Positions 1 through 64,000 of a DNA stretch of 64,000 bases are shown here, piece by piece (the stretch's first letter is position 1; each line of letters starts with the position of its first letter). This DNA is from Flavobacteriaceae bacterium CRH (lineage in GTDB: Bacteria; Bacteroidota; Bacteroidia; Flavobacteriales; Flavobacteriaceae): NCBI GenBank assembly GCA_001507425.1, contig LMAJ01000012.1:1-64000 (forward strand), given 5' to 3'. The translations under genes were made by a program, and so were the position numbers. The notes under the pieces are model-generated. The model was given only the letters and a program-made list of their open reading frames with translations. It ran no database searches and was not told where the DNA came from.

Positions 1-28
1 GTGTGATCCTTCGTTCCTCAGGATGACA
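1..28. repeat. Right arm of a dispersed long-palindrome repeat
   Basis: This stretch matches the right arm of the palindromic elements at 15152-15250 and 34572-34675 (core GATCCTTCGTTCCTCAGGAT). The left arm would lie before the window. The ATG at 23 falls inside this arm, so it is unlikely to be the start of the next gene. Confidence 0.8.
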
Positions 29-43
29 AAAAATAAAATATCT

Positions 44-904
44 ATGAAAAAGTCTTTATTAGTAGCAACTTCCATTGCTTTATTAGCTTGCCAACAACAA
101 TCAGATAATGAATTAACAGAACTTTATTCGCTTCCTAAAAAGCTGAAAGAAGTTTCAGGAATTACTTATTTTCCAGAGAACAAACTTATTTATACTTTAG
201 AAGACAGCGGCAATAAAAATGCAATTTATGCTCTTAATTCAGACGGAAAATTAGCTAAAACAATTACAATTAGCAATGCCACAAATGTCGATTGGGAAGA
301 CATTACGAAAGACAAAAATGGAAATATCTATATTGGAGATTTTGGAAATAACGATAATGAACGCAGGGATTTGTGCATTTATAAAGTTGCCAAAAACCAA
401 TTGAATAAAGATTTGGCTGTAGCCGAATATAAAATTTCGTTTTCATATTCGGAACAAACTGAATTTCCTCCAAAGAAAAAAGAAATGTTTTATGATGTTG
501 AAGGCTTTTTTGAACACACAGGTTATTTTTACCTTTTTACCAAAAACCGAAGTAAAAATTTTGACGGAACTGCTTTTATTTACAAAATTAAAAATGCTCC
601 AGGAACTCAAAAAGCAACAAAAATAGGAGAGTTCAAAACCTGTAATAATTATAATCATTGTGTTTTAACAAGCGCAACAATTAGTCCCGACGGCAAAAAA
701 GTAGTTTTGTTAAGTCACGACAAAATAGTTTTATTTAAAGATTTCAAAGGAGATTTATTTCATAAAGGAACACAAACCGAAATAAAACTAAACAACTTCA
801 CTCAAAAAGAAGCTATCGTTTTTAAAGACAACAATACTTTACTTATAGCCGACGAAAAAACAAACAAAGTAGGAGGTAAAATGTATGAGTTTAGATTAAA
901 GTAG
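44..904 (+). CDS. Lipoprotein, SdiA-regulated/NHL-like beta-propeller
   Basis: Predicted 286-residue exported lipoprotein. It starts MKKSLLVATSIALLAC, a lipobox ending at Cys16, so the mature protein should be membrane anchored. The body has repeated strand motifs (VSGITYFPENKLIYTLEDSG, WEDITKDKNGNIYIGDFGNN) like those of SdiA-regulated/NHL beta-propeller proteins, which usually have an unknown ligand. The ATG at 44 was chosen over the ATG at 23 because the earlier one lies inside a dispersed repeat and would spoil the signal peptide. The gene stands alone, convergent with the next one. The propeller fold is inferred from pattern; the function is unknown. Confidence 0.75.
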   Translation: MKKSLLVATSIALLACQQQSDNELTELYSLPKKLKEVSGITYFPENKLIYTLEDSGNKNAIYALNSDGKLAKTITISNATNVDWEDITKDKNGNIYIGDFGNNDNERRDLCIYKVAKNQLNKDLAVAEYKISFSYSEQTEFPPKKKEMFYDVEGFFEHTGYFYLFTKNRSKNFDGTAFIYKIKNAPGTQKATKIGEFKTCNNYNHCVLTSATISPDGKKVVLLSHDKIVLFKDFKGDLFHKGTQTEIKLNNFTQKEAIVFKDNNTLLIADEKTNKVGGKMYEFRLK

Positions 905-1072
905 TTTAAGCTTCTGTTTTTTTAGGCCCAAAGAGGTAAAGGCGCAGAGCAACAAAGTTTTAGCTACGAATTACACAAATTTTTACGAATTATAATTTAA
1001 AAAATAAGTAAAAATTTGTGACTAGCTAAAAAAAGCTTTGAACTTTTGTCGTTGTGAGCCTTTGAACCTCTC
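905..1072. repeat. Imperfect inverted repeat between convergent genes
   Basis: The gap holds an imperfect inverted repeat. Its outer arms are 'AGGCCCAAAGAGGTAAAGGC' near 923 and the reverse-complement type 'GAGCCTTTGAACCTCT' near 1057. An inner pair around 963-1028 is built on ACACAAATTTTTAC and AAATTTGTG. It belongs to the window's 'GGTTCAAAGGCTCAGAG' repeat family (also near 11706, 12169, 19831 and 28680) and may end transcription of both neighbours. Confidence 0.55.
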
Positions 1073-4000
1073 TTAGAAGCTATATGCCGCTCCAAAAATA
1101 ACTCTTCCTACTTCATCAGGAGATTTAAAATAAGAAATTCTTGCTGTTATAACATTAATAGCATTCAGCCAAAGTCCGCCACCGTAATCCTGGTGCCATT
1201 TTTTAGAATCTTCACCATCAAGCCAAATTCTTCCATAATCAAAACCACCCAATATTCCGTAAGTAAAAGGAGCAATTGTGCGTCGAATTTTTCCAATACT
1301 CAATCTTAGATCAGAGCTTTGAGAAAAATAAGAATTCCCTAAAAAGCGCTCATTTCTATAACCACGCAAATCAGTATCGCCACCCAAAGTTGCACCCTGA
1401 TAAAATTCATAGTTATTATTTAAAATAGCTTTCCCTTTTAGGTAAGTGGCTAAAACTAATTTCCCGTTGTGATCAATTTTATGCGTAAAACCTAAAATAC
1501 TTTCCAGCGTTGGAAAATTTTTATTGGTATCATCCAGATTTGTTGTCCAGGTTCCGGCAATCATAAAATACATTCCCAAAGTCGGTTTTGCAGCAAAATC
1601 AGAATTTTTAAATTGATATTTTACTTTTAAGCCACCAAAGTTTTGAGAGTCAAAAACATTCGGATTTATAATATTTGGTGTGTCAATAAATCTATTTTCT
1701 GTTTCTTCAACGGTCATTCTTTGAAAAATGGGCTGTATGCTAAACTCACTTCCATAACGGCCAACATGTCTTATTGCGCCCGAAACATTAAATTTTCGAA
1801 TACGAACACGATTATAATCCATATCCAGATCATCATCATTGTTTACCGTTTCATTTCCATATCCAAAATAATTCATGGCAAAATTTGGAGTCGTGTAAAG
1901 CGATTCAACATCAATAACCCATTTGCCCAATAATCCAGGAAAATGCGCTACGTAATTAAACTCTAAACCGCCCGTTGCAAAATAATAGAAAGCATTAATA
2001 ACGTGTCTTTGTGTATACGGGTTTTGCTTGAAATTATTAACTGTATAATTCAGATTGATACCAACTTTTACGCCATCATCCGGATTAAAACCAATATTTG
2101 GAAGACCGGAAACTACATTGTATTTAGGCTTCTGAAAATTGTATAAATTAACATCGTAATCGTCTGTAAGTTGCGTTTGCGTTTTAGAATCAAGATTATA
2201 AGTATTGTTTTTAGATTTAAAATCGTAAACAATTACTTTTCGTCCATTTTCAATATTATAGGTATCATTATTTTGACCGCCAATTAAGCGAATTTTTATT
2301 CTCGATTTTTCATTTCCTGTAACTTCAAAAACATCGGTATCATCTAAGCCGTAAATCCAAAGATTTTTAGTTTTGGCATCTGTTACTGTTTTAGTGTAAA
2401 CTAATTCGTCACCGTCTTTTTTAACTCTGTAAACATTAATTTCAATACTTTTTCTGGCATTATGATTCAAAACAAATTTGTCTTTTTTGTCTGTTCCGGC
2501 AATCATAACGGTTTTGCTTAAAACATCAGAATACTCAGAAGCGTATTTTTGAAGGTCTTTTTTTCTGTTTTTCAGTTTTCGTTTAATCTCGTCAATCGTT
2601 TCATCCTGAACTTCTTTGGGCATGCTTTTAAAAGCATTATCAATATCACTGTCTGATAAATTTTCCTGAATAAATTTAGCTTGTTCAATCCAGTCTTTTT
2701 CATCTGAGGTTCTCAAAAAAGCCAAATCCATTGGATAAGGTTCTCTACTCAGCCATTTTACGTTATTAATTTTGTCTTTGAAAGGACGCATATGGCGAAG
2801 TGCAGGAATGTTCATTAAGATCGAAAGCAGAGCTCCATCGTATTTGGCAAAAGCCTGATCACGGTCGCGCGGAATAGGTTTATAGATAACTTTGTCACCT
2901 TTTTTATATTCGCCCCAACGCCACTGATCGCTGTGCCTGTCCCAGTCGCCAATCAACATATCAAACAAACGGGCTTTTATATATTCTTTTTCATCTACAG
3001 AATATTTTTCATCTTTATGAAGATTCGCCATCATATCTTCTGTACTGATAATATTGCTTGGATTTCCGAAGTTTTTTCCGTCTAAATGATTATCGGCCGG
3101 TCTTTCTTCAACCATATATAATTCATCTCCAAAATTTGAATTAAACTCTTTTAATCCATTTTGTTTCGGAATGTAATATAAAATCGGATTCGTATGCGAA
3201 ATACCCAAATGATCTGCCATATTGCCAATTACAAAAGGCGCATAAGGATGAGAAGTTGTGTAAAAATCTAACAGGAAATTCTCTGTATAAGTATCCTCAA
3301 AATCATTTACAATGTATTGATCTTTAAACGCTACAGATTGTAAAAATACGGTTGCACTTTTTTTCATGGCGCGCATTACGTATTCTCTTCCTTTAGGATC
3401 AGACATTCTTAAAGAAACAGACTGATGTCCTCCGCCTTCGCGAATCGGTTTTAAACCGCCCATTAAAGTATCTAAAGTTGCCGTTTTTGCACTAATTGGC
3501 AAGCTGTAATATTTTCTGTAATGTTGCCCGAATAAAAATTTATGAAATAAACTTTTGTCCGTCATTTTTTTAGAATAAATAGAAGTTGTAACCGTTGCAG
3601 GAAATTTATTGTCTACACCTGCAGACCAGTTTATCTCTTTTGCTTTTATGATTTCATGTTCAAAAAGCATTTTTTCCTTATTGTTTTCATTTCCAAAAAA
3701 GGTCACTTTTGCATCACCGCTTTTAAATAAAGTAAGCGTGGCGTAACCATTTCCGCCGTATGAAAATTCGGTTGGGTTTATAGCTCTTGCCGCTTCAGAT
3801 TTAGAACCTGCACCGCTAATAATTTGCTTAATGTTTTCTTTATTAACGTATTGAAGGTTATGATCGTGGCCGGAAACTACAATTACATTTTTCTGACCTT
3901 GCAAAAGTGTCTTTATTCGCTTGGCATAAATTGTATATTGCTTGTTTTGAATATCCTGCGGACTAATTCCGGACGTTTTTCGCAATAAATTGATAAAAGA

Positions 4001-4804
4001 ACCAATTACAGGAAGCGGGATTTTGTTCTCTAAAGGAAATAATTGTTTTTCTAAAGAAAATTGTCCGCCGTGAGTTCCGTTGCTCATCAAAGGATGATGA
4101 ATGGCCACAACAACTGTTTTTTCCTGATTTTTAGTTAAAAGATTTTCTAATTCATCAAAAAAATCTTCTCTTGTTTTTATGTCGCAATTGTCATTAATCG
4201 TTGGGTGATTATCCCATTCTTCAAGAAACCATTCGCTATCAATTGTAATTAAAGTAGCTGTACTGTCAATTTTCACATCTTCAATCGGGCAGCCTTTTCG
4301 TGGTAAAAATGCTTTTTTGTCGTTAAGGTATTTGGTAACAAAATCAGACTGAAGTTCAAGGCCTTTAATACCACTGTACCAATCGTGATTTCCGGGAATA
4401 AATACAGTTTTTCCCTTAAATCCTTTCGTTAATTTTAATTGATTTGTAAGTTTTGTTTCTGCCAAAGCTTTTTCAGCAGCATCGTCATTGCTCGGAAAAC
4501 CTTTTGGATATATATTGTCGCCTAAAAATAATAAAGTTGCTTTTTTATTTGATTTTTTTAGTTTTGTATGTAATAACTCTAAAGTTTGTTGCGCCTGCTC
4601 TTCATCGGCATTTCCAGCATCTCCAACTAAATAAATAGTATGAGCAATTTTTATAGAGTCTGTAGCATTATCTGTTTCGTTTGCACTAACATTTTTGCCA
4701 TATTGCGCTTTGTGCGTTGCGCACGAACTGAGTAAAGACAGTGTAATTACTAAAGAAAAATTTTTAATCTTAGTAATAAAATGGTTATCCAAAAACAATT
4801 TCAT
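1073..4804 (-). CDS. Calcineurin-like phosphoesterase fused to outer-membrane barrel
   Basis: A 1243-residue lipoprotein-type protein. The signal peptide ends in LLSSC (Cys28). A calcineurin-like metallophosphatase domain follows, with its metal motifs in order: GDAGNADE (61-68), GDN (95-97), GNHDW (138-142), HHP (about 235) and GHDHN (about 318). A middle domain of about 450 residues has no fold I recognise. The last roughly 330 residues look like a BamA/surface-antigen beta-barrel (alternating strands, GDTDLRGYRNERFLG near the end) and close on a terminal Phe (GAAYSF), the usual outer-membrane insertion signal. Bacteroidota have such fusions; substrate and orientation are unknown. It is divergent from the HD-PycTM gene with a 28-bp gap, so the promoters must overlap. 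Confidence 0.85.
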   Translation of the reverse strand: MKLFLDNHFITKIKNFSLVITLSLLSSCATHKAQYGKNVSANETDNATDSIKIAHTIYLVGDAGNADEEQAQQTLELLHTKLKKSNKKATLLFLGDNIYPKGFPSNDDAAEKALAETKLTNQLKLTKGFKGKTVFIPGNHDWYSGIKGLELQSDFVTKYLNDKKAFLPRKGCPIEDVKIDSTATLITIDSEWFLEEWDNHPTINDNCDIKTREDFFDELENLLTKNQEKTVVVAIHHPLMSNGTHGGQFSLEKQLFPLENKIPLPVIGSFINLLRKTSGISPQDIQNKQYTIYAKRIKTLLQGQKNVIVVSGHDHNLQYVNKENIKQIISGAGSKSEAARAINPTEFSYGGNGYATLTLFKSGDAKVTFFGNENNKEKMLFEHEIIKAKEINWSAGVDNKFPATVTTSIYSKKMTDKSLFHKFLFGQHYRKYYSLPISAKTATLDTLMGGLKPIREGGGHQSVSLRMSDPKGREYVMRAMKKSATVFLQSVAFKDQYIVNDFEDTYTENFLLDFYTTSHPYAPFVIGNMADHLGISHTNPILYYIPKQNGLKEFNSNFGDELYMVEERPADNHLDGKNFGNPSNIISTEDMMANLHKDEKYSVDEKEYIKARLFDMLIGDWDRHSDQWRWGEYKKGDKVIYKPIPRDRDQAFAKYDGALLSILMNIPALRHMRPFKDKINNVKWLSREPYPMDLAFLRTSDEKDWIEQAKFIQENLSDSDIDNAFKSMPKEVQDETIDEIKRKLKNRKKDLQKYASEYSDVLSKTVMIAGTDKKDKFVLNHNARKSIEINVYRVKKDGDELVYTKTVTDAKTKNLWIYGLDDTDVFEVTGNEKSRIKIRLIGGQNNDTYNIENGRKVIVYDFKSKNNTYNLDSKTQTQLTDDYDVNLYNFQKPKYNVVSGLPNIGFNPDDGVKVGINLNYTVNNFKQNPYTQRHVINAFYYFATGGLEFNYVAHFPGLLGKWVIDVESLYTTPNFAMNYFGYGNETVNNDDDLDMDYNRVRIRKFNVSGAIRHVGRYGSEFSIQPIFQRMTVEETENRFIDTPNIINPNVFDSQNFGGLKVKYQFKNSDFAAKPTLGMYFMIAGTWTTNLDDTNKNFPTLESILGFTHKIDHNGKLVLATYLKGKAILNNNYEFYQGATLGGDTDLRGYRNERFLGNSYFSQSSDLRLSIGKIRRTIAPFTYGILGGFDYGRIWLDGEDSKKWHQDYGGGLWLNAINVITARISYFKSPDEVGRVIFGAAYSF

Positions 4805-4832
4805 AATTTAGTGGTATATAAAAAAATTCTCC

Positions 4833-6011
4833 ATGAATCTAATAGAACAATCAGAAGATTTCGTCAGTAATTTACTCAAAGATAAACTTTCTAATCTATA
4901 TTCTTACCATAATTTTAACCATACTTTATCTGTAGTAAATGCAGTAAAAACATTGTCTAAAAAAGAAGATGTAGGAACAGATGAAAAAGAAACACTTTTA
5001 GTAGCCGCTTGGTTTCATGATACAGGATATATTGAAGGCTTTGAAAAACATGAAGAAGAAAGTGTGAAATTTGCTTCAAAATTTTTAAAGGAGCATGGAC
5101 AATCTGATGAATTTATAGCAAATGTGTCTAATTTGATTTTGGCAACCGTTAAAGAATATGTGCCCAAAACGCATTTAGAAAAAATAATTAAAGATGCAGA
5201 TTTTGCTCATTTAGTGGGACCTGAATATTTTACAACTTGCGAATTATTGCGACTTGAGTTAAAAAACACTTGGAATATTAGTTTTTCGAATACGGAGTGG
5301 ACAAAGGAGAATTTAAATTTTTTATTGAACAAACACCGCTTTTATACTAATTATGCGCTGAAAAAATGGCAGCCCATTAAAGAGAAAAACTTAATTCTTG
5401 TACAAAAGAAAATTGATAAACAAGAAAAGAAAACTTCTGAAAAAATTGAAGAAGAAGAAAAAAAGAAAAATAAAATAGAAAAACCGGATCGCGGAGTTGA
5501 TACCTTATTTCGTGTTACACTCGGAAATCATACGCGCTTGAGCGGAATTGCTGACAGTAAAGCAAATATTTTATTATCTGTAAATGCGATTATTATTTCG
5601 ATTGCACTTTCATCTATAATTCCAAAATTAGACAGCCCGAAAAATGCACATTTAGTTATTCCGACATTTATTATGTTGATGTCTAGTGTAATTACGATTA
5701 TTTTTGCAATTCTATCAACACGTCCAAAAGTAACTTCAGGAGTTTTTACGAGAGAAGATATCGAGAATAAAAAAATTAATTTGTTGTTTTTTGGAAATTT
5801 CTACAAAATGCCTTTAGAAGAATATGATTGGGCCATGAACGAAATGATGAAAGACAGAGATTATCTTTACTCGAACATGATTAAAGATTTATATTATCTG
5901 GGATTGGTTTTACAGCGAAAATATAATTTGCTGCGAATTGCTTATAACTTTTTTATGGTTGGTATTATTATTACCGTAATTGCCTTTGTAATTGCTTTTA
6001 AATCAATTTAA
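4833..6011 (+). CDS. HD phosphohydrolase fused to PycTM (Pycsar effector) domain
   Basis: 392 residues in two parts. The N-terminal HD domain keeps candidate metal ligands: His30 (NFNHTLSVV), His62-Asp63 (WFHDTG) and Asp121/123 (KDADFAHL). A highly charged linker (about 190-218) leads to a C-terminal module starting RLSGIADSKANILLSVNA (235-252). That module has TM helices near 245-263 and 275-295 and a last one near 370-389. It matches the DUF5706 family, now called PycTM, the membrane effector domain of Pycsar anti-phage systems. No pyrimidine cyclase gene lies nearby, so a defence role is not shown. The HD domain could hydrolyse a nucleotide signal. The gene is monocistronic; a 17-bp-arm palindrome follows. 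Confidence 0.85.
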   Translation: MNLIEQSEDFVSNLLKDKLSNLYSYHNFNHTLSVVNAVKTLSKKEDVGTDEKETLLVAAWFHDTGYIEGFEKHEEESVKFASKFLKEHGQSDEFIANVSNLILATVKEYVPKTHLEKIIKDADFAHLVGPEYFTTCELLRLELKNTWNISFSNTEWTKENLNFLLNKHRFYTNYALKKWQPIKEKNLILVQKKIDKQEKKTSEKIEEEEKKKNKIEKPDRGVDTLFRVTLGNHTRLSGIADSKANILLSVNAIIISIALSSIIPKLDSPKNAHLVIPTFIMLMSSVITIIFAILSTRPKVTSGVFTREDIENKKINLLFFGNFYKMPLEEYDWAMNEMMKDRDYLYSNMIKDLYYLGLVLQRKYNLLRIAYNFFMVGIIITVIAFVIAFKSI

Positions 6012-6070
6012 TTTTCTTAATCGATATTTTAAACACATAGAAAAATAGACTTTAATATGTGAAAACAAAA

Positions 6071-6105
6071 AAGCTTTGTCAAAGTTTTAAACTTTGACAA
6101 AGCTT
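6071..6105. terminator. Perfect 17-bp-arm palindrome, bidirectional terminator or repeat
   Basis: Arms AAGCTTTGTCAAAGTTT (6071-6087) and its exact complement (6089-6105) are separated by one base. The palindrome lies between two converging genes. The unit resembles a dispersed repeat (a partial copy, CAAAACTTTGACAAAG, near 58489), so it may be an inserted repeat serving as a terminator. Confidence 0.65.
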
Positions 6106-6127
6106 CAATTTAAAAAAGCAAACTAAA

Positions 6128-8497
6128 TTAGTTAAGCTCATCTAATAAATCCTGATACGTGATTTTTTTCGTTGCAGGATTCGCAGTATTGTTAATCACT
6201 TTTACGCGAATGGCTCTTAAGCCGGAAACACCCTGAAGATCTTCAACTTCAAATTGTTCAATAGCCGGTTCAAGAATTTTCTTGTGTTGCAGGTATTTAA
6301 TATATTTTAAATATTCTGCCTCTTCGCTGTTTTGCGAATACACAATCGTAATTTTTTCTTTTTCAGTAATACGTTCATTCGTTCCTTTAATGTTCGATTT
6401 ATCAATTCGTTTTTTTACGACTTCATATCTTGCATTGTAAGTTCCGTCAACATCAAAACGTTTTTCATCCATTCTAAAACGAATAGAAAGCGGCTGACTA
6501 AAAACCAGAATCAGCGAAGTCACATCCAATTCGTACGGAAGTGATTCTTTAAGCTGATGATGTTCTAATTCCATTTCGCACAACGTTTGCAATTGCCACA
6601 AACGCAGATTATGCAAATACATAATATCAAAAGGTTTTGTTGGCGAAATCGAAGCTCCAATATATAGATTATGCTCAACGCCATCCGTTTTAAAACGTTC
6701 GTAATAATGCGGATAAATTTGTTGCGCTTCGATTTGTTTTCTATCTAAAACAGAAGCCAGTCTCTTGTTAATAATCGACATCGCATTATCAAACTTCTTT
6801 CTTTCGTTGTAAAACATTCCCGTTTTTTCATCGAGAGTTTCAAAGTACAATTCTTCTAATTTTTTATTTTTAGCATTGTCTTTGGTATTCTTTAATATCG
6901 GATGAATTTCTTCTTCAATATAACGTTGGATATGTTGTTCAGTATCTGCTTTTAGCGGAAAATCCAATTCAGTACGAAGCGATTCCAATTCAAATTTTCT
7001 TTGTTCTAAAAGAACCAGGTTCGAATTTGGTTTCTGATTATCAAAAATTTCCAAAAGAGCCGTTAACTGATTTTTCAAATCAATTTTAACCGTTTCATTT
7101 CGGTGTTCAGATGAACTTTTAATATCGATTTGCCCGTATAACGGAAAAACATTTTTAAACACAATTTCCTTAAAAATATAATCTTTAGTATGATTTGTAT
7201 TCTGAAAGTAATTTTGTGATTCTTTTTTAAATTTCCAATACACACTTGGGTGAATTGTTGTGTATTCACGCTGAATAATCGCCTCAACCTGATGTTGCAT
7301 ATCTGTATTGTAGCGATCAATAGTATCTGTTAAATAGGGTAAAACCAATTCTAGTTTGGTCGCATTAACACTGTTTAAATCTCTTGGATTTTCAGAAACT
7401 AACTCTACAACACCAAGCAAATGGCCGTCTTTTACAACAGGTGCAAAAACACAGCTTTGAATTCCTTGCTTTAATAAATGCTCACCAAGTCTTTTATTAG
7501 AAGATTCTTCTATGAATTTTTTGACATTAGAAATTACGAAAGGTTCCTTTTTATCTAATAAGTTCTCAAACGAACATCCAAAAAAAGCATTATTACAATC
7601 GACTTCCTGATCAGTAGAAAGTAAAAAACTTTCAATTTGCCTGTCATATTTAGCAGGCCTGATGAATTTTTCGTCTTCAGCATTGTAAATGATAAAACCG
7701 ACTTTTAAATTCGAAATTTTAAATATTGATTTAAAAATATTAGTCAAAATTTCATTAGAAGCTACCGTTTTTGCTTCTGGTTTTAATAAACTGCTTTTTA
7801 AATTAGAGATAGCACTTTCTGTAGTAGCATCAAATAAAGAAACAATTCCAAAACCTTTTAAAATCCAGCTTCCCGGCGGAAATTTAGATTTCCATAAATC
7901 AATATCATTATAATTATCAATCAAAAGATCAATATCATTTTGAGTAAGCTCCGGTGCATTTTCAGATGGAGAAATCTCCATAAAATCAGCATTGTATAAA
8001 ATACGATAATGTTTTTCTACGCCATCTTCATCAGGAATATCATAGAAAAAAGGTTTGTTGAAATCGATATTTTGATGATAATAACTGCTCAAAATCAGGC
8101 AGCAATTGTTTATATAAAACTGATGCTCATCAAAATCACGAATTTCCATATAGAATTCGTCGCCCGCATTTTTCAAAATTTTCTTGAAACGTTCTGTATA
8201 ATTGAATGATAAATTCTGAAAAGGAATTGTAATTGCTTTAATTTCGTTATGAGTCAAAGCAGTAGGAAACAAATCGGCAACTAAATTTTTGATTAAAGCC
8301 GCATTATTTTTAATAGTAGTATAATCGCGAATTCCGGTTCTGAATTCCGGATAAGCTTCAACTTCTTTTAGAATGGCTTTGGCATAATTAGATCTGTAGT
8401 CAACATCTGATAAAGCAATTTGTTCAAAAGACTCAACTAATTTATGAAAGGAAATTATGGTTTCGAAAGGGCTCTCGTGGTGTAAAAGACTTTCCAT
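6128..8497 (-). CDS. Large GAF-domain protein, function unknown
   Basis: 789-residue cytoplasmic protein without signal peptide or membrane segments. A GAF-like domain occupies roughly residues 245-400 (SNLKVGFIIYNAEDEKFIRPA, FAPVVKDGHLLGVVELVSEN). GAF domains bind small ligands or redox groups. The flanking regions are alpha-helical and have no kinase, cyclase or helix-turn-helix motif that I can see. It is probably a Bacteroidota-specific sensory or scaffold protein. The gene has its own upstream region and no operon partner on the same strand. Confidence 0.7.
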   Translation of the reverse strand: MESLLHHESPFETIISFHKLVESFEQIALSDVDYRSNYAKAILKEVEAYPEFRTGIRDYTTIKNNAALIKNLVADLFPTALTHNEIKAITIPFQNLSFNYTERFKKILKNAGDEFYMEIRDFDEHQFYINNCCLILSSYYHQNIDFNKPFFYDIPDEDGVEKHYRILYNADFMEISPSENAPELTQNDIDLLIDNYNDIDLWKSKFPPGSWILKGFGIVSLFDATTESAISNLKSSLLKPEAKTVASNEILTNIFKSIFKISNLKVGFIIYNAEDEKFIRPAKYDRQIESFLLSTDQEVDCNNAFFGCSFENLLDKKEPFVISNVKKFIEESSNKRLGEHLLKQGIQSCVFAPVVKDGHLLGVVELVSENPRDLNSVNATKLELVLPYLTDTIDRYNTDMQHQVEAIIQREYTTIHPSVYWKFKKESQNYFQNTNHTKDYIFKEIVFKNVFPLYGQIDIKSSSEHRNETVKIDLKNQLTALLEIFDNQKPNSNLVLLEQRKFELESLRTELDFPLKADTEQHIQRYIEEEIHPILKNTKDNAKNKKLEELYFETLDEKTGMFYNERKKFDNAMSIINKRLASVLDRKQIEAQQIYPHYYERFKTDGVEHNLYIGASISPTKPFDIMYLHNLRLWQLQTLCEMELEHHQLKESLPYELDVTSLILVFSQPLSIRFRMDEKRFDVDGTYNARYEVVKKRIDKSNIKGTNERITEKEKITIVYSQNSEEAEYLKYIKYLQHKKILEPAIEQFEVEDLQGVSGLRAIRVKVINNTANPATKKITYQDLLDELN

Positions 8498-8650
8498 TTA
8501 CTTTTGTTTTTAGGTTACAAAATTAAGCAAAAATTAAGAATCACCGACATTTTACCATTTGTTTCATTTATAGTACCATAAACACATGGCTTGTTACATA
8601 AGGCATTTCAGAGGTAATAATTATTTTAACTAAATATTAACATTAATAAT
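8498..8650. other. Divergent intergenic region upstream of the SDR gene
   Basis: This AT-rich gap between the divergent GAF and SDR genes ends in the operator/promoter at 8651-8682. I see no small ORF or hairpin in it. Confidence 0.5.
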
Positions 8651-8682
8651 AACGGAATGATCGTTCTGTTATTATATCTTTG
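8651..8682 (+). promoter_or_regulatory. TetR-type operator plus -7 box before the SDR gene
   Basis: AACGGAATGATCGTTCTGTT (8651-8670) is an imperfect palindrome. It is followed five bases later by TATCTTTG (8675-8682), which fits the Bacteroidota -7 consensus TAnnTTTG. The site shares the pattern AACGGAANNNTCGTTC with the site before the TetR gene (9497-9513, opposite orientation), so one repressor probably controls both promoters. Confidence 0.75.
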
Positions 8683-8726
8683 TGCCATAATAATTGAATA
8701 ATCAATAACTTAAAAAATTAAATAAA

Positions 8727-9479
8727 ATGAAAAATTTAGAAAACAAAGTAGCTATAGTAACAGGTGGAAATAGCGGAATTGGGTATGCAGCAGCAGCAGA
8801 GTTAGTTGCAAAAGGTGCAAAAGTAATTGTAACAGGAAGAAACAAAGAAGCTTTGGCAAAAGCCGAAACTGACTTGAATGTTACAGGAATTGTTGCTGAT
8901 CAGTCTGATTTAAAATCAATTGATAATTTAGTTGATCAGGTAAAAGCACAATTCGGAAAAGTTGATATTGTATTTTTAAACGCAGGGATTGCCGCTTTTG
9001 CGCCGGTAGAATCAGCTTCAGAAGATCACTATGACAGTATTATGAACGTGAATGTAAAAGGGGTTTATTTTACAGTTCAAAAAGTATTGCCAATTTTAAA
9101 CGATGGTGGTTCTATCATCTTTAATACTTCGGTAAATGCGCAATTAGGAATGCCGGGTTCAAGCGTTTATGGAGCAAGTAAAGCAGCAGTTTTATCTCTA
9201 AACAGAATATTTGCTGCAGAATTAGCGCCTAGAAAAATCAGAGTAAATGCAGTTTCTCCTGGTCCGATTGAAACACCTTTGTATGGTAAAGTTGGTTTAG
9301 AAAAAGAAGAAGTAGAAGGTTTAGGAGCGGCATTGGGAGAAAAGATTTTATTGAAACGTTTTGGACAAGCTTCTGAGGTTGCAAAAACTATTGGTTTCCT
9401 TGCTTCAGATGACGCTTCATTCATTACAGGAACAGAAATTGTTATCGACGGTGGACTTACTGTAAACACAGTTTTATAA
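8727..9479 (+). CDS. SDR family NAD(P)-dependent oxidoreductase
   Basis: 250-residue classical short-chain dehydrogenase/reductase. It shows the cofactor glycine motif TGGNSGIG (12-19), NAG (85-87), the catalytic Asn in MNVNV (about 109), and the active-site Tyr148-Lys152 pair in SVYGASK. PGPIETP near 190 is the usual post-catalytic loop. The substrate cannot be told from sequence. It lies directly before the TetR gene, with a matching operator in front of each. By analogy with similar pairs, the enzyme probably clears an electrophile or quinone sensed by the regulator. Confidence 0.92.
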   Translation: MKNLENKVAIVTGGNSGIGYAAAAELVAKGAKVIVTGRNKEALAKAETDLNVTGIVADQSDLKSIDNLVDQVKAQFGKVDIVFLNAGIAAFAPVESASEDHYDSIMNVNVKGVYFTVQKVLPILNDGGSIIFNTSVNAQLGMPGSSVYGASKAAVLSLNRIFAAELAPRKIRVNAVSPGPIETPLYGKVGLEKEEVEGLGAALGEKILLKRFGQASEVAKTIGFLASDDASFITGTEIVIDGGLTVNTVL

Positions 9480-9496
9480 TTTTTTGCTAAAATTCA

Positions 9497-9526
9497 GGAA
9501 CGAATGTTCCGTTTTTTGTATCTTTG
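9497..9526 (+). promoter_or_regulatory. TetR operator and -7 box before the TetR gene
   Basis: GGAACGAATGTTCCGTT (9497-9513) contains the inverted arms GGAAC/GTTCC. Read on the other strand it matches the 8651 site. TATCTTTG at 9519-9526 repeats exactly the -7 box of the SDR promoter, with a similar operator-to-box spacing (5 versus 4 bases). This points to autoregulation. Confidence 0.75.
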
Positions 9527-9549
9527 CAGAATAATTTAATATTGAAGTC

Positions 9550-10131
9550 ATGGCTAGAACAAAGGAATTTAATGAAGATCAGGCTTTAGACAAAGCCATC
9601 GAGATTTTTTGGCACAAAGGTTATAACGGAACTTCGGCTCAGGATTTAGTAACGCATTTAGGATTAAGTCGTTCAAGTCTTTATGATACGTTTGGAGATA
9701 AGCAAAAATTATTTTCGCAATCTTTACAGCGCTATCAAAAACAAGCCAAAGATCAAATTGTTGAGCTTTTTGATTCTTCTGAAAATATTAAAGAAACGCT
9801 CCAGGATATTTTTAAACAAGCAGTTGTAGAAAGTTTACAAGACAGAATTACAAAAGGATGTTTTATGGTAAATTCTTCTGTAGAGCTTGCGATGCATGAT
9901 GAAGAGATTTCTAAAATTGTAAAAAACAACAGCCAGATTATGGAAGAAGTTTTTACGAATGCAGTTCAGAAAGGGCAGGATCTGGGGCAAATTTCTAAGC
10001 AATTAGATGCAAAAGTTTTAGCCCGATTCATCTTTAATAATTATTCAGGAATTCGCGTTTTGGCGCGTGCCGGAGAAAGGGATAAACAAGTTTACGATGA
10101 TATTTTAAAAGCGATGTTTTCATTATTTTAA
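9550..10131 (+). CDS. TetR/AcrR family transcriptional regulator
   Basis: 193-residue one-component repressor. The N-terminal helix-turn-helix is clear (ALDKAIEIFWHKGYNGTSAQ, then LVTHLGLSRSSLYDTFGDK, roughly residues 12-50). The C-terminal ligand domain is of the YxaF/AcrR type, with a single Cys in KGCFMVNS. It is the partner of the upstream SDR gene. Shared operators suggest it represses both until a small-molecule inducer binds. A strong hairpin terminator follows its stop codon. Confidence 0.92.
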   Translation: MARTKEFNEDQALDKAIEIFWHKGYNGTSAQDLVTHLGLSRSSLYDTFGDKQKLFSQSLQRYQKQAKDQIVELFDSSENIKETLQDIFKQAVVESLQDRITKGCFMVNSSVELAMHDEEISKIVKNNSQIMEEVFTNAVQKGQDLGQISKQLDAKVLARFIFNNYSGIRVLARAGERDKQVYDDILKAMFSLF

Positions 10132-10153
10132 AGATTCTGAAAACAATCGAAAT

Positions 10154-10187
10154 AAAAACGGCAACTACAACTGTAGTTGCCGTTTTT
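10154..10187. terminator. Strong bidirectional intrinsic terminator
   Basis: A 16-bp perfect stem (AAAAACGGCAACTACA and complement) with a 2-base loop, A-tract on one side and T-tract on the other. It lies between the convergent TetR and 78-residue genes and can serve both. Confidence 0.9.
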
Positions 10188-10194
10188 ATAATAT

Positions 10195-10431
10195 TTACCT
10201 GTTTCCGTCAAGTAGTTTCATTTCATCTATTATAGCTAAAATTTCTAATTGTTCTTCTTCTTTCAATTCTTCAGTATATAAAAGCGTAATTAAAATAGTA
10301 TAAGAATCTTCTAAATTTGAATTTTCCTCAAGCTTGAGATTATGTGGATTCTGATATTTTTGAAGTAATTTTTTCGCAGCCCGAAAAGCCCTTTCTTCTA
10401 ATGTAAAGTCTGTTTTGTTTAAAGCTGCCAT
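10195..10431 (-). CDS. Small hypothetical protein, 78 residues
   Basis: A short, charged, Leu/Glu-rich, probably all-helical cytoplasmic protein (AFRAAKKLLQKY, LYTEELKEEEQLEILAIIDE). There is no signal peptide or recognised domain. It is supported by an ATG start, codon use like the neighbours, and a terminator hairpin just after the stop. I do not recognise a family. Confidence 0.55.
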   Translation of the reverse strand: MAALNKTDFTLEERAFRAAKKLLQKYQNPHNLKLEENSNLEDSYTILITLLYTEELKEEEQLEILAIIDEMKLLDGNR

Positions 10432-10572
10432 TGTTTTTTGATATTACTAAAATAGTAGATTGTAAAAATCTAAAGTTTATGATTATTATTAGCCTGATTA
10501 TCAAATCTACTAATTTTTTAATCGGCTTAAAGACTTATTCTTTTTTTTTATTGGATTGTAATATACCCAATT

Positions 10573-10609
10573 AAAAAACGGCAGTTACATAATGTAATTG
10601 CCGTTTTTT
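10573..10609. terminator. Intrinsic terminator
   Basis: The stem AAAAAACGGCAGTTACA pairs with TGTAATTGCCGTTTTTT through one G-T wobble. It lies downstream of the nucleoid-associated protein gene (minus strand). The rest of the 10432-10641 gap shows nothing else. Confidence 0.85.
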
Positions 10610-10641
10610 GTTTTAAGTAAGTAATAGAAAATGAATAACTC

Positions 10642-11700
10642 TTAGCTTTTTTCTTCTTTATTGAAATAAACTAAATAGTAATACATTTGTTTTTCTTCAT
10701 CCCAGCCTTTTTCAACAAATTTCTCTGCGCTTTCAGGGTTGATAAAATCCATTTTAATCTGAATATGCGTATCCAGGTTAATTACGTTTTTAATCGATTT
10801 TCTGGCGTCAGAAACAGCTGCGTTGGCAATTGGGAATGAGGTTACATCTTCGATGCTGTATTTTTCTCCTTTATCAACTTTATAGTTTTTAAATTCAGGA
10901 ATTAAGTCAGGATTATCTAATACTTCATTCAGGAAATTTTGTTCTTCAAACTGATCATTTTTTGCGAAATAATTCACAGATCTGTTCATAAACATCACTT
11001 CTTCTTTTTTGTCTTCTGCCGGTAAAACCACATCTTTTGCGAAGTTTTGGCAGAATTTCAAGTATTTTTTTGTGATAAAGTTTTCATCTTCAAAAGCATC
11101 AACAGATAAAAAGTGCTCTAACCAATAACGCGCATCATAACGGTTGCTGTCTACAGTTAGAATTTTATATCCTTCGTCTTTTTTATAATTAAAGATCAGA
11201 CAACCTTTATCTAATTTGCTAAGGTTGATACCTTGTTGCAAAATCATTTCAAGATTACTGTCTTTTTCTTCAAACTGTAAAAAATCAGCCTGTAACTCAC
11301 TTTTAAAAATTCCGATAGCATCAACAACATTATTGTCGATACTTAAATTCGTTAAATAGGTTACATAAACTTCTCCGTTTTTAATGTGCGGATGATTTGA
11401 CTGCTCAAATAAATGTGTCGTAATTCTTTTTGAAACCTCTTGCAACTTGCTCGGATTATCAAAAATTTCCGTTGCATATTTAAACATGTCATTGTAATCT
11501 AAATCGACTTCGTGCGCAAACTGATAATAGTTTTCTTCTTTCTCTCTAAAAGGCTTAAAAAAGTATTCTTTTATAAGAGGAACAATTTCATCATTTAAAT
11601 TAAATGGCTGTTCTGATAAAAAAATCGCTTCGTTTCTGCTCTTGTTTCCTACGCGGTGTATCGCAAGCGTCTCGATGTGGGTGTTGAATAAGTTGATCAT
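10642..11700 (-). CDS. Nucleoid-associated protein, NdpA/YejK-like
   Basis: 352 residues, opening MINLFNTHIETLAIHRVGNK, typical of the 37-kDa nucleoid-associated protein family (NdpA/YejK) in Bacteroidota. It is soluble and acidic, with no catalytic motif. The family associates with the nucleoid; its exact role is unclear. The start is an ATG at 11700 directly next to a dispersed repeat. No operon partner is evident, because the following gene sits inside repeat arms. Confidence 0.8.
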   Translation of the reverse strand: MINLFNTHIETLAIHRVGNKSRNEAIFLSEQPFNLNDEIVPLIKEYFFKPFREKEENYYQFAHEVDLDYNDMFKYATEIFDNPSKLQEVSKRITTHLFEQSNHPHIKNGEVYVTYLTNLSIDNNVVDAIGIFKSELQADFLQFEEKDSNLEMILQQGINLSKLDKGCLIFNYKKDEGYKILTVDSNRYDARYWLEHFLSVDAFEDENFITKKYLKFCQNFAKDVVLPAEDKKEEVMFMNRSVNYFAKNDQFEEQNFLNEVLDNPDLIPEFKNYKVDKGEKYSIEDVTSFPIANAAVSDARKSIKNVINLDTHIQIKMDFINPESAEKFVEKGWDEEKQMYYYLVYFNKEEKS

Positions 11701-11705
11701 ATTTT

Positions 11706-11745
11706 TTAGGTTCAGAGTTGCAAAGGTTCAGAGGTACAAAGGTTA
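11706..11745. repeat. Repeat arm 1 flanking the four-helix-bundle gene
   Basis: This tract is built of AGGTTCAGAG and GCAAAGGTTCAGAGGTACAA units. It is homologous, in inverted orientation, to the tract at 12169-12211 on the far side of the four-helix-bundle gene. It touches the stop codon of that gene. Confidence 0.65.
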
Positions 11746-12102
11746 GTTTCTTGCTTTTATTTTTCTGATAAAAGCACTTAACATTCGCTCTATTTCTCTG
11801 CTTTCTCCATTTATTTTATTGAATTGATTCTCGGTTATATATTTTAAATTGAATGAAATTTCAAGCTGAGTTTGTATTTCGAATAATGATGAAATTGAAA
11901 TATTTAAAAATCTCAGATTATCATTATTTCCATCTCTGCCATAACCTTCTGCAATATTACTGGGTATTGATATTGAACTTCTTCGAATTTGTGAAGATAG
12001 GCCATATATTTCTTCCTTCGGAAATGAATTTGTGAGCTGGTAAATTTCGGTAACTAAGTTCATTGATTTCTGCCAGATCAAAAGGTCTCTAAAAGTATTC
12101 AT
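11743..12102 (-). CDS. Four-helix-bundle protein (23S rRNA IVS-protein/Avd-like family)
   Basis: 119 residues from the ATG at 12102 (MNTFRDLLIWQKSMNL). The longer frame from 12129 adds only a weak nine-residue leader. Diagnostic motifs are FPKEEIYGLSSQIRRSSISI and SNIAEGYGR, the hallmark of the S23/four-helix-bundle family. That family includes proteins encoded in 23S rRNA intervening sequences and the Avd accessory proteins of diversity-generating retroelements. No reverse transcriptase or rRNA gene is near. Homologous inverted repeats lie on both sides, so the gene may sit in a mobile or repeat-borne cassette. Confidence 0.88.
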   Translation of the reverse strand: MNTFRDLLIWQKSMNLVTEIYQLTNSFPKEEIYGLSSQIRRSSISIPSNIAEGYGRDGNNDNLRFLNISISSLFEIQTQLEISFNLKYITENQFNKINGESREIERMLSAFIRKIKARN

Positions 12103-12168
12103 GTTTTTGTATTTAAAAATTAAATACAAAAATAAAAATATTCCTACTTTTTAAATCAAGGATTTAAA

Positions 12169-12211
12169 GAAAACCTTTGAAACTTTGCCTCTCTGAACCT
12201 TTGAACCTAGA
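12169..12211. repeat. Repeat arm 2 flanking the four-helix-bundle gene
   Basis: This tract (AAACCTTTGAAACTTTGCCT, then TCTGAACCTTTGAACCT) is the inverted counterpart of 11706-11745. It ends a few bases before the stop of the next gene. Confidence 0.65.
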
Positions 12212-12217
12212 AAAAAA

Positions 12218-12757
12218 CTAATTCCAATTCTCCTCAAACCCGAAATCTTCAAAGCTGTCGTCGCCTTCGAACATATCGAGATCATCTTCGTCAAGATCAT
12301 CTTCAAATTCTCCGTAGATATCGTCGTGCATATCGGCTTCAAAGTTTTTTTCGATGGCTTCGTCTGGCATTTCTCCGTGCGAAAATAAAGTTTCAGGATA
12401 AGGAACTCCTGCAATCTGATCTTCAATAGCAGCCAATTCAACTAAGAAAGTCCACATATTGATAAAATCATATACGTAGATTATTTTAGTATTTTGTTCG
12501 TCTAAGATGTCTGATAATTGGTAGTCGCTCATGGTTTTTTGTTCTCCGGGAACATCGCCTGTATCAAAAAGTGCAATTTCATCTTCCTGATTCCAAGTTT
12601 CATCGCAGGTATAAAACGAAGCTACTTCCATTCCGTCAAAACCAAAAGCGTTGAAGATCGCATTGTGTAAATCTTCAAGCGTATCATCTTCAAGAATTGC
12701 AATGTCTCTAAAAATATCTTCTTCGGCGTCTAGAATTACTCTAAATTTATAAACCAT
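12218..12757 (-). CDS. pRiA4b ORF-3-like (IS1096 passenger TnpR-like) protein
   Basis: 179 residues. The N-terminal half (MVYKFRVILDAEEDIFRDIA, EDLHNAIFNAFGFDGMEVAS, EDEIALFD) fits the plasmid pRiA4b ORF-3 family, a small alpha/beta fold also annotated as IS1096 passenger TnpR-like. The C-terminus is extremely acidic (FEDDLDEDDLDMFEGDD). Despite the family's name, no transposase or insertion-sequence ends are present. It is probably an ordinary cytoplasmic protein, possibly an adaptor. It is transcribed singly. Confidence 0.8.
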   Translation of the reverse strand: MVYKFRVILDAEEDIFRDIAILEDDTLEDLHNAIFNAFGFDGMEVASFYTCDETWNQEDEIALFDTGDVPGEQKTMSDYQLSDILDEQNTKIIYVYDFINMWTFLVELAAIEDQIAGVPYPETLFSHGEMPDEAIEKNFEADMHDDIYGEFEDDLDEDDLDMFEGDDSFEDFGFEENWN

Positions 12758-12877
12758 AATCTTTGTTTTTATTGAAAGGTCAAAGGTAAAATATAAAAAA
12801 CGAAATACGAATTGTGAATTACGATTTGTTGAAAAGATTTTAATTGCCTGTTTTCAGCAGTTTATTTATTCGGTAAT

Positions 12878-12965
12878 CCTGCAAGGTTTTCAAAACCTTG
12901 TAGGTTTCTATGATTGTCTAGAGGAATACCTACAAGGTTTTGTCCCGAAGCTTCGGGATTGCAGG
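12878..12965. repeat. Dispersed repeat with CAAGGTTTT hairpins
   Basis: The hairpin CCTGCAAGGTTTT/AAAACCTTGTAGG (12878-12904) is followed by a second half-copy, ACCTACAAGGTTTTG, and the palindrome CCCGAAGCTTCGGG (about 12944-12957). Related pieces occur near 35484, 28739 and 49320. It fills the gap downstream of the HPP gene. Confidence 0.7.
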
Positions 12966-12986
12966 AAACGGAAACGAGTAATTCAA

Positions 12987-13586
12987 TTACTTCCCAGCCA
13001 ATCGCTGTCTAATTCTATGATAATGTTTATGATAAGTGTTATGACTAGGATAACTTCTGCTAGATGTCATATTGTTAAAAATCAAAGCTGTAAAGAGTAA
13101 AATCAAGGTGCCCACTAAAACCGGTGAAATCACATACATATATCCTAAAGCTTTTATTTTCTCAGTTCCAATAATAGCAATAAGAGCTGTTGCACCTCCG
13201 GGAGGATGCAGGGTTTTAGTAATTTGCATTGAAATGATTGCAAGCGAAACGGCCAGGGGAGCAGCAATCCAGATAATATCCGGAGCTAATTTATGAACGG
13301 TAACGCCTATAAAAGCAGAAATAAGATGTCCGCCAACTAAATTTCTTGGTTGCGAAAACGGACTTTGAATGATTCCGTAAACCAAAACACTCGAAGCCCC
13401 AAAAGAACCAATCAGGTAAACAGCGTCATTTCCTGATAAATGAATGGACTGAACGTAAGCCAGAACCCCAATTCCGACAAATGACCCAATAAACGACCAA
13501 AAATGCTCTTTATAGTCAATTAGAGTTTCTTTGTAAAGTATGTAACGTGTTTTGCGATATCCTCTTTTTATTTTTTGAGTAGGCAT
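12987..13586 (-). CDS. HPP family membrane protein
   Basis: 199 residues with about four to five transmembrane helices and the diagnostic HPP-family sequences LHPPGGATALIA (about 127-138) and SPFSQPRNLVGGHLISAF. Some HPP-family members have been linked to nitrite transport in chloroplasts; the bacterial role is uncertain. The C-terminal tail is basic and His-rich (YPSHNTYHKHYHRIRQR). It lies on the same strand as the ClC-type channel gene, so joint transcription is possible, but a 99-bp gap separates them. Confidence 0.85.
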   Translation of the reverse strand: MPTQKIKRGYRKTRYILYKETLIDYKEHFWSFIGSFVGIGVLAYVQSIHLSGNDAVYLIGSFGASSVLVYGIIQSPFSQPRNLVGGHLISAFIGVTVHKLAPDIIWIAAPLAVSLAIISMQITKTLHPPGGATALIAIIGTEKIKALGYMYVISPVLVGTLILLFTALIFNNMTSSRSYPSHNTYHKHYHRIRQRLAGK

Positions 13587-13685
13587 TTATGTGGTATTTT
13601 ATTTTGATAAACTTTGTTTTTTTGCCACAGATTTAATTTAAAGATTATAAATCTGTGAGAATCTGAGTAATCAGTGGCTAAAAAC

Positions 13686-14966
13686 TTATTTACTTAAGCT
13701 TGGAGAATAAGTATAGACGGTATACGGGTAAATCATTTTGGCAGTATATTTAGAAATCAGACAAACGACCAAAATAGGTAAAAATAAAGTATAGTCATTC
13801 GTTAATCCGCAAACTAAAAATATGGCTGTAAAAGGCGCATGAATACTGGCACTCAAAACAGCTGCCATTCCGATAATCATGAAATTAACCGGAATTACAT
13901 TTACATGGAAAAAAGAATTTAAAAAGGTTGCTAATAACAATCCCAAAAATGCACCTATAAAAAGACTCGGAGCAAAAACCCCGCCGTCGCCACCGGAAGC
14001 CAGCGTTATAGAAGTTACGATTGGTTTTAGAATTAAAATTCCGATAAAAGTTAAAGCCAAAGTTAGCGTTAACGGAAGTTGAGATGAATTGTGAAAAATT
14101 CCTTTTATGGCGTGATAACCTTCTCCATATAATTGAGGGAAAACAAATAAAGAAACACTCAAAACGACTGAACCAATTAAAATTTTATAATAATGCGTTT
14201 CTATTTTGCCAAATTGAGATTTAAAAAACAGCACACAACGCGTTAAATAAACCGAATTCATTCCGGCTAAAATTCCTAAAAGAATAAAATACGGAATCGC
14301 TTTTAAATGCCAGGTTGTGATGGATACCGTAAATAAAGGTTCTTCTTTTAAAATAGAAAGTAAACCAAAAGCAATTGAAACTGCAATTACATTAGAAATG
14401 ATAAAAGCACGTGTAACTTTTCGTGAAATCACTTCGAGAGCAAATAAGATTCCCGCAATTGGGCTGCTGAACAAAGCTGTAACTCCGGCAGCAACTCCGG
14501 CGCAAATTAATTCGGTTTTATATTTACGAAATACGTTTTCTTTTTGTTGTGCTACAGAACCTATTGTCGCTGTGGCAACAACGGTCGAAACTTCGATTCC
14601 GGTTGAACCTCCAAAAACAACAGTCAACAATCCGTTTATAAAATGGGATGGAATTTTGTATGAAGGTAAATTTTTTGAAGGTGATTTGGTACTTTCAAAA
14701 ACTTCTTTAATGCCTTTGTTTTCTTTTTTCTTAAAGAGATATTGTCTCAGGAAATAAATTACAGATAATCCGAAAACCGGAAAAATGATGTAAAAAAGAG
14801 GATTTACCGAAACTTGGTGAAAGAAGATTTCTTCGTAATATTCGGTAATTTTTTTAAGTGAAATTCCTAAAAAGGCAGATAAAAAGCCAATTAAAATAGA
14901 AACTATAACTAATTTTTGAAGGACAATAAATTGATGATTTTTTTTGATTTGCGCCGTTTTGTTCAT
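13686..14966 (-). CDS. ClC family chloride channel/antiporter
   Basis: 426 residues with many hydrophobic helices. ClC signatures are GGSTGIEVSTV (aligned with GGSLGREGPTV, keeping the gating glutamate) and GGDGGVFAPSLFIGAFLG (the GxFxP chloride-site motif). The usual GSGIP motif is altered to NKGIKEV. Length fits a transport core without CBS domains. The kept glutamate suggests gated Cl- or H+/Cl- exchange, though the selectivity is inferred only. A DNA strand of repeats lies upstream. Confidence 0.88.
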   Translation of the reverse strand: MNKTAQIKKNHQFIVLQKLVIVSILIGFLSAFLGISLKKITEYYEEIFFHQVSVNPLFYIIFPVFGLSVIYFLRQYLFKKKENKGIKEVFESTKSPSKNLPSYKIPSHFINGLLTVVFGGSTGIEVSTVVATATIGSVAQQKENVFRKYKTELICAGVAAGVTALFSSPIAGILFALEVISRKVTRAFIISNVIAVSIAFGLLSILKEEPLFTVSITTWHLKAIPYFILLGILAGMNSVYLTRCVLFFKSQFGKIETHYYKILIGSVVLSVSLFVFPQLYGEGYHAIKGIFHNSSQLPLTLTLALTFIGILILKPIVTSITLASGGDGGVFAPSLFIGAFLGLLLATFLNSFFHVNVIPVNFMIIGMAAVLSASIHAPFTAIFLVCGLTNDYTLFLPILVVCLISKYTAKMIYPYTVYTYSPSLSK

Positions 14967-15319
14967 CAGATTAAAATTTGAATCGCATTTTATTTTATGC
15001 GGATTACAAAATTAGGAATCACAATCGATTTTAAATAGTAAAAAGGCAATATAATATGTTAAAACCGATAAAAACAGGAAAATTCTTTCAGTAAAGTAAT
15101 TACCACAAAGTCTCTAAGTCTTTTTTCTTTTATTTGAATATGTCTACAGTTTGTCATCCTGAGGTACGAAGGATTACACGTGAAATTCTACAAGATTGTC
15201 GAATTTCTGTGCGGAGTTCCTAGTGTGATCCTTCGTACCTCAGGATGACATAAAAAGGGAAAATTTGAGATTAACGGATGTAAAAACAAAAAACCTTTGT
15301 GTCTTCGCGGCAAAAAACT
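14967..15319. repeat. Intergenic stretch with one long-palindrome repeat (15152-15250)
   Basis: No gene is visible. The region contains a dispersed element with 28-bp arms, TGTCATCCTGAGGTACGAAG... at 15152-15179 and its complement at 15223-15250 (one mismatch). The short core includes GAAATTC/GAATTTC. The same family occurs at 34572-34675, and its right arm at 1-28. Confidence 0.85.
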
Positions 15320-15709
15320 TTATCTCTCATAAAACTCAATAGGCAATTCATCAGGATCTGCGATAAAAGTAAATCGTTTTTCTGTAGTTTCATCAATTCG
15401 AATTGGTTCTGAAGCAACGTTTTTTGTATTTAAAAAAGCAATTGTTTCTTCTAAATTAATAACTTCAAATGCTAAATGGCGTAAACCAACAGCTTCAGGC
15501 CTTGAAGGGCGTTTTGGCGGATTCGGGAATGAGAATAATTCGACTATATAAATACCATTTAAAGCCAAATCAAGTTTGTACGACTGACGTTCTTCACGAT
15601 AAATTTCCCTGATAATGGTCAAACCTAAAACTTCGGTGTAAAAAGTTTTAGATTTTTGATAATCAGAACATAAAATGGCAATATGATGAACTTTGTTTAA
15701 GGTAAGCAT
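15320..15709 (-). CDS. VOC family protein, YaeR/SMU1112c-type glyoxalase-like
   Basis: 129 residues, one full vicinal-oxygen-chelate domain made of two beta-alpha-beta-beta-beta units. Candidate metal residues are His8/His9 (KVHHIAILCSD), His in LRHLAFEV and Glu in ELPIEFYE. It matches the YaeR-type glyoxalase I-like metalloproteins; the substrate is unknown. Its ATG overlaps the stop of the upstream acetyltransferase in a TAATG arrangement, which indicates translational coupling. Confidence 0.9.
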   Translation of the reverse strand: MLTLNKVHHIAILCSDYQKSKTFYTEVLGLTIIREIYREERQSYKLDLALNGIYIVELFSFPNPPKRPSRPEAVGLRHLAFEVINLEETIAFLNTKNVASEPIRIDETTEKRFTFIADPDELPIEFYER

Positions 15710-16284
15710 TAGGATTTTGATTCAGGTTCCTGATTTAATTTTCGAATTACTTTTGCCGGATTTCCAACAGCTAGTGAATTTTCCGGAATGTTTTTTGTCA
15801 CCACAGATCCTGCACCAATAACAGAGCCTCTTCCAATAGTTACGCCCGGACAAATCACAGAATTTCCGCCAATCCAGCAATCATCTCCAATGGAAATTGG
15901 AAGTGCATTTTCGAGTGTTTTTCTCAATTCAGCGTCAAGCGGATGTGTTGCTGTATATATTTGAACATTCGGGGCAAAAAACACATTCGACCCAATATTT
16001 ACCGGCGCACAATCTAAAACAACACAATTTACATTAAAATAAACATTGTCACCGCAAGAAATATTATAACCATAATCGCAATGAAATGGAGGCTCTATGT
16101 AGAAACCCGTACCAGTATTGGGAATTAATTCGGCTATAATTTCTTTGGCTTTTTTTGTTAAACGATATTCAGTTACATTTAATCGATGCAATAAGTTTTT
16201 CGCTTTGCGGCGTTCTTTTGCCAGAATTGGATCTAAAGCATTGTAATATTCCCCCGAAATCATTTTTTCTTTTTCTGTTTTCAT
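15709..16284 (-). CDS. maa: Maltose/galactoside-type sugar O-acetyltransferase
   Basis: 191 residues of the left-handed beta-helix (hexapeptide) acetyltransferase family. Visible are the N-terminal MISGEYYNALDPIL cap typical of Maa/NodL/LacA, the catalytic His in TATHPLDAE, and repeated hexapeptides (IGDDCWIGGNSVICPGVTIG, GSVIGAGSVVTKNIP). It uses acetyl-CoA to acetylate a sugar hydroxyl. The gene is coupled to the downstream VOC protein by a one-base overlap. The assignment to maa rather than another hexapeptide sugar acetyltransferase rests on the N-terminal cap. Confidence 0.9.
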   Translation of the reverse strand: MKTEKEKMISGEYYNALDPILAKERRKAKNLLHRLNVTEYRLTKKAKEIIAELIPNTGTGFYIEPPFHCDYGYNISCGDNVYFNVNCVVLDCAPVNIGSNVFFAPNVQIYTATHPLDAELRKTLENALPISIGDDCWIGGNSVICPGVTIGRGSVIGAGSVVTKNIPENSLAVGNPAKVIRKLNQEPESKS

Positions 16285-16331
16285 ACAGTAAAATTATATT
16301 TTTATCTTGGTGTTTTTTAGATTGTAGTTTG

Positions 16332-16946
16332 TCAATTATTAAGCATTCTGTTTTTAGTCAGTTCAATGTTTTTTATGGAAGCAATAGGTGCAATTTTTAC
16401 TGTTTGTTCCCCTTTTGTTACATAAAAATAATAGGTTGTATTTGATCCTATTATATAAACTTGTTCGGAATTATTATCATTATAATTAAGCGTATAATTA
16501 TACTGTAATGTTTTGCCTTTTATTTTTGCAGCAATAGATCTTCCATCTGCAAATCCATATCCCAAAAAAATAGAGATTAAAAAAGTACCAAGGAATTTTA
16601 TAGAAATAGTCGTGTAATAATCAATTCTTTCATTTTCTGCTAACATACTGATTTTTGCAGTGTCTTTTGCTCCAACAAATTTATGAAAGCCTATTTTGTC
16701 TTCATTTTTTAATAATATTTGCGGGAGATAAAAGCAAAAAACAAACAGCAGTAAAACAGTTATAAAAAATACAGGATGTGAAGTAACAGCAGCTAATGGA
16801 CTAATTAAAATGTCTACAATCGATGAATATCTAATAATATTTATTCCAATTTGATAATATGATATAGTTTCTTTTACAATTCCTAAAGTTACGAGAAACA
16901 GATAACCTAAAGGGAGTAAACTTTGCACTTTATCAATGTTTTTCAT
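16332..16946 (-). CDS. Hypothetical membrane protein
   Basis: 204 residues with about three predicted transmembrane helices (SLLPLGYLFLVTLGIV, VFFITVLLLFVFCFYLP, ISIKFLGTFLISIFLGYGFA). A C-terminal roughly 70-residue domain is rich in Tyr and Thr and is probably extracytoplasmic. I recognise no family. It lies between the acetyltransferase and DinB genes on the same strand with short gaps (47 and 32 bp), so it may be part of one transcript. Confidence 0.6.
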   Translation of the reverse strand: MKNIDKVQSLLPLGYLFLVTLGIVKETISYYQIGINIIRYSSIVDILISPLAAVTSHPVFFITVLLLFVFCFYLPQILLKNEDKIGFHKFVGAKDTAKISMLAENERIDYYTTISIKFLGTFLISIFLGYGFADGRSIAAKIKGKTLQYNYTLNYNDNNSEQVYIIGSNTTYYFYVTKGEQTVKIAPIASIKNIELTKNRMLNN

Positions 16947-16978
16947 CTTAATTATTTATTTAATCTCTATTTCTTTTT

Positions 16979-17437
16979 TCACAAAAGCTTCTTCAAAATC
17001 ACTATCTGCCCTAAATGATATACATCATGCTGAATAATTCCGTGAATGTCTTCATAAAAATTATGATTGTTATTTGGATCTATTTTATCAAAACCGGCAT
17101 CATCAAAATCACTCAAAAAGGTACTCCACAATTCCTGAGATTTTGCGAGACTTTGCAGCGATTGTTCCCAGGCAGGTTCAGATGAATCTAAAATGGGTAC
17201 AAAATAATTATGATCAGGAGTTGTAATTATTTCTCCCTGAACACGCCTTAAAATATTTCTTCTCCATTGTATAAGGTGATTGACAATTTCCCAAATCGTA
17301 TTTAAATTAGGATTTACTTTTTTGATAGCCTGCGCTGCGGTCACATCTTTTAGAGTATCTGCTAAGGTAACCTCAAGCCAAGGATTTCCATTGTAAATGG
17401 ATTGGTATAAATTTGAAACTCTTTTACTTTCTGACAT
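16979..17437 (-). CDS. DinB family protein
   Basis: 152 residues predicted to form the DinB/YfiT four-helix bundle. The putative metal-binding histidines are visible in NHLIQWRRN (about 50-58) and in HDVYHLGQIVIL at the C-terminus. Members are thiol-dependent transferases or damage-inducible proteins; the substrate is not predictable. The length is typical. The gene is the first in its minus-strand run. Confidence 0.88.
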   Translation of the reverse strand: MSESKRVSNLYQSIYNGNPWLEVTLADTLKDVTAAQAIKKVNPNLNTIWEIVNHLIQWRRNILRRVQGEIITTPDHNYFVPILDSSEPAWEQSLQSLAKSQELWSTFLSDFDDAGFDKIDPNNNHNFYEDIHGIIQHDVYHLGQIVILKKLL

Positions 17438-17664
17438 GGTTGATATTTTTATAAAACTTGAAAGCTAAGATACAAATAAGTAATTTACAACTCATCCTCA
17501 AATTTCTACAATTGGGTTATTTATTATTTTTTAACTTCGATTGATAAAATACATTTGCTTCATCAAAATCAAACATCATGAAGTCGCCAACTAAAAATCT
17601 GCGAAAGCAAACCAAAATTAAAAGCGATAACATACATGACCAAAACCAAATAAAATCAACAGGT
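17438..17664. other. Divergent intergenic region
   Basis: This AT-rich region lies between the divergent DinB and TonB-receptor genes. An in-frame ATG at 17578 is possible but would put a long basic leader before the signal peptide. No hairpin or repeat was seen. Confidence 0.5.
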
Positions 17665-19830
17665 ATGACAACCAAATTATTTTTTACAATTAGCTTTTTA
17701 TTTTTAACAACGATCTTTTTTGCTCAAAATACCATTTCGGGAAAAGTAGTTGATGAAAAAGGAAAACCGGTTCCGGGAGCAAATATTTATATCGATGGAA
17801 CTTACGACGGAGCAAATAGTTCTGAAACTGGCGAATTCTCTTTTGAAACTACAGCCACGGGAAATCAATTTTTAGTAGTTAGTTTTTTAATTTATGACAC
17901 TTTTAGAAAAGAAATTGATGTTGCCAATTTTAAAGATCAAACCATAAAACTAAGAGAAAACGTAAATGCTCTTGATGCTGTTGTTATTTCTGCCGGAACA
18001 TTAGAATCTGGGGATAAAGCAAGAGTTTCTGTTTTAAAACCTTTAGATATTGTTACCACAGCAGGTTCTGCAGGAAATATTATTGCCGCTTTGCAAACAT
18101 TGCCGGGAACGCAAACCGTTGGCGAAGACGGACGTTTGTTTGTTCGTGGAGGAGAAGCGAGCGAAACACAAACTTTTGTTGACGGTTTGCGTGTTGCACA
18201 ACCGTACGGTGCATCAACAAACAATTTGCCAACACGAAGCAGGTTTTCTCCATTTTTATTCAGCGGAATCGCGTTTTCTACAGGAGGATATTCTGCAGAA
18301 TATGGCGAAGCTTTATCAAGTGTTTTGTTATTAAATACACAAGATGAACCGGACCAGAATAAAACAGATATTGCGTTAATGACCGTTGGTTTGGGTGTTG
18401 GAAATACGCAAAAATGGAAAAAAAGCTCTTTTAGTATTAATACCAATTATATAAATCTTGCGCCTTATCAGGCTGTAATTCCGCAAAATGTAGATTGGAA
18501 CAATCCGTATCAATCTTTGGGTGGCGAGGCTGTTTACAGATATCATTTTGAAAGAGGGATTTTTAAGTTATACGCTGCTTTCGATTCGGAGAAATTTGAT
18601 TTAAACCAGAAAAACGTAAATTTTGTTGATCCGGTAAGAACAGACTTAAACAATAATAATTTTTATCTAAATGGTTCTTACAAAGGAGATTTTGGAACCG
18701 GCTGGCAGCTTACAACAGGAATTAGTTACGGTTACAGTAAAAACAAAGTTAAATATGATATTAACGATGTTGCTTCTGATGAAAATGCAATGCAGCTGAA
18801 ATTAAAGTTGAGAAAAAACATCTCGAATTATTTTAAATTATCTTTTGGTGGAGATTATTTTATCACCAAATTCAATGAAAATTTTAAAGACAATGTTTCT
18901 ATTGATGTTGCAAACGGTTACGATTCAAATATTGCAGCTTTTTATACCGAAGGCGATATTTTATTCTCGAAAAAGCTGGCTTTAAAAGTAGGAGCAAGAC
19001 TTTCAAACAATAGTTTATTAAACGAAACGAATATTGCGCCAAGAGCTTCAATAGCTTATAAAGTTTCTAAAACAAGTCAGTTTTCTTTTGCTTATGGAGA
19101 TTTTAGTCAAACTCCGGTTGTTGATTATATTAAATATTCAAAATACCATCAATTTGAAAGTGAAAAAGCGCAACATTATATCTTAAACTATCAATTTACA
19201 AGACCTGGTCAAACTTTTAGAGCTGAGGCTTATTATAAAGATTACAGCAATATAGTTCAGTACGACACAAAAGATATTCAATACAATTCGGTTTTTAATA
19301 ATAACGGTTCAGGATATGCTAAAGGTTTGGATTTATTTTGGAGAGACAGCAATTTGTATAAAAACTTAGAATATTGGATTTCATATTCTTATATTGATTC
19401 TGAAAGACAATACAAGAATTTTCCAACCATGGCAACGCCAAGTTTTGTAGCCAATCATAACTTATCAATCGTGACAAAATATTTTATTACCGATTGGAAA
19501 TCGCAAATTGGTTTTACCAACAGTTTCAGTACCGGAAGACCGTATAACGATCCGAATCAATCGCAATTTATGAACGGAAAAACAAAATCTTATAATAGTT
19601 TGAGTTTCAACTGGGCGTATTTATTAACGACACAAAAAATATTATATTTCTCTGTTTCAAATGTTTTAGGAAGTCAAAACGTTTTTGGATATGATTACGC
19701 TAAAATACCAGACGCAAACGGAGTTTATAACAGACAAGCCGTTACGCCAACTGCAGACAGATTCTTTTTCGTTGGTTTCTTCTGGACCATTAGTAAGAAT
19801 AAAAATGATAATCAGTTGAAGAATCTCTAA
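17665..19830 (+). CDS. TonB-dependent outer-membrane receptor with CarboxypepD-like domain
   Basis: 721 residues from the ATG at 17665, which places the signal peptide (MTTKLFFTISFLFLTTIFFA) at the N-terminus; the 17578 start would precede it with 29 polar residues. The order is: carboxypeptidase-regulatory-like beta-sandwich (ISGKVVDEKGKPVPGANIYI), a TonB-box-like ALDAVVISAG, a plug domain (GNIIAALQTLPGTQ, DGRLFVRGGEASETQTFVDG) and a barrel ending in an aromatic-rich strand before a polar tail. It transports an unknown ligand. DUF2141, TPR and LytS-type genes follow on the same strand. Confidence 0.9.
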   Translation: MTTKLFFTISFLFLTTIFFAQNTISGKVVDEKGKPVPGANIYIDGTYDGANSSETGEFSFETTATGNQFLVVSFLIYDTFRKEIDVANFKDQTIKLRENVNALDAVVISAGTLESGDKARVSVLKPLDIVTTAGSAGNIIAALQTLPGTQTVGEDGRLFVRGGEASETQTFVDGLRVAQPYGASTNNLPTRSRFSPFLFSGIAFSTGGYSAEYGEALSSVLLLNTQDEPDQNKTDIALMTVGLGVGNTQKWKKSSFSINTNYINLAPYQAVIPQNVDWNNPYQSLGGEAVYRYHFERGIFKLYAAFDSEKFDLNQKNVNFVDPVRTDLNNNNFYLNGSYKGDFGTGWQLTTGISYGYSKNKVKYDINDVASDENAMQLKLKLRKNISNYFKLSFGGDYFITKFNENFKDNVSIDVANGYDSNIAAFYTEGDILFSKKLALKVGARLSNNSLLNETNIAPRASIAYKVSKTSQFSFAYGDFSQTPVVDYIKYSKYHQFESEKAQHYILNYQFTRPGQTFRAEAYYKDYSNIVQYDTKDIQYNSVFNNNGSGYAKGLDLFWRDSNLYKNLEYWISYSYIDSERQYKNFPTMATPSFVANHNLSIVTKYFITDWKSQIGFTNSFSTGRPYNDPNQSQFMNGKTKSYNSLSFNWAYLLTTQKILYFSVSNVLGSQNVFGYDYAKIPDANGVYNRQAVTPTADRFFFVGFFWTISKNKNDNQLKNL

Positions 19831-20180
19831 GAGGTTCAAAGAGGCAAAGGTTCAGAGCGACAAAGGTTTCTATAGAAGACTAAAAAGAAAAACCTTTGAA
19901 CCTCAAAAAACAAACAATTCAGTAGCAAAAATCAACAACTCAGTATTATTTAGTTTTAAAAGAATAAAAACCAACATACTTTTGAAGTATAAATTAAAAG
20001 GAACAAAAAAGCAAAGTGACAAAGGTTCAAAGTTTTAGGAATATTAATAATAAGAAAATCAAACCTTTGTGACTTTGTAGCTCTTAACCTCTGAACCTTA
20101 AAAAAAAGAATTTTAATCATCAATAAAAAAACTTAGAGACTTAGCACCTCAGAACCTTAGTAACTTAAAAAAAAAGAATC
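19831..20180. repeat. Repeat-rich intergenic stretch
   Basis: About 350 bp without a gene. It holds several diverged copies, in both orientations, of the AGGTTCAAAGAGGCAAAGG and AACCTTTGTGACTTTG type repeat (for example 19830-19870, 19890-19912, 20007-20036 and 20055-20100). These can pair into long hairpins. They probably separate the TonB receptor transcript from the genes downstream. Confidence 0.65.
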
Positions 20181-20588
20181 ATGACAAAAATTATTACAAT
20201 TACGATGTTGTTTATCTGCAGTCTAATGTCTGCCCAAAATGCAAAACTAACTGTTACAGTTTCAGGTTTAAAAAATAGTACAGGAATTGTTAAAGTAGGT
20301 TTGTACAACTCAGAAGGGACATTTCTTCAAACGGTTTACAAAAGTCTTTCTTCTGAAATTAAAAACAATGAAGCAGAAGTAACATTCACCAATCTTCCTG
20401 CAGGAGAATATGCGATTTCTACCTATCATGATGAAAACAATAACGGAAAACTGGATAAAAATATGATGGGAATTCCTTCTGAAGATTATGCGGCTTCAAA
20501 CAATGCAAAAGGTTTTATGGGGCCTCCTGCCTATAAAGATGCTAAATTTGTTATTGATAAAGATTCAAAAATTGAAATTAAATTATAA
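20181..20588 (+). CDS. DUF2141 domain secreted protein
   Basis: 135 residues with a short signal peptide (ITITMLFICSLMSAQ). A DUF2141 domain follows: KLTVTVSGLKNSTGIVKVGL, then PAGEYAISTYHDENNNGKLD with an EF-hand-like Asp/Asn loop, then MGIPSEDYAASNNAKGFMGP. The family is periplasmic or surface-exposed and of unknown function, often beside TonB receptors. It precedes the TPR-like gene by 33 bp and is probably cotranscribed with it. Confidence 0.88.
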   Translation: MTKIITITMLFICSLMSAQNAKLTVTVSGLKNSTGIVKVGLYNSEGTFLQTVYKSLSSEIKNNEAEVTFTNLPAGEYAISTYHDENNNGKLDKNMMGIPSEDYAASNNAKGFMGPPAYKDAKFVIDKDSKIEIKL

Positions 20589-20621
20589 ATAGAAACTTAA
20601 AAAACTAAATCAACTTATAAA

Positions 20622-21242
20622 ATGAAAAAAATCATCACTTTGGCTGTATTATTTGTAACAGTAATAAGCTCTGCACAAACACAATTTGAACAAGGAATGG
20701 GAAAAGCTTTCGGACTTTGGAAAGAAGGAAAAAATACGGAAGCTTCGGCAATGTTTGAAAGAATTGCAGCAGCAGAAAAAACGAGTTATTTACCCAACTA
20801 TTATGTGGCGCTGGTAAACACGACATCGGCTTTTAAAGAAAAAGATAAAACTAAAATCGATTTGTTATTGACAAAAGCACAAGATGCATTGGATGTTGAA
20901 TTGATAAAAGATCAAAATAATGCCGAATTATATGCTATGCAAGCCTTGATTTATACGGCTTATGTAGTTGCTGATCCTATGACAAATGCAATGAAATATT
21001 CTTCTAAAATAATGGAAGCTTACGCCAAAGGAAAAGCAATAGACCCAAATAACCCAAGAATTGTTTTTGGTGAAGCTGATTATCAATTAGGAGGCGCAAA
21101 ATGGACAGGAGTTGATACAAAACCTTTGTGCGCGCAGGTGAATAAAGCTATTGAACTTTTTGGTACTTTTAAACCGGAAACTCCTTTTTCTCCAAAATGG
21201 GGATTAGACAGAGCTTTGGAAACTCAAAAAACTTGTAAATAA
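20622..21242 (+). CDS. Secreted TPR-like hypothetical protein
   Basis: 206 residues with signal peptide MKKIITLAVLFVTVISSAQ and helical repeats resembling tetratricopeptides (GKAFGLWKEGKNTEASAMFE, YVALVNTTSAFKEKDKTKID, AELYAMQALIYTAYV). A single Cys pair lies near the end (LCAQVNK, TQKTCK). It is probably periplasmic. The start of the kinase gene lies 19 bp downstream, which suggests a shared transcript and a sensory or maintenance role for this operon. Confidence 0.75.
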   Translation: MKKIITLAVLFVTVISSAQTQFEQGMGKAFGLWKEGKNTEASAMFERIAAAEKTSYLPNYYVALVNTTSAFKEKDKTKIDLLLTKAQDALDVELIKDQNNAELYAMQALIYTAYVVADPMTNAMKYSSKIMEAYAKGKAIDPNNPRIVFGEADYQLGGAKWTGVDTKPLCAQVNKAIELFGTFKPETPFSPKWGLDRALETQKTCK

Positions 21243-21261
21243 TTAATTAAAAAATAAAGTA

Positions 21262-22602
21262 ATGACTTTAAAACCAAATCTATTTAAAGCGCTTTTAATT
21301 GGCGGAATAGTTTTTTTATTCTCCTTTTTGATTCGTTTTGCTTCATTTGGAACTGCAATTTTGACAAGAAACTTGTACGTCTATTTTTTGTATTGCATGC
21401 TGTACAGTGTGGTTTTATATGTTGTTAATGCATCTCTATTTGTGTTTTTAGACAAGGTTTTTAAAGGAGAAAACAGATTTTCCGGCAAAAGAATTTTTAT
21501 CGGGTTTGTAAGTTCATTTTTCATTTCGCTCTTTATCATTTTTGTCCTGCGAATTTTTACGCAGGTTGTCATAGAAAGGCGCCCAATTTTGAGTTTTCTG
21601 GCAAATGAAGATCCTGCAAATTATATAGAATCTTCGGTTATTACTTTTATTATTTTACTGATATTTCATGCGCTTCATTTCTATAAATTATATCAGGAAA
21701 ATAAAGTTATACAACAAAAGATTATTGCGGGAACGGCAAATGCCAAATTCGAAAGTTTAAAAAATCAAATCGATCCGCATTTTCTTTTTAACAGCTTAAA
21801 TGTTCTTAGCTCATTAATTGAGGAAAATCCGGATAATGCACAGCGTTTTACGACTTCTTTGTCTAAAATTTACAGATACGTTCTGGAACAAAAAGATAAA
21901 GAATTGGTTTCTGTAGAGGATGAATTGTCGTTTGCAAAAACCTATATGAATTTGCTAAAGATGCGTTTTGAAAATAGTTTGTTTTACGAATTACCAAAAG
22001 AAAACATTAATCCGGAAGCCAAAGTAGTACCTCTTTCATTACAGCTTTTACTCGAAAATACAGTAAAACACAATATTGTAAGTGAACAAAAACCACTTCA
22101 TATTCGAATTTTTGTTGAGAACGATTATCTGGCAATTCAAAATGATCTTCAGAAAAAAGAAGTTTTGCAAGACAGGCAAGGAGTTGGTTTGCAGAATATT
22201 GTAAGTCGATATGGAATTATAACCAACAGAAAGGTACTGATTGAGCAAGACGTGAAGAATTTTACGGTAAAGATTCCAATTTTAACGAAACAAATAACCG
22301 TTATGGAAACAAGTGCAGATTTTAACGATGAAGCCAAAGCTTATTACAGAGCCAAAAAAAGAGTGGAAGAATTAAAAGGTTTTTACGGAAATATAATTTC
22401 ATACTGTTGTGTAATCCCTTTTTTGGTTTTTATTAATTTAAAATATTCTCCCGGATTTCAATGGTTTTGGTTTTCGGCTTTAGGTTGGGGATTTGGAGTA
22501 GCGATGCATGCTTTTAAAGTCTTTGGTTACAGCACTGACTGGGAAGAAAGAAAAATCAGGGAAATTCTGGAAAAAGAAAACAATACAAAAAACTGGAAAT
22601 AG
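21262..22602 (+). CDS. LytS-type sensor histidine kinase with C-terminal 2TM domain
   Basis: 446 residues. Four hydrophobic helices lie in residues 10-140, followed by the His_kinase (LytS-like) motif FESLKNQIDPHFLFNSLNVL with phospho-acceptor His173. A short HATPase region follows, with LLLENTVKHN (N-box) and GVGLQNIVSRYGI. Uniquely appended at the C-terminus (about 345-446) is a 2TM domain (AKKRVEELKGFYGNIISYCC, WEERKIREILEKE). The same module occurs alone in the next three genes. The paired regulator is the LytTR protein at 23666. Confidence 0.9.
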   Translation: MTLKPNLFKALLIGGIVFLFSFLIRFASFGTAILTRNLYVYFLYCMLYSVVLYVVNASLFVFLDKVFKGENRFSGKRIFIGFVSSFFISLFIIFVLRIFTQVVIERRPILSFLANEDPANYIESSVITFIILLIFHALHFYKLYQENKVIQQKIIAGTANAKFESLKNQIDPHFLFNSLNVLSSLIEENPDNAQRFTTSLSKIYRYVLEQKDKELVSVEDELSFAKTYMNLLKMRFENSLFYELPKENINPEAKVVPLSLQLLLENTVKHNIVSEQKPLHIRIFVENDYLAIQNDLQKKEVLQDRQGVGLQNIVSRYGIITNRKVLIEQDVKNFTVKIPILTKQITVMETSADFNDEAKAYYRAKKRVEELKGFYGNIISYCCVIPFLVFINLKYSPGFQWFWFSALGWGFGVAMHAFKVFGYSTDWEERKIREILEKENNTKNWK

Positions 22603-22604
22603 CG

Positions 22605-22934
22605 ATGGAAACAAATTTCAATAAAGATCAGGAAGAAATAGAGTTGAAACAAATAGCTTGTAAAAAAGTCGATAAACTTAAATATTTTTACATACATCTT
22701 TTTGTTTTTGTTATTGTATTTGTGCTTTTCATTTTGAAAGAATACACTAATTTGCCGTTTAACTTTTTTCCAATTATGTATTTAAACTGGGTTGTCATGA
22801 TTCTCTGGTCGACCGTGTTTTTAGGTTCTGCCATTGATTTATTTACTTCAATTAAAATTTTTGGAGAAGAATGGGAAGAACGAAAAGTAAAAAGTATTTT
22901 AGACAAAAGAAATAAGAAACAAAAATGGGAGTAA
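22605..22934 (+). CDS. 2TM domain membrane protein (1)
   Basis: 109 residues with two transmembrane helices (FYIHLFVFVIVFVLFIL and FFPIMYLNWVVMILWSTVFL) and the 2TM-domain signature: an N-terminal KKVDKLKYFYIH and a C-terminal WEERKVKSILD. It lacks the GFYGN form seen in the neighbours, so it is the most diverged copy. It follows the kinase stop by 2 bp, in the arrangement TAG-CG-ATG, so it is tightly coupled. Confidence 0.85.
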   Translation: METNFNKDQEEIELKQIACKKVDKLKYFYIHLFVFVIVFVLFILKEYTNLPFNFFPIMYLNWVVMILWSTVFLGSAIDLFTSIKIFGEEWEERKVKSILDKRNKKQKWE

Positions 22935-22936
22935 TC

Positions 22937-23242
22937 ATGGAAATGAATTTTAGCGAAGAGGATAAATATTTTTTAGCAAAAAAGAAAGTAGAAAGTATTA
23001 AAGGATTTTATGGAAATCTTGTTTCCTTCATATTAATAAATGCAATTTTAATCTTTATCAATTTATATACATCACCGCAATATTTATGGTTTTTCTGGCC
23101 TTTGTTGTGGTGGGGAATTGGAGTTGTTTTTCATGGATTAAAAGTTTTTGATGTACTTCCGGTTTTAGGAAAAGACTGGGAAGAAAGAAAAATTAAAGAA
23201 TACATGGAAAAAGAAAAAGAAAATAAAAACAAGTGGAAATAA
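22937..23242 (+). CDS. 2TM domain membrane protein (2)
   Basis: 101 residues from the ATG at 22937 (MEMNFSEEDKYFLAKKKVES), 2 bp after the preceding stop, matching the spacing of the gene before. The longer frame from 22925 would overlap that gene. It has the signature SIKGFYGNLVSFILIN, a second helix around YLWFFWPLLWWGIGVVFHGL, and the tail DWEERKIKEYMEK. It is very close to the C-terminal domain of the kinase. Confidence 0.85.
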   Translation: MEMNFSEEDKYFLAKKKVESIKGFYGNLVSFILINAILIFINLYTSPQYLWFFWPLLWWGIGVVFHGLKVFDVLPVLGKDWEERKIKEYMEKEKENKNKWK

Positions 23243-23259
23243 TTAAAGCATAATATTTT

Positions 23260-23628
23260 ATGGGACGTTTTAGAAGACGCATGTTTGAAGAATATGCACA
23301 CGAATTTAGTACAGATGAAAGCTATAATGCAGCCTACAAAAAAGTAAAACGATTAAAAGGATTTTACTCGCATTTAAGAGTTTATATCATTGTAAATGTG
23401 ATTATTATTGTAGCAAGTTTAAACAGGCATATTTTTACCGGCGGAATTCAGGAAAGCGGATTACTGGATTGGGAAACTTATTCGACTGCATTCTTTTGGG
23501 GAATAGGTTTACTGGCTCACGGATTATCTGTTTATGGTCGCGATCTTTTTTTTAGTGACGATTGGGAGCAAAAGAAAATCCAAAAATATATGGAGAAAGA
23601 AGCAGCCAATACAAATAAATGGGAGTAA
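23260..23628 (+). CDS. 2TM domain membrane protein (3)
   Basis: 122 residues with an Arg-rich start (MGRFRRRMFEEYAHEFST). It then has the 2TM signature VKRLKGFYSHLRVYIIVNVI, helix two AFFWGIGLLAHGLSVYGRD and the tail DWEQKKIQKYMEKEA. It is the third stand-alone copy. The operon ends with the response regulator 37 bp downstream. Confidence 0.85.
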   Translation: MGRFRRRMFEEYAHEFSTDESYNAAYKKVKRLKGFYSHLRVYIIVNVIIIVASLNRHIFTGGIQESGLLDWETYSTAFFWGIGLLAHGLSVYGRDLFFSDDWEQKKIQKYMEKEAANTNKWE

Positions 23629-23665
23629 CTTTGAATTACTATTTTTCAATTTTTGCATTATATAA

Positions 23666-24433
23666 ATGATCACATTAATAATAGAAGACGAAAAACCAGC
23701 TGCAAGATTGCTGCAAAGAAAGCTTGAAAAATTAGATGTTGCCGTAGAAACGATGCTTCATTCGGTTGAAGAATCACTTCATTGGTTTACAAATAATCAA
23801 CATCCCGATTTAATTTTTTTAGATATTCAATTGTCAGATGGTTTGTCGTTTGAAATTTTTGAAAAAATAGACATTAAAAGCGCTATTATTTTTACTACGG
23901 CTTATGATGAATATGCATTAAAAGCATTTAAACTCAATAGTATAGATTATCTTTTAAAACCTATCGATGAAGATGATCTTGAAGCGGCAGTTTCAAAATA
24001 TAAATCACGGGTTTCAAAACCTGTAGCTGAAACATCAAACATACAGCTCGATTTTGAACAAATACGCCAGATGCTTTCAAATCCTTTTGAGAAGACATAT
24101 AAAAAGCGTTTTACGGTTAAAATTGGCCAACATTTAAAAGTGATTACAACAGATGAAATCGAATGTTTTTTTAGCGAAAATAAAGGAACTTACATTCATA
24201 CATTCGATAATCGTAATTATTTAATCGATTCGACTTTAGAAATTCTGGAACAGGAATTAGATATGAAGAATTTCTTCCGCGTAAGCAGAAAATTTATTGT
24301 TCCGCTTCAGGCGATAAAAGAAATTCAGGTTTATACCAATTCCCGCCTAAAAGTAATTTTACCAACTTATAAAGAAGATGAGGTAATTATAAGCCGCGAA
24401 AAAGTAGGGGATTTCAAGAATTGGCTGGGATAG
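23666..24433 (+). CDS. LytTR family response regulator
   Basis: 255 residues. The receiver domain keeps Glu7-Asp8 (LIIEDE), phospho-acceptor Asp53 (LIFLDIQLSDG), Thr (FTTAYDEYAL) and Lys (DYLLKPID). A LytTR DNA-binding domain follows (about 145-255; RFTVKIGQHLKVITTDEIEC, FFRVSRKFIVPLQAIKEI). With the LytS-type kinase upstream it forms a two-component system. The DNA target sites are not identified here, but the operon itself is a likely target. Confidence 0.93.
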   Translation: MITLIIEDEKPAARLLQRKLEKLDVAVETMLHSVEESLHWFTNNQHPDLIFLDIQLSDGLSFEIFEKIDIKSAIIFTTAYDEYALKAFKLNSIDYLLKPIDEDDLEAAVSKYKSRVSKPVAETSNIQLDFEQIRQMLSNPFEKTYKKRFTVKIGQHLKVITTDEIECFFSENKGTYIHTFDNRNYLIDSTLEILEQELDMKNFFRVSRKFIVPLQAIKEIQVYTNSRLKVILPTYKEDEVIISREKVGDFKNWLG

Positions 24434-24571
24434 AACTGGATTAAAATCCAGCTTTACAATATAAACCATTCCTACGGAATTCAATCTAAAATTAAAGAGC
24501 CATCGGCTCGATTTATTTAGTAGGGCCGGATTTTAATCCGGTTTAACGAATAGAATTTAACATAGATAAAT
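24434..24571. repeat. Small hairpin repeats downstream of the LytTR gene
   Basis: Short palindromes CTGGATTAAAATCCAG (24436-24451), GAGCCATCGGCTC (about 24500) and CCGGATTTTAATCCGG (about 24526-24541) look like dispersed repeats. They precede the terminator. Confidence 0.55.
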
Positions 24572-24602
24572 AAAAAAAATCCTTCATAGAAGGATTTTTT
24601 TT
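24572..24602. terminator. Intrinsic terminator between converging genes
   Basis: The hairpin AAAAAAATCCTTC/GAAGGATTTTTTT has a 4-base loop and T-tracts on both strands. It lies between the plus-strand LytTR operon and the minus-strand heme A synthase gene, so it can serve both. Confidence 0.85.
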
Positions 24603-24659
24603 ATGGTTTAAACATATCATATTGAACCGGATTTTTTAATCCGTTTTAAGAATATTTTT

Positions 24660-25685
24660 TTATTTAGTCAAACGATGCAACGTAAATGTCATAGCGCTTA
24701 AAAGGAAAAAAGCCATAATTTGGTGAATTAGTCCTAATGCCAACGGAACGCTGTATAATAACGTAAATACGCCAAGTAAAAATTGAATGAAAACAAAAAC
24801 TACTAAAGTTTTGATTCCGTTATTTTGCGTTCTTGAAAGTGAAAATTTAGTGCTTTTATAATATAAAAACAAAATAAAAGCCACAACAACATAAGCAAAA
24901 GTTCGGTGTACAAACTGAACACCACTTTTACCTTCAATTAAGTTTTTCACCAAAGTCGATTGTTCAATAAAAACCGAATCGTGAATAAATTGACCGTCGC
25001 TCATTAAAGGCCAGTGATTGTGAATTAATCCGGCATTTAATCCGGCTACAAATCCACCATAAATAATCTGAATTAATAAAGCAACAAGCGCAAATCGTGC
25101 AATATTTCGAAGCGGAATTACTTTAGTAATTGTTCTTTCCGGATAAATCAAATCCAGCGCCACCCATAAAGTATAAGCAAAAGTTATAAAAGCGAAAGTA
25201 AGGTGTAACGAAAGTCTAAAGTGGCTTACATCCGGATTATCAATTAGTCCGCTGCGAACCATAAACCATCCTAAAAATCCCTGAAAACCACCCATCGCCA
25301 AAAGAACAATACATTTTTTGATTGTTTCGCGATCCAGTTTTTTTCTAACTAAGAAATAAACAAAAGGCACGAAGAAAACCAGTCCAATAATTCTTCCGAT
25401 AAAACGGTGGAACCATTCCCAGAAATAAATAAACTTATAATCGGCTAATTGAAAATCATTATGAATGTTGATTTTCTGATATTCAGGAAATTTCTTGTAT
25501 TGTTCGAAAGCTTCATTCCATTTGGCATCCGTCAAAGGTGGAAAAGTATCGGTTACCAAATGCCAATCCGTCATTGATAAACCTGAATTTGTCAAACGGG
25601 TAATTCCGCCAACAACTACCATTAAAAATAATAAAACACAACCCGATAGTAACCAAATGATTACTGATTTATTCTCTTTTTTCAT
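24660..25685 (-). CDS. ctaA: Heme A synthase (COX15/CtaA)
   Basis: 341 residues, eight transmembrane helices expected for the COX15/CtaA family. Heme-ligand histidines are visible in WFHRFIGRI, FRLSLHLTFA, FVHRTFAYVV and ALGLIHQIMAF. It converts heme O to heme A for a terminal cytochrome oxidase. The N-terminal GGITRLTNSGLSMTDWH is a family hallmark. It lies 17 bp after the nucleotidyltransferase gene on the same strand and may share its transcript. The GxxExxY gene is also in this run. Confidence 0.93.
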   Translation of the reverse strand: MKKENKSVIIWLLSGCVLLFLMVVVGGITRLTNSGLSMTDWHLVTDTFPPLTDAKWNEAFEQYKKFPEYQKINIHNDFQLADYKFIYFWEWFHRFIGRIIGLVFFVPFVYFLVRKKLDRETIKKCIVLLAMGGFQGFLGWFMVRSGLIDNPDVSHFRLSLHLTFAFITFAYTLWVALDLIYPERTITKVIPLRNIARFALVALLIQIIYGGFVAGLNAGLIHNHWPLMSDGQFIHDSVFIEQSTLVKNLIEGKSGVQFVHRTFAYVVVAFILFLYYKSTKFSLSRTQNNGIKTLVVFVFIQFLLGVFTLLYSVPLALGLIHQIMAFFLLSAMTFTLHRLTK

Positions 25686-25701
25686 TATAAATGCGTATTT
25701 C

Positions 25702-27129
25702 TTATACTTTTTTTAAGCCTAATTTTTCTGCTCTTTTAATCACAAAATCATAAGCAGCCTGATATTCATTCGGAATATCACCTTCTAAAATAGCTTCTTT
25801 CACCGCTTCTTTCAAAACTCCAATTTCACGCGAAGGTTTCAAATCGAACATTTCCATAATTTCTTCGCCTGAAATTGGCGGTTGAAAATTGCGAACATGA
25901 TCGCGTTCTTCAACTTCAACAATTTTCTTGCGGACAATTTCGAAGTTTTTATGATATTTTTTAAATTTCGACGGATTTTTGGTTGTAATATCAGCTTCGC
26001 ACAACGTCATTAAATTTTCGACATCTTCGCCGGCATCAAAAACCAAACGACGAACGGCACTGTCTGTTACGATATCCTCGGCCAGGACAATAGGGCGAGA
26101 ACTCATAATAACCATTTTTTGCACAAACTTCATTTTGTGGTTTAAAGGCATATGCAAGCGTTCGAATATTTTCTTAGCCATTTTTCCGCCAAGAAATTCA
26201 TGTCCGTGAAAAGTCCAGCCTTGTTTTTTATTGAAACGTTTTGTTGGCGCTTTTCCAATATCATGCAATAGAGCCGACCAACGCAACCAGACATCATCTG
26301 TATTAGGGCAAATATTATCTACAACTTCAAGTGTATGATAAAAATTGTTTTTATGCGTGTGACCTTCAATTTCTTCCACCTGATTTAAAGCAGTTAATTC
26401 AGGTAAAATAATATCTAAAAGCCCGGTTTGATATAAAAGTAAAAACCCGACAGAAGGTTTATCGGTCGAAAGAATTTTGTTCAATTCATCAACAATACGT
26501 TCGCCTGAAATAATGTTGATTCTCTCCGCATTTTTGGTAATCGCATCAAGAGAATTTTTCTCGATTTCAAAACTTAGCTGATTTGCAAAGCGAATGGCAC
26601 GAAGCATTCGCAAAGGATCATCAGAATAGGTAATGTCAGGATTTAATGGTGTTTTGATTATTTTATTTTCTAAATCTGCCAAACCATTAAAAGGATCAGA
26701 AAGATCTCCAAAAGTTTTTTCGTTCAACGATAAAGCCAAAGCATTGATAGTGAAATCACGACGATTTTGATCATCTTCCAGCGTTCCGTTTTCAACAATT
26801 GGATTTCGGCTGTCAAAATTATAAGATTCTTTTCTTGCGCCAACAAATTCAATATCAGTGCCGTCATAGTGAAGCATTGCTGTTCCGTAAGTTTTAAAAA
26901 CCTGTACTTTTGGATTTTTTGGAAGTAATGCAGATACTTTAAGCGCTAATTCAATACCGCTGCCAACAGCAACAACATCAATGTCTTTTTTAGAACCTCT
27001 GTTTAAAAGCAAATCCCTGACAAAACCTCCAATTACATAACTGTCGATGTTTAATTCCTGAGATGCTTTCGAAATAACTCCGAAGATTTTATTTTGTAAA
27101 GCTGTTTTATAGTTTGTTTGTATAGCCAC
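25702..27129 (-). CDS. CCA-adding-type tRNA nucleotidyltransferase with HD domain
   Basis: 475 residues. Class II nucleotidyltransferase motifs are GGFVRDLLL and KDIDVVAVG (catalytic Asp pair), then [21 protein letters not shown] and [11 protein letters not shown]-terminal HD domain ([13 protein letters not shown]) with the GHE motif and [11 protein letters not shown] follows. It adds or repairs tRNA 3' CCA. The start codon is GTG at 27129, and that GTG lies inside a dispersed repeat (GTGAATTCGTGGC), with no ATG available upstream in frame. It lies 14 bp from the stop of the GxxExxY gene. Confidence 0.9.
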
Positions 27130-27823
27130 GAATTCACTAATTTTTATAAAATAATACGTTTGTATTCAAGTGAGGTAGAATTAAAGTTTGCTAAAATTGC
27201 TAAATGTGTTTTAGAAACTTTTAGATAATTCAGACATTGCGAAATATGTTTAGGATGTAGAAAATCACTTGATTTTATTTCAAGTATAATTTTATCAAAC
27301 AAAACAAAATCAGCATAGAACTTATGATTCAAAATTATGTCTTTATAATTTACTAAATATTCTTTTTCTCTTTCAAATGGAATATTCGCTTTTCTAAATT
27401 CATATTCTAAAGCGTATTTATAAACGATTTCAGAAAAACCTCCACCTAAATTTCTATGAACATCAAATAAAATTCCCATTATTTGATAACTTTCTAGTTG
27501 ATATAATATTTTTGTCATGATCTAAAATTTTTCCGCCACGAATTCACGATTTTTTTTTAATTAATTTTTAAAAAGTTAATTCGTGAATTCGTGGCTATTA
27601 TTTAGAATACAACTTTCAATTTTATATTGAATGTTATTTGGAATTTTATGGTTGCAAATTTACAACATAGAAAATGCCTTTTATAATCTATCGTTCACTT
27701 TTTTGAACAAATTCATAATTTTTCAATTGAAATTTATTAAAATTAAAAATGATGATTGTTAATTGCACGAATTAATACAAATTATGCTCATAGATTAATA
27801 AAGAAAATTCGTGAATTCGTGGC
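27125..27823. repeat. Four copies of GTGAATTCGTGGC around the GxxExxY gene
   Basis: The 13-base word occurs on the minus strand at 27125-27137 and 27535-27547 and on the plus strand at 27583-27595 and 27811-27823. The first two are direct repeats on either side of the GxxExxY gene. The 27535 and 27583 copies face each other as a hairpin. The first supplies the GTG start of the nucleotidyltransferase gene, and the last lies before YaaA. The remaining DNA in 27600-27810 is AT-rich and featureless. Confidence 0.85.
27144..27518 (-). CDS. GxxExxY protein (PD-(D/E)xK nuclease-like fold)
   Basis: 124 residues of the GxxExxY (PDDEXK_3) family. Visible are [15 protein letters not shown], which contains the naming motif, and the nuclease-like core [17 protein letters not shown], with Asp and the ExK pair that would bind metal. 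The family is very common in Bacteroidota and environmental genomes, and its function is unproven. Here the gene is bracketed by direct copies of GTGAATTCGTGGC. It is worth comparing with the four-helix-bundle gene at 11743, another small gene in repeat arms. Confidence 0.88.
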
Positions 27824-27915
27824 GAAAAAAAATATGGTATAATAAAACAAATCAATTACGATATCACATTTTTAAAGATTCAATTTGTATTTTTGAATTC
27901 TATAAAAATGCACAA

Positions 27916-28674
27916 ATGAAAATTGTTATATCGCCTGCGAAGTCATTAAATTTCGAAAAAGAATTACCAACTACTCAATATACAGAACCTTCTTTTTTAA
28001 AAGAAGCCCGTTTGGTTCATAAAGTTTTAAAACCTAAAAAACCAGCGGAATTATCCCAATTAATGTCAATTTCAGACAAATTAGCTGATTTGAACTGGGA
28101 GCGCAATCAAAAATGGAAAACACCTTTTTCGCCGGAAAATGCACGCCCGGCAGTTTATACTTTTGATGGTGATGTGTATACAGGTTTAGATGCTTATTCA
28201 ATTCCGTTAGAAAAGCTGGATAATTTGCAAGATAAACTCCGAATTTTATCCGGGCTTTATGGCGTTTTAAAACCCTTGGATTTAATGCAGGCTTATCGTC
28301 TGGAAATGGGGACAAAATTGCTTGTTGGAGATTATAAAAATCTGCATGAATTCTGGAAACCAACCGTCACTACAGCTTTAAACAAAGAGTTAAAAAAAGG
28401 AGAATTATTTGTAAATTTAGCCAGTAACGAATATTTTTCGGCAGTAGATGTAAAAGCGTTAAAAGTTCCTGTAATTACGCCGGACTTTAAAGATTATAAA
28501 GACGGAAAATTAAAAATGATAAGTTTCTTTGCCAAAAAGGCGAGGGGAATGATGGTGCGTTATATCATTGATACCAATGCAGAAACTATTGATGATTTAA
28601 AAGGTTTCGATTATGATGGATATCATTTTGATGCGAATCTTTCTAAAGGAAATCATTTGGTATTTACGAGATAG
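27916..28674 (+). CDS. yaaA: Peroxide stress protein YaaA
   Basis: 252 residues starting MKIVISPAKSLNFE, the family N-terminus. The GTG-started longer frame at 27811 begins within a repeat and was rejected. Visible motifs are LRILSGLYGVLKPLDLMQAYRLEM and LFVNLASNEYFSAV, as in E. coli YaaA (UPF0246). That protein binds DNA and limits intracellular iron during peroxide stress. A predicted start at 27916 and a length close to the E. coli protein support the call. Confidence 0.92.
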   Translation: MKIVISPAKSLNFEKELPTTQYTEPSFLKEARLVHKVLKPKKPAELSQLMSISDKLADLNWERNQKWKTPFSPENARPAVYTFDGDVYTGLDAYSIPLEKLDNLQDKLRILSGLYGVLKPLDLMQAYRLEMGTKLLVGDYKNLHEFWKPTVTTALNKELKKGELFVNLASNEYFSAVDVKALKVPVITPDFKDYKDGKLKMISFFAKKARGMMVRYIIDTNAETIDDLKGFDYDGYHFDANLSKGNHLVFTR

Positions 28675-28871
28675 GTTTTTTTGAGGCTCAAAGGGGCAAA
28701 GCGACAAAGATTCAGAGGTTTTTTGAGCTAAGAATCTATCCCGAAGCTTCGGGATTGAGTTACTAAGTTTTTTACTGGAGAGTCGGAGACTCGGGCCATA
28801 TTGTAGGTAGGGATTTTAATCCCTTCAAAATAATAAATTTAGAAATAATTATATTTTTAAATATTGAAAAT
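28675..28871. repeat. Repeat-derived intergenic stretch
   Basis: Contains a diverged GGCTCAAAGGGGCAAAGCGAC repeat (28683-28703), the palindrome CCCGAAGCTTCGGG (about 28740-28753) and GGGATTTTAATCCC. No gene is seen. Confidence 0.6.
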
Positions 28872-28907
28872 AAAAAAAGCCGAACTAAATAAATAGCCCG
28901 GCTTTTT
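28872..28907. terminator. Intrinsic terminator between converging genes
   Basis: AAAAAAAGCCG and CGGCTTTTT form a stem with a loop of about 17 bases and T-tracts on either strand. It serves the efflux operon on the minus strand and probably yaaA on the plus strand. Confidence 0.8.
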
Positions 28908-28937
28908 CGTATTATAAATCAATTATTATAATTATTA

Positions 28938-30524
28938 TTAATGCATTGCATCAGCAGGATTAATCTTGTTTTTTCCTTTTTTAATAAGAAGGATAATTGG
29001 TATACAACATAAAAACATTATTCCTAAGTACATAAAAATATCGATGTATGCCATTACTGTACTTTGTTTCATTACTGCATATTCTAAAGCCTGATGTGTT
29101 TTTTTAAGGGCAACATCGTCACTATATCCTTTCGACATAAAAGACCTTTGCATTCCTTCAATACGTTGCTGAACGGAAAATTTTGCAGGATCTAAATTAG
29201 TCAATAAATCTACTCGGTGTTCCTGACTAAAACGGGTAATAAAAGTGGTAATAATTGCAATACCAAATGATCCTCCTAATTGACGCATCATTCCGGTAAA
29301 AGCCGCTCCTTCACCAATATGTTTTCCTTTTAAAGTAGAAAGCGAAAGTGTTGTTATAGGTACAAAAAGTAATCCTAATCCAATTCCTCTTAAAATTAGA
29401 GGCCAGTACATATGTTCTACACCGGTATCAGGTGTCATACGCGTTTGCATCATAAAAGTAAAAAAGAAGAAAACTAAAAATCCAACTCCAACCATATAAC
29501 CCTGAGGTACGCCTTTCTGAATCATATTTCCAACAAATGGCATCATGATCGCAGTAGTTATCGAACCTGGAATCAATAATAATCCGGCATCAGTTGCTGT
29601 CCATCCTAAAATAGATTGCGTGTAAATCGGAATAATTAAAGTGGATCCGTATAAACCGAAACCAAGAATAAAACACATTACGGTTCCAATTCTTAAATTT
29701 CCATCTTTTAAAACACTTAAATTTACAATTGGATGTTTGTATGTGAGTTCTCTCCAAATAAACAATACCAAACCAAGAACGGTAACAACACTTAATGTTA
29801 CAATAAGCGAATCATTAAACCAATCATCTTGTTGACCGTGTTCTAATACAAATTGCAGAGAGCCAATAAATGTTGCTAATAAAATAATTCCCCACCAGTC
29901 AACCTGATTTGCTTTTAATTTTTCTCCATATTTCGGACTTCTTACGAAAGTAATAGCCAAAATAGTTGCTATAATCCCTAACGGAATATTAATATAAAAG
30001 ATATAAGGCCAGGAATAGTGATCTACTAAATATCCTCCCAAAGGCGGACCAAGAGTTGGACCAACAATAACACCCATTCCGTAAATAGCCTGCGCCATTC
30101 CACGTTTTGCAACAGGATAACTCTCGGTAATAATGGTTTGGGCTGTTACTAATAATGCGCCCCCACCCATACCTTGTACAAACCTAAAAGCTACCAGTTC
30201 CCAAATATTACTGGCATTTCCACATAAAAAAGAACACACGGTAAATATTATGATAGAAGCCACAAAATAATTACGTCTTCCAAATTGTTGTGAAAGCCAA
30301 CTCGTCATCGGAATTACAATAACATTCGCAATAGCATATGCTGTAATTACCCAAGCCACATCAGTCAAAGTAGCACCAAGGCTACCTCTCATGTCTGTTA
30401 GTGCTACGTTTACAATTGTGGTATCTACAATTTCCAGCAAAGCACAAAGTACTGCTGTAATCGTGATTATGACACGTCTGTAACCGTATTCTACTAAATC
30501 ATCTTCTCCTTGTACTGCTGTCAT
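28938..30524 (-). CDS. EmrB/QacA-type DHA2 family MFS efflux transporter
   Basis: 528 residues with 14 predicted membrane helices. DHA2 signatures include LEIVDTTIVNVALTDMRGSL at the N-terminus, WVITAYAIANVIVIPM, and motif C-like GVIVGPTLGPPLGGYLV. It exports drugs or other hydrophobic compounds in exchange for protons. It is the last gene of the TetR-TolC-HlyD-MFS operon, 4 bp after HlyD; the three proteins would form a tripartite pump spanning both membranes. Confidence 0.92.
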   Translation of the reverse strand: MTAVQGEDDLVEYGYRRVIITITAVLCALLEIVDTTIVNVALTDMRGSLGATLTDVAWVITAYAIANVIVIPMTSWLSQQFGRRNYFVASIIIFTVCSFLCGNASNIWELVAFRFVQGMGGGALLVTAQTIITESYPVAKRGMAQAIYGMGVIVGPTLGPPLGGYLVDHYSWPYIFYINIPLGIIATILAITFVRSPKYGEKLKANQVDWWGIILLATFIGSLQFVLEHGQQDDWFNDSLIVTLSVVTVLGLVLFIWRELTYKHPIVNLSVLKDGNLRIGTVMCFILGFGLYGSTLIIPIYTQSILGWTATDAGLLLIPGSITTAIMMPFVGNMIQKGVPQGYMVGVGFLVFFFFTFMMQTRMTPDTGVEHMYWPLILRGIGLGLLFVPITTLSLSTLKGKHIGEGAAFTGMMRQLGGSFGIAIITTFITRFSQEHRVDLLTNLDPAKFSVQQRIEGMQRSFMSKGYSDDVALKKTHQALEYAVMKQSTVMAYIDIFMYLGIMFLCCIPIILLIKKGKNKINPADAMH

Positions 30525-30528
30525 TATT

Positions 30529-31608
30529 TTATTTTAAATGTACGTCTACGTCAACATTCATTCCCGGTCTTAGTAATTTTACTTTTTCAGGATCGTTTGA
30601 TTCGTCCAGACTAATTTTTACGGGTAATCTCTGAATTGTTTTTACGAAGTTTCCTGTAGCATTATCAGGAGGTAATAATGAAAAACGAGATCCTGTCGCA
30701 GGAGAAAATGAGGTTAAAGTACCTTTAAATTCATAATTTGGATATGCATCAACTTTTAAACTTACTTTTTGTCCCACAACCATTTTGTTTAATTGTGTTT
30801 CTTTAAAATTAGCCACAACCCAAGCTTCAGTATTGTTAATGATATAAAACAAAGATTGTCCTGGCTGAACCAATTGTCCCGGCTGAATATCAACTTTAGA
30901 AACCTGACCATCAATAGCTGCAGTAACAACTGTGTAGCTAAGATTTAAGTGTGCAACATCTAACATCGTTTTTGCTTTTTTGATGTTTGCTGAAGCAACT
31001 TCAGTTTGTTTATCAGAAACTTTAGATTTCGACTGAATTACTGATTTTTGGTAAGAACTTGCTTTTTGTTGTTGCTCTAAAACGCGAACTTGATTTTCGG
31101 CTTCGTCTTTTGCTGATAAAGCCTGCTCATATTGTTGTTTTGTAATGGTATGCGTTTTGTACAAGTTATTATAACGGTTATAATCGTTTGTAATTTGTCT
31201 CAATCTAATTTTAGCACTTTCGATAGAACCAGTTGCAGATTTCATTTGAGCATCAGAAACAGAAATGCTCGCGCTTGCGCTTCCAATATCAGCTTTTGCA
31301 GCTTCGTATTGACCTTCAGCTCCTAATAAAGCAGCATTTGCTTCGTCGATTTTTAGTTGATAATCTCTTTTATCAATTGTAAATAAAGTATCTCCTTTTT
31401 TTACAAAATCATTATCTTTTACATAAACCTTGCTGATATACCCGGAAACCCTAGGAATAATTGGGTTCATTTTTTTCTCAACCTGAGCATCATCCGTTTC
31501 TTCGTGAGCTAAAGAGTGCATGTATTTTGTTATTCCGTAAGTTCCGCCCACTAAAACCAAAACGGTTAGTATAATGATGAATTTAGTATTTGTTTTTTTC
31601 TTTTCCAT
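30529..31608 (-). CDS. HlyD/EmrA family membrane fusion protein
   Basis: 359 residues. A single N-terminal membrane anchor (FIIILTVLVLVGGTYGITKY) precedes a lipoyl half-motif (VSGYISKVYVKDNDFVKKGD). A long alpha-helical hairpin (about 110-215) and the second lipoyl half (VVTAAIDGQVSKVDIQPGQLV) follow. It is the periplasmic adaptor linking the MFS pump to the TolC channel. It lies 12 bp after the TolC gene and 4 bp before the MFS gene. Confidence 0.92.
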   Translation of the reverse strand: MEKKKTNTKFIIILTVLVLVGGTYGITKYMHSLAHEETDDAQVEKKMNPIIPRVSGYISKVYVKDNDFVKKGDTLFTIDKRDYQLKIDEANAALLGAEGQYEAAKADIGSASASISVSDAQMKSATGSIESAKIRLRQITNDYNRYNNLYKTHTITKQQYEQALSAKDEAENQVRVLEQQQKASSYQKSVIQSKSKVSDKQTEVASANIKKAKTMLDVAHLNLSYTVVTAAIDGQVSKVDIQPGQLVQPGQSLFYIINNTEAWVVANFKETQLNKMVVGQKVSLKVDAYPNYEFKGTLTSFSPATGSRFSLLPPDNATGNFVKTIQRLPVKISLDESNDPEKVKLLRPGMNVDVDVHLK

Positions 31609-31620
31609 GAGAGCTATCGA

Positions 31621-32940
31621 TTATATTTTAGAAAGATTGAATGATTGAGATAATTGTCCTGATACTGAAAGTAATTCGTAATATTTTTGAATAATAGTTG
31701 CTTTAGATACAGCAGTATTGATTTTGGCGCTTAATTGCTCAACATCAGCTTCAACCAAATCATTTGTGTCTGCTAAACCGTTATCAAATTTATCCTTTAC
31801 AAGCCTGTAATTTTCACTTGCTTGCTGAAAAGCTTCGTCATAAACAACACTTTGATTAATAGCCAGGTCATAATCTTCAATAGATTTTTGAACTTCAACT
31901 TTAATATGGTCTGTCATGATGGCTTCAGTATTTTTAACTTCGAGAGCCCTGCTTTCAGCTTCTCTTACATGTGAACTATTTTTAAGTATCCCCGATAAAT
32001 CATAAGATAAGCCTAAACCAAAGTTCATCGCATATTTTACGGTTATAATATCTTTAAGATCCAAAGCTGTATAACCACCAAGCAGTGAAATTGTTGGGTA
32101 ATAACCAGCTTTTGCAATCTTAATATTAGCTTCAGAAGCTTTTTGCTGTAAGCGAATTGCTTCAAGATCTTTTCGGTTTTGAAGAGCCAAAGCATCTGAT
32201 GTAGGCGCATTGGTCGTTTTCAAATTAAAAAAGTCATCTTCATTAACCTGAATTTTTACCGATGGATCTAATTTAAGAAAAGTTGTTAAATAAAAGTTAA
32301 TATTATTGATATTATTATTAGCTTCATCAATAGATAATTGTGTTTTTGAAACTAATAACTGCGCTTTCAATAAATCATTTCTCGGAATAATTCCGTTTTT
32401 CTCTAATTCAGTAAAGTCCGTAACACGTTGTTTAGCACTTTTTTGATTCTCATTTAAAGCATCTAAAGTTTTTTGTGCTGTGTATAACGCAGTGTAATAC
32501 GTAATAACTCTCAAAGCGACATCCTCTTTTGTTTTTGCAGCATTAGCACTTTCTGCTTCATATAAACTGTTGTATGATTCAATGCTATTTTGAATTTTAA
32601 ATCCGGCAAAAAGAGGTAAGCTTAAATTAGCCATTCCAAGCATTGCACGATTCGGAGATGCTAAAGAAGAGCTTTCGCCTTGATTTGGCATATCTATCGA
32701 AGCTTTTGTAAGGCGTTGATACTGACCGGAAATTTTTAAATCCGGATATTGGTTATTCTTAACCGATTGTAATTCGTATTTTTTTGTGTTTACCTTAGTG
32801 TTGGCAAGCGTAACTTCGTTACTTTTTTCCCAAGCCATTTTAACGGCATCGTCTAAGGTTAAACTTGTTTTTTCTTGTGCTTCTATTGATGAAATTCCGA
32901 TAAAGAAAACACCAAAGAGCATTAATTGATTAATTTTCAT
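31621..32940 (-). CDS. TolC family outer-membrane efflux protein
   Basis: 439 residues from the ATG at 32940 (MKINQLMLFGVFFIGISSIEAQ, signal peptide). A TTG two codons earlier is not needed. It has the outer-membrane efflux repeat structure: LTLDDAVKMAWEKSNEVTLA at the start of repeat one and a matching second repeat around KSIEDYDLAINQ. It forms the trimeric exit duct of the pump. Its first 11 bases overlap the stop of the TetR gene, so the two are translationally coupled. Confidence 0.92.
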   Translation of the reverse strand: MKINQLMLFGVFFIGISSIEAQEKTSLTLDDAVKMAWEKSNEVTLANTKVNTKKYELQSVKNNQYPDLKISGQYQRLTKASIDMPNQGESSSLASPNRAMLGMANLSLPLFAGFKIQNSIESYNSLYEAESANAAKTKEDVALRVITYYTALYTAQKTLDALNENQKSAKQRVTDFTELEKNGIIPRNDLLKAQLLVSKTQLSIDEANNNINNINFYLTTFLKLDPSVKIQVNEDDFFNLKTTNAPTSDALALQNRKDLEAIRLQQKASEANIKIAKAGYYPTISLLGGYTALDLKDIITVKYAMNFGLGLSYDLSGILKNSSHVREAESRALEVKNTEAIMTDHIKVEVQKSIEDYDLAINQSVVYDEAFQQASENYRLVKDKFDNGLADTNDLVEADVEQLSAKINTAVSKATIIQKYYELLSVSGQLSQSFNLSKI

Positions 32941-33559
32941 AAACAAGTAGAGCTTTTATAGTTTGTTGAATGTGCTTCGTAAGACTGGTTTTAATGTACT
33001 CATTGTACATCTCTTCCGTTTTTAAATTTAATAATTCTTCAAAAAAAGGTTTATTCATGTGAAAGTGAAAAAAGGTTCCAATAATAGTTGGAGTAATAAG
33101 GGGAATGATAATATCTTTCCTAAAAACACCTTTTGATTGACCTTGAGCTATTATGCTTTCAACAGATTTAAGATTTCCTTTTTTTAATTCAGTAAAGGCA
33201 ATAAAGCTTTTTTCTCTTTTTTTTGCGTTGATCTCAAAGTGTAATACTCTGAAAATCCCTTTGTTACAACTGATTCTGTTAATGTAAATTTCGATTAATT
33301 TATTGACTTTTTCAAGAGGTTCGAGATTTTCTTGTAATAAATTTTCGAGTTGTAATTTTAAATCAGAAGTTTTGTAGATAATTAATGATTCAAGTAATCG
33401 CTCTTTTGAACCAAAATAGTACGAAACCATAGCAATGTTAATTTTTGCCTCTTTCGAGATATCTCGTATCGAGGTTCCTTCAAATCCTTTTTCAGAAAAT
33501 AGCTTCTCAGCAACTTCCAGAATCTGAATTTTTTTATCGTTTAATTCGACGTTTGACAT
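32930..33559 (-). CDS. TetR/AcrR family repressor of the efflux operon
   Basis: 209 residues from the ATG at 33559 (MSNVELNDKKIQILEVAEKL); the TTG at 33583 is less likely. The helix-turn-helix is FEGTSIRDISKEAKINIAMV plus SYYFGSKERLLESLI, and a TetR_C-type ligand domain follows. It is the first gene of the pump operon. A 37-bp palindrome immediately upstream is the obvious binding site, giving autorepression together with control of the pump. Confidence 0.92.
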   Translation of the reverse strand: MSNVELNDKKIQILEVAEKLFSEKGFEGTSIRDISKEAKINIAMVSYYFGSKERLLESLIIYKTSDLKLQLENLLQENLEPLEKVNKLIEIYINRISCNKGIFRVLHFEINAKKREKSFIAFTELKKGNLKSVESIIAQGQSKGVFRKDIIIPLITPTIIGTFFHFHMNKPFFEELLNLKTEEMYNEYIKTSLTKHIQQTIKALLVYEN

Positions 33560-33583
33560 GTTATAGTTTCTTATTGGGTACAA

Positions 33584-33620
33584 AATTAAACAAGTGTTTA
33601 AATTAAACGCTTGTTTAATT
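33584..33620 (-). promoter_or_regulatory. Palindromic operator of the TetR-efflux operon
   Basis: Arms AATTAAACAAGTGTTTAA (33584-33601) and the complement of AATTAAACAAGCGTTTAA (33603-33620) match at 17 of 18 positions, with a one-base centre. It lies 25 bp before the TetR start codon, where a repressor site is expected. The core ACAAGNGTTTAA has the TetR-like half-site spacing. Confidence 0.82.
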
Positions 33621-33681
33621 TTTGTTTAACATAATATTAACAGAAAACCATGTAGTTGTTTTTACAAAATTTTAAAACAAC

Positions 33682-34422
33682 TTAGTAGTCAAACGTAAGT
33701 TCAATTTGGTTGTTTGCAGGAATAAAGACTTCGTGAATTTCATTTTCGAAAGTAATGCCATTTTTTCTTCTGGAAATTACGATATTATTTTTTTCTCCTT
33801 CTGCAGCCGTAATAGTAGAGGCTTGATTTTTTACTGAAGCTTTAAATATATCCCCAGATCCATAGGAATAAAAAGATTCTAAAGAATTTAAATTTTCATT
33901 TTTGATTCCATGGGAAAAATAAGTTTTAACCTCAAAAAAATCACCTTCTTTTAATGGAATAAAATTATTTAGATGAACTTTAATATTGGTTTTTTTAGCG
34001 ATATAAAATGATGCATTTATTATAGTATCCCTATTTTTTATTTCATGGATGTCATATCCTAAACCGGCATTGTTTCCTAATCGGAAATACTCATTGGGAT
34101 CTAAATTTTTATCATCAACAGAAATTATGAAATAACCTGGAGCAGCATTGCCTAATTCACTATCGTTTAGATGGAAATCAACACTATAATCGCCTTTGCT
34201 GTTTGTTTTAGTCTTTGCTATTTTTCTGGTATATGAACCTACTTGGCTTCCTATATGATAACTAAATGAAACTTCGATACCAGCTAAAGGCTTATTGTCA
34301 ACTGTTATAAAATTGCCGGAAAGAGTAGTGCAATTCATAGTGCAGGTATCGCGCGTATCATCTTCTGTTTTTGAGCAGCTAACAGCTATAATTAATAAAA
34401 ATAACAGTAATAGTTTTTTCAT
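33682..34422 (-). CDS. Surface lipoprotein with carboxypeptidase-regulatory-like fold
   Basis: 246 residues from the ATG at 34422; the frame opens MKKLLLLFLLIIAVSC with lipobox Cys16, so it is lipid-anchored. It contains a Cys-x-x-x-Cys (DTCTMNC), then a beta-sandwich LSGNFITVDNKPLAGIEVSF with NSKGDYSVDFHL, as in carboxypeptidase-regulatory-like domains. The rest is beta-rich. The function is unknown. It is flanked by the efflux operon promoter and the trp terminator and is transcribed alone. Confidence 0.72.
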   Translation of the reverse strand: MKKLLLLFLLIIAVSCSKTEDDTRDTCTMNCTTLSGNFITVDNKPLAGIEVSFSYHIGSQVGSYTRKIAKTKTNSKGDYSVDFHLNDSELGNAAPGYFIISVDDKNLDPNEYFRLGNNAGLGYDIHEIKNRDTIINASFYIAKKTNIKVHLNNFIPLKEGDFFEVKTYFSHGIKNENLNSLESFYSYGSGDIFKASVKNQASTITAAEGEKNNIVISRRKNGITFENEIHEVFIPANNQIELTFDY

Positions 34423-34535
34423 AATCAATATTTTATATTCAGAGTTAAAATTAGAAACTTATTTTAATTGACTGGTACTGTTTTTAAAATATATGTAAAT
34501 TCTTAATATTAGATTCACTTAATTTAAAGCTATAA

Positions 34536-34564
34536 AAAAGCTGAAATAAAGCATTTCAGCTTTT
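34536..34564 (-). terminator. Terminator of the trp operon
   Basis: AAAAGCTGAAAT (34536-34547) pairs with its complement (34553-34564) around a five-base loop; the minus-strand transcript ends in a T-tract. It is the first strong hairpin after trpA apart from the repeat at 34572-34675. Confidence 0.75.
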
Positions 34565-34571
34565 GCACAAT

Positions 34572-34675
34572 TTTGTCATTCTGAGGAACGAAGAATCACA
34601 CAGAAAACTCGACAAAGATTGTCGATTCTCTTTGCAGAATTACTTGTGTGATTCTTCGTTCCTCAGAATGACAAA
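34572..34675. repeat. Dispersed repeat with perfect 30-bp arms
   Basis: The left arm TTTGTCATTCTGAGGAACGA... (34572-34601) and right arm (34646-34675) are exact complements, with a core CGACAAAGATTGTCG that folds on itself. It is the clearest copy of the family also seen at 1-28 and 15152-15250. It sits between trpA and its terminator. Confidence 0.92.
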
Positions 34676-34705
34676 CTATATGTTTATTGTATATTTTTTT
34701 TGAAT

Positions 34706-35467
34706 TTACCTAATCTCACCAACAAACTCCTTAATTTTTCCCGAACCATTTTCACTCAAATGCTTAATAAAAGCACTTCCAATAATAGCGCCTTTTGCAA
34801 ATTTGGTTGCCTGAGTAAAAGTTTCTTTGTTCGAAATTCCGAAACCTATAATTTGTGGATTTTTTAAACTCATGTTCGAAATCCTTTCAAAATAATCTTC
34901 CTGAACGTTTCCAAAACCAGATTGAGATCCCGTAACACTTGCAGAACTTACCATATAAATGAATCCGTTAGAAACACTGTCGATAAAACGAATGCGTTCG
35001 TCTGAAGTTTGTGGTGTAATCAGAAATACATTGATTAAACCGTATTTTTCGAAAATTGCTTTGTATTCATCTGCATAAACATCAACCGGTAAATCCGGAA
35101 TAATTAAACCGTCGATACCAATTTCCGCACATTTTTTACAAAAAGCTTCAACGCCATATTGTAACATAGGATTAAAATATCCCATAATAATCAACGGAAT
35201 TTTTACGCTTTCGCGGATGTTCTTTAGCTGATCAAATAGAAGTTGAGTCGTCATTCCGTTCTGAAGAGCCTTTGTAGAACTCGCCTGAATTGTTGGACCG
35301 TCAGCCAAAGGATCGCTAAACGGTAAACCAATTTCGATTAAATCAACTCCATTTTTTTCTAAATCCTGAATGATTTGAACGGTATCATTTAAATTAGGAT
35401 ATCCCGCCGAAAAATAAATGGAAAGTATCTTTTTGTCTTCTTGTAATTTTTGAGTTATTCTGTTCAT
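34706..35467 (-). CDS. trpA: Tryptophan synthase alpha chain
   Basis: 253 residues from the ATG at 35467 (MNRITQKLQEDKKILSIYFS); the longer frame begins with the spurious MEILQEINDIK inside a repeat edge. It cleaves indole-3-glycerol phosphate to indole and glyceraldehyde 3-phosphate. Catalytic Glu45 (LIEIGLPFSDPLADG) and Asp56 are kept. It forms a complex with TrpB. It is the last trp gene, separated from trpB by a nitrilase-like and a GGCT-like gene and by a repeat at 35468-35658. Confidence 0.95.
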   Translation of the reverse strand: MNRITQKLQEDKKILSIYFSAGYPNLNDTVQIIQDLEKNGVDLIEIGLPFSDPLADGPTIQASSTKALQNGMTTQLLFDQLKNIRESVKIPLIIMGYFNPMLQYGVEAFCKKCAEIGIDGLIIPDLPVDVYADEYKAIFEKYGLINVFLITPQTSDERIRFIDSVSNGFIYMVSSASVTGSQSGFGNVQEDYFERISNMSLKNPQIIGFGISNKETFTQATKFAKGAIIGSAFIKHLSENGSGKIKEFVGEIR

Positions 35468-35658
35468 TTTAATGTCGTTTATTTCCTGCAAGATTTCCAA
35501 AACCTTGTAGGTATGTTAAGTTTTGTTTTGCCACAGATTAATATTACTGCTGAAAATTTGTTTCACGCAGATTTAAATAGATTTAAGCTGATTCACACAG
35601 ATTTTTTAATTAAATCTGCAGAATCTGCGTGAAAAAAAATCTGTTTCAATCTGTGGCA
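35468..35658. repeat. Repeat block upstream of trpA
   Basis: Contains a half-copy of the CAAGATTT/AAACCTTGTAGG repeat (35484-35512). It also has an imperfect inverted repeat with arms GCCACAGATT (35531) and AATCTGTGGC (about 35648), and with an inner pair TCACGCAGATT and AATCTGCGTGA. No gene is seen. Confidence 0.7.
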
Positions 35659-36396
35659 TTATTTTTTTAAAATTTTACTTGTCCAATTATCATTTTGATT
35701 TTCTACCAATAACAATCCGGAATCTGAGTCGTTCATGTGCCCAACCAATTCACCTTTGTTATTCCAAAAAGCACTTTTTCCGCCAGAAGGATATCCCCAG
35801 GATTCACCACTGAAATTAGACATCAAAACATTCATTGTATGTTTTTCAGCATAACTTTGTAAATCTCTGTAAGCATTCGGAATTCCGTTTGGAGAAAAGA
35901 AAATACTGGCGATATAGATATCCGTTTCTCTTTTACGAGCGTTTTCAGGATGCAGCGGATTATCAATATCGGCGCAAATCGCAAACGAAATCTTTTGGTT
36001 TTCAATCGTAATCATCGGATTATAATCAAATGAAGATTGAAAAAATTCATCTTCGCCTTCATGCAAAAATTGCTTCGTATAAATGGAAACCGAATTATCC
36101 GGAGAAATTACAAATTCGCCAATAAACAATTCTGATTCGATTTGAATTGGTGCGCCGGCAATAATGATAATGTTATTCTCGACAGCCAATGTTTTCAAAT
36201 GATTTAAACGTGAATCATCTTTTGTAAAAGCCAATTGCTGTGCATTTTCTCTTTCATAGCCTGAAATTGACAATTCAGGAAATGCAATTAATTGTGCTCC
36301 ATTTTGTGCTGCTAGATTTATCAAACGATAATGATCTAATAAATTGGCCTCAATATTTCCTCGCGTTGGTTTTGTTTGCGCTGCAGCTAGAATCAT
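35659..36396 (-). CDS. Carbon-nitrogen hydrolase (nitrilase superfamily)
   Basis: 245 residues. The nitrilase catalytic triad is visible: Glu in LIAFPELSISGYE, Lys in YTKQFLHEGEDEFF and Cys in ISFAICADID. It hydrolyses an amide or nitrile. The context inside the trp operon does not reveal the substrate. It starts 22 bp before the end of the GGCT gene and is on the same strand as trpB and trpA, so it is probably cotranscribed. Confidence 0.88.
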   Translation of the reverse strand: MILAAAQTKPTRGNIEANLLDHYRLINLAAQNGAQLIAFPELSISGYERENAQQLAFTKDDSRLNHLKTLAVENNIIIIAGAPIQIESELFIGEFVISPDNSVSIYTKQFLHEGEDEFFQSSFDYNPMITIENQKISFAICADIDNPLHPENARKRETDIYIASIFFSPNGIPNAYRDLQSYAEKHTMNVLMSNFSGESWGYPSGGKSAFWNNKGELVGHMNDSDSGLLLVENQNDNWTSKILKK

Positions 36397-36419
36397 TTTC
36401 TGGTTTCTATTTACAATTA

Positions 36420-36737
36420 TTAATTTTCGATATAAACCCAGGCCATAATTCCGGAGTTTAATTTTACCTGAACTCTTCTGTACGAATTAGATTCGAATAG
36501 ATCTGCTTTAGCTAAATCTGCAGTGGAAATAGTGAAAGCGACACCGTGTATAATATCCGAAGCATTTTCGCTTGCTACAACCACAACATAATCTGCCATT
36601 CCAAATTCTTCCTCTATTTGCAGGCTTTTTAGTTTGTAGCCAAGGAGTTGGTCTGGAGTTCCGGTTAAGAATTTATTAAAAACCCGCATTTGAATTTCTT
36701 TTGATCTTAATGTTCCGTATGAAAATAACTGTTCCAT
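36420..36737 (-). CDS. Gamma-glutamylcyclotransferase-like (AIG2/GGCT) protein
   Basis: 105 residues from the ATG at 36737 (MEQLFSYGTLRSKEIQMRVF); the longer frame from 36851 runs through a repeat element. SYGTL is the AIG2/GGCT substrate-binding signature (YGxLxxG-like), and the fold suits a small cytoplasmic cyclotransferase. Glu in the DLFESNSYRRVQV region could be the general base. It lies between trpB and the nitrilase-like gene, preceded by the conserved 88-bp element. Confidence 0.85.
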   Translation of the reverse strand: MEQLFSYGTLRSKEIQMRVFNKFLTGTPDQLLGYKLKSLQIEEEFGMADYVVVVASENASDIIHGVAFTISTADLAKADLFESNSYRRVQVKLNSGIMAWVYIEN

Positions 36738-36762
36738 AATTACCTTTTTATCTTTTTTGTTT

Positions 36763-36850
36763 GCGTTAGGGATAGGAGCGGTATCCTTTTTTATGGCTTT
36801 TTCTGCCATAAAAAAGATATAGCGGATAGCCCGACCGTAGGGAACGCCCA
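36763..36850. repeat. Conserved intergenic element, copy A
   Basis: 88 bp, about 95% identical to 57273-57360. The ends are GCGTTAGGGATAGGAGC and GCGGATAGCCCGACC. The core is the hairpin CTTTTTTATGGC/GCCATAAAAAAG, and outer bases GCGTT/AACGC can pair. It lies within the trp transcription unit between trpB and the GGCT gene. A variant with a different hairpin is at 49385-49436. Confidence 0.88.
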
Positions 36851-36865
36851 AATTTTACTTAATAT

Positions 36866-38047
36866 TTACAACTTAAAATAATCAATATAGTTGTCTAAAT
36901 CCTTGTCACCGCGACCAGAAAGACTGATTACGACAATATCAGTTGGTTTAAATTTCTTTTGATCTAAAACCGCAAAGGCATGCGCACTTTCAATCGCCGG
37001 AATAATTCCTTCGAGTTTTGTTAATTGCAAACCTGCGTTCATAGCATCGTCATCAGTAACAGAGAAAAATTCGCCACGTCCCGTTTGTGCTAAATGAGCG
37101 TGCATTGGGCCAACTCCGGGATAATCTAATCCTGCAGAAATTGAATACGGTTCTGTAATTTGTCCGTCTGGCGTTTGCATTAAAAGGGTTTTACAACCGT
37201 GAATAACGCCTACTTTTCCTAATTTGCTTGTTGCCGCGCTGTGACCGGTGTCAACACCTTTTCCGGCAGCTTCAACGGCGATAATTCCCACTTCCGGTTC
37301 GTGCAAAAAGTGATAATAGGTTCCTGCGGCATTACTTCCTCCGCCAATGCAAGCTACGACATAATCAGGGTTTTCGCGTCCTTCTTTTTCTTTTAACTGC
37401 CATTTTATTTCTTCGGAAATTACGCTTTGAAAACGCGTAACCATATCCGGATAAGGATGCGGCCCGATAGCAGAACCAATAATATAATGGGTATCAACCG
37501 GATTATTGATCCAGTCTCTAATGGCTTCATTTGTAGCATCTTTTAAAGTTCTTGAACCCGAAAGTGCCGGACGAACTTCGGCGCCTAACATTTTCATTCG
37601 TGCTACGTTTGGAGCCTGACGTGCAATGTCGATTTCGCCCATATAAACAATACATTCCATGCCCATTAAAGCACAAACTGTTGCGGTTGCCACGCCGTGT
37701 TGGCCAGCTCCGGTTTCGGCAATAATTCTTGTTTTGCCTAATTTTTTTGCAACTAATATTTGCCCAATGGTATTGTTGACTTTATGTGCGCCGGTATGGT
37801 TTAAGTCTTCTCTTTTCAGATAAACCTTTGTATTGTATTTTTCAGATAAACGCTTGGCAGAATAAAGCGGACTTGGGCGTCCAACGTAATCTTTTAGCAA
37901 TTGATCAAACTCTGCTTTAAAATCTGGTTCGCTTGTTATTTTTAAATAATTCTGGCGTAATTCTTCTACATTTGGATATAACATTTCGGGAATGTAAGCT
38001 CCTCCAAATTCTCCGTAATATCCTTTTTCGTTGACGTTAAAATTCAT
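36866..38047 (-). CDS. trpB: Tryptophan synthase beta chain
   Basis: 393 residues, typical length. The PLP lysine is in LNHTGAHKVNNTIGQ. The glycine-rich phosphate-binding GGGSNAAG and GRGDKDLDN (C-terminal) are present. It condenses indole with serine to make tryptophan, together with TrpA. The gene follows trpF by 12 bp. Unlike in many operons, trpA is not adjacent; two other genes and a repeat lie between them. Confidence 0.97.
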   Translation of the reverse strand: MNFNVNEKGYYGEFGGAYIPEMLYPNVEELRQNYLKITSEPDFKAEFDQLLKDYVGRPSPLYSAKRLSEKYNTKVYLKREDLNHTGAHKVNNTIGQILVAKKLGKTRIIAETGAGQHGVATATVCALMGMECIVYMGEIDIARQAPNVARMKMLGAEVRPALSGSRTLKDATNEAIRDWINNPVDTHYIIGSAIGPHPYPDMVTRFQSVISEEIKWQLKEKEGRENPDYVVACIGGGSNAAGTYYHFLHEPEVGIIAVEAAGKGVDTGHSAATSKLGKVGVIHGCKTLLMQTPDGQITEPYSISAGLDYPGVGPMHAHLAQTGRGEFFSVTDDDAMNAGLQLTKLEGIIPAIESAHAFAVLDQKKFKPTDIVVISLSGRGDKDLDNYIDYFKL

Positions 38048-38059
38048 TTTATTCCAATT

Positions 38060-38692
38060 TTAAAAGTTGGCAACATCAAATTTTCGTTTGAAATTGCTAA
38101 ATAAGTTTCTGTTTTTTAGCCCCGCTTCGATTTCAAATTTACTATTTACATCGATAGCATGAATAGGTAAATTGCTTTTTGAAATTTCTTCGATCGCTTT
38201 TAATTCGTTTATTCCGATTCCGCCGCTTAAAAAAAATGGTTTATCAGATTTGTATTTTTTTAATATGGTCCAGTCAAAAGTGGTTCCGTTTCCGCCGGGT
38301 AATTTTCCTTTGGTGTCAAATAGAAAAAAATCAGAAACCGCTTCGAATGATTTTATAGTTTCGAAATCAAAATCGTTATCTGCCGAAAATGCTTTTATGA
38401 TTTCGATTTTTTTTGGCAATTGTTTTTTTAATTCTGATAAAAATTCAACCGATTCATTTCCGTGAAGTTGAACGGCTTGTAAATTGTATTTTGTAACTTT
38501 TTCAAGAATTTCTTTCTGACTTTGGTTTACAAAAACACCTACTTTTTTAATTGTTTTGATAAGTTCCGGAATCTCTCCGTTAAAATATCGAGCGGATTTT
38601 TCCCAGAAAATAAATCCCATGTAATCGGGTAGGAGTGCGCCTACTTCGAGAATGTTTTCGGGATATTTCATACCGCATATTTTGAGTTTCAT
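38060..38692 (-). CDS. trpF: Phosphoribosylanthranilate isomerase
   Basis: 210 residues, a TIM-barrel with the starting motif MKLKICGMKYPENILEV (catalytic Cys in ICGMK), the ligand region VQLHGNES, and the Asp in FDTKGKLPGGNGTTFDW. It isomerises phosphoribosylanthranilate, the third pathway step. It is separated from trpC by a repeat gap of about 110 bp and from trpB by 12 bp. Confidence 0.95.
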   Translation of the reverse strand: MKLKICGMKYPENILEVGALLPDYMGFIFWEKSARYFNGEIPELIKTIKKVGVFVNQSQKEILEKVTKYNLQAVQLHGNESVEFLSELKKQLPKKIEIIKAFSADNDFDFETIKSFEAVSDFFLFDTKGKLPGGNGTTFDWTILKKYKSDKPFFLSGGIGINELKAIEEISKSNLPIHAIDVNSKFEIEAGLKNRNLFSNFKRKFDVANF

Positions 38693-38802
38693 TTTTTTTG
38701 ATGCTTTTTTTTAGCTTTAAGCTTTAAGCAGTAGGCTTTAAGCTTTTTAGCATAATGGTGATTTTTTCTTTTTTCAAAAGCTTACAGCCTAAAGCTTATT
38801 GC
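38693..38802. repeat. Inverted repeat in the trpC-trpF gap
   Basis: GCTTTAAGCTTTAAGCAGTA-type arms (38715-38749) and an imperfect complement near 38775-38809 can form a long hairpin. The right arm overlaps the trpC stop codon. It is one of a series of hairpins in the gaps of this operon. Confidence 0.7.
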
Positions 38803-39582
38803 CTATAGCTGACTAATAAAGTCAACAGCTGCTTGACCGGCGTTGTCGGTTTTCATGAAGTTTTCTCCAATTAAGAAACCTTTGTATCCGTATGGTTTTA
38901 ATTCCTGAATGGCTTCTATGGATGAAATTCCGCTTTCTGAGACTTTTACAAAATCATTCGGAATTTGTGATGCCAATTGTTTGCTGAAATCAAGACTTAC
39001 TTCGAATGTTTTTAGGTTTCTGTTATTCACTCCAATCATGTCTAAAGTTGGCATAATCGATTTTTCCAGTTCTTCCTGATTGTGAACTTCTAATAGAACT
39101 TCTAAACCTAATTTCTTGGCAAATTCAGATAATGATTTAATTTCGTCGCGGGTTAAAACCGCTGCAATCAAAAGAATCAAATCGGCTCCAAAAGCTTTTG
39201 CTTCGAGAATTTGATATTCATCAACAATAAATTCTTTTCGCAAAAGCGGAATATTTACACTAGCTCTTGCCAAAAGTAAATCATCAAGAGAACCTCCAAA
39301 ATATTTTCCGTCCGTTAAAACCGAAATTCCGCAAGCTCCGGCATTTTCATAACCTTTAACCACTTCTTCAACTGTAAAGCTATGATTGATAACCGATTTT
39401 GATGGCGAACGACGTTTGTGTTCTGCGATAATTCCTGTTGAACTTGCTTTTAGTTTTTGACTTAAAGAAATGGTTTCTCTGTCAAAAAATACAGAACTTT
39501 CTAATTGTGAAACCGGAATGATCGATTTTTTGAGAATGATTTCTCGTTGTTTATCAAATATTATTTTATCGAGTATATTCAT
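38803..39582 (-). CDS. trpC: Indole-3-glycerol phosphate synthase
   Basis: 259 residues. Signatures are the catalytic Glu and Lys positions in GIIAEHKRRSPSK, PLLRKEFIVDEYQI (Lys), GVNNRNL and VSESGI. It closes the indole ring from the TrpF product. It lies between repeat-filled gaps to trpD and trpF. Its final codons run into the downstream repeat arm, which supplies the TAG stop. Confidence 0.95.
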   Translation of the reverse strand: MNILDKIIFDKQREIILKKSIIPVSQLESSVFFDRETISLSQKLKASSTGIIAEHKRRSPSKSVINHSFTVEEVVKGYENAGACGISVLTDGKYFGGSLDDLLLARASVNIPLLRKEFIVDEYQILEAKAFGADLILLIAAVLTRDEIKSLSEFAKKLGLEVLLEVHNQEELEKSIMPTLDMIGVNNRNLKTFEVSLDFSKQLASQIPNDFVKVSESGISSIEAIQELKPYGYKGFLIGENFMKTDNAGQAAVDFISQL

Positions 39583-39593
39583 TTGTTTATTTT

Positions 39594-39639
39594 GTTTCAG
39601 GTTTCAAGTTTCACGTTCCAACAGCTTGAAACCTGAAAC
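39594..39639. repeat. Hairpin in the trpD-trpC gap
   Basis: Perfect 15-bp arms GTTTCAGGTTTCAAG (39594-39608) and complement (39625-39639) with a 16-base loop. It is the same repeat family as the hairpins at 40674-40732, 41178-41230 and 41828-41866. Confidence 0.8.
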
Positions 39640-39653
39640 TTGAAACTAAATTT

Positions 39654-40646
39654 TTATCTGCTTAGTTCTTGTAATTTTTTAAGTGCTTGATGTCCTTTTC
39701 CGGAGAATAAACTTTCTTTCGCTAATTCAAATCCTTCAAGCGGAGAACATTTTGTAACCGTTGCAATTGCCATTGCAGCATTCGCTAAAACCACATTATT
39801 TTGAGCTTCTGTTCCTTTTCCTGAAATGATGTTTACGAACATATCGGCAGATTCTTCGATGGTTTTTCCGCCTTCGATTTCGGTTTGTGATAAAAGACGA
39901 ACGCCAAAATCTTCCGGTTTCAACATTCCTTCCATATGAGATGTTATCGTCTTGGTTGGACCTGTTAAAGAGATTTCATCATATCCATCAAGCGAATGTA
40001 AAATGGTGAAATTGATATCAGTATTTTGATATAAATAAGCATACATTCGGGCTAATTCAAGATTGAAAACTCCAACCAATTGATTTTGTGGAAACGACGG
40101 ATTTACCATTGGTCCCAGCATATTAAAAAATGTTTTTACAGCCAGTTCTTTTCGGATTGGCCCGACATTTTTCATTGCCGGGTGAAATAGGGGAGCATGC
40201 AAAACGCAAATTCCGGCCTGATCAATACATTTTTCTAAAAACGCAGCATCATTGCTAAATTTAATTCCCATTTTTTCCATAACGTTGCTCGATCCTGAAA
40301 TCGATGAAACACCGTAATTTCCGTGTTTAGCGACTTTTATTCCGGCTCCGGCTGATATAAACGAAGCTAAAGTTGAGATATTGAAAGTATCTTTTCCATC
40401 GCCGCCCGTTCCGCATAAATCTATTGTATTGTACGCTGATAAATCAACGCGAACACACAATTCTAACAAAGCTTCACGAAAACCAGAAAGTTCATCGATC
40501 GTAATGCTTCGCATCATAAATACAGTCAAAAATGCCGAAATCTGACTCGGATTATAACTTCCACTTGAAATATTAATCAATACATTTTTGGCTTCTTCTT
40601 TTGAAAGCACTTCATGGTTGATTAATTTGTTTAATATATTTTTCAT
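39654..40646 (-). CDS. trpD: Anthranilate phosphoribosyltransferase
   Basis: 330 residues. Diagnostic motifs are LCGTGGDGKDTFNIST (PRPP binding), KHGNYGVSSISGSSNVME, HHAP-like LHAPLFHPAMKNVGPIRKEL and the NPS-like MVNPSFPQNQLVG. It attaches PRPP to anthranilate. A GNAT gene separates it from trpG, with hairpin gaps on both sides. Confidence 0.96.
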   Translation of the reverse strand: MKNILNKLINHEVLSKEEAKNVLINISSGSYNPSQISAFLTVFMMRSITIDELSGFREALLELCVRVDLSAYNTIDLCGTGGDGKDTFNISTLASFISAGAGIKVAKHGNYGVSSISGSSNVMEKMGIKFSNDAAFLEKCIDQAGICVLHAPLFHPAMKNVGPIRKELAVKTFFNMLGPMVNPSFPQNQLVGVFNLELARMYAYLYQNTDINFTILHSLDGYDEISLTGPTKTITSHMEGMLKPEDFGVRLLSQTEIEGGKTIEESADMFVNIISGKGTEAQNNVVLANAAMAIATVTKCSPLEGFELAKESLFSGKGHQALKKLQELSR

Positions 40647-40673
40647 TTTTTTATTTTTAGTTTTTTTTGTTTC

Positions 40674-40732
40674 AAGTTTCAGGTTTCAGGTTCTGTGCAA
40701 ACTTGAAACTTAGAACTTGAAACCTGAAACTT
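40674..40732. repeat. Hairpin between GNAT and trpD
   Basis: Arms AAGTTTCAGGTTTCAGGTTC (40674-40693) and GAACTTGAAACCTGAAACTT (40713-40732) are complementary at 19 of 20 positions. Confidence 0.8.
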
Positions 40733-40735
40733 TTT

Positions 40736-41140
40736 TTAATGTTCATTTCCCTGATAAATCCACATTGGTTCTGTTTTTCCGGCTCTTTCGAATCCGTTTT
40801 TTTTGTAAAAGTCAACTGATTTTCCGTCTGCGGTTAACATTTGCATGTGGAAGTGGCTGTATTTCTCTTGCATTTTATCCATAATCATTTTTCCAATTCC
40901 TTTTCCCTGATATTCCGGAAGCACCAATAAATGCGGATAATAAACGGTTAAAAATCCATCAGAAATCGCGTTCCCAAGTCCGACTAGTTTTTTTCCTTCC
41001 CAAGCCGTAATTAAAGTCTCCGAATTTAAAAGACCATTATACAATTCATTTGGCTTGCTGGCCGAACTCCATTCATTGGCTTTGTATAAAATCAAAATGT
41101 CTTCAATGTTGATTTGTTTGGTTTCTGAAAGTGTTATCAT
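40736..41140 (-). CDS. GNAT family N-acetyltransferase
   Basis: 134 residues, a single GNAT domain. The acetyl-CoA binding loop is VLPEYQGKGIGKMIMDKM (Q/RxxGxG/A). The C-terminal FYKKNGFERAGKTEPMW is typical of small acetyltransferases. The acetyl acceptor is unknown. It is inserted in the trp operon between trpD and trpG and cotranscribed with them by position, though no functional link to tryptophan is shown. Confidence 0.9.
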   Translation of the reverse strand: MITLSETKQINIEDILILYKANEWSSASKPNELYNGLLNSETLITAWEGKKLVGLGNAISDGFLTVYYPHLLVLPEYQGKGIGKMIMDKMQEKYSHFHMQMLTADGKSVDFYKKNGFERAGKTEPMWIYQGNEH

Positions 41141-41177
41141 TTTTTAAGGTTCTAAGTTTCTAAGATGCTAAGGTTTT

Positions 41178-41230
41178 GTTTAAGGTTTCAGGTTTCAAGT
41201 TCCAACAACGTGAAACCTGAAACCTTAAAC
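41178..41230. repeat. Hairpin between trpG and the GNAT gene
   Basis: Perfect 20-bp arms GTTTAAGGTTTCAGGTTTCA (41178-41197) and complement (41211-41230), loop 13 bases. It belongs to the same family as the other trp-gap hairpins. Confidence 0.85.
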
Positions 41231-41238
41231 AAAGAAAA

Positions 41239-41805
41239 CTAAGACTTTATCCAGTTCTCTAAAATCAATTTCCCTTTTGGTGTCAATACGCTTTCCGGGT
41301 GAAACTGAACGCCTCTTACATCAAAAGTTTTGTGTCTAAGCGACATTATTTGCCCGTTTTCATCAATTGAAGTGGCTTCAAGAACGTCAGGTAAATTAGC
41401 ATCTACAACCCAGGAATGATATCTTCCTACTTCAAATTCATTTCCTAAGCCTTCAAATAAAATTTCATCTGAAACTACAGTTTTTACATTTGTGGCAACG
41501 CCGTGGTATACTTTGTCAAGGTTTGAAAGTGTTCCTCCAAAAACTTCTCCAATCGCTTGTTGTCCTAAACAAACGCCAAGAATACTTTTTGTTGGTGCAT
41601 ATTTTGCTATTACAGCTTTTAATAAACCCGCTTCATCCGGAATTCCTGGTCCTGGAGAAAGTAATATTTTTTCGAAAGTTGCAATTTCGTCAATATCAAA
41701 TTCGTCATTTCTGTAAACTGTAACTTCACAGTTTAAATCTTCTAAATAGTGCACTAAATTATATGTGAAACTATCGTAATTGTCTATAACAAGTATTTTT
41801 TTCAT
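41239..41805 (-). CDS. trpG: Anthranilate synthase glutamine amidotransferase subunit
   Basis: 188 residues, class-I amidotransferase. LLSPGPGIPDEAG, the nucleophile Cys in GVCLGQQAIG, and the His-Glu of FHPESVL complete the catalytic triad. It supplies ammonia to TrpE. The following gaps contain hairpins, and a broken lipoprotein gene lies between it and trpE. Confidence 0.95.
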   Translation of the reverse strand: MKKILVIDNYDSFTYNLVHYLEDLNCEVTVYRNDEFDIDEIATFEKILLSPGPGIPDEAGLLKAVIAKYAPTKSILGVCLGQQAIGEVFGGTLSNLDKVYHGVATNVKTVVSDEILFEGLGNEFEVGRYHSWVVDANLPDVLEATSIDENGQIMSLRHKTFDVRGVQFHPESVLTPKGKLILENWIKS

Positions 41806-41827
41806 TGTGTTTGTTTTTTTGTTTCAG

Positions 41828-41866
41828 GTTTCAGGTTTCAAGTTCCAACAACTTGAAACTTGAAAC
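41828..41866. repeat. Hairpin upstream of trpG
   Basis: Arms GTTTCAGGTTTCAAGTT (41828-41844) and AACTTGAAACTTGAAAC (41850-41866) complement at 16 of 17 positions, loop 5 bases. Confidence 0.8.
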
Positions 41867-41891
41867 AAAGAAAACTTGAAACTATTTTTTT

Positions 41892-42331
41892 TTACTCTCG
41901 AACGTACTTTTCTGTAATGATGCGATCGATTCCTAATTTTTCTACTTTTTCTATCCCTTCTTGAGTTAGTGTATCATTTTTGATTTTTACTACGAACTCA
42001 AATTTTCCATTTTCCCATTGGCGATTATTGAAATATTCCAGATTCTCCGTGTAAATACTATCTTTTAAAGTGTATTTTCCGCCTCCGCCAAAGAAGACTG
42101 CTGCTGTGCTGTCTTTTCCATTATTTAAATCATGATTAAAAAAAGCAAAATGAGTGTCATTTATAATTTTAATCATTTTTGTTTTAGGATTGAAAGTCGA
42201 GAATGTTGAATCTTTTTCTGTTGTTTCAGCTGATATCAAACGCCAGGTTCCTTCAATTGGAGTCTCTTTTTTTCCGAATTGCAAGCTGTTATGCTAATGA
42301 TTAAAAATAAAATTGAAATTGCTTTTTTCAT
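41892..42331 (-). pseudogene. Lipocalin-like lipoprotein gene with A7 frameshift
   Basis: From the ATG at 42331 the frame gives MKKAISILFLIISITACNSE, a lipoprotein signal with Cys17, then reaches an A7 run (T7 at 42267-42273 on the plus strand). After that run the zero frame reads RLQLKEPGV and stops. The minus-one frame continues KETPIEGTWRLISAETTEKD, a 120-residue lipocalin-like domain, down to 41892. Without the shift, that domain could start only at a TTG. The site A-AAA-AAG has the form of a minus-one slippery heptamer. One more A would restore a single reading frame. It could be a pseudogene, a sequencing error or real frameshifting. Confidence 0.75.
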
Positions 42332-42389
42332 GATTATTCATGGTTTATGATTTATTTGTTAATTATTTCAGGTTTTACCAATCTTTGTC

Positions 42390-42474
42390 CCAACGGTTGA
42401 AACCGTTGGCTATGTTTATTATTGCATTTCTTTATAACTACTTTTTAAACATTGCCCGAGGTTTCAACCTCGGG
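42390..42474. repeat. Twin-hairpin repeat
   Basis: The hairpins CCAACGGTTGAAACCGTTGG (42390-42409) and CCCGAGGTTTCAACCTCGGG (42455-42474) belong to the family seen at 53565-53750. The rest of the 42332-42521 gap is AT-rich with no gene. Confidence 0.75.
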
Positions 42475-42521
42475 AGACATATTACTAATCATTCTGTGTA
42501 CCAGTCACTGCGATTGAAAAA

Positions 42522-43922
42522 CTATATTTTCTCCGCCATTTCAAGCGCCGTATTTAAGGCTCTTAATTTATTATAAACTTCCTGCATTTCACTTTCTTCA
42601 TCAGAACTTGCTACGATTCCCGCTCCGGCCTGACAATGCAATTGATGATTTTTACTTAGGAAAGTCCGAATCATAATCGCGTGGTTAAAGTTTCCTTCAA
42701 AATCCATAAAACCAATGGCTCCGCCGTAGAAATTACGATTTGTTTTTTCGTAATCTTCGATCAATTGCATCGCTCTGTGTTTTGGTGCGCCGCTTAAAGT
42801 TCCGGCCGGAAAAGTATCGGCAACAACCTGCATTGTAGTTGCTTTTTCATGTAAATGTCCCGTAACTTTTGAAACTAAGTGAATTACGTGCGAGAAAAAC
42901 TGCACTTCTCTGTATTTTTCTACGTTTACGTCGTGACCATTTCTGCTTAAATCATTTCTTGCCAAATCGACAAGCATAACGTGTTCGCTGTTTTCTTTTT
43001 TATCTTCCGAAAGTTCTTTGGCTAAAAGTGCATCGCGTTCGTCATTTCCAGTTCTTTTGAAAGTTCCTGCAATGGGATGAATTTCGGCTTTTCTGTTTTT
43101 TACGATAATTTGTGCTTCGGGCGAAGACCCAAAAATTTTGAAATCTCCATAATCAAAAAAGAATAAATAAGGAGATGGATTAATGCTTCGTAAAGCTCTG
43201 TAAACATTGAATTCATCACCTTTAAAACCTTGTGTAAAACGACGGGATAAAACCAATTGAAAAACGTCTCCGCGAAAGCAGTGTTTTTTAGCTAAAGCTA
43301 CATTATGCTTGAACTCATCATCGGTTAAGTTAGAAAAACCTTCACCTTCTTTGGTGAATTTATAAGATGCGATATTTCTGGATTGTAATAATTGTTCAAT
43401 TTCCGAAATATTGTTTCTTCCATCAACGCTATGGCAGAAAATATACGCTTCGTTTTTGAAATGATTGATGGCAATAATATTTTGATAAACGGCATAAAAC
43501 ACATCCGGAATTGAAGTTGCATTGTCTTTTTTAGCAATCGAAACTTTCTCAAAGTAACGAACAGCATCATAAGAAATGTACCCGAATAAACCATTATTGA
43601 TGAATTTAAAATCGTTTTTCTCAGACTTAAACTGACTTGAAAATTCCTGAATTACTTCCGGGATATTAGTTGAGGCATCAATTGAAATTTTTTCTGTTGT
43701 TCCGTCAGGAAAAGTTTTAGAAATAGTTTCATTTTCGATTTTAATTGTTGCAATCGGGTTACAGCAAATATAAGAGAAGCTGTTGTCATTTCCGTGATAA
43801 TCACTACTTTCCAGTAATAAACTATTGGGGAATTTATCTCTTATTTTAAAATAAATACTTACCGGCGTAATCGTGTCTGCCAGAATTTGTTTGTAGTGTG
43901 TGTTGAGTATAAAAGGTTTCAA
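42522..43922 (-). CDS. trpE: Anthranilate synthase component I
   Basis: 466 residues of the chorismate-binding family. Visible are the chorismate loop GDVFQLVLSRRF, PSPYLFFFDYGDFKIFGSSPE, HPIAGTFKRTGNDERD and FPAGTLSGAPKHRAM. It converts chorismate and glutamine (via TrpG) to anthranilate, the first step of the pathway. The start is a TTG at 43922 because no in-frame ATG or GTG lies between it and an upstream stop. An attenuator terminator lies 47 bp upstream. Confidence 0.92.
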   Translation of the reverse strand: MKPFILNTHYKQILADTITPVSIYFKIRDKFPNSLLLESSDYHGNDNSFSYICCNPIATIKIENETISKTFPDGTTEKISIDASTNIPEVIQEFSSQFKSEKNDFKFINNGLFGYISYDAVRYFEKVSIAKKDNATSIPDVFYAVYQNIIAINHFKNEAYIFCHSVDGRNNISEIEQLLQSRNIASYKFTKEGEGFSNLTDDEFKHNVALAKKHCFRGDVFQLVLSRRFTQGFKGDEFNVYRALRSINPSPYLFFFDYGDFKIFGSSPEAQIIVKNRKAEIHPIAGTFKRTGNDERDALLAKELSEDKKENSEHVMLVDLARNDLSRNGHDVNVEKYREVQFFSHVIHLVSKVTGHLHEKATTMQVVADTFPAGTLSGAPKHRAMQLIEDYEKTNRNFYGGAIGFMDFEGNFNHAIMIRTFLSKNHQLHCQAGAGIVASSDEESEMQEVYNKLRALNTALEMAEKI

Positions 43923-43968
43923 AGTAATCGTTTTTAGTTTTTAATTATTTTCTGCTTTAAGTTTTGAC

Positions 43969-44003
43969 CAAAAAAAAAGGCTTGTCGTGATGACAAGCCT
44001 TTT
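43969..44003 (-). terminator. trp attenuator terminator
   Basis: On the minus strand AAGGCTTGTC pairs with GACAAGCCTT (loop ATCAC) and is followed by a run of nine T. It sits between the leader peptide and trpE, so it should stop transcription when tryptophan is plentiful. A segment in the leader, GTCGTGA, is complementary to TCACGAC across the loop and the first bases of the 3' arm, and could act in an alternative fold. Confidence 0.88.
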
Positions 44004-44040
44004 AAATTTATAGTTTTGAAAATACCATAGGAAGCTTAGT

Positions 44041-44097
44041 TCACGACGTTTGACGTAAATTCTTCCACCACCAAGTATTGTTCATTAATGTTTTCAT
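44041..44097 (-). CDS. trpL: trp operon leader peptide with three Trp codons
   Basis: 18 residues, MKTLMNNTWWWKNLRQTS, with three successive Trp codons (TGG TGG TGG). ATG is at 44097, stop TGA at 44043-44041. It precedes the terminator at 43969-44003 and trpE. A ribosome stalling at the Trp codons when tryptophan is low should prevent formation of the terminator. It is too short for the ORF listing, but the Trp run and position make it convincing. A promoter -7 box lies 18 bp upstream. Confidence 0.92.
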   Translation of the reverse strand: MKTLMNNTWWWKNLRQTS

Positions 44098-44114
44098 ATC
44101 TTATTTTGATTTCA

Positions 44115-44122
44115 CAAATATA
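44115..44122 (-). promoter_or_regulatory. -7 box of the trp operon promoter
   Basis: Minus-strand TATATTTG fits TAnnTTTG and lies 18 bp upstream of the leader-peptide ATG. This leaves a short 5' leader. I did not find a good -33 TTG. Confidence 0.6.
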
Positions 44123-44219
44123 TAAATGTAATTTGGATTAGAATACATAAATTTTCAAAAAAAACTTTTCTAATTCTCGAAATTTGTTAAATTTTGTTAG
44201 AAACCAGACTCTTAAGAGC

Positions 44220-45497
44220 TTAATTTCCTATCGCAATAGTGTTGTTCATGTTGATTCTAAAATCCGGGCTTGTTTTAATATTTGGCAATGCAAACAAATC
44301 ACTATTTTTAATTTTTGTGTATTCTATGCCTGAGCCTGGCGTGTTGTAATAACTCTGAATTGGCGAATCATTCCCTGAAGATTCACTTGTAATTCCGCCA
44401 TTACAATTGTTTACTACTAAATTTTTGAAAATTATTTTAGCCAGATTTTCTTGTGCGCTTCCAATGTTTTGTTCTAATAATGTAAAAGGAGAAAAACCTG
44501 AAATAATGCTGTTGGTCAGATTGAAATAAGTATTTTCTCTAATGTGAACAGCCTCTTTTACAAGTCCTTGATTGTTTTCTTCTAAATTAACCAATGTGAT
44601 ATTGCTGGCATTTATTTTGGTCATTTTTTTAGACATATCAATACTTTCGATTTTATCATAGGAATCAACCTCAAAACATCTTGATCCTGAAATATCTGAT
44701 GAAAAAGGATGACGAATAGCCAGACTATTACTGATATTAATTTGTGCGCCTTGCGTAAAATCAAAATCATCATCGGTTGTTCTGTATGAGATTAAATTGG
44801 TCATATTTAAATCTCCGCCATAACATTCGAATGAATCATCGTTAGAAAAACTTATTTGAATATTATTTAAAACTGTTTTTCTTCCAACACCCGCTAATGA
44901 AAGTCCGTTTAGCTCTTTTAAAGCACTTAATTTTCTGCCTGAAAATTCGATTCGCACATATTTTAAAATTCCGGAATTGTCTTCAGCATCCTGACCTCCA
45001 TAATGATTCAAAACGGCATCTAAATCAAAAGGTAGCGTATGTACACCTCCAAGATTATTAATAGGAGCTTTTCCCATAATAACGATTCCGCCCCAATCTC
45101 CCGGTTTTCTGTCTGCTTTTTCTTTATTTGAAGTAAAAATGATAGGATCAGTTTCTATTCCTTCGGCAATAATTTTTGAGCCATTGGTAATAACAAGAGT
45201 TCCGCAGGTTTTATCGTCTCCACGAATAACCGTTCCGGGTTCAATTGTTAAAACAGCGTTGTTTGTAACATAAACTACACCAACTAATTGGTAAGTATTT
45301 CGTTTTAATAATTTAGTGTCTTTATCAATCGTTCCTGCAATTATATTTGAGGCTTCGCTATATTCTGTACTCGCAGGTTTAAAATTGGTCCAGTTTGCCA
45401 ACCAGTTCGTATTACCAATAATTCCTTTTGCTTGTTGTGCCTGAATAAAAAAAGTACTTAGAAGGCCAAGAATTACAATGCTAATTTTTGTTTTCAT
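44220..45497 (-). CDS. Secreted right-handed beta-helix-like protein
   Basis: 425 residues from the ATG at 45497 (MKTKISIVILGLLSTFFIQA, signal peptide); the upstream extension to 45557 was rejected. A large domain with repeated strand units (VLTIEPGTVIRGDDKTCGTL, LVNLEENNQGLVKEAVHIRE) and the local pattern of a right-handed parallel beta-helix makes up the rest. It is probably secreted or surface-bound. No catalytic Asp triplet typical of polysaccharide lyases was recognised. The gene is alone before the trp promoter, with the same orientation. Confidence 0.75.
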   Translation of the reverse strand: MKTKISIVILGLLSTFFIQAQQAKGIIGNTNWLANWTNFKPASTEYSEASNIIAGTIDKDTKLLKRNTYQLVGVVYVTNNAVLTIEPGTVIRGDDKTCGTLVITNGSKIIAEGIETDPIIFTSNKEKADRKPGDWGGIVIMGKAPINNLGGVHTLPFDLDAVLNHYGGQDAEDNSGILKYVRIEFSGRKLSALKELNGLSLAGVGRKTVLNNIQISFSNDDSFECYGGDLNMTNLISYRTTDDDFDFTQGAQINISNSLAIRHPFSSDISGSRCFEVDSYDKIESIDMSKKMTKINASNITLVNLEENNQGLVKEAVHIRENTYFNLTNSIISGFSPFTLLEQNIGSAQENLAKIIFKNLVVNNCNGGITSESSGNDSPIQSYYNTPGSGIEYTKIKNSDLFALPNIKTSPDFRINMNNTIAIGN

Positions 45498-45638
45498 AAC
45501 TCTGATTTTCATTTCTAGTTTTTGATTTTTTTTAATAAGCTCAAAATTAAAAGGCACATGTTAATCAAAGCACGATATGATATTACCAAAGTGTTATCTT
45601 AAAGTTAACAACATCAAATTTTTGTAAATAGTTTAAAA

Positions 45639-45674
45639 AAGAAACCCCAATGGTCTAAACTATTGGGGTTTCTT
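45639..45674 (-). terminator. Intrinsic terminator of the MarR-nitroreductase-YceI operon
   Basis: AAGAAACCCCAAT (45639-45651) and its complement (45662-45674) form a strong 13-bp stem downstream of yceI, with a loop of 10 bases. Confidence 0.85.
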
Positions 45675-45703
45675 CAATATAATGAATTAGTAAGTGTGAA
45701 ATA

Positions 45704-46270
45704 TTAGAATTTCAAAGATACTGCTAAATCAAATTCGTCATTGATAGTTTTGTCTCCTAAGTTTTCGAAGAAGTTACCAGAGTTGTATTTGATATCGTAT
45801 TTTGTTCTGTCAACTTTAAAAGCTGTAGTTGCAGTGTTTCCAGCTACAGTAATGTCAAAAGTTACAGGTTTAGTAATTCCTTTGATAGTTAAATCAGCAG
45901 TTACTGTATAAACGTCAGTTGCTTTAGCTCCGATAGTTTTGAAAACTAATTTTGCAGTTGGGAATTTATCAGTTCCAAAGAAATCGTCAGCTTTTAAGTG
46001 ACCATTCAATTTTCCTTGATATTCTCCAGTTAAATCTGTAGAAGTTAATGAAGTCATATCAACAGTGAAAGATCCACCAGTTAATTTTTTTCCTTTGAAA
46101 ACTACAGCTCCGTCTTTGAAGTTTACAGTTCCAGAGTGCTCTCCAGTTACTTTTTTGCCTACCCATTTGATAGTAGATGCTTTTACGTCGATTTTTTTAG
46201 TTTGAGCATTTACTGAAATACTAGCCGCTGCTACGAATAATGCTATTGCAATTGTTTTTAAATTTTTCAT
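45704..46270 (-). CDS. YceI family periplasmic protein
   Basis: 188 residues with signal peptide MKNLKTIAIALFVAAASISVNAQ and a lipocalin-like YceI barrel (KVTGEHSGTVNFKDGAVVFK, DLTIKGITKPVTFDITVA, FKVDRTKYDIKYNSGNFFEN). Some family members bind isoprenoid lipids such as polyprenyl quinones. Third gene of the operon started by a MarR repressor; the link with a nitroreductase suggests a response to quinones or reactive electrophiles. Confidence 0.92.
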   Translation of the reverse strand: MKNLKTIAIALFVAAASISVNAQTKKIDVKASTIKWVGKKVTGEHSGTVNFKDGAVVFKGKKLTGGSFTVDMTSLTSTDLTGEYQGKLNGHLKADDFFGTDKFPTAKLVFKTIGAKATDVYTVTADLTIKGITKPVTFDITVAGNTATTAFKVDRTKYDIKYNSGNFFENLGDKTINDEFDLAVSLKF

Positions 46271-46301
46271 GTTGTTAAAATTGATTTTGGATTAATAATA
46301 A

Positions 46302-46934
46302 TTATAGTGTGATAAATAATTCTTCGTGTGATTTTCTAACTTTTTTATGATGTTGCGCTTCGTCTTCATCATGTCTGTAACCTACAGTTGCAATAACTGA
46401 AGCGTTTAAACCTAATTTGTCGAAACCTAAGATTTCATTAAAAGCAGCTGCATTAAATCCTTCCATTGGAGTTGCATCGATTTTTAATTCAGAAGCTGCA
46501 CTTAATAAAGTTCCTAAAGCGATATAAGTTTGTTTTGCAGTCCAGTTGTTTTTTCCATCGCTTGTTAGGTTAGAAATTGCGCCATTCATCATGTCAGCAA
46601 ATCCGCCCAAAGCTTCAGAAGGAACACCTCTTGTTTCGCTGATATTTTTAATATATTTCGCTACAGCTTCTGTGCCAAGATTGATGTCATTTGCAAAAAT
46701 GAATAATTGAGACGCATCTGTAATTTGAGTTTGCCCGTAAGCCGCAGCTTTCAATTGCTCTCTTAATTCTGGATTTTCTACAACAACAACTTTATAAGGT
46801 TGTAATCCGTATGCAGATGCACTTAACCTAACTGCTTCTTTCAAAGTGTTTAAATCTTCTGTACTTAATTTTTTAGTAGCATCAAATTTTTTCGTGGCAT
46901 ATCTCCAATTCAGATTATCTAATAATGTACTCAT
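46302..46934 (-). CDS. NAD(P)H-dependent nitroreductase family oxidoreductase
   Basis: 210 residues of the FMN-dependent NfsB-like nitroreductase family. Visible are the N-terminal LNWRYATKKFD, SASAYGLQPYKVVVVENPEL (FMN-binding region), and the C-terminal GLNASVIATVGYRHDEDEAQ. It reduces nitro compounds or quinones. It lies 10 bp after the MarR gene and 31 bp before yceI, in one operon. Confidence 0.92.
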   Translation of the reverse strand: MSTLLDNLNWRYATKKFDATKKLSTEDLNTLKEAVRLSASAYGLQPYKVVVVENPELREQLKAAAYGQTQITDASQLFIFANDINLGTEAVAKYIKNISETRGVPSEALGGFADMMNGAISNLTSDGKNNWTAKQTYIALGTLLSAASELKIDATPMEGFNAAAFNEILGFDKLGLNASVIATVGYRHDEDEAQHHKKVRKSHEELFITL

Positions 46935-46944
46935 AGTTTTAATT

Positions 46945-47400
46945 TTATTGTGTTCGGTATTTTTCTAATAATTGATTTAATAATTCTAATTCTTCCGGGC
47001 TAATATTTTTTGCAAAAACATGTTCATGTTCATCCACCTTCGGATCTAATTCTTTTAAAACGTTTAATCCTTTTTGGGTAATTGCAACTTCAATTTTTCT
47101 TCGATTGCCCGGGCAAACATTTCTCGTAACATAATCCTTCAATAATAATTTGTCTACCAATCGGGTTGTATTACTTGTTTTTGCCAGCATTCTTTCCTGT
47201 ATCATACACATATTGGCAGGATTTCCTTTTTGCCCTCTTAGTATGCGCAGTACATTATATTGTTCTCCGGATAAATCATACGGTCTTATCAACTCGTTGA
47301 AATGATCCTGAATTACATTTTGCGTGTACATGATATTCAGAATAACTTTTTTCGCATTATCCATCTTAACTGTACTTTTTATAACCTCTTCGATTGTCAT
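46945..47400 (-). CDS. MarR family transcriptional regulator
   Basis: 151 residues from the ATG at 47400 (MTIEEVIKSTVKMDNAKKV); the longer frame starts within the operator. The winged helix is visible: LSGEQYNVLRILRGQKGNPA, RMLAKTSNTTRLVDKLLLKD, YVTRNVCPGNRRKIEVAIT (recognition and wing). It probably represses its own operon, including the nitroreductase and YceI genes, through the palindromes at 47416-47461. A Cys at VCPGNRR may be redox relevant. Confidence 0.92.
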   Translation of the reverse strand: MTIEEVIKSTVKMDNAKKVILNIMYTQNVIQDHFNELIRPYDLSGEQYNVLRILRGQKGNPANMCMIQERMLAKTSNTTRLVDKLLLKDYVTRNVCPGNRRKIEVAITQKGLNVLKELDPKVDEHEHVFAKNISPEELELLNQLLEKYRTQ

Positions 47401-47415
47401 AGTTGTAAGTGTATA

Positions 47416-47461
47416 ATTTGTATATACAAATGTATAACTTTTGATAGTAGTATATACAAAT
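47416..47461 (-). promoter_or_regulatory. Two MarR-type operator palindromes
   Basis: A perfect 16-bp palindrome ATTTGTATATACAAAT (47416-47431) and a second copy at 47446-47461 with two mismatches (AGTAGTATATACAAAT) are centred 30 bp apart, about three helical turns. They lie 16 bp upstream of the MarR start. Two repressor dimers on the same face of the DNA are likely. Confidence 0.85.
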
Positions 47462-47604
47462 GTCATGTTAAATTTTTGTTAATACAAATATTGTAGGATT
47501 CTAAAGTGTAAAATCACTACATAAAGTAGAGTAAAAATACTATATTTTGAAATGTAAAATATTGATAAATTGATATTTAACGATATTTTAAAGTTGAAGT
47601 TGGT

Positions 47605-49182
47605 TTATTGAAATTCAGAGAGCAGAAATCCTTTTGATATCTTTTTGAAATTCAAAATTTCTTTTTTAACCCACGATTCATTACGTCCAAGTTCTTTAGC
47701 AAGTATTCGGGCTACTTTTTCTGAAGATTGAATTGCAGCTCTTGCATCTAAAAACAATAAGCGAACCCGTCTTGCTAAAATATCATCTACAGTTCTTGCC
47801 ATCTCATGTCGAATAGCCCAAACTACTTCTGCCATAGTAAATTCATGATCAGGATGCACTTTTTCTTTTAATTCAGGTTCGTTTTGCTGTAATTCAATTA
47901 TTTGAGAAATATCTGAACCATAAATATACAAATGACTTTCTCTGTCTAAATTTGTGGTAGTTTTATTTCCATGAATGGCGAGATCCTCTGTAATGCACGA
48001 TTTTTTAGAGAGTTTTCCGGTACTAATTGCTTTATTTATAATGTCTTCAGCAATTTTTCTATAAGTCGTCCATTTTCCTCCCGTAATGGTTATTAGGCCA
48101 GTTTTTGAAACAATAATCTTATGGCTTCTTGAAACTTCTTTGGTGCTTTTTCCTTCTTCCTTAGGTGCTGCTAAAGGGCGCAGACCTGCAAAAACGGATA
48201 AAACATCTGCTCTTGTTGGTTTTTTTGCTAAAAAACGCTGCGCTGTTTCTAATACAAATGCAATTTCACTTTCTAATGCAATAGGTTCTAAATTGTGTTT
48301 TTTAATTAATGTATCTGTTGTGCCCACAACAATTCGATTATGCCAGGGCACAGCAAATAAAACGCGTCCGTCACTGGTTTTTGGAATCATTAAAGCATGA
48401 TCACCAGGCAAAAAAGATTTATCAAACACAAGATGAATCCCTTGGCTCGGAACAATATATTTTTTATAAACGGTATCATTTAGCTTCATTATTGCATTTG
48501 TAAAAACACCGGTCGCATTAATAACGACAGCACCTTTTAAGTTATAAGTCTCTCCTGTTTCGTGATCTTGTACTTCAACACCAACAACTTGGTTTTCATC
48601 GTCTTTTAATAAGTTTACAGCTTTTATGTAATTTAAAAGGCAGGCTCCTTTTTCTACCGCTGTCTGAGCAATATTAATAGCCAGACGCGAATCATCAAAT
48701 TGCCCGTCATGATAAATTACGCCGCTTACCAATCCATTTACTTCTACATTTGGAAGCATTTCGATCGTTTTCTTCTTCGAAATATATTCTGAACGCCCTA
48801 AACTTAAACTTCCGGCCAGTAGATCATAAATTTTTAATCCGATGGTGTAAAAAGAGCCGCCCCACCAATTGTAATTTGGAATTACAAAAGATTGATTTTT
48901 GACTAAATGACCTGCATTTTTTGCCATTAATCCTCTTTCTTTCAAAGCTTCTTTTACTAAGCGTATATCTCCTTGTTCTAAATAACGCACGCCACCATGA
49001 ACTAATTTTGTACTTCTGCTCGAAGTTCCTTTTGCAAAATCAACAGCTTCAACTAAAATTGTTTTATAGCCTCTGCTTGCAGCATCGAGAGCAGTTCCAA
49101 GACCACTAGCTCCGCCGCCTATTATAATTACATCCCAGTTTTCAGTATTTTTTAATCTTGATAATTGTTCTGAATGCTTCAT
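47605..49182 (-). CDS. glpD: Glycerol-3-phosphate dehydrogenase/oxidase
   Basis: 525 residues from the ATG at 49182 (MKHSEQLSRLKNTENWDVII). The frame's longer 46-residue extension looks noncoding. The FAD-binding motif IIIGGGASGLGTALDAASRG, substrate region TSSRSTKLVHGGVRYLEQ and the C-terminal domain (GGKWTTYRKIAEDIINKA) match FAD-dependent GlpD. It oxidises glycerol 3-phosphate and passes electrons to quinone. No glycerol kinase or uptake gene is adjacent. Confidence 0.93.
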   Translation of the reverse strand: MKHSEQLSRLKNTENWDVIIIGGGASGLGTALDAASRGYKTILVEAVDFAKGTSSRSTKLVHGGVRYLEQGDIRLVKEALKERGLMAKNAGHLVKNQSFVIPNYNWWGGSFYTIGLKIYDLLAGSLSLGRSEYISKKKTIEMLPNVEVNGLVSGVIYHDGQFDDSRLAINIAQTAVEKGACLLNYIKAVNLLKDDENQVVGVEVQDHETGETYNLKGAVVINATGVFTNAIMKLNDTVYKKYIVPSQGIHLVFDKSFLPGDHALMIPKTSDGRVLFAVPWHNRIVVGTTDTLIKKHNLEPIALESEIAFVLETAQRFLAKKPTRADVLSVFAGLRPLAAPKEEGKSTKEVSRSHKIIVSKTGLITITGGKWTTYRKIAEDIINKAISTGKLSKKSCITEDLAIHGNKTTTNLDRESHLYIYGSDISQIIELQQNEPELKEKVHPDHEFTMAEVVWAIRHEMARTVDDILARRVRLLFLDARAAIQSSEKVARILAKELGRNESWVKKEILNFKKISKGFLLSEFQ

Positions 49183-49319
49183 ATTATATTGTGGTATTTT
49201 GTTTTGGCGGTTATTATTTATAAAACAAACATAACGAAACAAAATGAAATTAGAATGAACACGAGTGGAGTTATAATTATATTTTAAAAGAAGTATAAAA
49301 TCTAAAGTAGGGCGTGCCA

Positions 49320-49480
49320 CTCCCGAAGCCTCGGGATGAGAAAAGGCCTAATAAACTTTACGCTCATTAGGCTTTTCCTTAAATGCTGTCGGGCTATCCG
49401 CACTGCTTCGGCAGTTGGCTTCTATCCCTCACGCAAGCAAACTATACTAGAAACCCGACAGTCCCGAAGCTTCTGGATAA
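49320..49480. repeat. Composite intergenic repeat including variant element C
   Basis: The hairpin AAAAGGCCTAAT/ATTAGGCTTTT (49341-49376) is followed by the conserved element in reverse orientation (49385-49436). That element reads GCGTGAGGGATAGAAGC and GCGGATAGCCCGAC on the minus strand, with core hairpin ACTGCTTCGGCAGT (49402-49415). CTGTCGGG (49386-49393) and CCCGACAG (49454-49461) can pair. CCCGAAGC palindrome pieces are at both ends. No gene is seen in 49183-49529. Confidence 0.75.
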
Positions 49481-49529
49481 AAACTGTAGGGTTTAATATC
49501 GAATTCGAATATATAATAAGGTGAAAAAC

Positions 49530-50009
49530 TTAATGAGGAAGTTTATCTTTAATCAAACCATAAAACCACGTTCCTAAAATCGCACTTAATAAAGTAACTA
49601 CAATTACGGTAACTCCAGTTCCAATTTGAGCAAAAAGAGGACCGGGACAAGCTCCGGTTATTGCCCAGCCAAAACCAAACAGTAATCCGCCATAAATTTG
49701 TCCTTTACTAAAAACCTTAGGCTGAATTTCGATTTTTTCGCCGTGAATGGTTTTAATATTGAATTTTTTAATCAATTGAACCGATATAACTCCAACGAAA
49801 ACCGCGCTTCCAATTACGCCATACATAAAGAAAGATTGTAATTGAAACATTTCCTGAATACGAAACCAGCTAATAATTTCAGCTTTAACGAATACAATTC
49901 CGAAAAAGATTCCAACCAAAAGATATTTTAAGTTTCCAAGTCCTGAATCTTTTATTTGACTTCCGTTAATTCCTTCTGTATCTGTATTTTTATTTTCTAG
50001 ATTACTCAT
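49530..50009 (-). CDS. YeeE/YedE half-protein, DUF6691-type
   Basis: 159 residues with four membrane helices. The conserved GFGWAITGACPGPLFAQIG, containing a Cys in a Gly/Pro motif, identifies the shorter C-terminal-type half of a YeeE/YedE thiosulfate/sulfur transporter. It lies 22 bp after the other half (50032) on the same strand, and together the two make a complete transporter. Related split pairs occur with sulfide-oxidising MBL-rhodanese genes. Confidence 0.88.
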   Translation of the reverse strand: MSNLENKNTDTEGINGSQIKDSGLGNLKYLLVGIFFGIVFVKAEIISWFRIQEMFQLQSFFMYGVIGSAVFVGVISVQLIKKFNIKTIHGEKIEIQPKVFSKGQIYGGLLFGFGWAITGACPGPLFAQIGTGVTVIVVTLLSAILGTWFYGLIKDKLPH

Positions 50010-50031
50010 TTTTGAAATTTTAAAGTAAATA

Positions 50032-50601
50032 TTAAAGCGAAAGAATATAAGGCAAAATCAAATTAGCCATAATAAAACCGCCAATCATAAAGCAGATTGT
50101 AGCGACTAATGAAGGCCATTGTAAGTTTGAAATTCCCATAATTGCGTGTCCGCTTGTACAACCTCCGGCATAACGTGTTCCGAAACCAACTAAAAATCCT
50201 CCAACAACAATCATGATAAAACCACGAAGTGTGAACAAACTTTCCCATGAAAAAAGTTCTTTTGGCAATAATCCCGAATGATCGGTTATGCCGTATGAAG
50301 CCAATTGTTCTGAAAGCTGCGGTGTAATTTCAACCGGATTTGGATTTGCTAAAAAATAAGCAGCAATAATTCCGCCAAGGAAAATTCCGAAAACGAAGAA
50401 TAAATTCCAGCTTTCTTTTTTCCAGTCGTATTTAAAAAATGAAATATTTGACGGAATACAAGCCGCACAGATATGACGAAGTGAAGAACTAATCCCAAAC
50501 GATTTATTTCCGATAATCAATAAAATAGGAACAGTTAGTCCAATTAACGGACCTGCAATATACCAAGGCCATGGTTCTTTTATAATTTCTAATAGATTCA
50601 T
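50032..50601 (-). CDS. YeeE/YedE family sulfur transport protein (N-terminal half)
   Basis: 189 residues with several membrane helices. It has the diagnostic Cys motif in RYAGGCTSGHAIMG and a Cys pair, ICAACIPS, in an N-terminal loop. The length is about half of full YeeE. It is followed closely by the DUF6691-type gene and preceded by a DKNYY protein gene. Predicted role: uptake of thiosulfate or another sulfur species supplying the enzymes nearby. Confidence 0.88.
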   Translation of the reverse strand: MNLLEIIKEPWPWYIAGPLIGLTVPILLIIGNKSFGISSSLRHICAACIPSNISFFKYDWKKESWNLFFVFGIFLGGIIAAYFLANPNPVEITPQLSEQLASYGITDHSGLLPKELFSWESLFTLRGFIMIVVGGFLVGFGTRYAGGCTSGHAIMGISNLQWPSLVATICFMIGGFIMANLILPYILSL

Positions 50602-50604
50602 TTT

Positions 50605-51246
50605 TTATTTATTTGGAGTTATTTTTTCCGGTTGTTTTATTTCGCCGAATTCGTATTCATGGTTTTTGTCTTTTCCTGAATAACTATCAGTTATTTCAAA
50701 GGTTTTTAGATCAGCACCTTTTAATATTTTGTCTTTATTTATAATATGTTTTTTGGTTCTGCCCCAATTTTTATCTATTATAACAAAATCATCGATATCA
50801 TCCAATAATAAGGTGTCATAGCCATTAATTAATATATTTCCAGATTTAGACCAAGGATATTTTAAAAGCTTAATTTTATTAACATCAATTCCTTTTATTG
50901 CACAGTCATTTATGTTGTCGTAAAATCCAAAGAAATAAGCAGAGTCTTTGTCCCTAAAAACATAATTTCCAATATATTTAAATGTATTTGGATCTATATC
51001 TCTAATTGGTTCACCGTCAATGTATAAATGATTCTTGTCTTTTCCGAATTCAAATTCACAATTACATTCAAACTCTAATTTTTTAAAAGAACCAGCATCA
51101 GCTTTTTCGAGTAATGTTTTATTTTGACCAGAACCTTCATTCCAATATTCATAGTAAACTTTATTGTTTTCTACTTTGTATCCTTTTCGACAGCTAGTTA
51201 GAAAACAAAGGGAAATTATGATAAAAACTAAATATTTATTGTTCAT
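50605..51246 (-). CDS. DKNYY-family lipoprotein
   Basis: 213 residues. The lipobox LTSC (IIISLCFLTSCRKGYK) shows it is a lipoprotein. The body has the repeated D-K-N/D-x-x-Y/F motifs (KDKNHLYIDGEPI, RDKDSAYFFG, GKDKNHEYEFG) that define the DKNYY family. The function is unknown. It lies between the MBL-rhodanese and YeeE genes on the same strand, ending 4 bp before the YeeE start, so it is probably cotranscribed. Confidence 0.85.
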   Translation of the reverse strand: MNNKYLVFIIISLCFLTSCRKGYKVENNKVYYEYWNEGSGQNKTLLEKADAGSFKKLEFECNCEFEFGKDKNHLYIDGEPIRDIDPNTFKYIGNYVFRDKDSAYFFGFYDNINDCAIKGIDVNKIKLLKYPWSKSGNILINGYDTLLLDDIDDFVIIDKNWGRTKKHIINKDKILKGADLKTFEITDSYSGKDKNHEYEFGEIKQPEKITPNK

Positions 51247-51320
51247 TTTTTTAGTAAGTTATTGTTTAATTATCAATTTTGGTACACTTATTCGATACTT
51301 AAAATAAATAATTATTCAAT

Positions 51321-52736
51321 TTACTTCAAAACCTTACTCTGGCAAACAAAATCTGATTTTGGAATATCAGTCTTTGCAATTGCTCCAAAACCACCGTCAA
51401 TTTCGGTAAAATTTCTGAAACCGCGAGCCTGTAGAATAGAAGCCGCAATCATACTGCGATATCCACCTGCGCAATGCAAATAAAAATGCTCATTCGGGTT
51501 AATGTCTTTTACCCAGTCATTAATATAAGCCAAAGGTTTACTGTAAGCATCTTCTATATGTTCTGCTTCGTATTCTGTTTCTTTACGAATATCGATTACC
51601 TTGTCTTCTTCAATTTTAAATTCATTTGCAAATTGTTCAGCGGAAATTCGGTTCACCGTATCAACTTCAAAACCGGCTTTTTCCCAGGCTTCAAAACCAC
51701 CTTCAAGATGCCCGATTATAAAATCAAAACCCACACGGCTTAAACGAGTTACAGTTTCTTCTTCAAGACCAACTTCTGTAACCAATATAATAGGTTGTTT
51801 TACATTGGCAATTAAAGTTCCAACCCACGGTGCAAAATCTCCGTTGATTCCTATATTAATAGATTGCGGAATAAATCCTTTATAAAAATCGGCACTTTTT
51901 CTGGTATCTAAAATCAAGGCTCCGGTTTCTTCGGCCACAGCCTCAAATTCTTTAACGTTAATAGATTTCATTCCGTTATGCAAAACCGATTCAAAGCTTT
52001 CGTAACCTTGTTTATTCATGGCTACATTCATACTAAAATAGGCTGGAGGAGGCAATAATCCGTCGGTAACTTCTTCAATAAATTCAGCTTCGGTCATATC
52101 AGCGCGCAAAGCATAGTTAGTCATTTTTTGATTTCCGATTGTTGAAACGGTTTCTTTACTCATGTTTTTTCCGCAAGCGCTTCCCGCACCATGCGCCGGA
52201 TAAACAGTTACATCATCAGCAAGAGTCATAATTTTATCTCTTAGCGAATGAAATAAAATCCCTGCCAATTGGTCTTGTGTCATTCCCGCTGCTTTTTGAG
52301 CCAGATCAGGACGGCCAACATCACCAATAAATAAAGTATCTCCGGAGAAAATCGCGTGATCTTTTCCGTTTTCATCAATTAATAAATAAGTCGTGCTTTC
52401 CATAGTATGACCAGGGGTATGCAAGGCTTTTATGGTAATATTTCCAATTTTGAATTCTTGTCCGTCTTTCGCAGAAATGCAATCAAATTCGCAGGCAGCG
52501 TTTGGTCCGTAAACAATTGGCGCTTCTGTTTCTTTGCTTAAATCAATGTGTCCGGAAACAAAATCAGCGTGAAAATGCGTTTCAAAAATGTATTTCAGTT
52601 TAACACTATCGCGTTCTAAACGATCTAAATAAGGCTGAATTTCGCGAAGCGGATCGATAATAGCTGCTTCTCCGTTTGAAGTTATATAGTATGCACCCTG
52701 CGCAAGGCATCCGGTGTAAATTTGTTCTATTTTCAT
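51321..52736 (-). CDS. MBL-fold persulfide dioxygenase-like/rhodanese fusion
   Basis: 471 residues from the ATG at 52736 (MKIEQIYTGCLAQGAYYITS). The beta-lactamase-fold domain has the metal motif THFHADFVSGH (the HxHxDH His replaced by Phe), a GHTMEST loop and VYPAHGAG. Two rhodanese domains follow. The first (about 265-350) lacks a catalytic Cys. The second has HCAGGYRS with the active Cys. Such fusions oxidise glutathione persulfide or handle sulfane sulfur. A distant Crp/Fnr regulator and TauE exporter probably belong to the same pathway. Confidence 0.9.
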   Translation of the reverse strand: MKIEQIYTGCLAQGAYYITSNGEAAIIDPLREIQPYLDRLERDSVKLKYIFETHFHADFVSGHIDLSKETEAPIVYGPNAACEFDCISAKDGQEFKIGNITIKALHTPGHTMESTTYLLIDENGKDHAIFSGDTLFIGDVGRPDLAQKAAGMTQDQLAGILFHSLRDKIMTLADDVTVYPAHGAGSACGKNMSKETVSTIGNQKMTNYALRADMTEAEFIEEVTDGLLPPPAYFSMNVAMNKQGYESFESVLHNGMKSINVKEFEAVAEETGALILDTRKSADFYKGFIPQSINIGINGDFAPWVGTLIANVKQPIILVTEVGLEEETVTRLSRVGFDFIIGHLEGGFEAWEKAGFEVDTVNRISAEQFANEFKIEEDKVIDIRKETEYEAEHIEDAYSKPLAYINDWVKDINPNEHFYLHCAGGYRSMIAASILQARGFRNFTEIDGGFGAIAKTDIPKSDFVCQSKVLK

Positions 52737-52841
52737 GATACGTATTGTAAAAATAAGGGAATACAAAGGTAACCTACTTTTTTATTAAATAGGGTGACTA
52801 ATGTTACACAAATTTGATTTTTATGTAAAAAAACGATTTTC

Positions 52842-52918
52842 CCATATAAGTGATATAAGGAAATTTAAGGCTCCGCTTAATTGCATTTTGCTAAAATGAA
52901 CTTATATCACTTATATGG
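52842..52918. repeat. Perfect 18-bp inverted repeat
   Basis: CCATATAAGTGATATAAG (52842-52859) and its exact complement (52901-52918) flank 41 bases with GGCTCCGC. The repeat lies between the divergent MBL and HD genes, where it may affect both promoters. It looks like a Flavobacterium intergenic repeat. Confidence 0.85.
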
Positions 52919-52964
52919 TGAAAAAAAAATCTATGTAACTTTACAAAAGACAAAAATCATTGAT

Positions 52965-53555
52965 ATGAATACAGAAGATTTATTAAATCAAATTGCTTTT
53001 ATAAAAGAAATTGACAAAGTAAAATACATTCAGCGAAAAACGAAACTGTTTAATAGCGATAGAAACGAAAATGATGCAGAGCACAGCTGGCATTTGGCTT
53101 TGATGGCAATTGTTTTAGCAGAACATTCAGATGAACCTATTGATATTTTGAAAGTTGTAAAAATGGTTTTGATACATGATATTGTAGAAATTGATGCAGG
53201 AGATATTTTTATTTATGATACGCAAAAAAGCCACGATAATACTGATGAAGAACGATTGGCGGCTAATCGAATTTTTGGTTTGCTTCCGAAGAAACAAGCC
53301 GATGAGATGATTTCTATTTGGGAAGAATTTGAAGCAGGCGATACCAACGAAGCTAAATTTGCCAAATCAATGGACAGATTGGAACCTTTATTGCAAAACA
53401 CGTCTAACAACGGAGGAACCTGGAAAGAATTTGGCGTTCCTTATAATAAGGTCTACGAAAAAAAGAGCGTCATAAAAGAAGGCTCAAAAACATTATGGAA
53501 TTATGCAGAAGTTTTAATTAATGAAAGTGTAGAAAAAGGGATTTTAAAGAAATGA
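52965..53555 (+). CDS. HD domain protein, YfbR-like nucleotidase family
   Basis: 196 residues from the ATG at 52965 (MNTEDLLNQIAFIKEIDKVK); the 28-residue upstream extension runs into the repeat. The HD superfamily residues are visible: NDAEHSWHLALMAIVLAEHS (His), MVLIHDIVEIDAGD (HD) and SMDRLEPLLQNTSNNGG (Asp). The motif arrangement matches YfbR-type HD hydrolases, which dephosphorylate deoxynucleoside monophosphates; the substrate is inferred only. Confidence 0.88.
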   Translation: MNTEDLLNQIAFIKEIDKVKYIQRKTKLFNSDRNENDAEHSWHLALMAIVLAEHSDEPIDILKVVKMVLIHDIVEIDAGDIFIYDTQKSHDNTDEERLAANRIFGLLPKKQADEMISIWEEFEAGDTNEAKFAKSMDRLEPLLQNTSNNGGTWKEFGVPYNKVYEKKSVIKEGSKTLWNYAEVLINESVEKGILKK

Positions 53556-54036
53556 TTAACATAGCCCACGGTTTCAACCGTGGGGTGCAGATTGGTGTTT
53601 TCTATTTCCTGCATTGCATTCACAAGGTTTCAACCGTGGGGTGCAGATTGGTGTTTTCTATTTCCTGCATTGCATTCACAAGGTTTCAACCGTGCGTGTA
53701 GATCGTTATTTTGTATTCTCTCATTGCGTTCCCACGGTTGAAACCGTGGGCTATGTTTACACACGGATTGCTGTGTGTGGAAACGAGTTTCTTTTTTACT
53801 CTTGTTTTTAAGTAAAAAAAACATTTGTCTATGTGCTTAATCTTTACAGATTGGCGATTTTGTTTGTGGTGTTTCTATTTACGATTTCTCCCTCCGGTCG
53901 AAAAGACAAATGTGGCGCAAATACAGAATGAATTATTGAAAAGTTTAACAAATATCACATCATAAAGTTTTTTTTCAGGCAGGGATTTCGGGTTTTAATG
54001 GGTAAATTTGTGGGACTTCATAAATACAATACCACT
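53556..54036. repeat. Intergenic stretch with 56-bp tandem repeat in twin-hairpin element
   Basis: The element at 53565-53750 begins with hairpin CCCACGGTTTCAACCGTGGG and ends with CCCACGGTTGAAACCGTGGG. Inside, a 56-bp unit (from GTTTCAACCG at 53571, 53627 and 53683) is duplicated: two full copies and a partial third that diverges after GTTTCAACCGTGCG. The remaining DNA to cydA (53760-54036) is AT-rich and shows no gene. Confidence 0.85.
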
Positions 54037-55383
54037 ATGGAAGAAATGCTTTTTTATGACCGAATGCAATTTGCCTTCACAATTACCTTTCACTATCTTT
54101 TTCCGCAACTTACAATGGGTCTTTCGCTGATCATTGTTTATTTTAAATGGAAATACCTTCGAACAAAAGACGATCAATACAATCATGCAACCCATTTCTG
54201 GATGAAAATTTTCGCTCTTAATTTTGCGATGGGCGTTGTAACGGGAATTCCGATGGAGTTTCAATTTGGAACCAATTGGGCGAAATTCTCTGAATTAACC
54301 GGAGGAATTATTGGTCAGACATTAGCAATGGAAGGAATGTTTTCCTTTTTCTTAGAATCTTCATTTCTTGGTATCTTTTTATTTGGAGAAAAAATTATAG
54401 GTCACAAATGGCATTTTGTAACCGGATTGCTCATTTGCATTGGTTCCTGGGCAAGCGGCTATTTGATTATTGCAACCCATTCCTGGATGCAAAATCCGGT
54501 TGGATATGAAATTCTTCAAAACGGAAAATTTGTATTGACAAACTTCAAAGCATTATTTCTGAATCCGTGGTTGTGGCCATCTTATTTACACAATCAGGCG
54601 GCATCTTTGGTAACAAGTTCGTTTGTTGTGGCCGGAATTGGGGCTTTTTATATTTTGAGTCAAAAGAATGTTTCTTTTGGGAAAATGTTTGTAAAAACCG
54701 GGGTAATCTTCGGATTGATTTCGTGTGTAATTGTCGCAGTTCCAACGGGAGATTTACTGGCTAAAAATGTTGTAAAATACCAACCCGTAACGTTCGCCGC
54801 AATGGAAGGAATTTTTCATACCGAAAAAAAGGGTTCTGAAATTGTTTTAATCGGTCAGCCCGATGTAAAAGATAAAAAACTGGATAATAAAATCGCTGTT
54901 CCAAACATTCTGAGTTTCCTGACTTACGGAAATTGGGATCAGGAAATAAAAGGTTTAGACCAGTTTGAAGAAGACCTTCATCCGATAAATATTTCGGGAT
55001 TATATTATGCGTATCATATTATGGTCGGGCTCGGAACTTTATTTATTGGGTTAATGGCATTTGCTGTTTTGCAACTTTTTAGAAAGAAATTATTCGAAAC
55101 TAAATGGGTTTTATGGTCGCTGATGTTCATGATGCCATTTCCGTATATCGCCAACACTACAGGTTGGTACACGGCCGAATTGGGCAGACAACCGTGGCTT
55201 GTTTATAATTTATTACGAACTTCTGCAGGAGCATCGCCAACGGTTTCTTCCGGTAACACTTTATTTACTTTATTGGGTTTTATAGGATTGTATCTTTTAC
55301 TCGGAATGCTGTTTTTACTTTTAATTGGAAAAATTATCAATAAAGGGCCTCGTCATGTGGAACTTTCAACAGAAAAAATATAA
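54037..55383 (+). CDS. cydA: Cytochrome bd quinol oxidase subunit I
   Basis: 448 residues from the ATG at 54037 (MEEMLFYDRMQFAFTITFHY); upstream frame extension lacks support. Heme-ligand His in TITFHYLFPQ, Glu in MFSFFLESSFLGIF, His in THSWMQNPVGY and Met-rich segments identify CydA. The short loop around the quinol site makes this a short Q-loop (Bacteroidota-type) bd oxidase. It reduces oxygen with high affinity and pumps no protons. cydB follows by 2 bp. Confidence 0.95.
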   Translation: MEEMLFYDRMQFAFTITFHYLFPQLTMGLSLIIVYFKWKYLRTKDDQYNHATHFWMKIFALNFAMGVVTGIPMEFQFGTNWAKFSELTGGIIGQTLAMEGMFSFFLESSFLGIFLFGEKIIGHKWHFVTGLLICIGSWASGYLIIATHSWMQNPVGYEILQNGKFVLTNFKALFLNPWLWPSYLHNQAASLVTSSFVVAGIGAFYILSQKNVSFGKMFVKTGVIFGLISCVIVAVPTGDLLAKNVVKYQPVTFAAMEGIFHTEKKGSEIVLIGQPDVKDKKLDNKIAVPNILSFLTYGNWDQEIKGLDQFEEDLHPINISGLYYAYHIMVGLGTLFIGLMAFAVLQLFRKKLFETKWVLWSLMFMMPFPYIANTTGWYTAELGRQPWLVYNLLRTSAGASPTVSSGNTLFTLLGFIGLYLLLGMLFLLLIGKIINKGPRHVELSTEKI

Positions 55384-55385
55384 AT

Positions 55386-56462
55386 ATGGAATTTTTTTGG
55401 TACGTAGTTTTAATGGGAATTCTGACTGTTTATATTGTATTAGACGGTTATGATTTTGGCGCAGGAATTATTCATTTGTTTTTGGCCAAAGAAGAAAAAG
55501 ATAAAAAAGCAATCACAAGCGCCATTGGTCCGTTTTGGGATGCCAACGAAGTCTGGATAATTGCTGCGGGAGGCGTTTTGTTTTTTGCTTTCCCAACATT
55601 ATATGCTTCTTCTTTCAGCGGATTTTATCTGCCTTTAATCATGATTTTATGGCTTTTGATTTTCCGTGCGATTGGTTTAGAAATGCGCGGTCAAGTACAT
55701 CATCCAATGTGGGAAGCCATTTGGGACAAAGCTTTCGGGATTGCGAGTTTGCTTTTGGCTTTGTTTTTCGGAATTGCCTTAGGGAATATTGTTCGCGGTG
55801 TGAATCTCGGAATGGTAACCAACGGAGTTTCGACACAAGAAGCGCATTATTTCTTTTTGCCTTTGTGGAATCCGACTTTTAGTCCGCAAGCGAATGAATT
55901 GGGGATTATTGATTGGTTTACGCTTTTCTTAGGAATTGTAAGTGTTGTTGCTTTGTCTATTCACGGGGCAAACTGGATTATTTTTAAAACCAATTCGTCT
56001 TTAAATACAAAACTTAAGGATTTAGTTTTTAAACTGAATATAGTTTTGTTGGTTTTGGTAATTATATCATTGCAAATCTGGCATTTTATTGAACCGGAAC
56101 CGTTTCATAATTTTGTCGAAAATCCAATTCTTTGGTTTTTTCCTGTAATGACTTTTGTTGGAATTTTAGGTTTATTCAAAGTGCGCTCGTACCAAAAAGA
56201 CGGCATGGGATTTCTGTTTTCGACCTTATTTTTAGTTGGAGGATTTGCTTCAACAGCGGTTTCGATTTTTCCGAATGTTTTGCCTTCGACAAACAAAGTA
56301 AATCCTTCGTTAACCATTTATAATACTGCCGCAGGCGAATACGGATTGAATGCCGGAATGAGTTGGTTTTTTATCGCTCTGTTTTTAGTAATTGTTTATT
56401 TTATTGTGCAGTATCGTGTTTTTAGTGGAAAGATGGATGAGGTTGGGTATGGGGAACATTAA
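55386..56462 (+). CDS. cydB: Cytochrome bd quinol oxidase subunit II
   Basis: 358 residues with many membrane helices. DGYDFGAGIIHLF and the NEVWIIAAGGVLFFAFP region near the N-terminus are CydB hallmarks, followed by FRAIGLEMRGQ and a closing FSGKMDEVGYGEH tail. It pairs with CydA. Two bases separate the two genes, so they are certainly cotranscribed. No CydX-like small gene or cydCD is present here. Confidence 0.95.
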   Translation: MEFFWYVVLMGILTVYIVLDGYDFGAGIIHLFLAKEEKDKKAITSAIGPFWDANEVWIIAAGGVLFFAFPTLYASSFSGFYLPLIMILWLLIFRAIGLEMRGQVHHPMWEAIWDKAFGIASLLLALFFGIALGNIVRGVNLGMVTNGVSTQEAHYFFLPLWNPTFSPQANELGIIDWFTLFLGIVSVVALSIHGANWIIFKTNSSLNTKLKDLVFKLNIVLLVLVIISLQIWHFIEPEPFHNFVENPILWFFPVMTFVGILGLFKVRSYQKDGMGFLFSTLFLVGGFASTAVSIFPNVLPSTNKVNPSLTIYNTAAGEYGLNAGMSWFFIALFLVIVYFIVQYRVFSGKMDEVGYGEH

Positions 56463-56553
56463 GGTTTTTTTTTGCAACTAATTATATAAATTTTCAGTAG
56501 TTAATTATATGAATAGCCCGGTCGAAAGAAACGCTTAAATTCTTAATGAAATT

Positions 56554-57105
56554 TCAATATTGGTAAACTTCAATTTTACCTAAAATATTCCAGTTTTTTA
56601 AAATAATCGTTGCGTTTATTTTGTTATCTATCATAAGTGTACCAAAAATATCTGCTTTTTGTCGGGTAATAATTTGACCTTTTCCGTTTTCAATTACCGT
56701 ATTACCAAAAATGTCCGTTTTTTGTTTTGCAAGGGTTTTTTGTTTACCATCTTCAATAATAATACTGCCAAAAACATCTGTTTTTTGTTTTACTATAATT
56801 TGCCCTTTTCCATCTTCAATTATGATGTTATCAAAAACATCCTTTTTTTGTTTGGCTATAATTTGACCTTTTTCATTTTCAATTATAATGTTGTCAAAAA
56901 CATCTTTTTTTAATAGAGCGATAGTTTGCCCGTATTCATCTTCGATTATAGTATTGCCAAAAAAATCTGTTTTTTGAATAGTAGCATTTTGGTTATGTTC
57001 AAGTTCTATTATTGTATTGTCTGATGAATCTTTTTTATAAATTATATTTTGACTGAAAGCAAAAGAAATACTTAAAAGGAAAGCACTTAGTGTAATTTTT
57101 TTCAT
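56554..57105 (-). CDS. Secreted protein with 21-residue tandem repeats
   Basis: 183 residues. Signal peptide MKKITLSAFLLSISFAFSQ, then about six to seven repeats of a 21-residue unit, for example KKDVFDNIIIEDGKGQIIVK and KTDIFGNTVIENGKGQIITR. Conserved positions are D-x-F-x-N/S-x-x-I-x-E/D-x-x-x-Q and a terminal Lys/Gln. The alternating beta and turn pattern suggests a solenoid. I recognise no named family. It lies opposite the cydAB genes, and the function is open. Confidence 0.8.
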   Translation of the reverse strand: MKKITLSAFLLSISFAFSQNIIYKKDSSDNTIIELEHNQNATIQKTDFFGNTIIEDEYGQTIALLKKDVFDNIIIENEKGQIIAKQKKDVFDNIIIEDGKGQIIVKQKTDVFGSIIIEDGKQKTLAKQKTDIFGNTVIENGKGQIITRQKADIFGTLMIDNKINATIILKNWNILGKIEVYQY

Positions 57106-57539
57106 TGTGATTTTGGTTATAAATTGTTTGATACAATTTTAATGCCAACTAAATAGGAATGTGAGTATGATTAGACTCTCGGTGTAATTGGGTTAGTAAT
57201 AATTGAATACGTTTTGAAAAATAGTATTATATAAGATCTTTAAAAAATAATTTCTTCTTGCTATCCGAGTCTGCGTTAGGGATAGGAGCGGTATCCTTTT
57301 TTATGGCTTTTTCTGCCATAAAAAAGATATAGCGTATAGCCCGGCCGAAGGTAACGCCCAAATTTATACTCTCATTTTACTAGTTTGTTAATTAAGATTT
57401 TAGACCAAAAAATCTTTTGAATTATTACTTTTATATTAAGAATTTCTGATGTTATTTTTGATAATATCCTTACAAATATTGTAATTGATTTAGTTTTTAG
57501 TAGTTTTGTTATAAGTAAGAACAATTTAAACTTAATTAT
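57106..57539. repeat. Intergenic stretch with conserved element copy B
   Basis: The conserved 88-bp element (57273-57360) has ends GCGTTAGGGATAGGAGC and GCGTATAGCCCGG and a central hairpin CTTTTTTATGGC/GCCATAAAAAAG, about 95% identical to the copy at 36763. The rest of the gap is AT-rich. A promoter for the Panacea gene lies at 57479-57508. Confidence 0.85.
57479..57508 (+). promoter_or_regulatory. Candidate promoter of the Panacea gene pair
   Basis: TTG (57479-57481) and TAGTTTTG (57501-57508), which matches TAnnTTTG, are separated by 19 bases, a suitable -33/-7 spacing for Bacteroidota. The gene starts 31 bp downstream at 57540. Confidence 0.6.
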
Positions 57540-57989
57540 ATGTACAATTGTTTCGATATCGCAAAGTATTTCATAGATTTAGCAAAGGAAGAAGGACAGG
57601 GGATAGACCCAATGAAACTGCTGAAATTGACTTATATTTCGCATGGTTGGTACTTGGGAATTACCGGAAATCCGCTTTTTGAAAATCAGGTGCAGGCTTG
57701 GAAGTACGGATCGGTTATTCCGGATTTATATTATGCAATACGAATGTTTGGGAAAGATAATGTCGATCCTTTGCTATTGAGTATTTCTGCTAAGAATCCG
57801 ATTAAGGAAGAAGATAAGGAGTTCTTAAAGAAGATTTGGAACAATTATAAAAACTTATCCGGATTGCAACTCTCTGCCATAACACACGAAGAAGGAAGTC
57901 CGTGGTCACAAACCTGGGACGGAACTTATAATTCTGTAATTGATAACAGTATTATAAAAGATTACTACAAAGAAAAATTGAAAAAGTAA
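57540..57989 (+). CDS. Panacea (DUF4065/SocA-like) domain protein, candidate antitoxin
   Basis: 149 residues. The Panacea domain is recognised from IAKYFIDLAKEEGQGIDPMK, LLKLTYISHGWYLGITGNPL, FENQVQAWKYGSVIPDLYYA and ATHEEGSPWSQTW-like AITHEEGSPWSQTW. Panacea is the antitoxin domain of PanAT systems, where it neutralises varied, often membrane-targeting toxins; it includes SocA. Here it overlaps the next gene by one base (ATG within TAATG), the usual order for antitoxin then partner. The neutralising role is inferred. Confidence 0.85.
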   Translation: MYNCFDIAKYFIDLAKEEGQGIDPMKLLKLTYISHGWYLGITGNPLFENQVQAWKYGSVIPDLYYAIRMFGKDNVDPLLLSISAKNPIKEEDKEFLKKIWNNYKNLSGLQLSAITHEEGSPWSQTWDGTYNSVIDNSIIKDYYKEKLKK

Positions 57990-58432
57990 TGGAAAAGAGT
58001 TTAGCAGAAAAATTGACGGATAGTGCTTTGGGATACGACATTGATAATGTTCCTGTTGATGTTACCAAAGAGGCTGAAAAAGAAGATCATTTGATGAAAC
58101 CTTATGATCCGAAAAGCCATTCGGAATATATTGAGCTAAAACGCTTTGAAATTGAACAGGCCAACGAAAGCTCAGAAAGAAAGTTAAGGCAGGAAAATGC
58201 CAAAAAAGCTTTTGTGTTTTCTTCGCGTTGGGCGATATTTATTGCCATTGTTATTCTTTTGCATGGCTTTGGAGCTTCATACAAATTTTACATTTTATCG
58301 CAAACTGAATTTCTTTTTGTAATAGGAACTTTAACAGCTTCAATTTTTGCTTTTTACACTTTGGTGCTGAAATATTTATTTTATCGAAAGCCAACTGTTT
58401 CTAAAACTCCTGTTGAAAATAAAAATACATAA
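57989..58432 (+). CDS. Two-TM protein partner of the Panacea gene, candidate toxin
   Basis: 147 residues. The N-terminal 75 residues are polar and charged (EYIELKRFEIEQANESSERK, probably a helix), followed by two membrane helices (WAIFIAIVILLHGFGASYKF and TEFLFVIGTLTASIFAFYTL). I recognise no family. Its start overlaps the stop of the Panacea gene (TAATG), so the two are translationally coupled. By analogy with PanAT pairs it could be a membrane-depolarising toxin, but a different role is possible. Confidence 0.65.
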   Translation: MEKSLAEKLTDSALGYDIDNVPVDVTKEAEKEDHLMKPYDPKSHSEYIELKRFEIEQANESSERKLRQENAKKAFVFSSRWAIFIAIVILLHGFGASYKFYILSQTEFLFVIGTLTASIFAFYTLVLKYLFYRKPTVSKTPVENKNT

Positions 58433-58466
58433 TCCGTTTACTCTAAGGAATAAACGGATTTTTTTT
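58431..58466. terminator. Intrinsic terminator after the Panacea pair
   Basis: AATCCGTTTA (58431-58440) pairs with TAAACGGATT (58451-58460), followed by six more T. It directly follows the membrane-protein gene, closing a two-gene unit. Confidence 0.88.
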
Positions 58467-58531
58467 AGTTTTAATCTTTGGCAAGTTCAAAACTTTGACA
58501 AAGACTGATCTACAAATCAAACTAATTCAAA

Positions 58532-59317
58532 TTAAAATAAAACTTCTTTTGTAATAATATAAAATCCCATTACTAACACAAACCATCCGAAAATAGGTTT
58601 TAATCTGGTGCCATCTATTTTTTTAGAAAGCTGGCTTCCAATGATCATTCCGATAAGTGCCATTGCTGAAACGATTAATAAAAAAGGATAATTTATAGGT
58701 GTTCCGATATATAAATCGCCTCCAAAACCTATGGATGAATTTATAGTGATGATTAATAATGAAGTTCCAACGGATTGTTTCATGGGTAAATTGGCAAAAA
58801 ACAATAATGCAGGAATGATTAAAAACCCGCCGCCGGCACCAAGAAATCCGGTTATGATTCCGACAACGAAACCTATAAAACTTAGTTGAAGATAATTGGT
58901 TTCGGCACCTTTTATTTCGGGTTTGCCTTTTCGGATCATTGAGATAGCTGCGGTAATCATAAGAACTGAAAAGACAATCATAATCAGAAAATCTTTGGAA
59001 ACCGAATACGATGCTATACAAAATAAGGTTGAAGCAATTTGCGGAAAAATAACTTCGCGGATAATCAAAATCGAAATTACAGAAGGAATCGCAAAATACA
59101 ATGCCGATTTTAGTTTCAGATTTCCCATTTTATAATGGCTGTAACTTCCAAAAAGAGCCGTTAATCCAACAATAAATAAAGAATAAGAAGTTGCCTGCTC
59201 CGGATTGACTTTAAATAAATAGACCAAAATAGGAATAGTCAATATCGAACCGCCCCCGCCAATTAAGCCAAGCGAGATCCCGATAATGATTGAAGCAAAA
59301 TATCCTATGTATTCCAT
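58532..59317 (-). CDS. TauE/SafE family sulfite exporter-like permease
   Basis: 261 residues, eight membrane helices expected. Duplicated family motifs are visible: GLIGGGGSILTIPILVYLF near the N-terminus and GFLGAGGGFLIIPALLFFA in the second half. TauE/SafE proteins export sulfite or related organosulfur anions. It lies close to the Crp/Fnr regulator on the same strand and shares the sulfur theme with the YeeE and MBL-rhodanese genes. Confidence 0.9.
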   Translation of the reverse strand: MEYIGYFASIIIGISLGLIGGGGSILTIPILVYLFKVNPEQATSYSLFIVGLTALFGSYSHYKMGNLKLKSALYFAIPSVISILIIREVIFPQIASTLFCIASYSVSKDFLIMIVFSVLMITAAISMIRKGKPEIKGAETNYLQLSFIGFVVGIITGFLGAGGGFLIIPALLFFANLPMKQSVGTSLLIITINSSIGFGGDLYIGTPINYPFLLIVSAMALIGMIIGSQLSKKIDGTRLKPIFGWFVLVMGFYIITKEVLF

Positions 59318-59588
59318 TGCTGTTTATTTTTTACAAAGGTGCTCCGATAAAAAGAGATTCACAGTAACATTTATCACATAAGATTTATAAAACACGAATT
59401 TCACGAATTTTCATGAATTGTTTGCTACAGATTAAAAAAGATTATTCTTTGCAGGATAGATTTTTAAACACATAGAGACATAGATTTTCGAACTTTTAAA
59501 AGGCGTTTCACTTGCATTAATTCACATACCTATGTGCGATAACGTGTTATCTTTAATTGTCTTTTTTGCAAACTATAAATCTATGTTT
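59318..59588. repeat. Repeat with ACACATAGAGACATAG arms (copy 1)
   Basis: The element is bounded by AAACACATAGAGACATAGAT (59466-59485) and its complement near 59577-59600 (TCTATGTTTCTATGTGT). Inside is a CATACCTATGTG palindrome. Its right arm includes the last codons and stop TAG of the Crp gene. A second copy at 60230-60363 lies on the other side of that gene. Nothing else is seen. Confidence 0.8.
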
Positions 59589-60218
59589 CTATGTGTTTAA
59601 TAATTCAATCTGGTTTCGGTTTAGTTTAACCAAACCTCTTTGTTCCATTTTTTTGAGTAATCTTGAAACAACTTCGCGGGATGTATTCAGTTCGGTTGCA
59701 ATTTCCTGATGCGAAAGTTTTACTTCCTGACATCCGCAGGCGTCAGAATGTCTTTTGAGGTAAAATTCCAAGCGTTCATCCATTGAGCGGAAAGCAATAT
59801 TATCGACCACTTCAAGAACTTCCTCAAAACGGCTTCGGTAGGTTTCGATTACAAATTCGTACCAGGATCTGTGTTCCATCATCCATTTGTCCATCATTTG
59901 CAGTGGAATCATCATAACCGAAACATCTTCGACAACTTTTGCCATAATCTGGCTTTTTTCGCTTTTGGCAGTACAAATCATAGAAATAGCGCAGGCTTGG
60001 CCCGGTTGCAAATAATACATTAAAAATTCTCCGCCATCTTCGCCTTCACGATAAATTTTGATTTTTCCTTTGGTAATCAAAACTGTGTTTTTAATATATT
60101 GTCCGGTTCGCATTAAAATTGTTCCGGCATCAAAATTTTGCAGGCTTCCGTTTTCTTCGATTGTTGAAATGAGTTCGCTGGAGAAATTCGGAAAGATGTT
60201 TTTAAGTGAATTTTGCAT
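59589..60218 (-). CDS. Crp/Fnr family transcriptional regulator
   Basis: 209 residues. An N-terminal cNMP-binding-type domain (IYREGEDGGEFLMYYLQPGQACAI) and a C-terminal winged helix (VKLSHQEIATELNTSREVVS RLLKKMEQRG) with conserved recognition residues. A CGC motif (HSDACGCQEV) lies between the domains. It may respond to sulfide or redox signals and control the sulfur genes around it. The ORF ends in repeat DNA, and a second copy of the same repeat flanks the start side. Confidence 0.92.
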   Translation of the reverse strand: MQNSLKNIFPNFSSELISTIEENGSLQNFDAGTILMRTGQYIKNTVLITKGKIKIYREGEDGGEFLMYYLQPGQACAISMICTAKSEKSQIMAKVVEDVSVMMIPLQMMDKWMMEHRSWYEFVIETYRSRFEEVLEVVDNIAFRSMDERLEFYLKRHSDACGCQEVKLSHQEIATELNTSREVVSRLLKKMEQRGLVKLNRNQIELLNT

Positions 60219-60725
60219 TGATTATATTTTTAAACACATAGAGACATAGTTTTATAAACCAAAAAAGGCTTTTCACTTTTCATGAGCCCACATAGCTATG
60301 TGTAAATAATGAGTTATTTATTTTGATCTAAACTTAGAAAAATAAATCTATGTCTCTATGTGTTGAAAATTTTATTTTTTGTTACGAATTACACAAAATA
60401 TTCACGAATTAATTTTTGCAAATTCGTGCAATTCGCAGCAAACATTATTATCAAAATAAGATTTAAACCTATAATTTTATACAAAGATAGCAGATTTAAC
60501 GATTATAAATTGAGAGAAATCTATTTTACAGCTGCAATTTATGAAAATGAAAATATCTAATTTTCTATCGATTTTATAGAGTATATTTTTAAAAATAGTA
60601 AGTAAATTTGTCTTTCACTGATTATAATAGTTTCTCTAAAACGTTTTCTGAGAATAATAATCGAAATCGCATTTGGCACGTTTTTAATTAATAGAAACGT
60701 CGTAATTTTACAAAAAACACATATT
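60219..60725. repeat. Repeat-rich intergenic stretch upstream of crp and the rhodanese gene
   Basis: Contains the second copy of the ACACATAGAGACATAG element (60230-60363; internal hairpin CACATAGCTATGTG). It then has an inverted repeat TTACGAATTACACAAAATATTC...TTCGTGCAATTCGCAGC (about 60381-60440). DNA to 60725 is AT-rich. TTTGGCACG at 60672 resembles a -33 region without a well-spaced -7 box. No gene was accepted here. Confidence 0.7.
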
Positions 60726-61037
60726 ATGAATTTATCACAAGAAGATTGGGTTAATCAGCTTGCTGCTGACGAGAATGCAGTTATACTGGACGTAAGAACT
60801 GAAGACGAATTTAATGACGGCTATATCGAGAACGCTTTAAACATCGATATTAATAAAGGTCAGGGTTTTATTTATGAAATCGAAGAATTAGACAAAAATA
60901 AAAATTATTACGTGTATTGCCGTTCTGGAGCCAGAAGTGCAAAAGCATGCCAGGTTATGAATGAATTAGGTATTAATAATGCCTATAATTTACTTGGAGG
61001 AATCCTGGACTGGGAAGGTGAAACCGTAAATCCATAA
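60726..61037 (+). CDS. Single-domain rhodanese-like protein
   Basis: 103 residues, one rhodanese domain without a signal peptide. The active-site loop CRSGARS (Cys65) is complete. Other family motifs are AVILDVRTEDEFNDGYIENA and NLLGGILDWEG. It may transfer sulfane sulfur from persulfide, complementing the MBL-rhodanese fusion. A terminator hairpin follows its stop; the gene stands alone on the plus strand. Confidence 0.92.
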   Translation: MNLSQEDWVNQLAADENAVILDVRTEDEFNDGYIENALNIDINKGQGFIYEIEELDKNKNYYVYCRSGARSAKACQVMNELGINNAYNLLGGILDWEGETVNP

Positions 61038-61040
61038 AAC

Positions 61041-61069
61041 AAAAAAGAGGCATAATAAGCCTCTTTTTT
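61041..61069. terminator. Intrinsic terminator after the rhodanese gene
   Basis: The stem AAAAAAGAGGC/GCCTCTTTTTT has a loop of 7 bases and a T-tract, 4 bases after the stop codon. Confidence 0.88.
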
Positions 61070-61115
61070 CTTTTGAAATTGCTATTAATAACCAGACTAT
61101 AAAAATTACCAAATT

Positions 61116-62696
61116 ATGAGTTTAATACCCGAAGAATATCAAATTACAAACCTTATAAATCAGGATACTTATCTTGTAAACGGAGAATTAAAAAAATGGA
61201 CAGGACAAACAACACCTGTTTTTTCAACTATTTCTTCTACAGAAAAATACACGCCAACTTTATTAGGATCAATTCCGTTCATGGCAGAAAAAGAAGCTGC
61301 TGAAGTTGTTGATGCTGCGAACGGTGCCTACAATAAAGGTCAGGGATTATGGCCAACCATGAAAGTGTCTGACCGTATTAAATGCATGGAAAATTTCCTG
61401 AGACAAATGAAGGATACCCGCGAAGAAGTGGTAAAACTTTTGATGTGGGAAATTGGAAAAAACCTTGGCGACTCGCAAAAAGAATTTGACAGAACCGTAG
61501 AATATATTCAGGATACTATTGACAGTTATAAAGAACTAAACGGACGTAGCTCGCATTTTGAAAAAGTACAGGGTGTAAATGCTATGATTCGTCGTGGGCC
61601 TCTTGGAGTTGTATTGTGCCTCGGGCCTTACAATTACCCTCTAAATGAAACTTTTTCATTGCTGATCCCGGCTTTAATTATGGGTAATACGGTTATTTTT
61701 AAACCGGCAAAACATGGTGTTTTATGTATCTCACCATTATTGCATGCTTTTAGAAGCAGTTTTCCTAAAGGTGTTATTAATATTGTGTATGGCAGAGGCC
61801 GCGAAATTGCTTCGCCAATAATGAAATCAGGAAAAATTGATGTTCTGGCATTAATAGGAAACAGTAAATCGGCAATTGCTTTGCAGGATCAACATCCTAA
61901 TAAAAACAGATTGCGTCTGATTTTAGGTCTTGAAGCAAAAAACCCGGCGATCGTATTACCGGATGCCGATTTAGATTTAGCCATTCAGGAATGTATCGCA
62001 GGAAGTTTATCTTTCAACGGACAGCGTTGTACAGCTCTAAAGGTATTGTACGTTCATGAATCTATTGCGGAAGAATTTAACAGACGTTTCTCTGAAAAAG
62101 TAGACGGATTAGTATTTGGAAATCCATGGGAAAAAGGGGTTTCATTAACACCGCTTCCTGAAGCAGACAAGCCAAAATATATTCAGGACTTAATTGACGA
62201 TGCAACTTCAAAAGGAGCAAAAATCCTGAACGGAAAAGGCGGTAAACATACAGAAAACTATATTTTCCCTGCCGTTTTATTTCCTGTCAATAAACAAATG
62301 AGAGTATATCATGAAGAACAGTTTGGACCAGTTGTGCCAATCATTTCTTTTAAACATATTGATGAACCTCTTGATGATATGGCCGAATCTAATTACGGAC
62401 AGCAAGTAAGTTTGTTCGGAAAAGATATAAAAACGCTGGCACCGCTTATCGATTCTTTGGTAAACTTAGTTTGCAGAGTAAACCTGAACAGCTCTTGCCA
62501 AAGAGGTCCGGATGCGTTTCCGTTTACAGGTCGTAAAGATTCTGCCGTAGGAACATTAAGTATTCCAGATGCATTGCGTTCATTCTCAATTCGTACGTTC
62601 GTAGCTTCAAAAGACATTGCTTACAATAATGAAATCCTGCAGGAATTGCTAAACAGCAAAGAATCGAATTTCATTAATACTGATTATATTTTGTAG
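61116..62696 (+). CDS. gapN: NADP-dependent glyceraldehyde-3-phosphate dehydrogenase
   Basis: 526 residues of the aldehyde dehydrogenase superfamily. [20 protein letters not shown] and FKPAKHGVL (cofactor binding), the Glu in [19 protein letters not shown], and the catalytic Cys in [15 protein letters not shown] fit GapN. It oxidises glyceraldehyde 3-phosphate directly to 3-phosphoglycerate, making NADPH and bypassing one ATP-forming step. It is transcribed separately between two terminators. Confidence 0.9.
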
Positions 62697-62720
62697 ATAT
62701 CAATTATATTAAATTACAGA

Positions 62721-62757
62721 AACCGTCTTTTTCTTTTTGAATTAGGCGGTTTTTTTA
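62721..62757 (+). terminator. Terminator downstream of gapN
   Basis: AAACCG and CGGTTT can pair across a long AT-rich loop, followed by a T-tract. It is weaker than the other terminators listed; the remaining DNA to 62922 contains only short direct TCTTTGTG/GCACGAAG repeat pieces. Confidence 0.5.
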
Positions 62758-62922
62758 TTTACCACAAAGGCACGAAGTTATTTTAATTTGTGTCTTTAAA
62801 TAAGAATCTTGGCGCCCTTGCGCCTTCGTAGCAAATTAAATTTAAAACTTTGTAACTTTTATAAAAAAATTGCAACTAATATCTTAACAACTATTAAATA
62901 AACAAAATTACCAGAACCACTT

Positions 62923-64000
62923 ATGGAAAAATTTATACTAATTGTGTTTTTATTTTTGGCACAAAATAATTTCGCTCAGGAATTATACATGCCCAGAAAT
63001 ATTAAAGAAGCCTACGAAAAAGGAACGCGCTCTAAAGACGGAAAACCAGGAAAAAATTACTGGCAAAACCACGGAAAATATACTATAGAATTAACAGTAA
63101 ATGCTACAACCAAAATAGTTAGCGGAACCGAAACTATAGTTTATGAAAACAATAGTAATGATACTTTAAAAAACCTGCCAATTCGTTTTGTCAATAATCT
63201 TCACAAACCATCTGCACCAAGAAGCGGAACTGTTAACGACGATTTTTTAAGTGACGGATTAACGATAACTTCTTTAAAAATTGAAGGTGAAGTTTATAAA
63301 GAAGATGCTAGAAGCTGGGGAACAGTGGGGAATGTAAAGATGAAAAAACCGCTTCCGCCACATTCTAAAATCACAATTAATATCGATTGGAATTATCCTT
63401 TGTCTAAAGAGAGTGGAAGAGAAGGACAAATTGATAATACTACATTTTTTGCCGCTTACAGTTATCCCCGTGTAACTGTTTTTGATGATTACAACAGATG
63501 GGACAGATTGCCTCACACAGATCGTCAGGAGTTTTACAACGATTTTAATGATTATACCTATTCTGTAAAAGCTCCTAAAAATTATGTGGTTTACGGAACC
63601 GGAGATTTACTAAATCCGGATGAGGTTTTACAACCTGAATTTTCAGCACGTTTGAAAAAATCTTATGCAACTGATGAGATTTTACATATTGCCAACGAAC
63701 AGGAAATGAAAAGTGGTCTTGTAACCAAACAAAACGAATGGAATGTCTGGAAATTTGAAGCCAAAAACATTTCTGATGTTTGTTTCGGTTTAAGTGATCA
63801 CTATTTGTGGGATGCGAGCAGCGTTGTTGTAGACAAAAAAACAAATCGTCGCGCAAGTGTTCAGGCTGCGTATGATATAAAAGGAACTGATTTTGTGAAC
63901 TCTATCAAAAATAACAGATATGCTCTGGATTGGTTTTCAAACAATTGGCCGGGAGTTCCTTATCCGTTTTCTAAAATGACCGCTTTTCAGGGATTTGCAG
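62923..64000 (+). CDS. M1 family peptidase-like protein, N-terminal part
   Basis: Partial gene, running off the window (about 359 residues seen). It starts at an ATG (62923) with signal peptide MEKFILIVFLFLAQNNFAQE and continues uninterrupted to the edge. Motifs include YWQNHGKYTIELTVNATTKI (N-terminal beta domain), WNYPLSKESGREGQIDNTTF and GVPYPFSKMTAFQGFA. They resemble the N-terminal portion of M1 family aminopeptidases; the zinc HExxH motif would lie beyond the end. Antisense ORFs at 63274 and 63575 are shadows of this gene. Confidence 0.85.
   Translation, partial: MEKFILIVFLFLAQNNFAQELYMPRNIKEAYEKGTRSKDGKPGKNYWQNHGKYTIELTVNATTKIVSGTETIVYENNSNDTLKNLPIRFVNNLHKPSAPRSGTVNDDFLSDGLTITSLKIEGEVYKEDARSWGTVGNVKMKKPLPPHSKITINIDWNYPLSKESGREGQIDNTTFFAAYSYPRVTVFDDYNRWDRLPHTDRQEFYNDFNDYTYSVKAPKNYVVYGTGDLLNPDEVLQPEFSARLKKSYATDEILHIANEQEMKSGLVTKQNEWNVWKFEAKNISDVCFGLSDHYLWDASSVVVDKKTNRRASVQAAYDIKGTDFVNSIKNNRYALDWFSNNWPGVPYPFSKMTAFQGFA

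Follow-up and report, generated by a model that had tools for sequence, protein, structure and literature searches.

Inverted arms around GxxExxY genes and scattered gene-free hairpins in Flavobacterium: a candidate REPIN-like system with a Cas4-like nuclease

In the 64,000-nt stretch of DNA analysed here (the window), a small gene of the GxxExxY family stands in front of cca and is surrounded by copies of a 13-base word, one of which overlaps the start of cca. The locus raises the question of what these repeats are, how they relate to the gene that they surround, and how both came to stand at the start of cca. We found four exact copies of GTGAATTCGTGGC where an earlier sequence-only reading of this DNA had placed them, at 27125-27137 and 27535-27547 on the minus strand and at 27583-27595 and 27811-27823 on the plus strand. 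The same reading had two copies bracketing the gene as direct repeats, which was not borne out: the gene lies between inverted arms (27125-27142 and 27578-27595), and the extended pair, 27122-27142 and 27578-27598, is complementary at 95% of 21 nt. The true repeat unit is an 18-bp arm, GCCACGAATTCACGAATT, rather than 13 bases, followed by a loop and then the same arm reverse-complemented. The features at this locus are as follows.

25702-27129, minus strand: cca-type tRNA nucleotidyltransferase gene (PF01743, CCA/poly(A)-type), its likely start codon inside an arm
27125-27142, minus strand: downstream arm of the gene-bearing element, holding the likely GTG start of cca (27127-27129)
27144-27518, minus strand: GxxExxY (PDDEXK_3) gene, 124 aa, predicted from profiles, alignment and model to encode a minimal Cas4/RecB-like PD-(D/E)XK nuclease
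27535-27595, no strand: short gene-free hairpin using the same upstream arm (27578-27595), from inverted pairing and DNA fold
27578-27595, plus strand: upstream arm of the gene-bearing element, in inverted orientation to 27125-27142
27806-27823, plus strand: fourth arm, lying before yaaA; the 32 nt at 27799-27830 pair with 27528-27559 at 91%

The word is not confined to this locus. The 5.83-Mb Flavobacterium-like genome that holds the window (G000) has 29 exact copies of GTGAATTCGTGGC, against none of the reversed pattern, and most of them form inverted pairs, that is, 18-bp arms on either side of a variable loop. Outside the window the word marks 14 sites, 11 of which carry inverted pairs by the exact 13-mer criterion, and none of the 25 copies there (L009-L022) falls inside an ORF of at least 100 aa, such ORFs making up 78% of the stretches. 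The short hairpin at 27535-27595 has a predicted DNA fold of -19.4 kcal/mol (z -7.6) that beats all 200 shuffles. That the repeats are a chance or compositional artefact of AT-rich intergenic DNA has next to no probability in our view: 0.89 matches to the 13-mer are expected in the window when two mismatches are allowed, but the excess of exact over reversed copies contradicts this explanation, as do the neighbour-ORF, shuffle and cca controls described below. Further inverted repeats were seen in the window as two long hairpins of the TGTCATTCTGAGGAACGAAGAATC and TGTCATCCTGAGGTACGAAGGAT types, at 34572-34675 and 15152-15250.

The ORF at 27144-27518 exceeds the curated cut-offs of both TIGR04256 (E 4e-37, 127.1 bits against 35) and PF13366 (E 1.6e-32, 112.8 bits against 22). 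Across 43 aligned GxxExxY proteins, E30, D70, E80, K82 and Y98 are invariant and Q94 is kept in at least 90%, and these residues (E, D, ExK, Y and the near-invariant Q) fit the RecB/Cas4 group with its GxxE-D-ExK-QxxxY motif. An AlphaFold2 model of the 124-aa protein (pLDDT 95.1) had Cas4 SSO0001 (4ic1) as its top solved match (Foldseek E 2e-4; Z 9.9 over 98 residues), below which Foldseek ranked lambda-type exonucleases, other Cas4-type proteins and AddAB. A second aligner placed the restriction enzyme BpuSI and others after Cas4 at Z of 7.7 or less, a range that the tool itself deems unspecific. Searching the sequences of solved structures with the protein returned no relative, its one match (E 0.25) not being credible. 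The best reading, judging by the model, is that of a minimal Cas4/RecB-like PD-(D/E)XK nuclease that retains its catalytic residues.

If repeats belong to the gene family, they should also be found at its other loci, and this held in altered form: GTGAATTCGTGGC itself is absent from the other GxxExxY genes of G000, but each of these has arms of its own with a similar design. G000 has seven GxxExxY loci (nine matches), two of them with broken genes (C22 and C5), and all seven are flanked by inverted repeats, with C44 the weakest at a score of 27. The words recurring inside the arms of the other six loci included, by eye, CACGAATT, GCAGATT, ACATAG, ATATAAG, CACAAATT and GCAAAG. To score a locus, the 300 bases preceding a gene were matched locally with the reverse complement of the 300 that follow it, and the best match was taken. 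This score was at least 30 at 117 of 165 GxxExxY genes (161 loci), compared with 10 of 291 neighbouring ORFs from these loci (p=1.7e-44, Mann-Whitney test on the scores). By set, the threshold was reached by 6/7 genes of the window's own genome, 20/30 best hits per genome in the genus, 6/7 cca-linked genes, 16/21 and 20/20 genes in two extra sets, and 49/80 in the genome_contigs set. An initial round on 77 genome_contigs loci put 62% of them at 30 or above, a level reached by 0/30 cca loci and by 0.8% of 770 dinucleotide shuffles. When flanks were taken from different loci, 13.9% of 762 cases reached it, because arm words are shared. The 48 of 165 genes that score below 30 count against a model in which GxxExxY runs the hairpins.

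High scores were found in Bacteroidota, Nostoc, Anabaena, Tolypothrix, one Methylobacter MAG and one Planctomycetota MAG, and words of the CGCAGAG/CGCAAAG type were common to loci labelled Nostoc, Anabaena, Methylobacter (MAG) and Flavobacterium. The share of other phyla reflects an uneven sample, given that a Flavobacterium query was used to find the genome_contigs loci, that the best 80 of 585 were taken and that many of these lie on MAG contigs; some labels may be wrong. The arms are built of approximately 7-mers repeated every 9-12 bp: self-similarity of 234 arms was raised at offsets of 9-12 and 21-23, close to one and two helical turns. Arm similarity rose with protein identity among 111 genes, and this held for pairs less than 70% identical (rho 0.24, reached in 0/500 permutations); below 60% identity the correlation was weak (rho 0.13), which also counts against a GxxExxY-run model.

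Arms also occur without any gene between them. We looked for the arms of six G000 GxxExxY genes (the seventh, C44, was left out), allowing up to 2 mismatches, in 174,514 bases of this genome comprising the window, a 20-kb stretch and 14 stretches picked for the window's own repeat. They recurred away from those genes, and reversed controls gave 0. The C21 arm was found at 4 places, that of C9 at 7, C3 at 9, C22 at 2, C5 at 1 (with 2 mismatches) and the window's own at 33, the last number being inflated because the stretches had been chosen for that repeat and its own arms were counted. Three gene-free hairpins in the window carry arms of genes located elsewhere in G000.

52842-52918, no strand: gene-free hairpin with the arm of the C3 GxxExxY gene, CCATATAAGTGATATAAG (mean 0 in 100 shuffles)
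59466-59598, no strand: gene-free hairpin; its arm, AAACACATAGAAACATAG, is that of the C9 GxxExxY gene (mean 0 in 100 shuffles)
60232-60365, no strand: second gene-free hairpin with the C9 arm AAACACATAGAAACATAG, from the arm match

Scattered arms found with the pattern CRCRRATTCRCRRATT (control hits 0; a gene's own arms included where matching) mainly match the type of the resident gene in the five fully listed genomes: 23/25 in G000, 11/17 in G021, 13/21 in G009 (CACRAATT kind), 4/6 exact in G023, and 36/75 in G005, where this is a plurality only and two other types occur beside it. Such tracking of the resident gene is not universal, as G017, whose arms are worn, has 1 CRCRRATTCRCRRATT copy; G003 has 9, and among the 5 matches listed there 3 are of another variant. 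Gene-negative genomes also have these arms (25 in G044, a 93% complete draft, 8 in G002, 7 in G010, and 1 each in G011 and G016; 0 in five others), and G006, from which the cca-linked gene is gone, has 70, with other arms at the four examined of its six GxxExxY hits. Arms present without a detected cognate gene in G044 and G006 count against a GxxExxY-run model. Across 61 genomes, the CGCAAAG-type word CRCARAGNNCRCARAG has 1,076 copies in the 50 with GxxExxY and 12 in the 11 without, that is, 4.67 against 0.40 per Mb (p=8.7e-5, kinship ignored), and size-matched densities in 30 against 9 genomes gave p=0.002, again with kinship ignored. The word is absent from five gene-bearing genomes (G018, G027, G037, G050, G055), and five gene-negative genomes hold one to six copies.

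The limits of the unit were examined in 48 hairpins from G000, G005 and G006, which include a few tandem duplicates and are not all independent. Arms were identical in 39/48, and pairing was near complete over 18 bp and approximately at background past both ends, while loops ranged from 9 to 274 nt and were mostly unrelated in appearance. No hairpin was seen to move, and no consistent target-site duplication was found in this set, both of which count against a GxxExxY-run model; matching flanks were in small excess at some offsets, such as 12.5% against 6.5% for 5-mers at offset 4 in these partly non-independent hairpins. As a source of clean empty sites, a 20-kb syntenic comparison of G000 C16 with G004, G006, G008 and G015 was rejected, since by eye the same junctions carried different hairpins, and at its site B the hairpin was missing in G004. 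Sites with different hairpins at shared intergenic junctions, also by eye, lie near 535, 1800, 7170 and 10690 of L103 (G000:C16:199000-218999) when compared with L104-L107. The differing hairpins at shared junctions of close relatives suggest either hotspots or replacement. In G005 (L246-L247, C10 and C13), whole hairpin units stand in tandem about 190 bp apart with identical loops.

Hairpins of this kind could be moved by some other enzyme, such as a Y1/RAYT transposase, with GxxExxY a coincidental neighbour. Y1 transposase hits were indeed present in 9/9 genomes searched, but of the 20 hits, the 8 loci examined had cca-type arms in 0 cases and a strong inverted repeat, of different sequence, in one, compared with the arms at 117/165 GxxExxY genes. 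We therefore consider this explanation improbable.

How the gene and its arms came to stand before cca was addressed by searching 25 Flavobacterium genomes, of which 24 had a readable locus (the contig stretch of G002 is cut short). The gene is not fixed among these relatives: it is intact in 8, a remnant in 1 (G001) and absent from 15. The earlier proposal of an insertion before cca remains the simple reading because gene and arms stand where related genomes have none, but the clean empty site with a single repeat copy that it predicted was not found, as gene-less relatives such as G007, G010 and G013 have no arm copy at all. The single arm in G004, G008 and G015 instead reads as a remnant probably left after loss of the gene. 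Neither does a recent insertion fit, given that the eight cca-linked GxxExxY proteins, all at one site, form one clade (96/96), which points to one old insertion and would be consistent with vertical inheritance of the gene at this position.

The arm at 27125-27142 likely supplies the GTG start of cca in the window, as the sequence-only reading had suggested, with a restriction to some genomes. This GTG, which lies in the 27125-27137 copy, is the sole in-frame ATG, GTG, TTG or CTG after the upstream stop and ahead of the conserved NYK in the cca product. Comparing cca starts in 19 genomes, we found the arm GTG to be the only conventional in-frame start ahead of NYK in G000, G004, G015 and G021, but a further start codon lies upstream of it in G001, G006 and G008; in six genomes without the element, cca begins at one ATG. 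Retention of the arm in G004, G008 and G015 despite absence of the gene is plausibly due to cca now needing it.

Upstream of cca, relatives have tsaC, recognised by the Pfam Sua5/YrdC profile (PF01300) in G003, which has the GxxExxY gene, and in G010, which does not, and by eye in the others. In eight species the GxxExxY gene lies between tsaC and cca, and the element sits directly past the stop codon of tsaC in genomes such as G003, G005 and G023. Of tsaC, G000 has at its cca locus just a probable 35-base remnant.

27653-27687, minus strand: probable remnant of the tsaC 3' part (35 nt, matching the tsaC region in G005 and G017 at 89%)

This remnant contains TAAATTTG, which fits the Bacteroidetes -7 box TAnnTTTG, and it may have turned into a promoter.

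The two arms at cca, compared as sequences, have changed together, though the proteins are a single clade. Across 18 sites of the cca-locus arms, mean differences were 0.75 within species and 4.18 between species, and only 8 of 40,320 permutations of upstream and downstream arms among the eight species paired as well as the observed combination. This could have any of three causes: sequence copied from one arm to the other, selection that keeps the arms paired, or a changing protein that recognises them.

Complementary, co-varying arms are also what would be expected of structured RNA. The arms might accordingly act in RNA, folding the transcript around the gene, with GxxExxY as a hairpin-processing enzyme or regulator and the scattered hairpins as regulated sites or decoys. 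Intervening sequences of 23S rRNA are excised by RNase III. A further parallel is that a Coxiella 23S rRNA intervening sequence has tandem heptamers ahead of its S23p ORF, according to PMC4990558. However, the closest match of the fold model is Cas4, a DNA nuclease, after which further DNA nucleases rank, and the copy number, the nesting and the differing hairpins at one junction in relatives resemble mobile DNA. Additionally, an Rfam search of 26500-28800 gave nothing at the gathering threshold. We regard an RNA role of this kind as quite unlikely.

Arms of this design are not exclusive to the GxxExxY nuclease, since similar ones occur at genes for S23-type four-helix-bundle proteins (TIGR02436): an inverted-repeat score of at least 30 was reached by 24/29 such genes with enough flank, mostly from Flavobacterium, with different arm words, e.g., AGGTTCAGAG or TTAGACT. 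The window contains one of them.

11755-12078, minus strand: S23-type (four-helix-bundle) gene, flanked near 11708 and 12183 by inverted arms that contain repeated words

An arm of this gene recurs at 19832. The occurrence of two unrelated small proteins within the same kind of arms would be expected if the hairpins were a mobile or replication-generated family in their own right and GxxExxY, like the S23 four-helix-bundle gene, a homing-type passenger landing in loops, with an enzyme that spreads the gene and not the hairpins. The persistence of hairpins in G044 and G006, where no cognate gene was detected, is in line with this, as is the nesting of elements in the loops of others; in L013 and L021, hairpins of the GCCACAGATT and GCCACGAATT types lie within one another's loops in both orders. 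On the other hand, the gene at cca looks like one old insertion and not like a spreading gene, six GxxExxY genes of G000 have different arms that each recur elsewhere in the genome, and genomes that lack the gene have a lower word density. For these reasons we hold a passenger role to be unlikely, though less so than the RNA role or another transposase.

We favour instead the reading that GxxExxY and the hairpins form a REPIN/RAYT-like system run by a non-homologous nuclease, to which we give a rough probability of 0.55. The GxxExxY genes would be the enzyme-coding members of an inverted-repeat element family, most copies of which in a genome would be short, gene-free hairpins with matching arms and an arbitrary loop. 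The protein might act on the arms by recognising either the phased words or the folded hairpin and cut at the arm boundary, and cutting would mobilise the hairpins, which could then be copied or replaced between genes. Like RAYT, the gene may remain at a single place over the long term.

An open-access literature search, which did not extend to subscription papers or preprints, found no description of an association between GxxExxY and arms and no match to four arm strings; GxxExxY does appear in a reverse-transcriptase neighbourhood in PMC8934634. GxxExxY and four-helix-bundle proteins are encoded by common genes of no known function, for which the arms offer a direct substrate hypothesis, and the model proposed here would account for one class of repeats found between genes in Flavobacterium and in other phyla. 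With slightly less than even confidence, we extend it to a second, independently evolved system of the REPIN/RAYT type over several phyla, in which populations of gene-free hairpins would be maintained by a stand-alone Cas4/RecB-like nuclease that has cognate, helically phased arms, the S23 four-helix-bundle genes forming a sister branch with the same arm design. A nuclease kept over long times together with a hairpin population would, as an independent case, bear on why bacteria tolerate or need these systems, and the sister-branch S23 genes, if this is true, would link the old puzzle posed by rRNA intervening sequences with hairpin elements found genome-wide.

Among known systems, 23S rRNA intervening sequences (S23p) likewise have a short ORF inside an inverted-repeat element, but their protein has another fold, and the elements described here lie between protein genes and not in rRNA. 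The likeness to Cas4/RecB-like nucleases rests on the fold model and the GxxE-D-ExK-QxxxY pattern (Q94, Y98). Cas4 proteins have iron-sulphur cysteines and CRISPR neighbours; in contrast, the GxxExxY protein has 124 aa and its solitary gene stands between arms with the tsaC remnant, cca and yaaA as neighbours. No cysteine was found in the invariant or near-invariant columns of the 43 proteins, nor any CRISPR gene among the direct neighbours identified at the window locus. Like MITEs, the hairpins are short, non-autonomous elements that share terminal inverted repeats with a gene-bearing copy, but GxxExxY does not belong to the recognised transposases, and the hairpins showed no clear target-site duplication. 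The closest parallel in layout is with REPIN/RAYT, as an inverted pair of conserved ends with a variable spacer is scattered between genes. According to PMC3116915 and PMC8049555, REPINs are likewise short extragenic inverted-repeat hairpins with conserved ends, less conserved spacers and compensatory changes, accompanied by a vertically inherited single gene, and their copies are more numerous with that gene and persist without it. In REPINs, too, arms are kept while loops vary (PMC3116915), and genomes lacking the transposase retain REPINs at lower number (PMC8049555). Unlike REPIN/RAYT, the arms here consist of approximately 7-mers at 9-12 bp spacing, many genomes have several GxxExxY genes, in G000 each with its own arms, and the predicted enzyme is a PD-(D/E)XK nuclease (PDDEXK_3) and not a Y1 HUH transposase (PF01797). 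It is because of this enzyme type that the system is not a REPIN/RAYT, even with so similar a layout.
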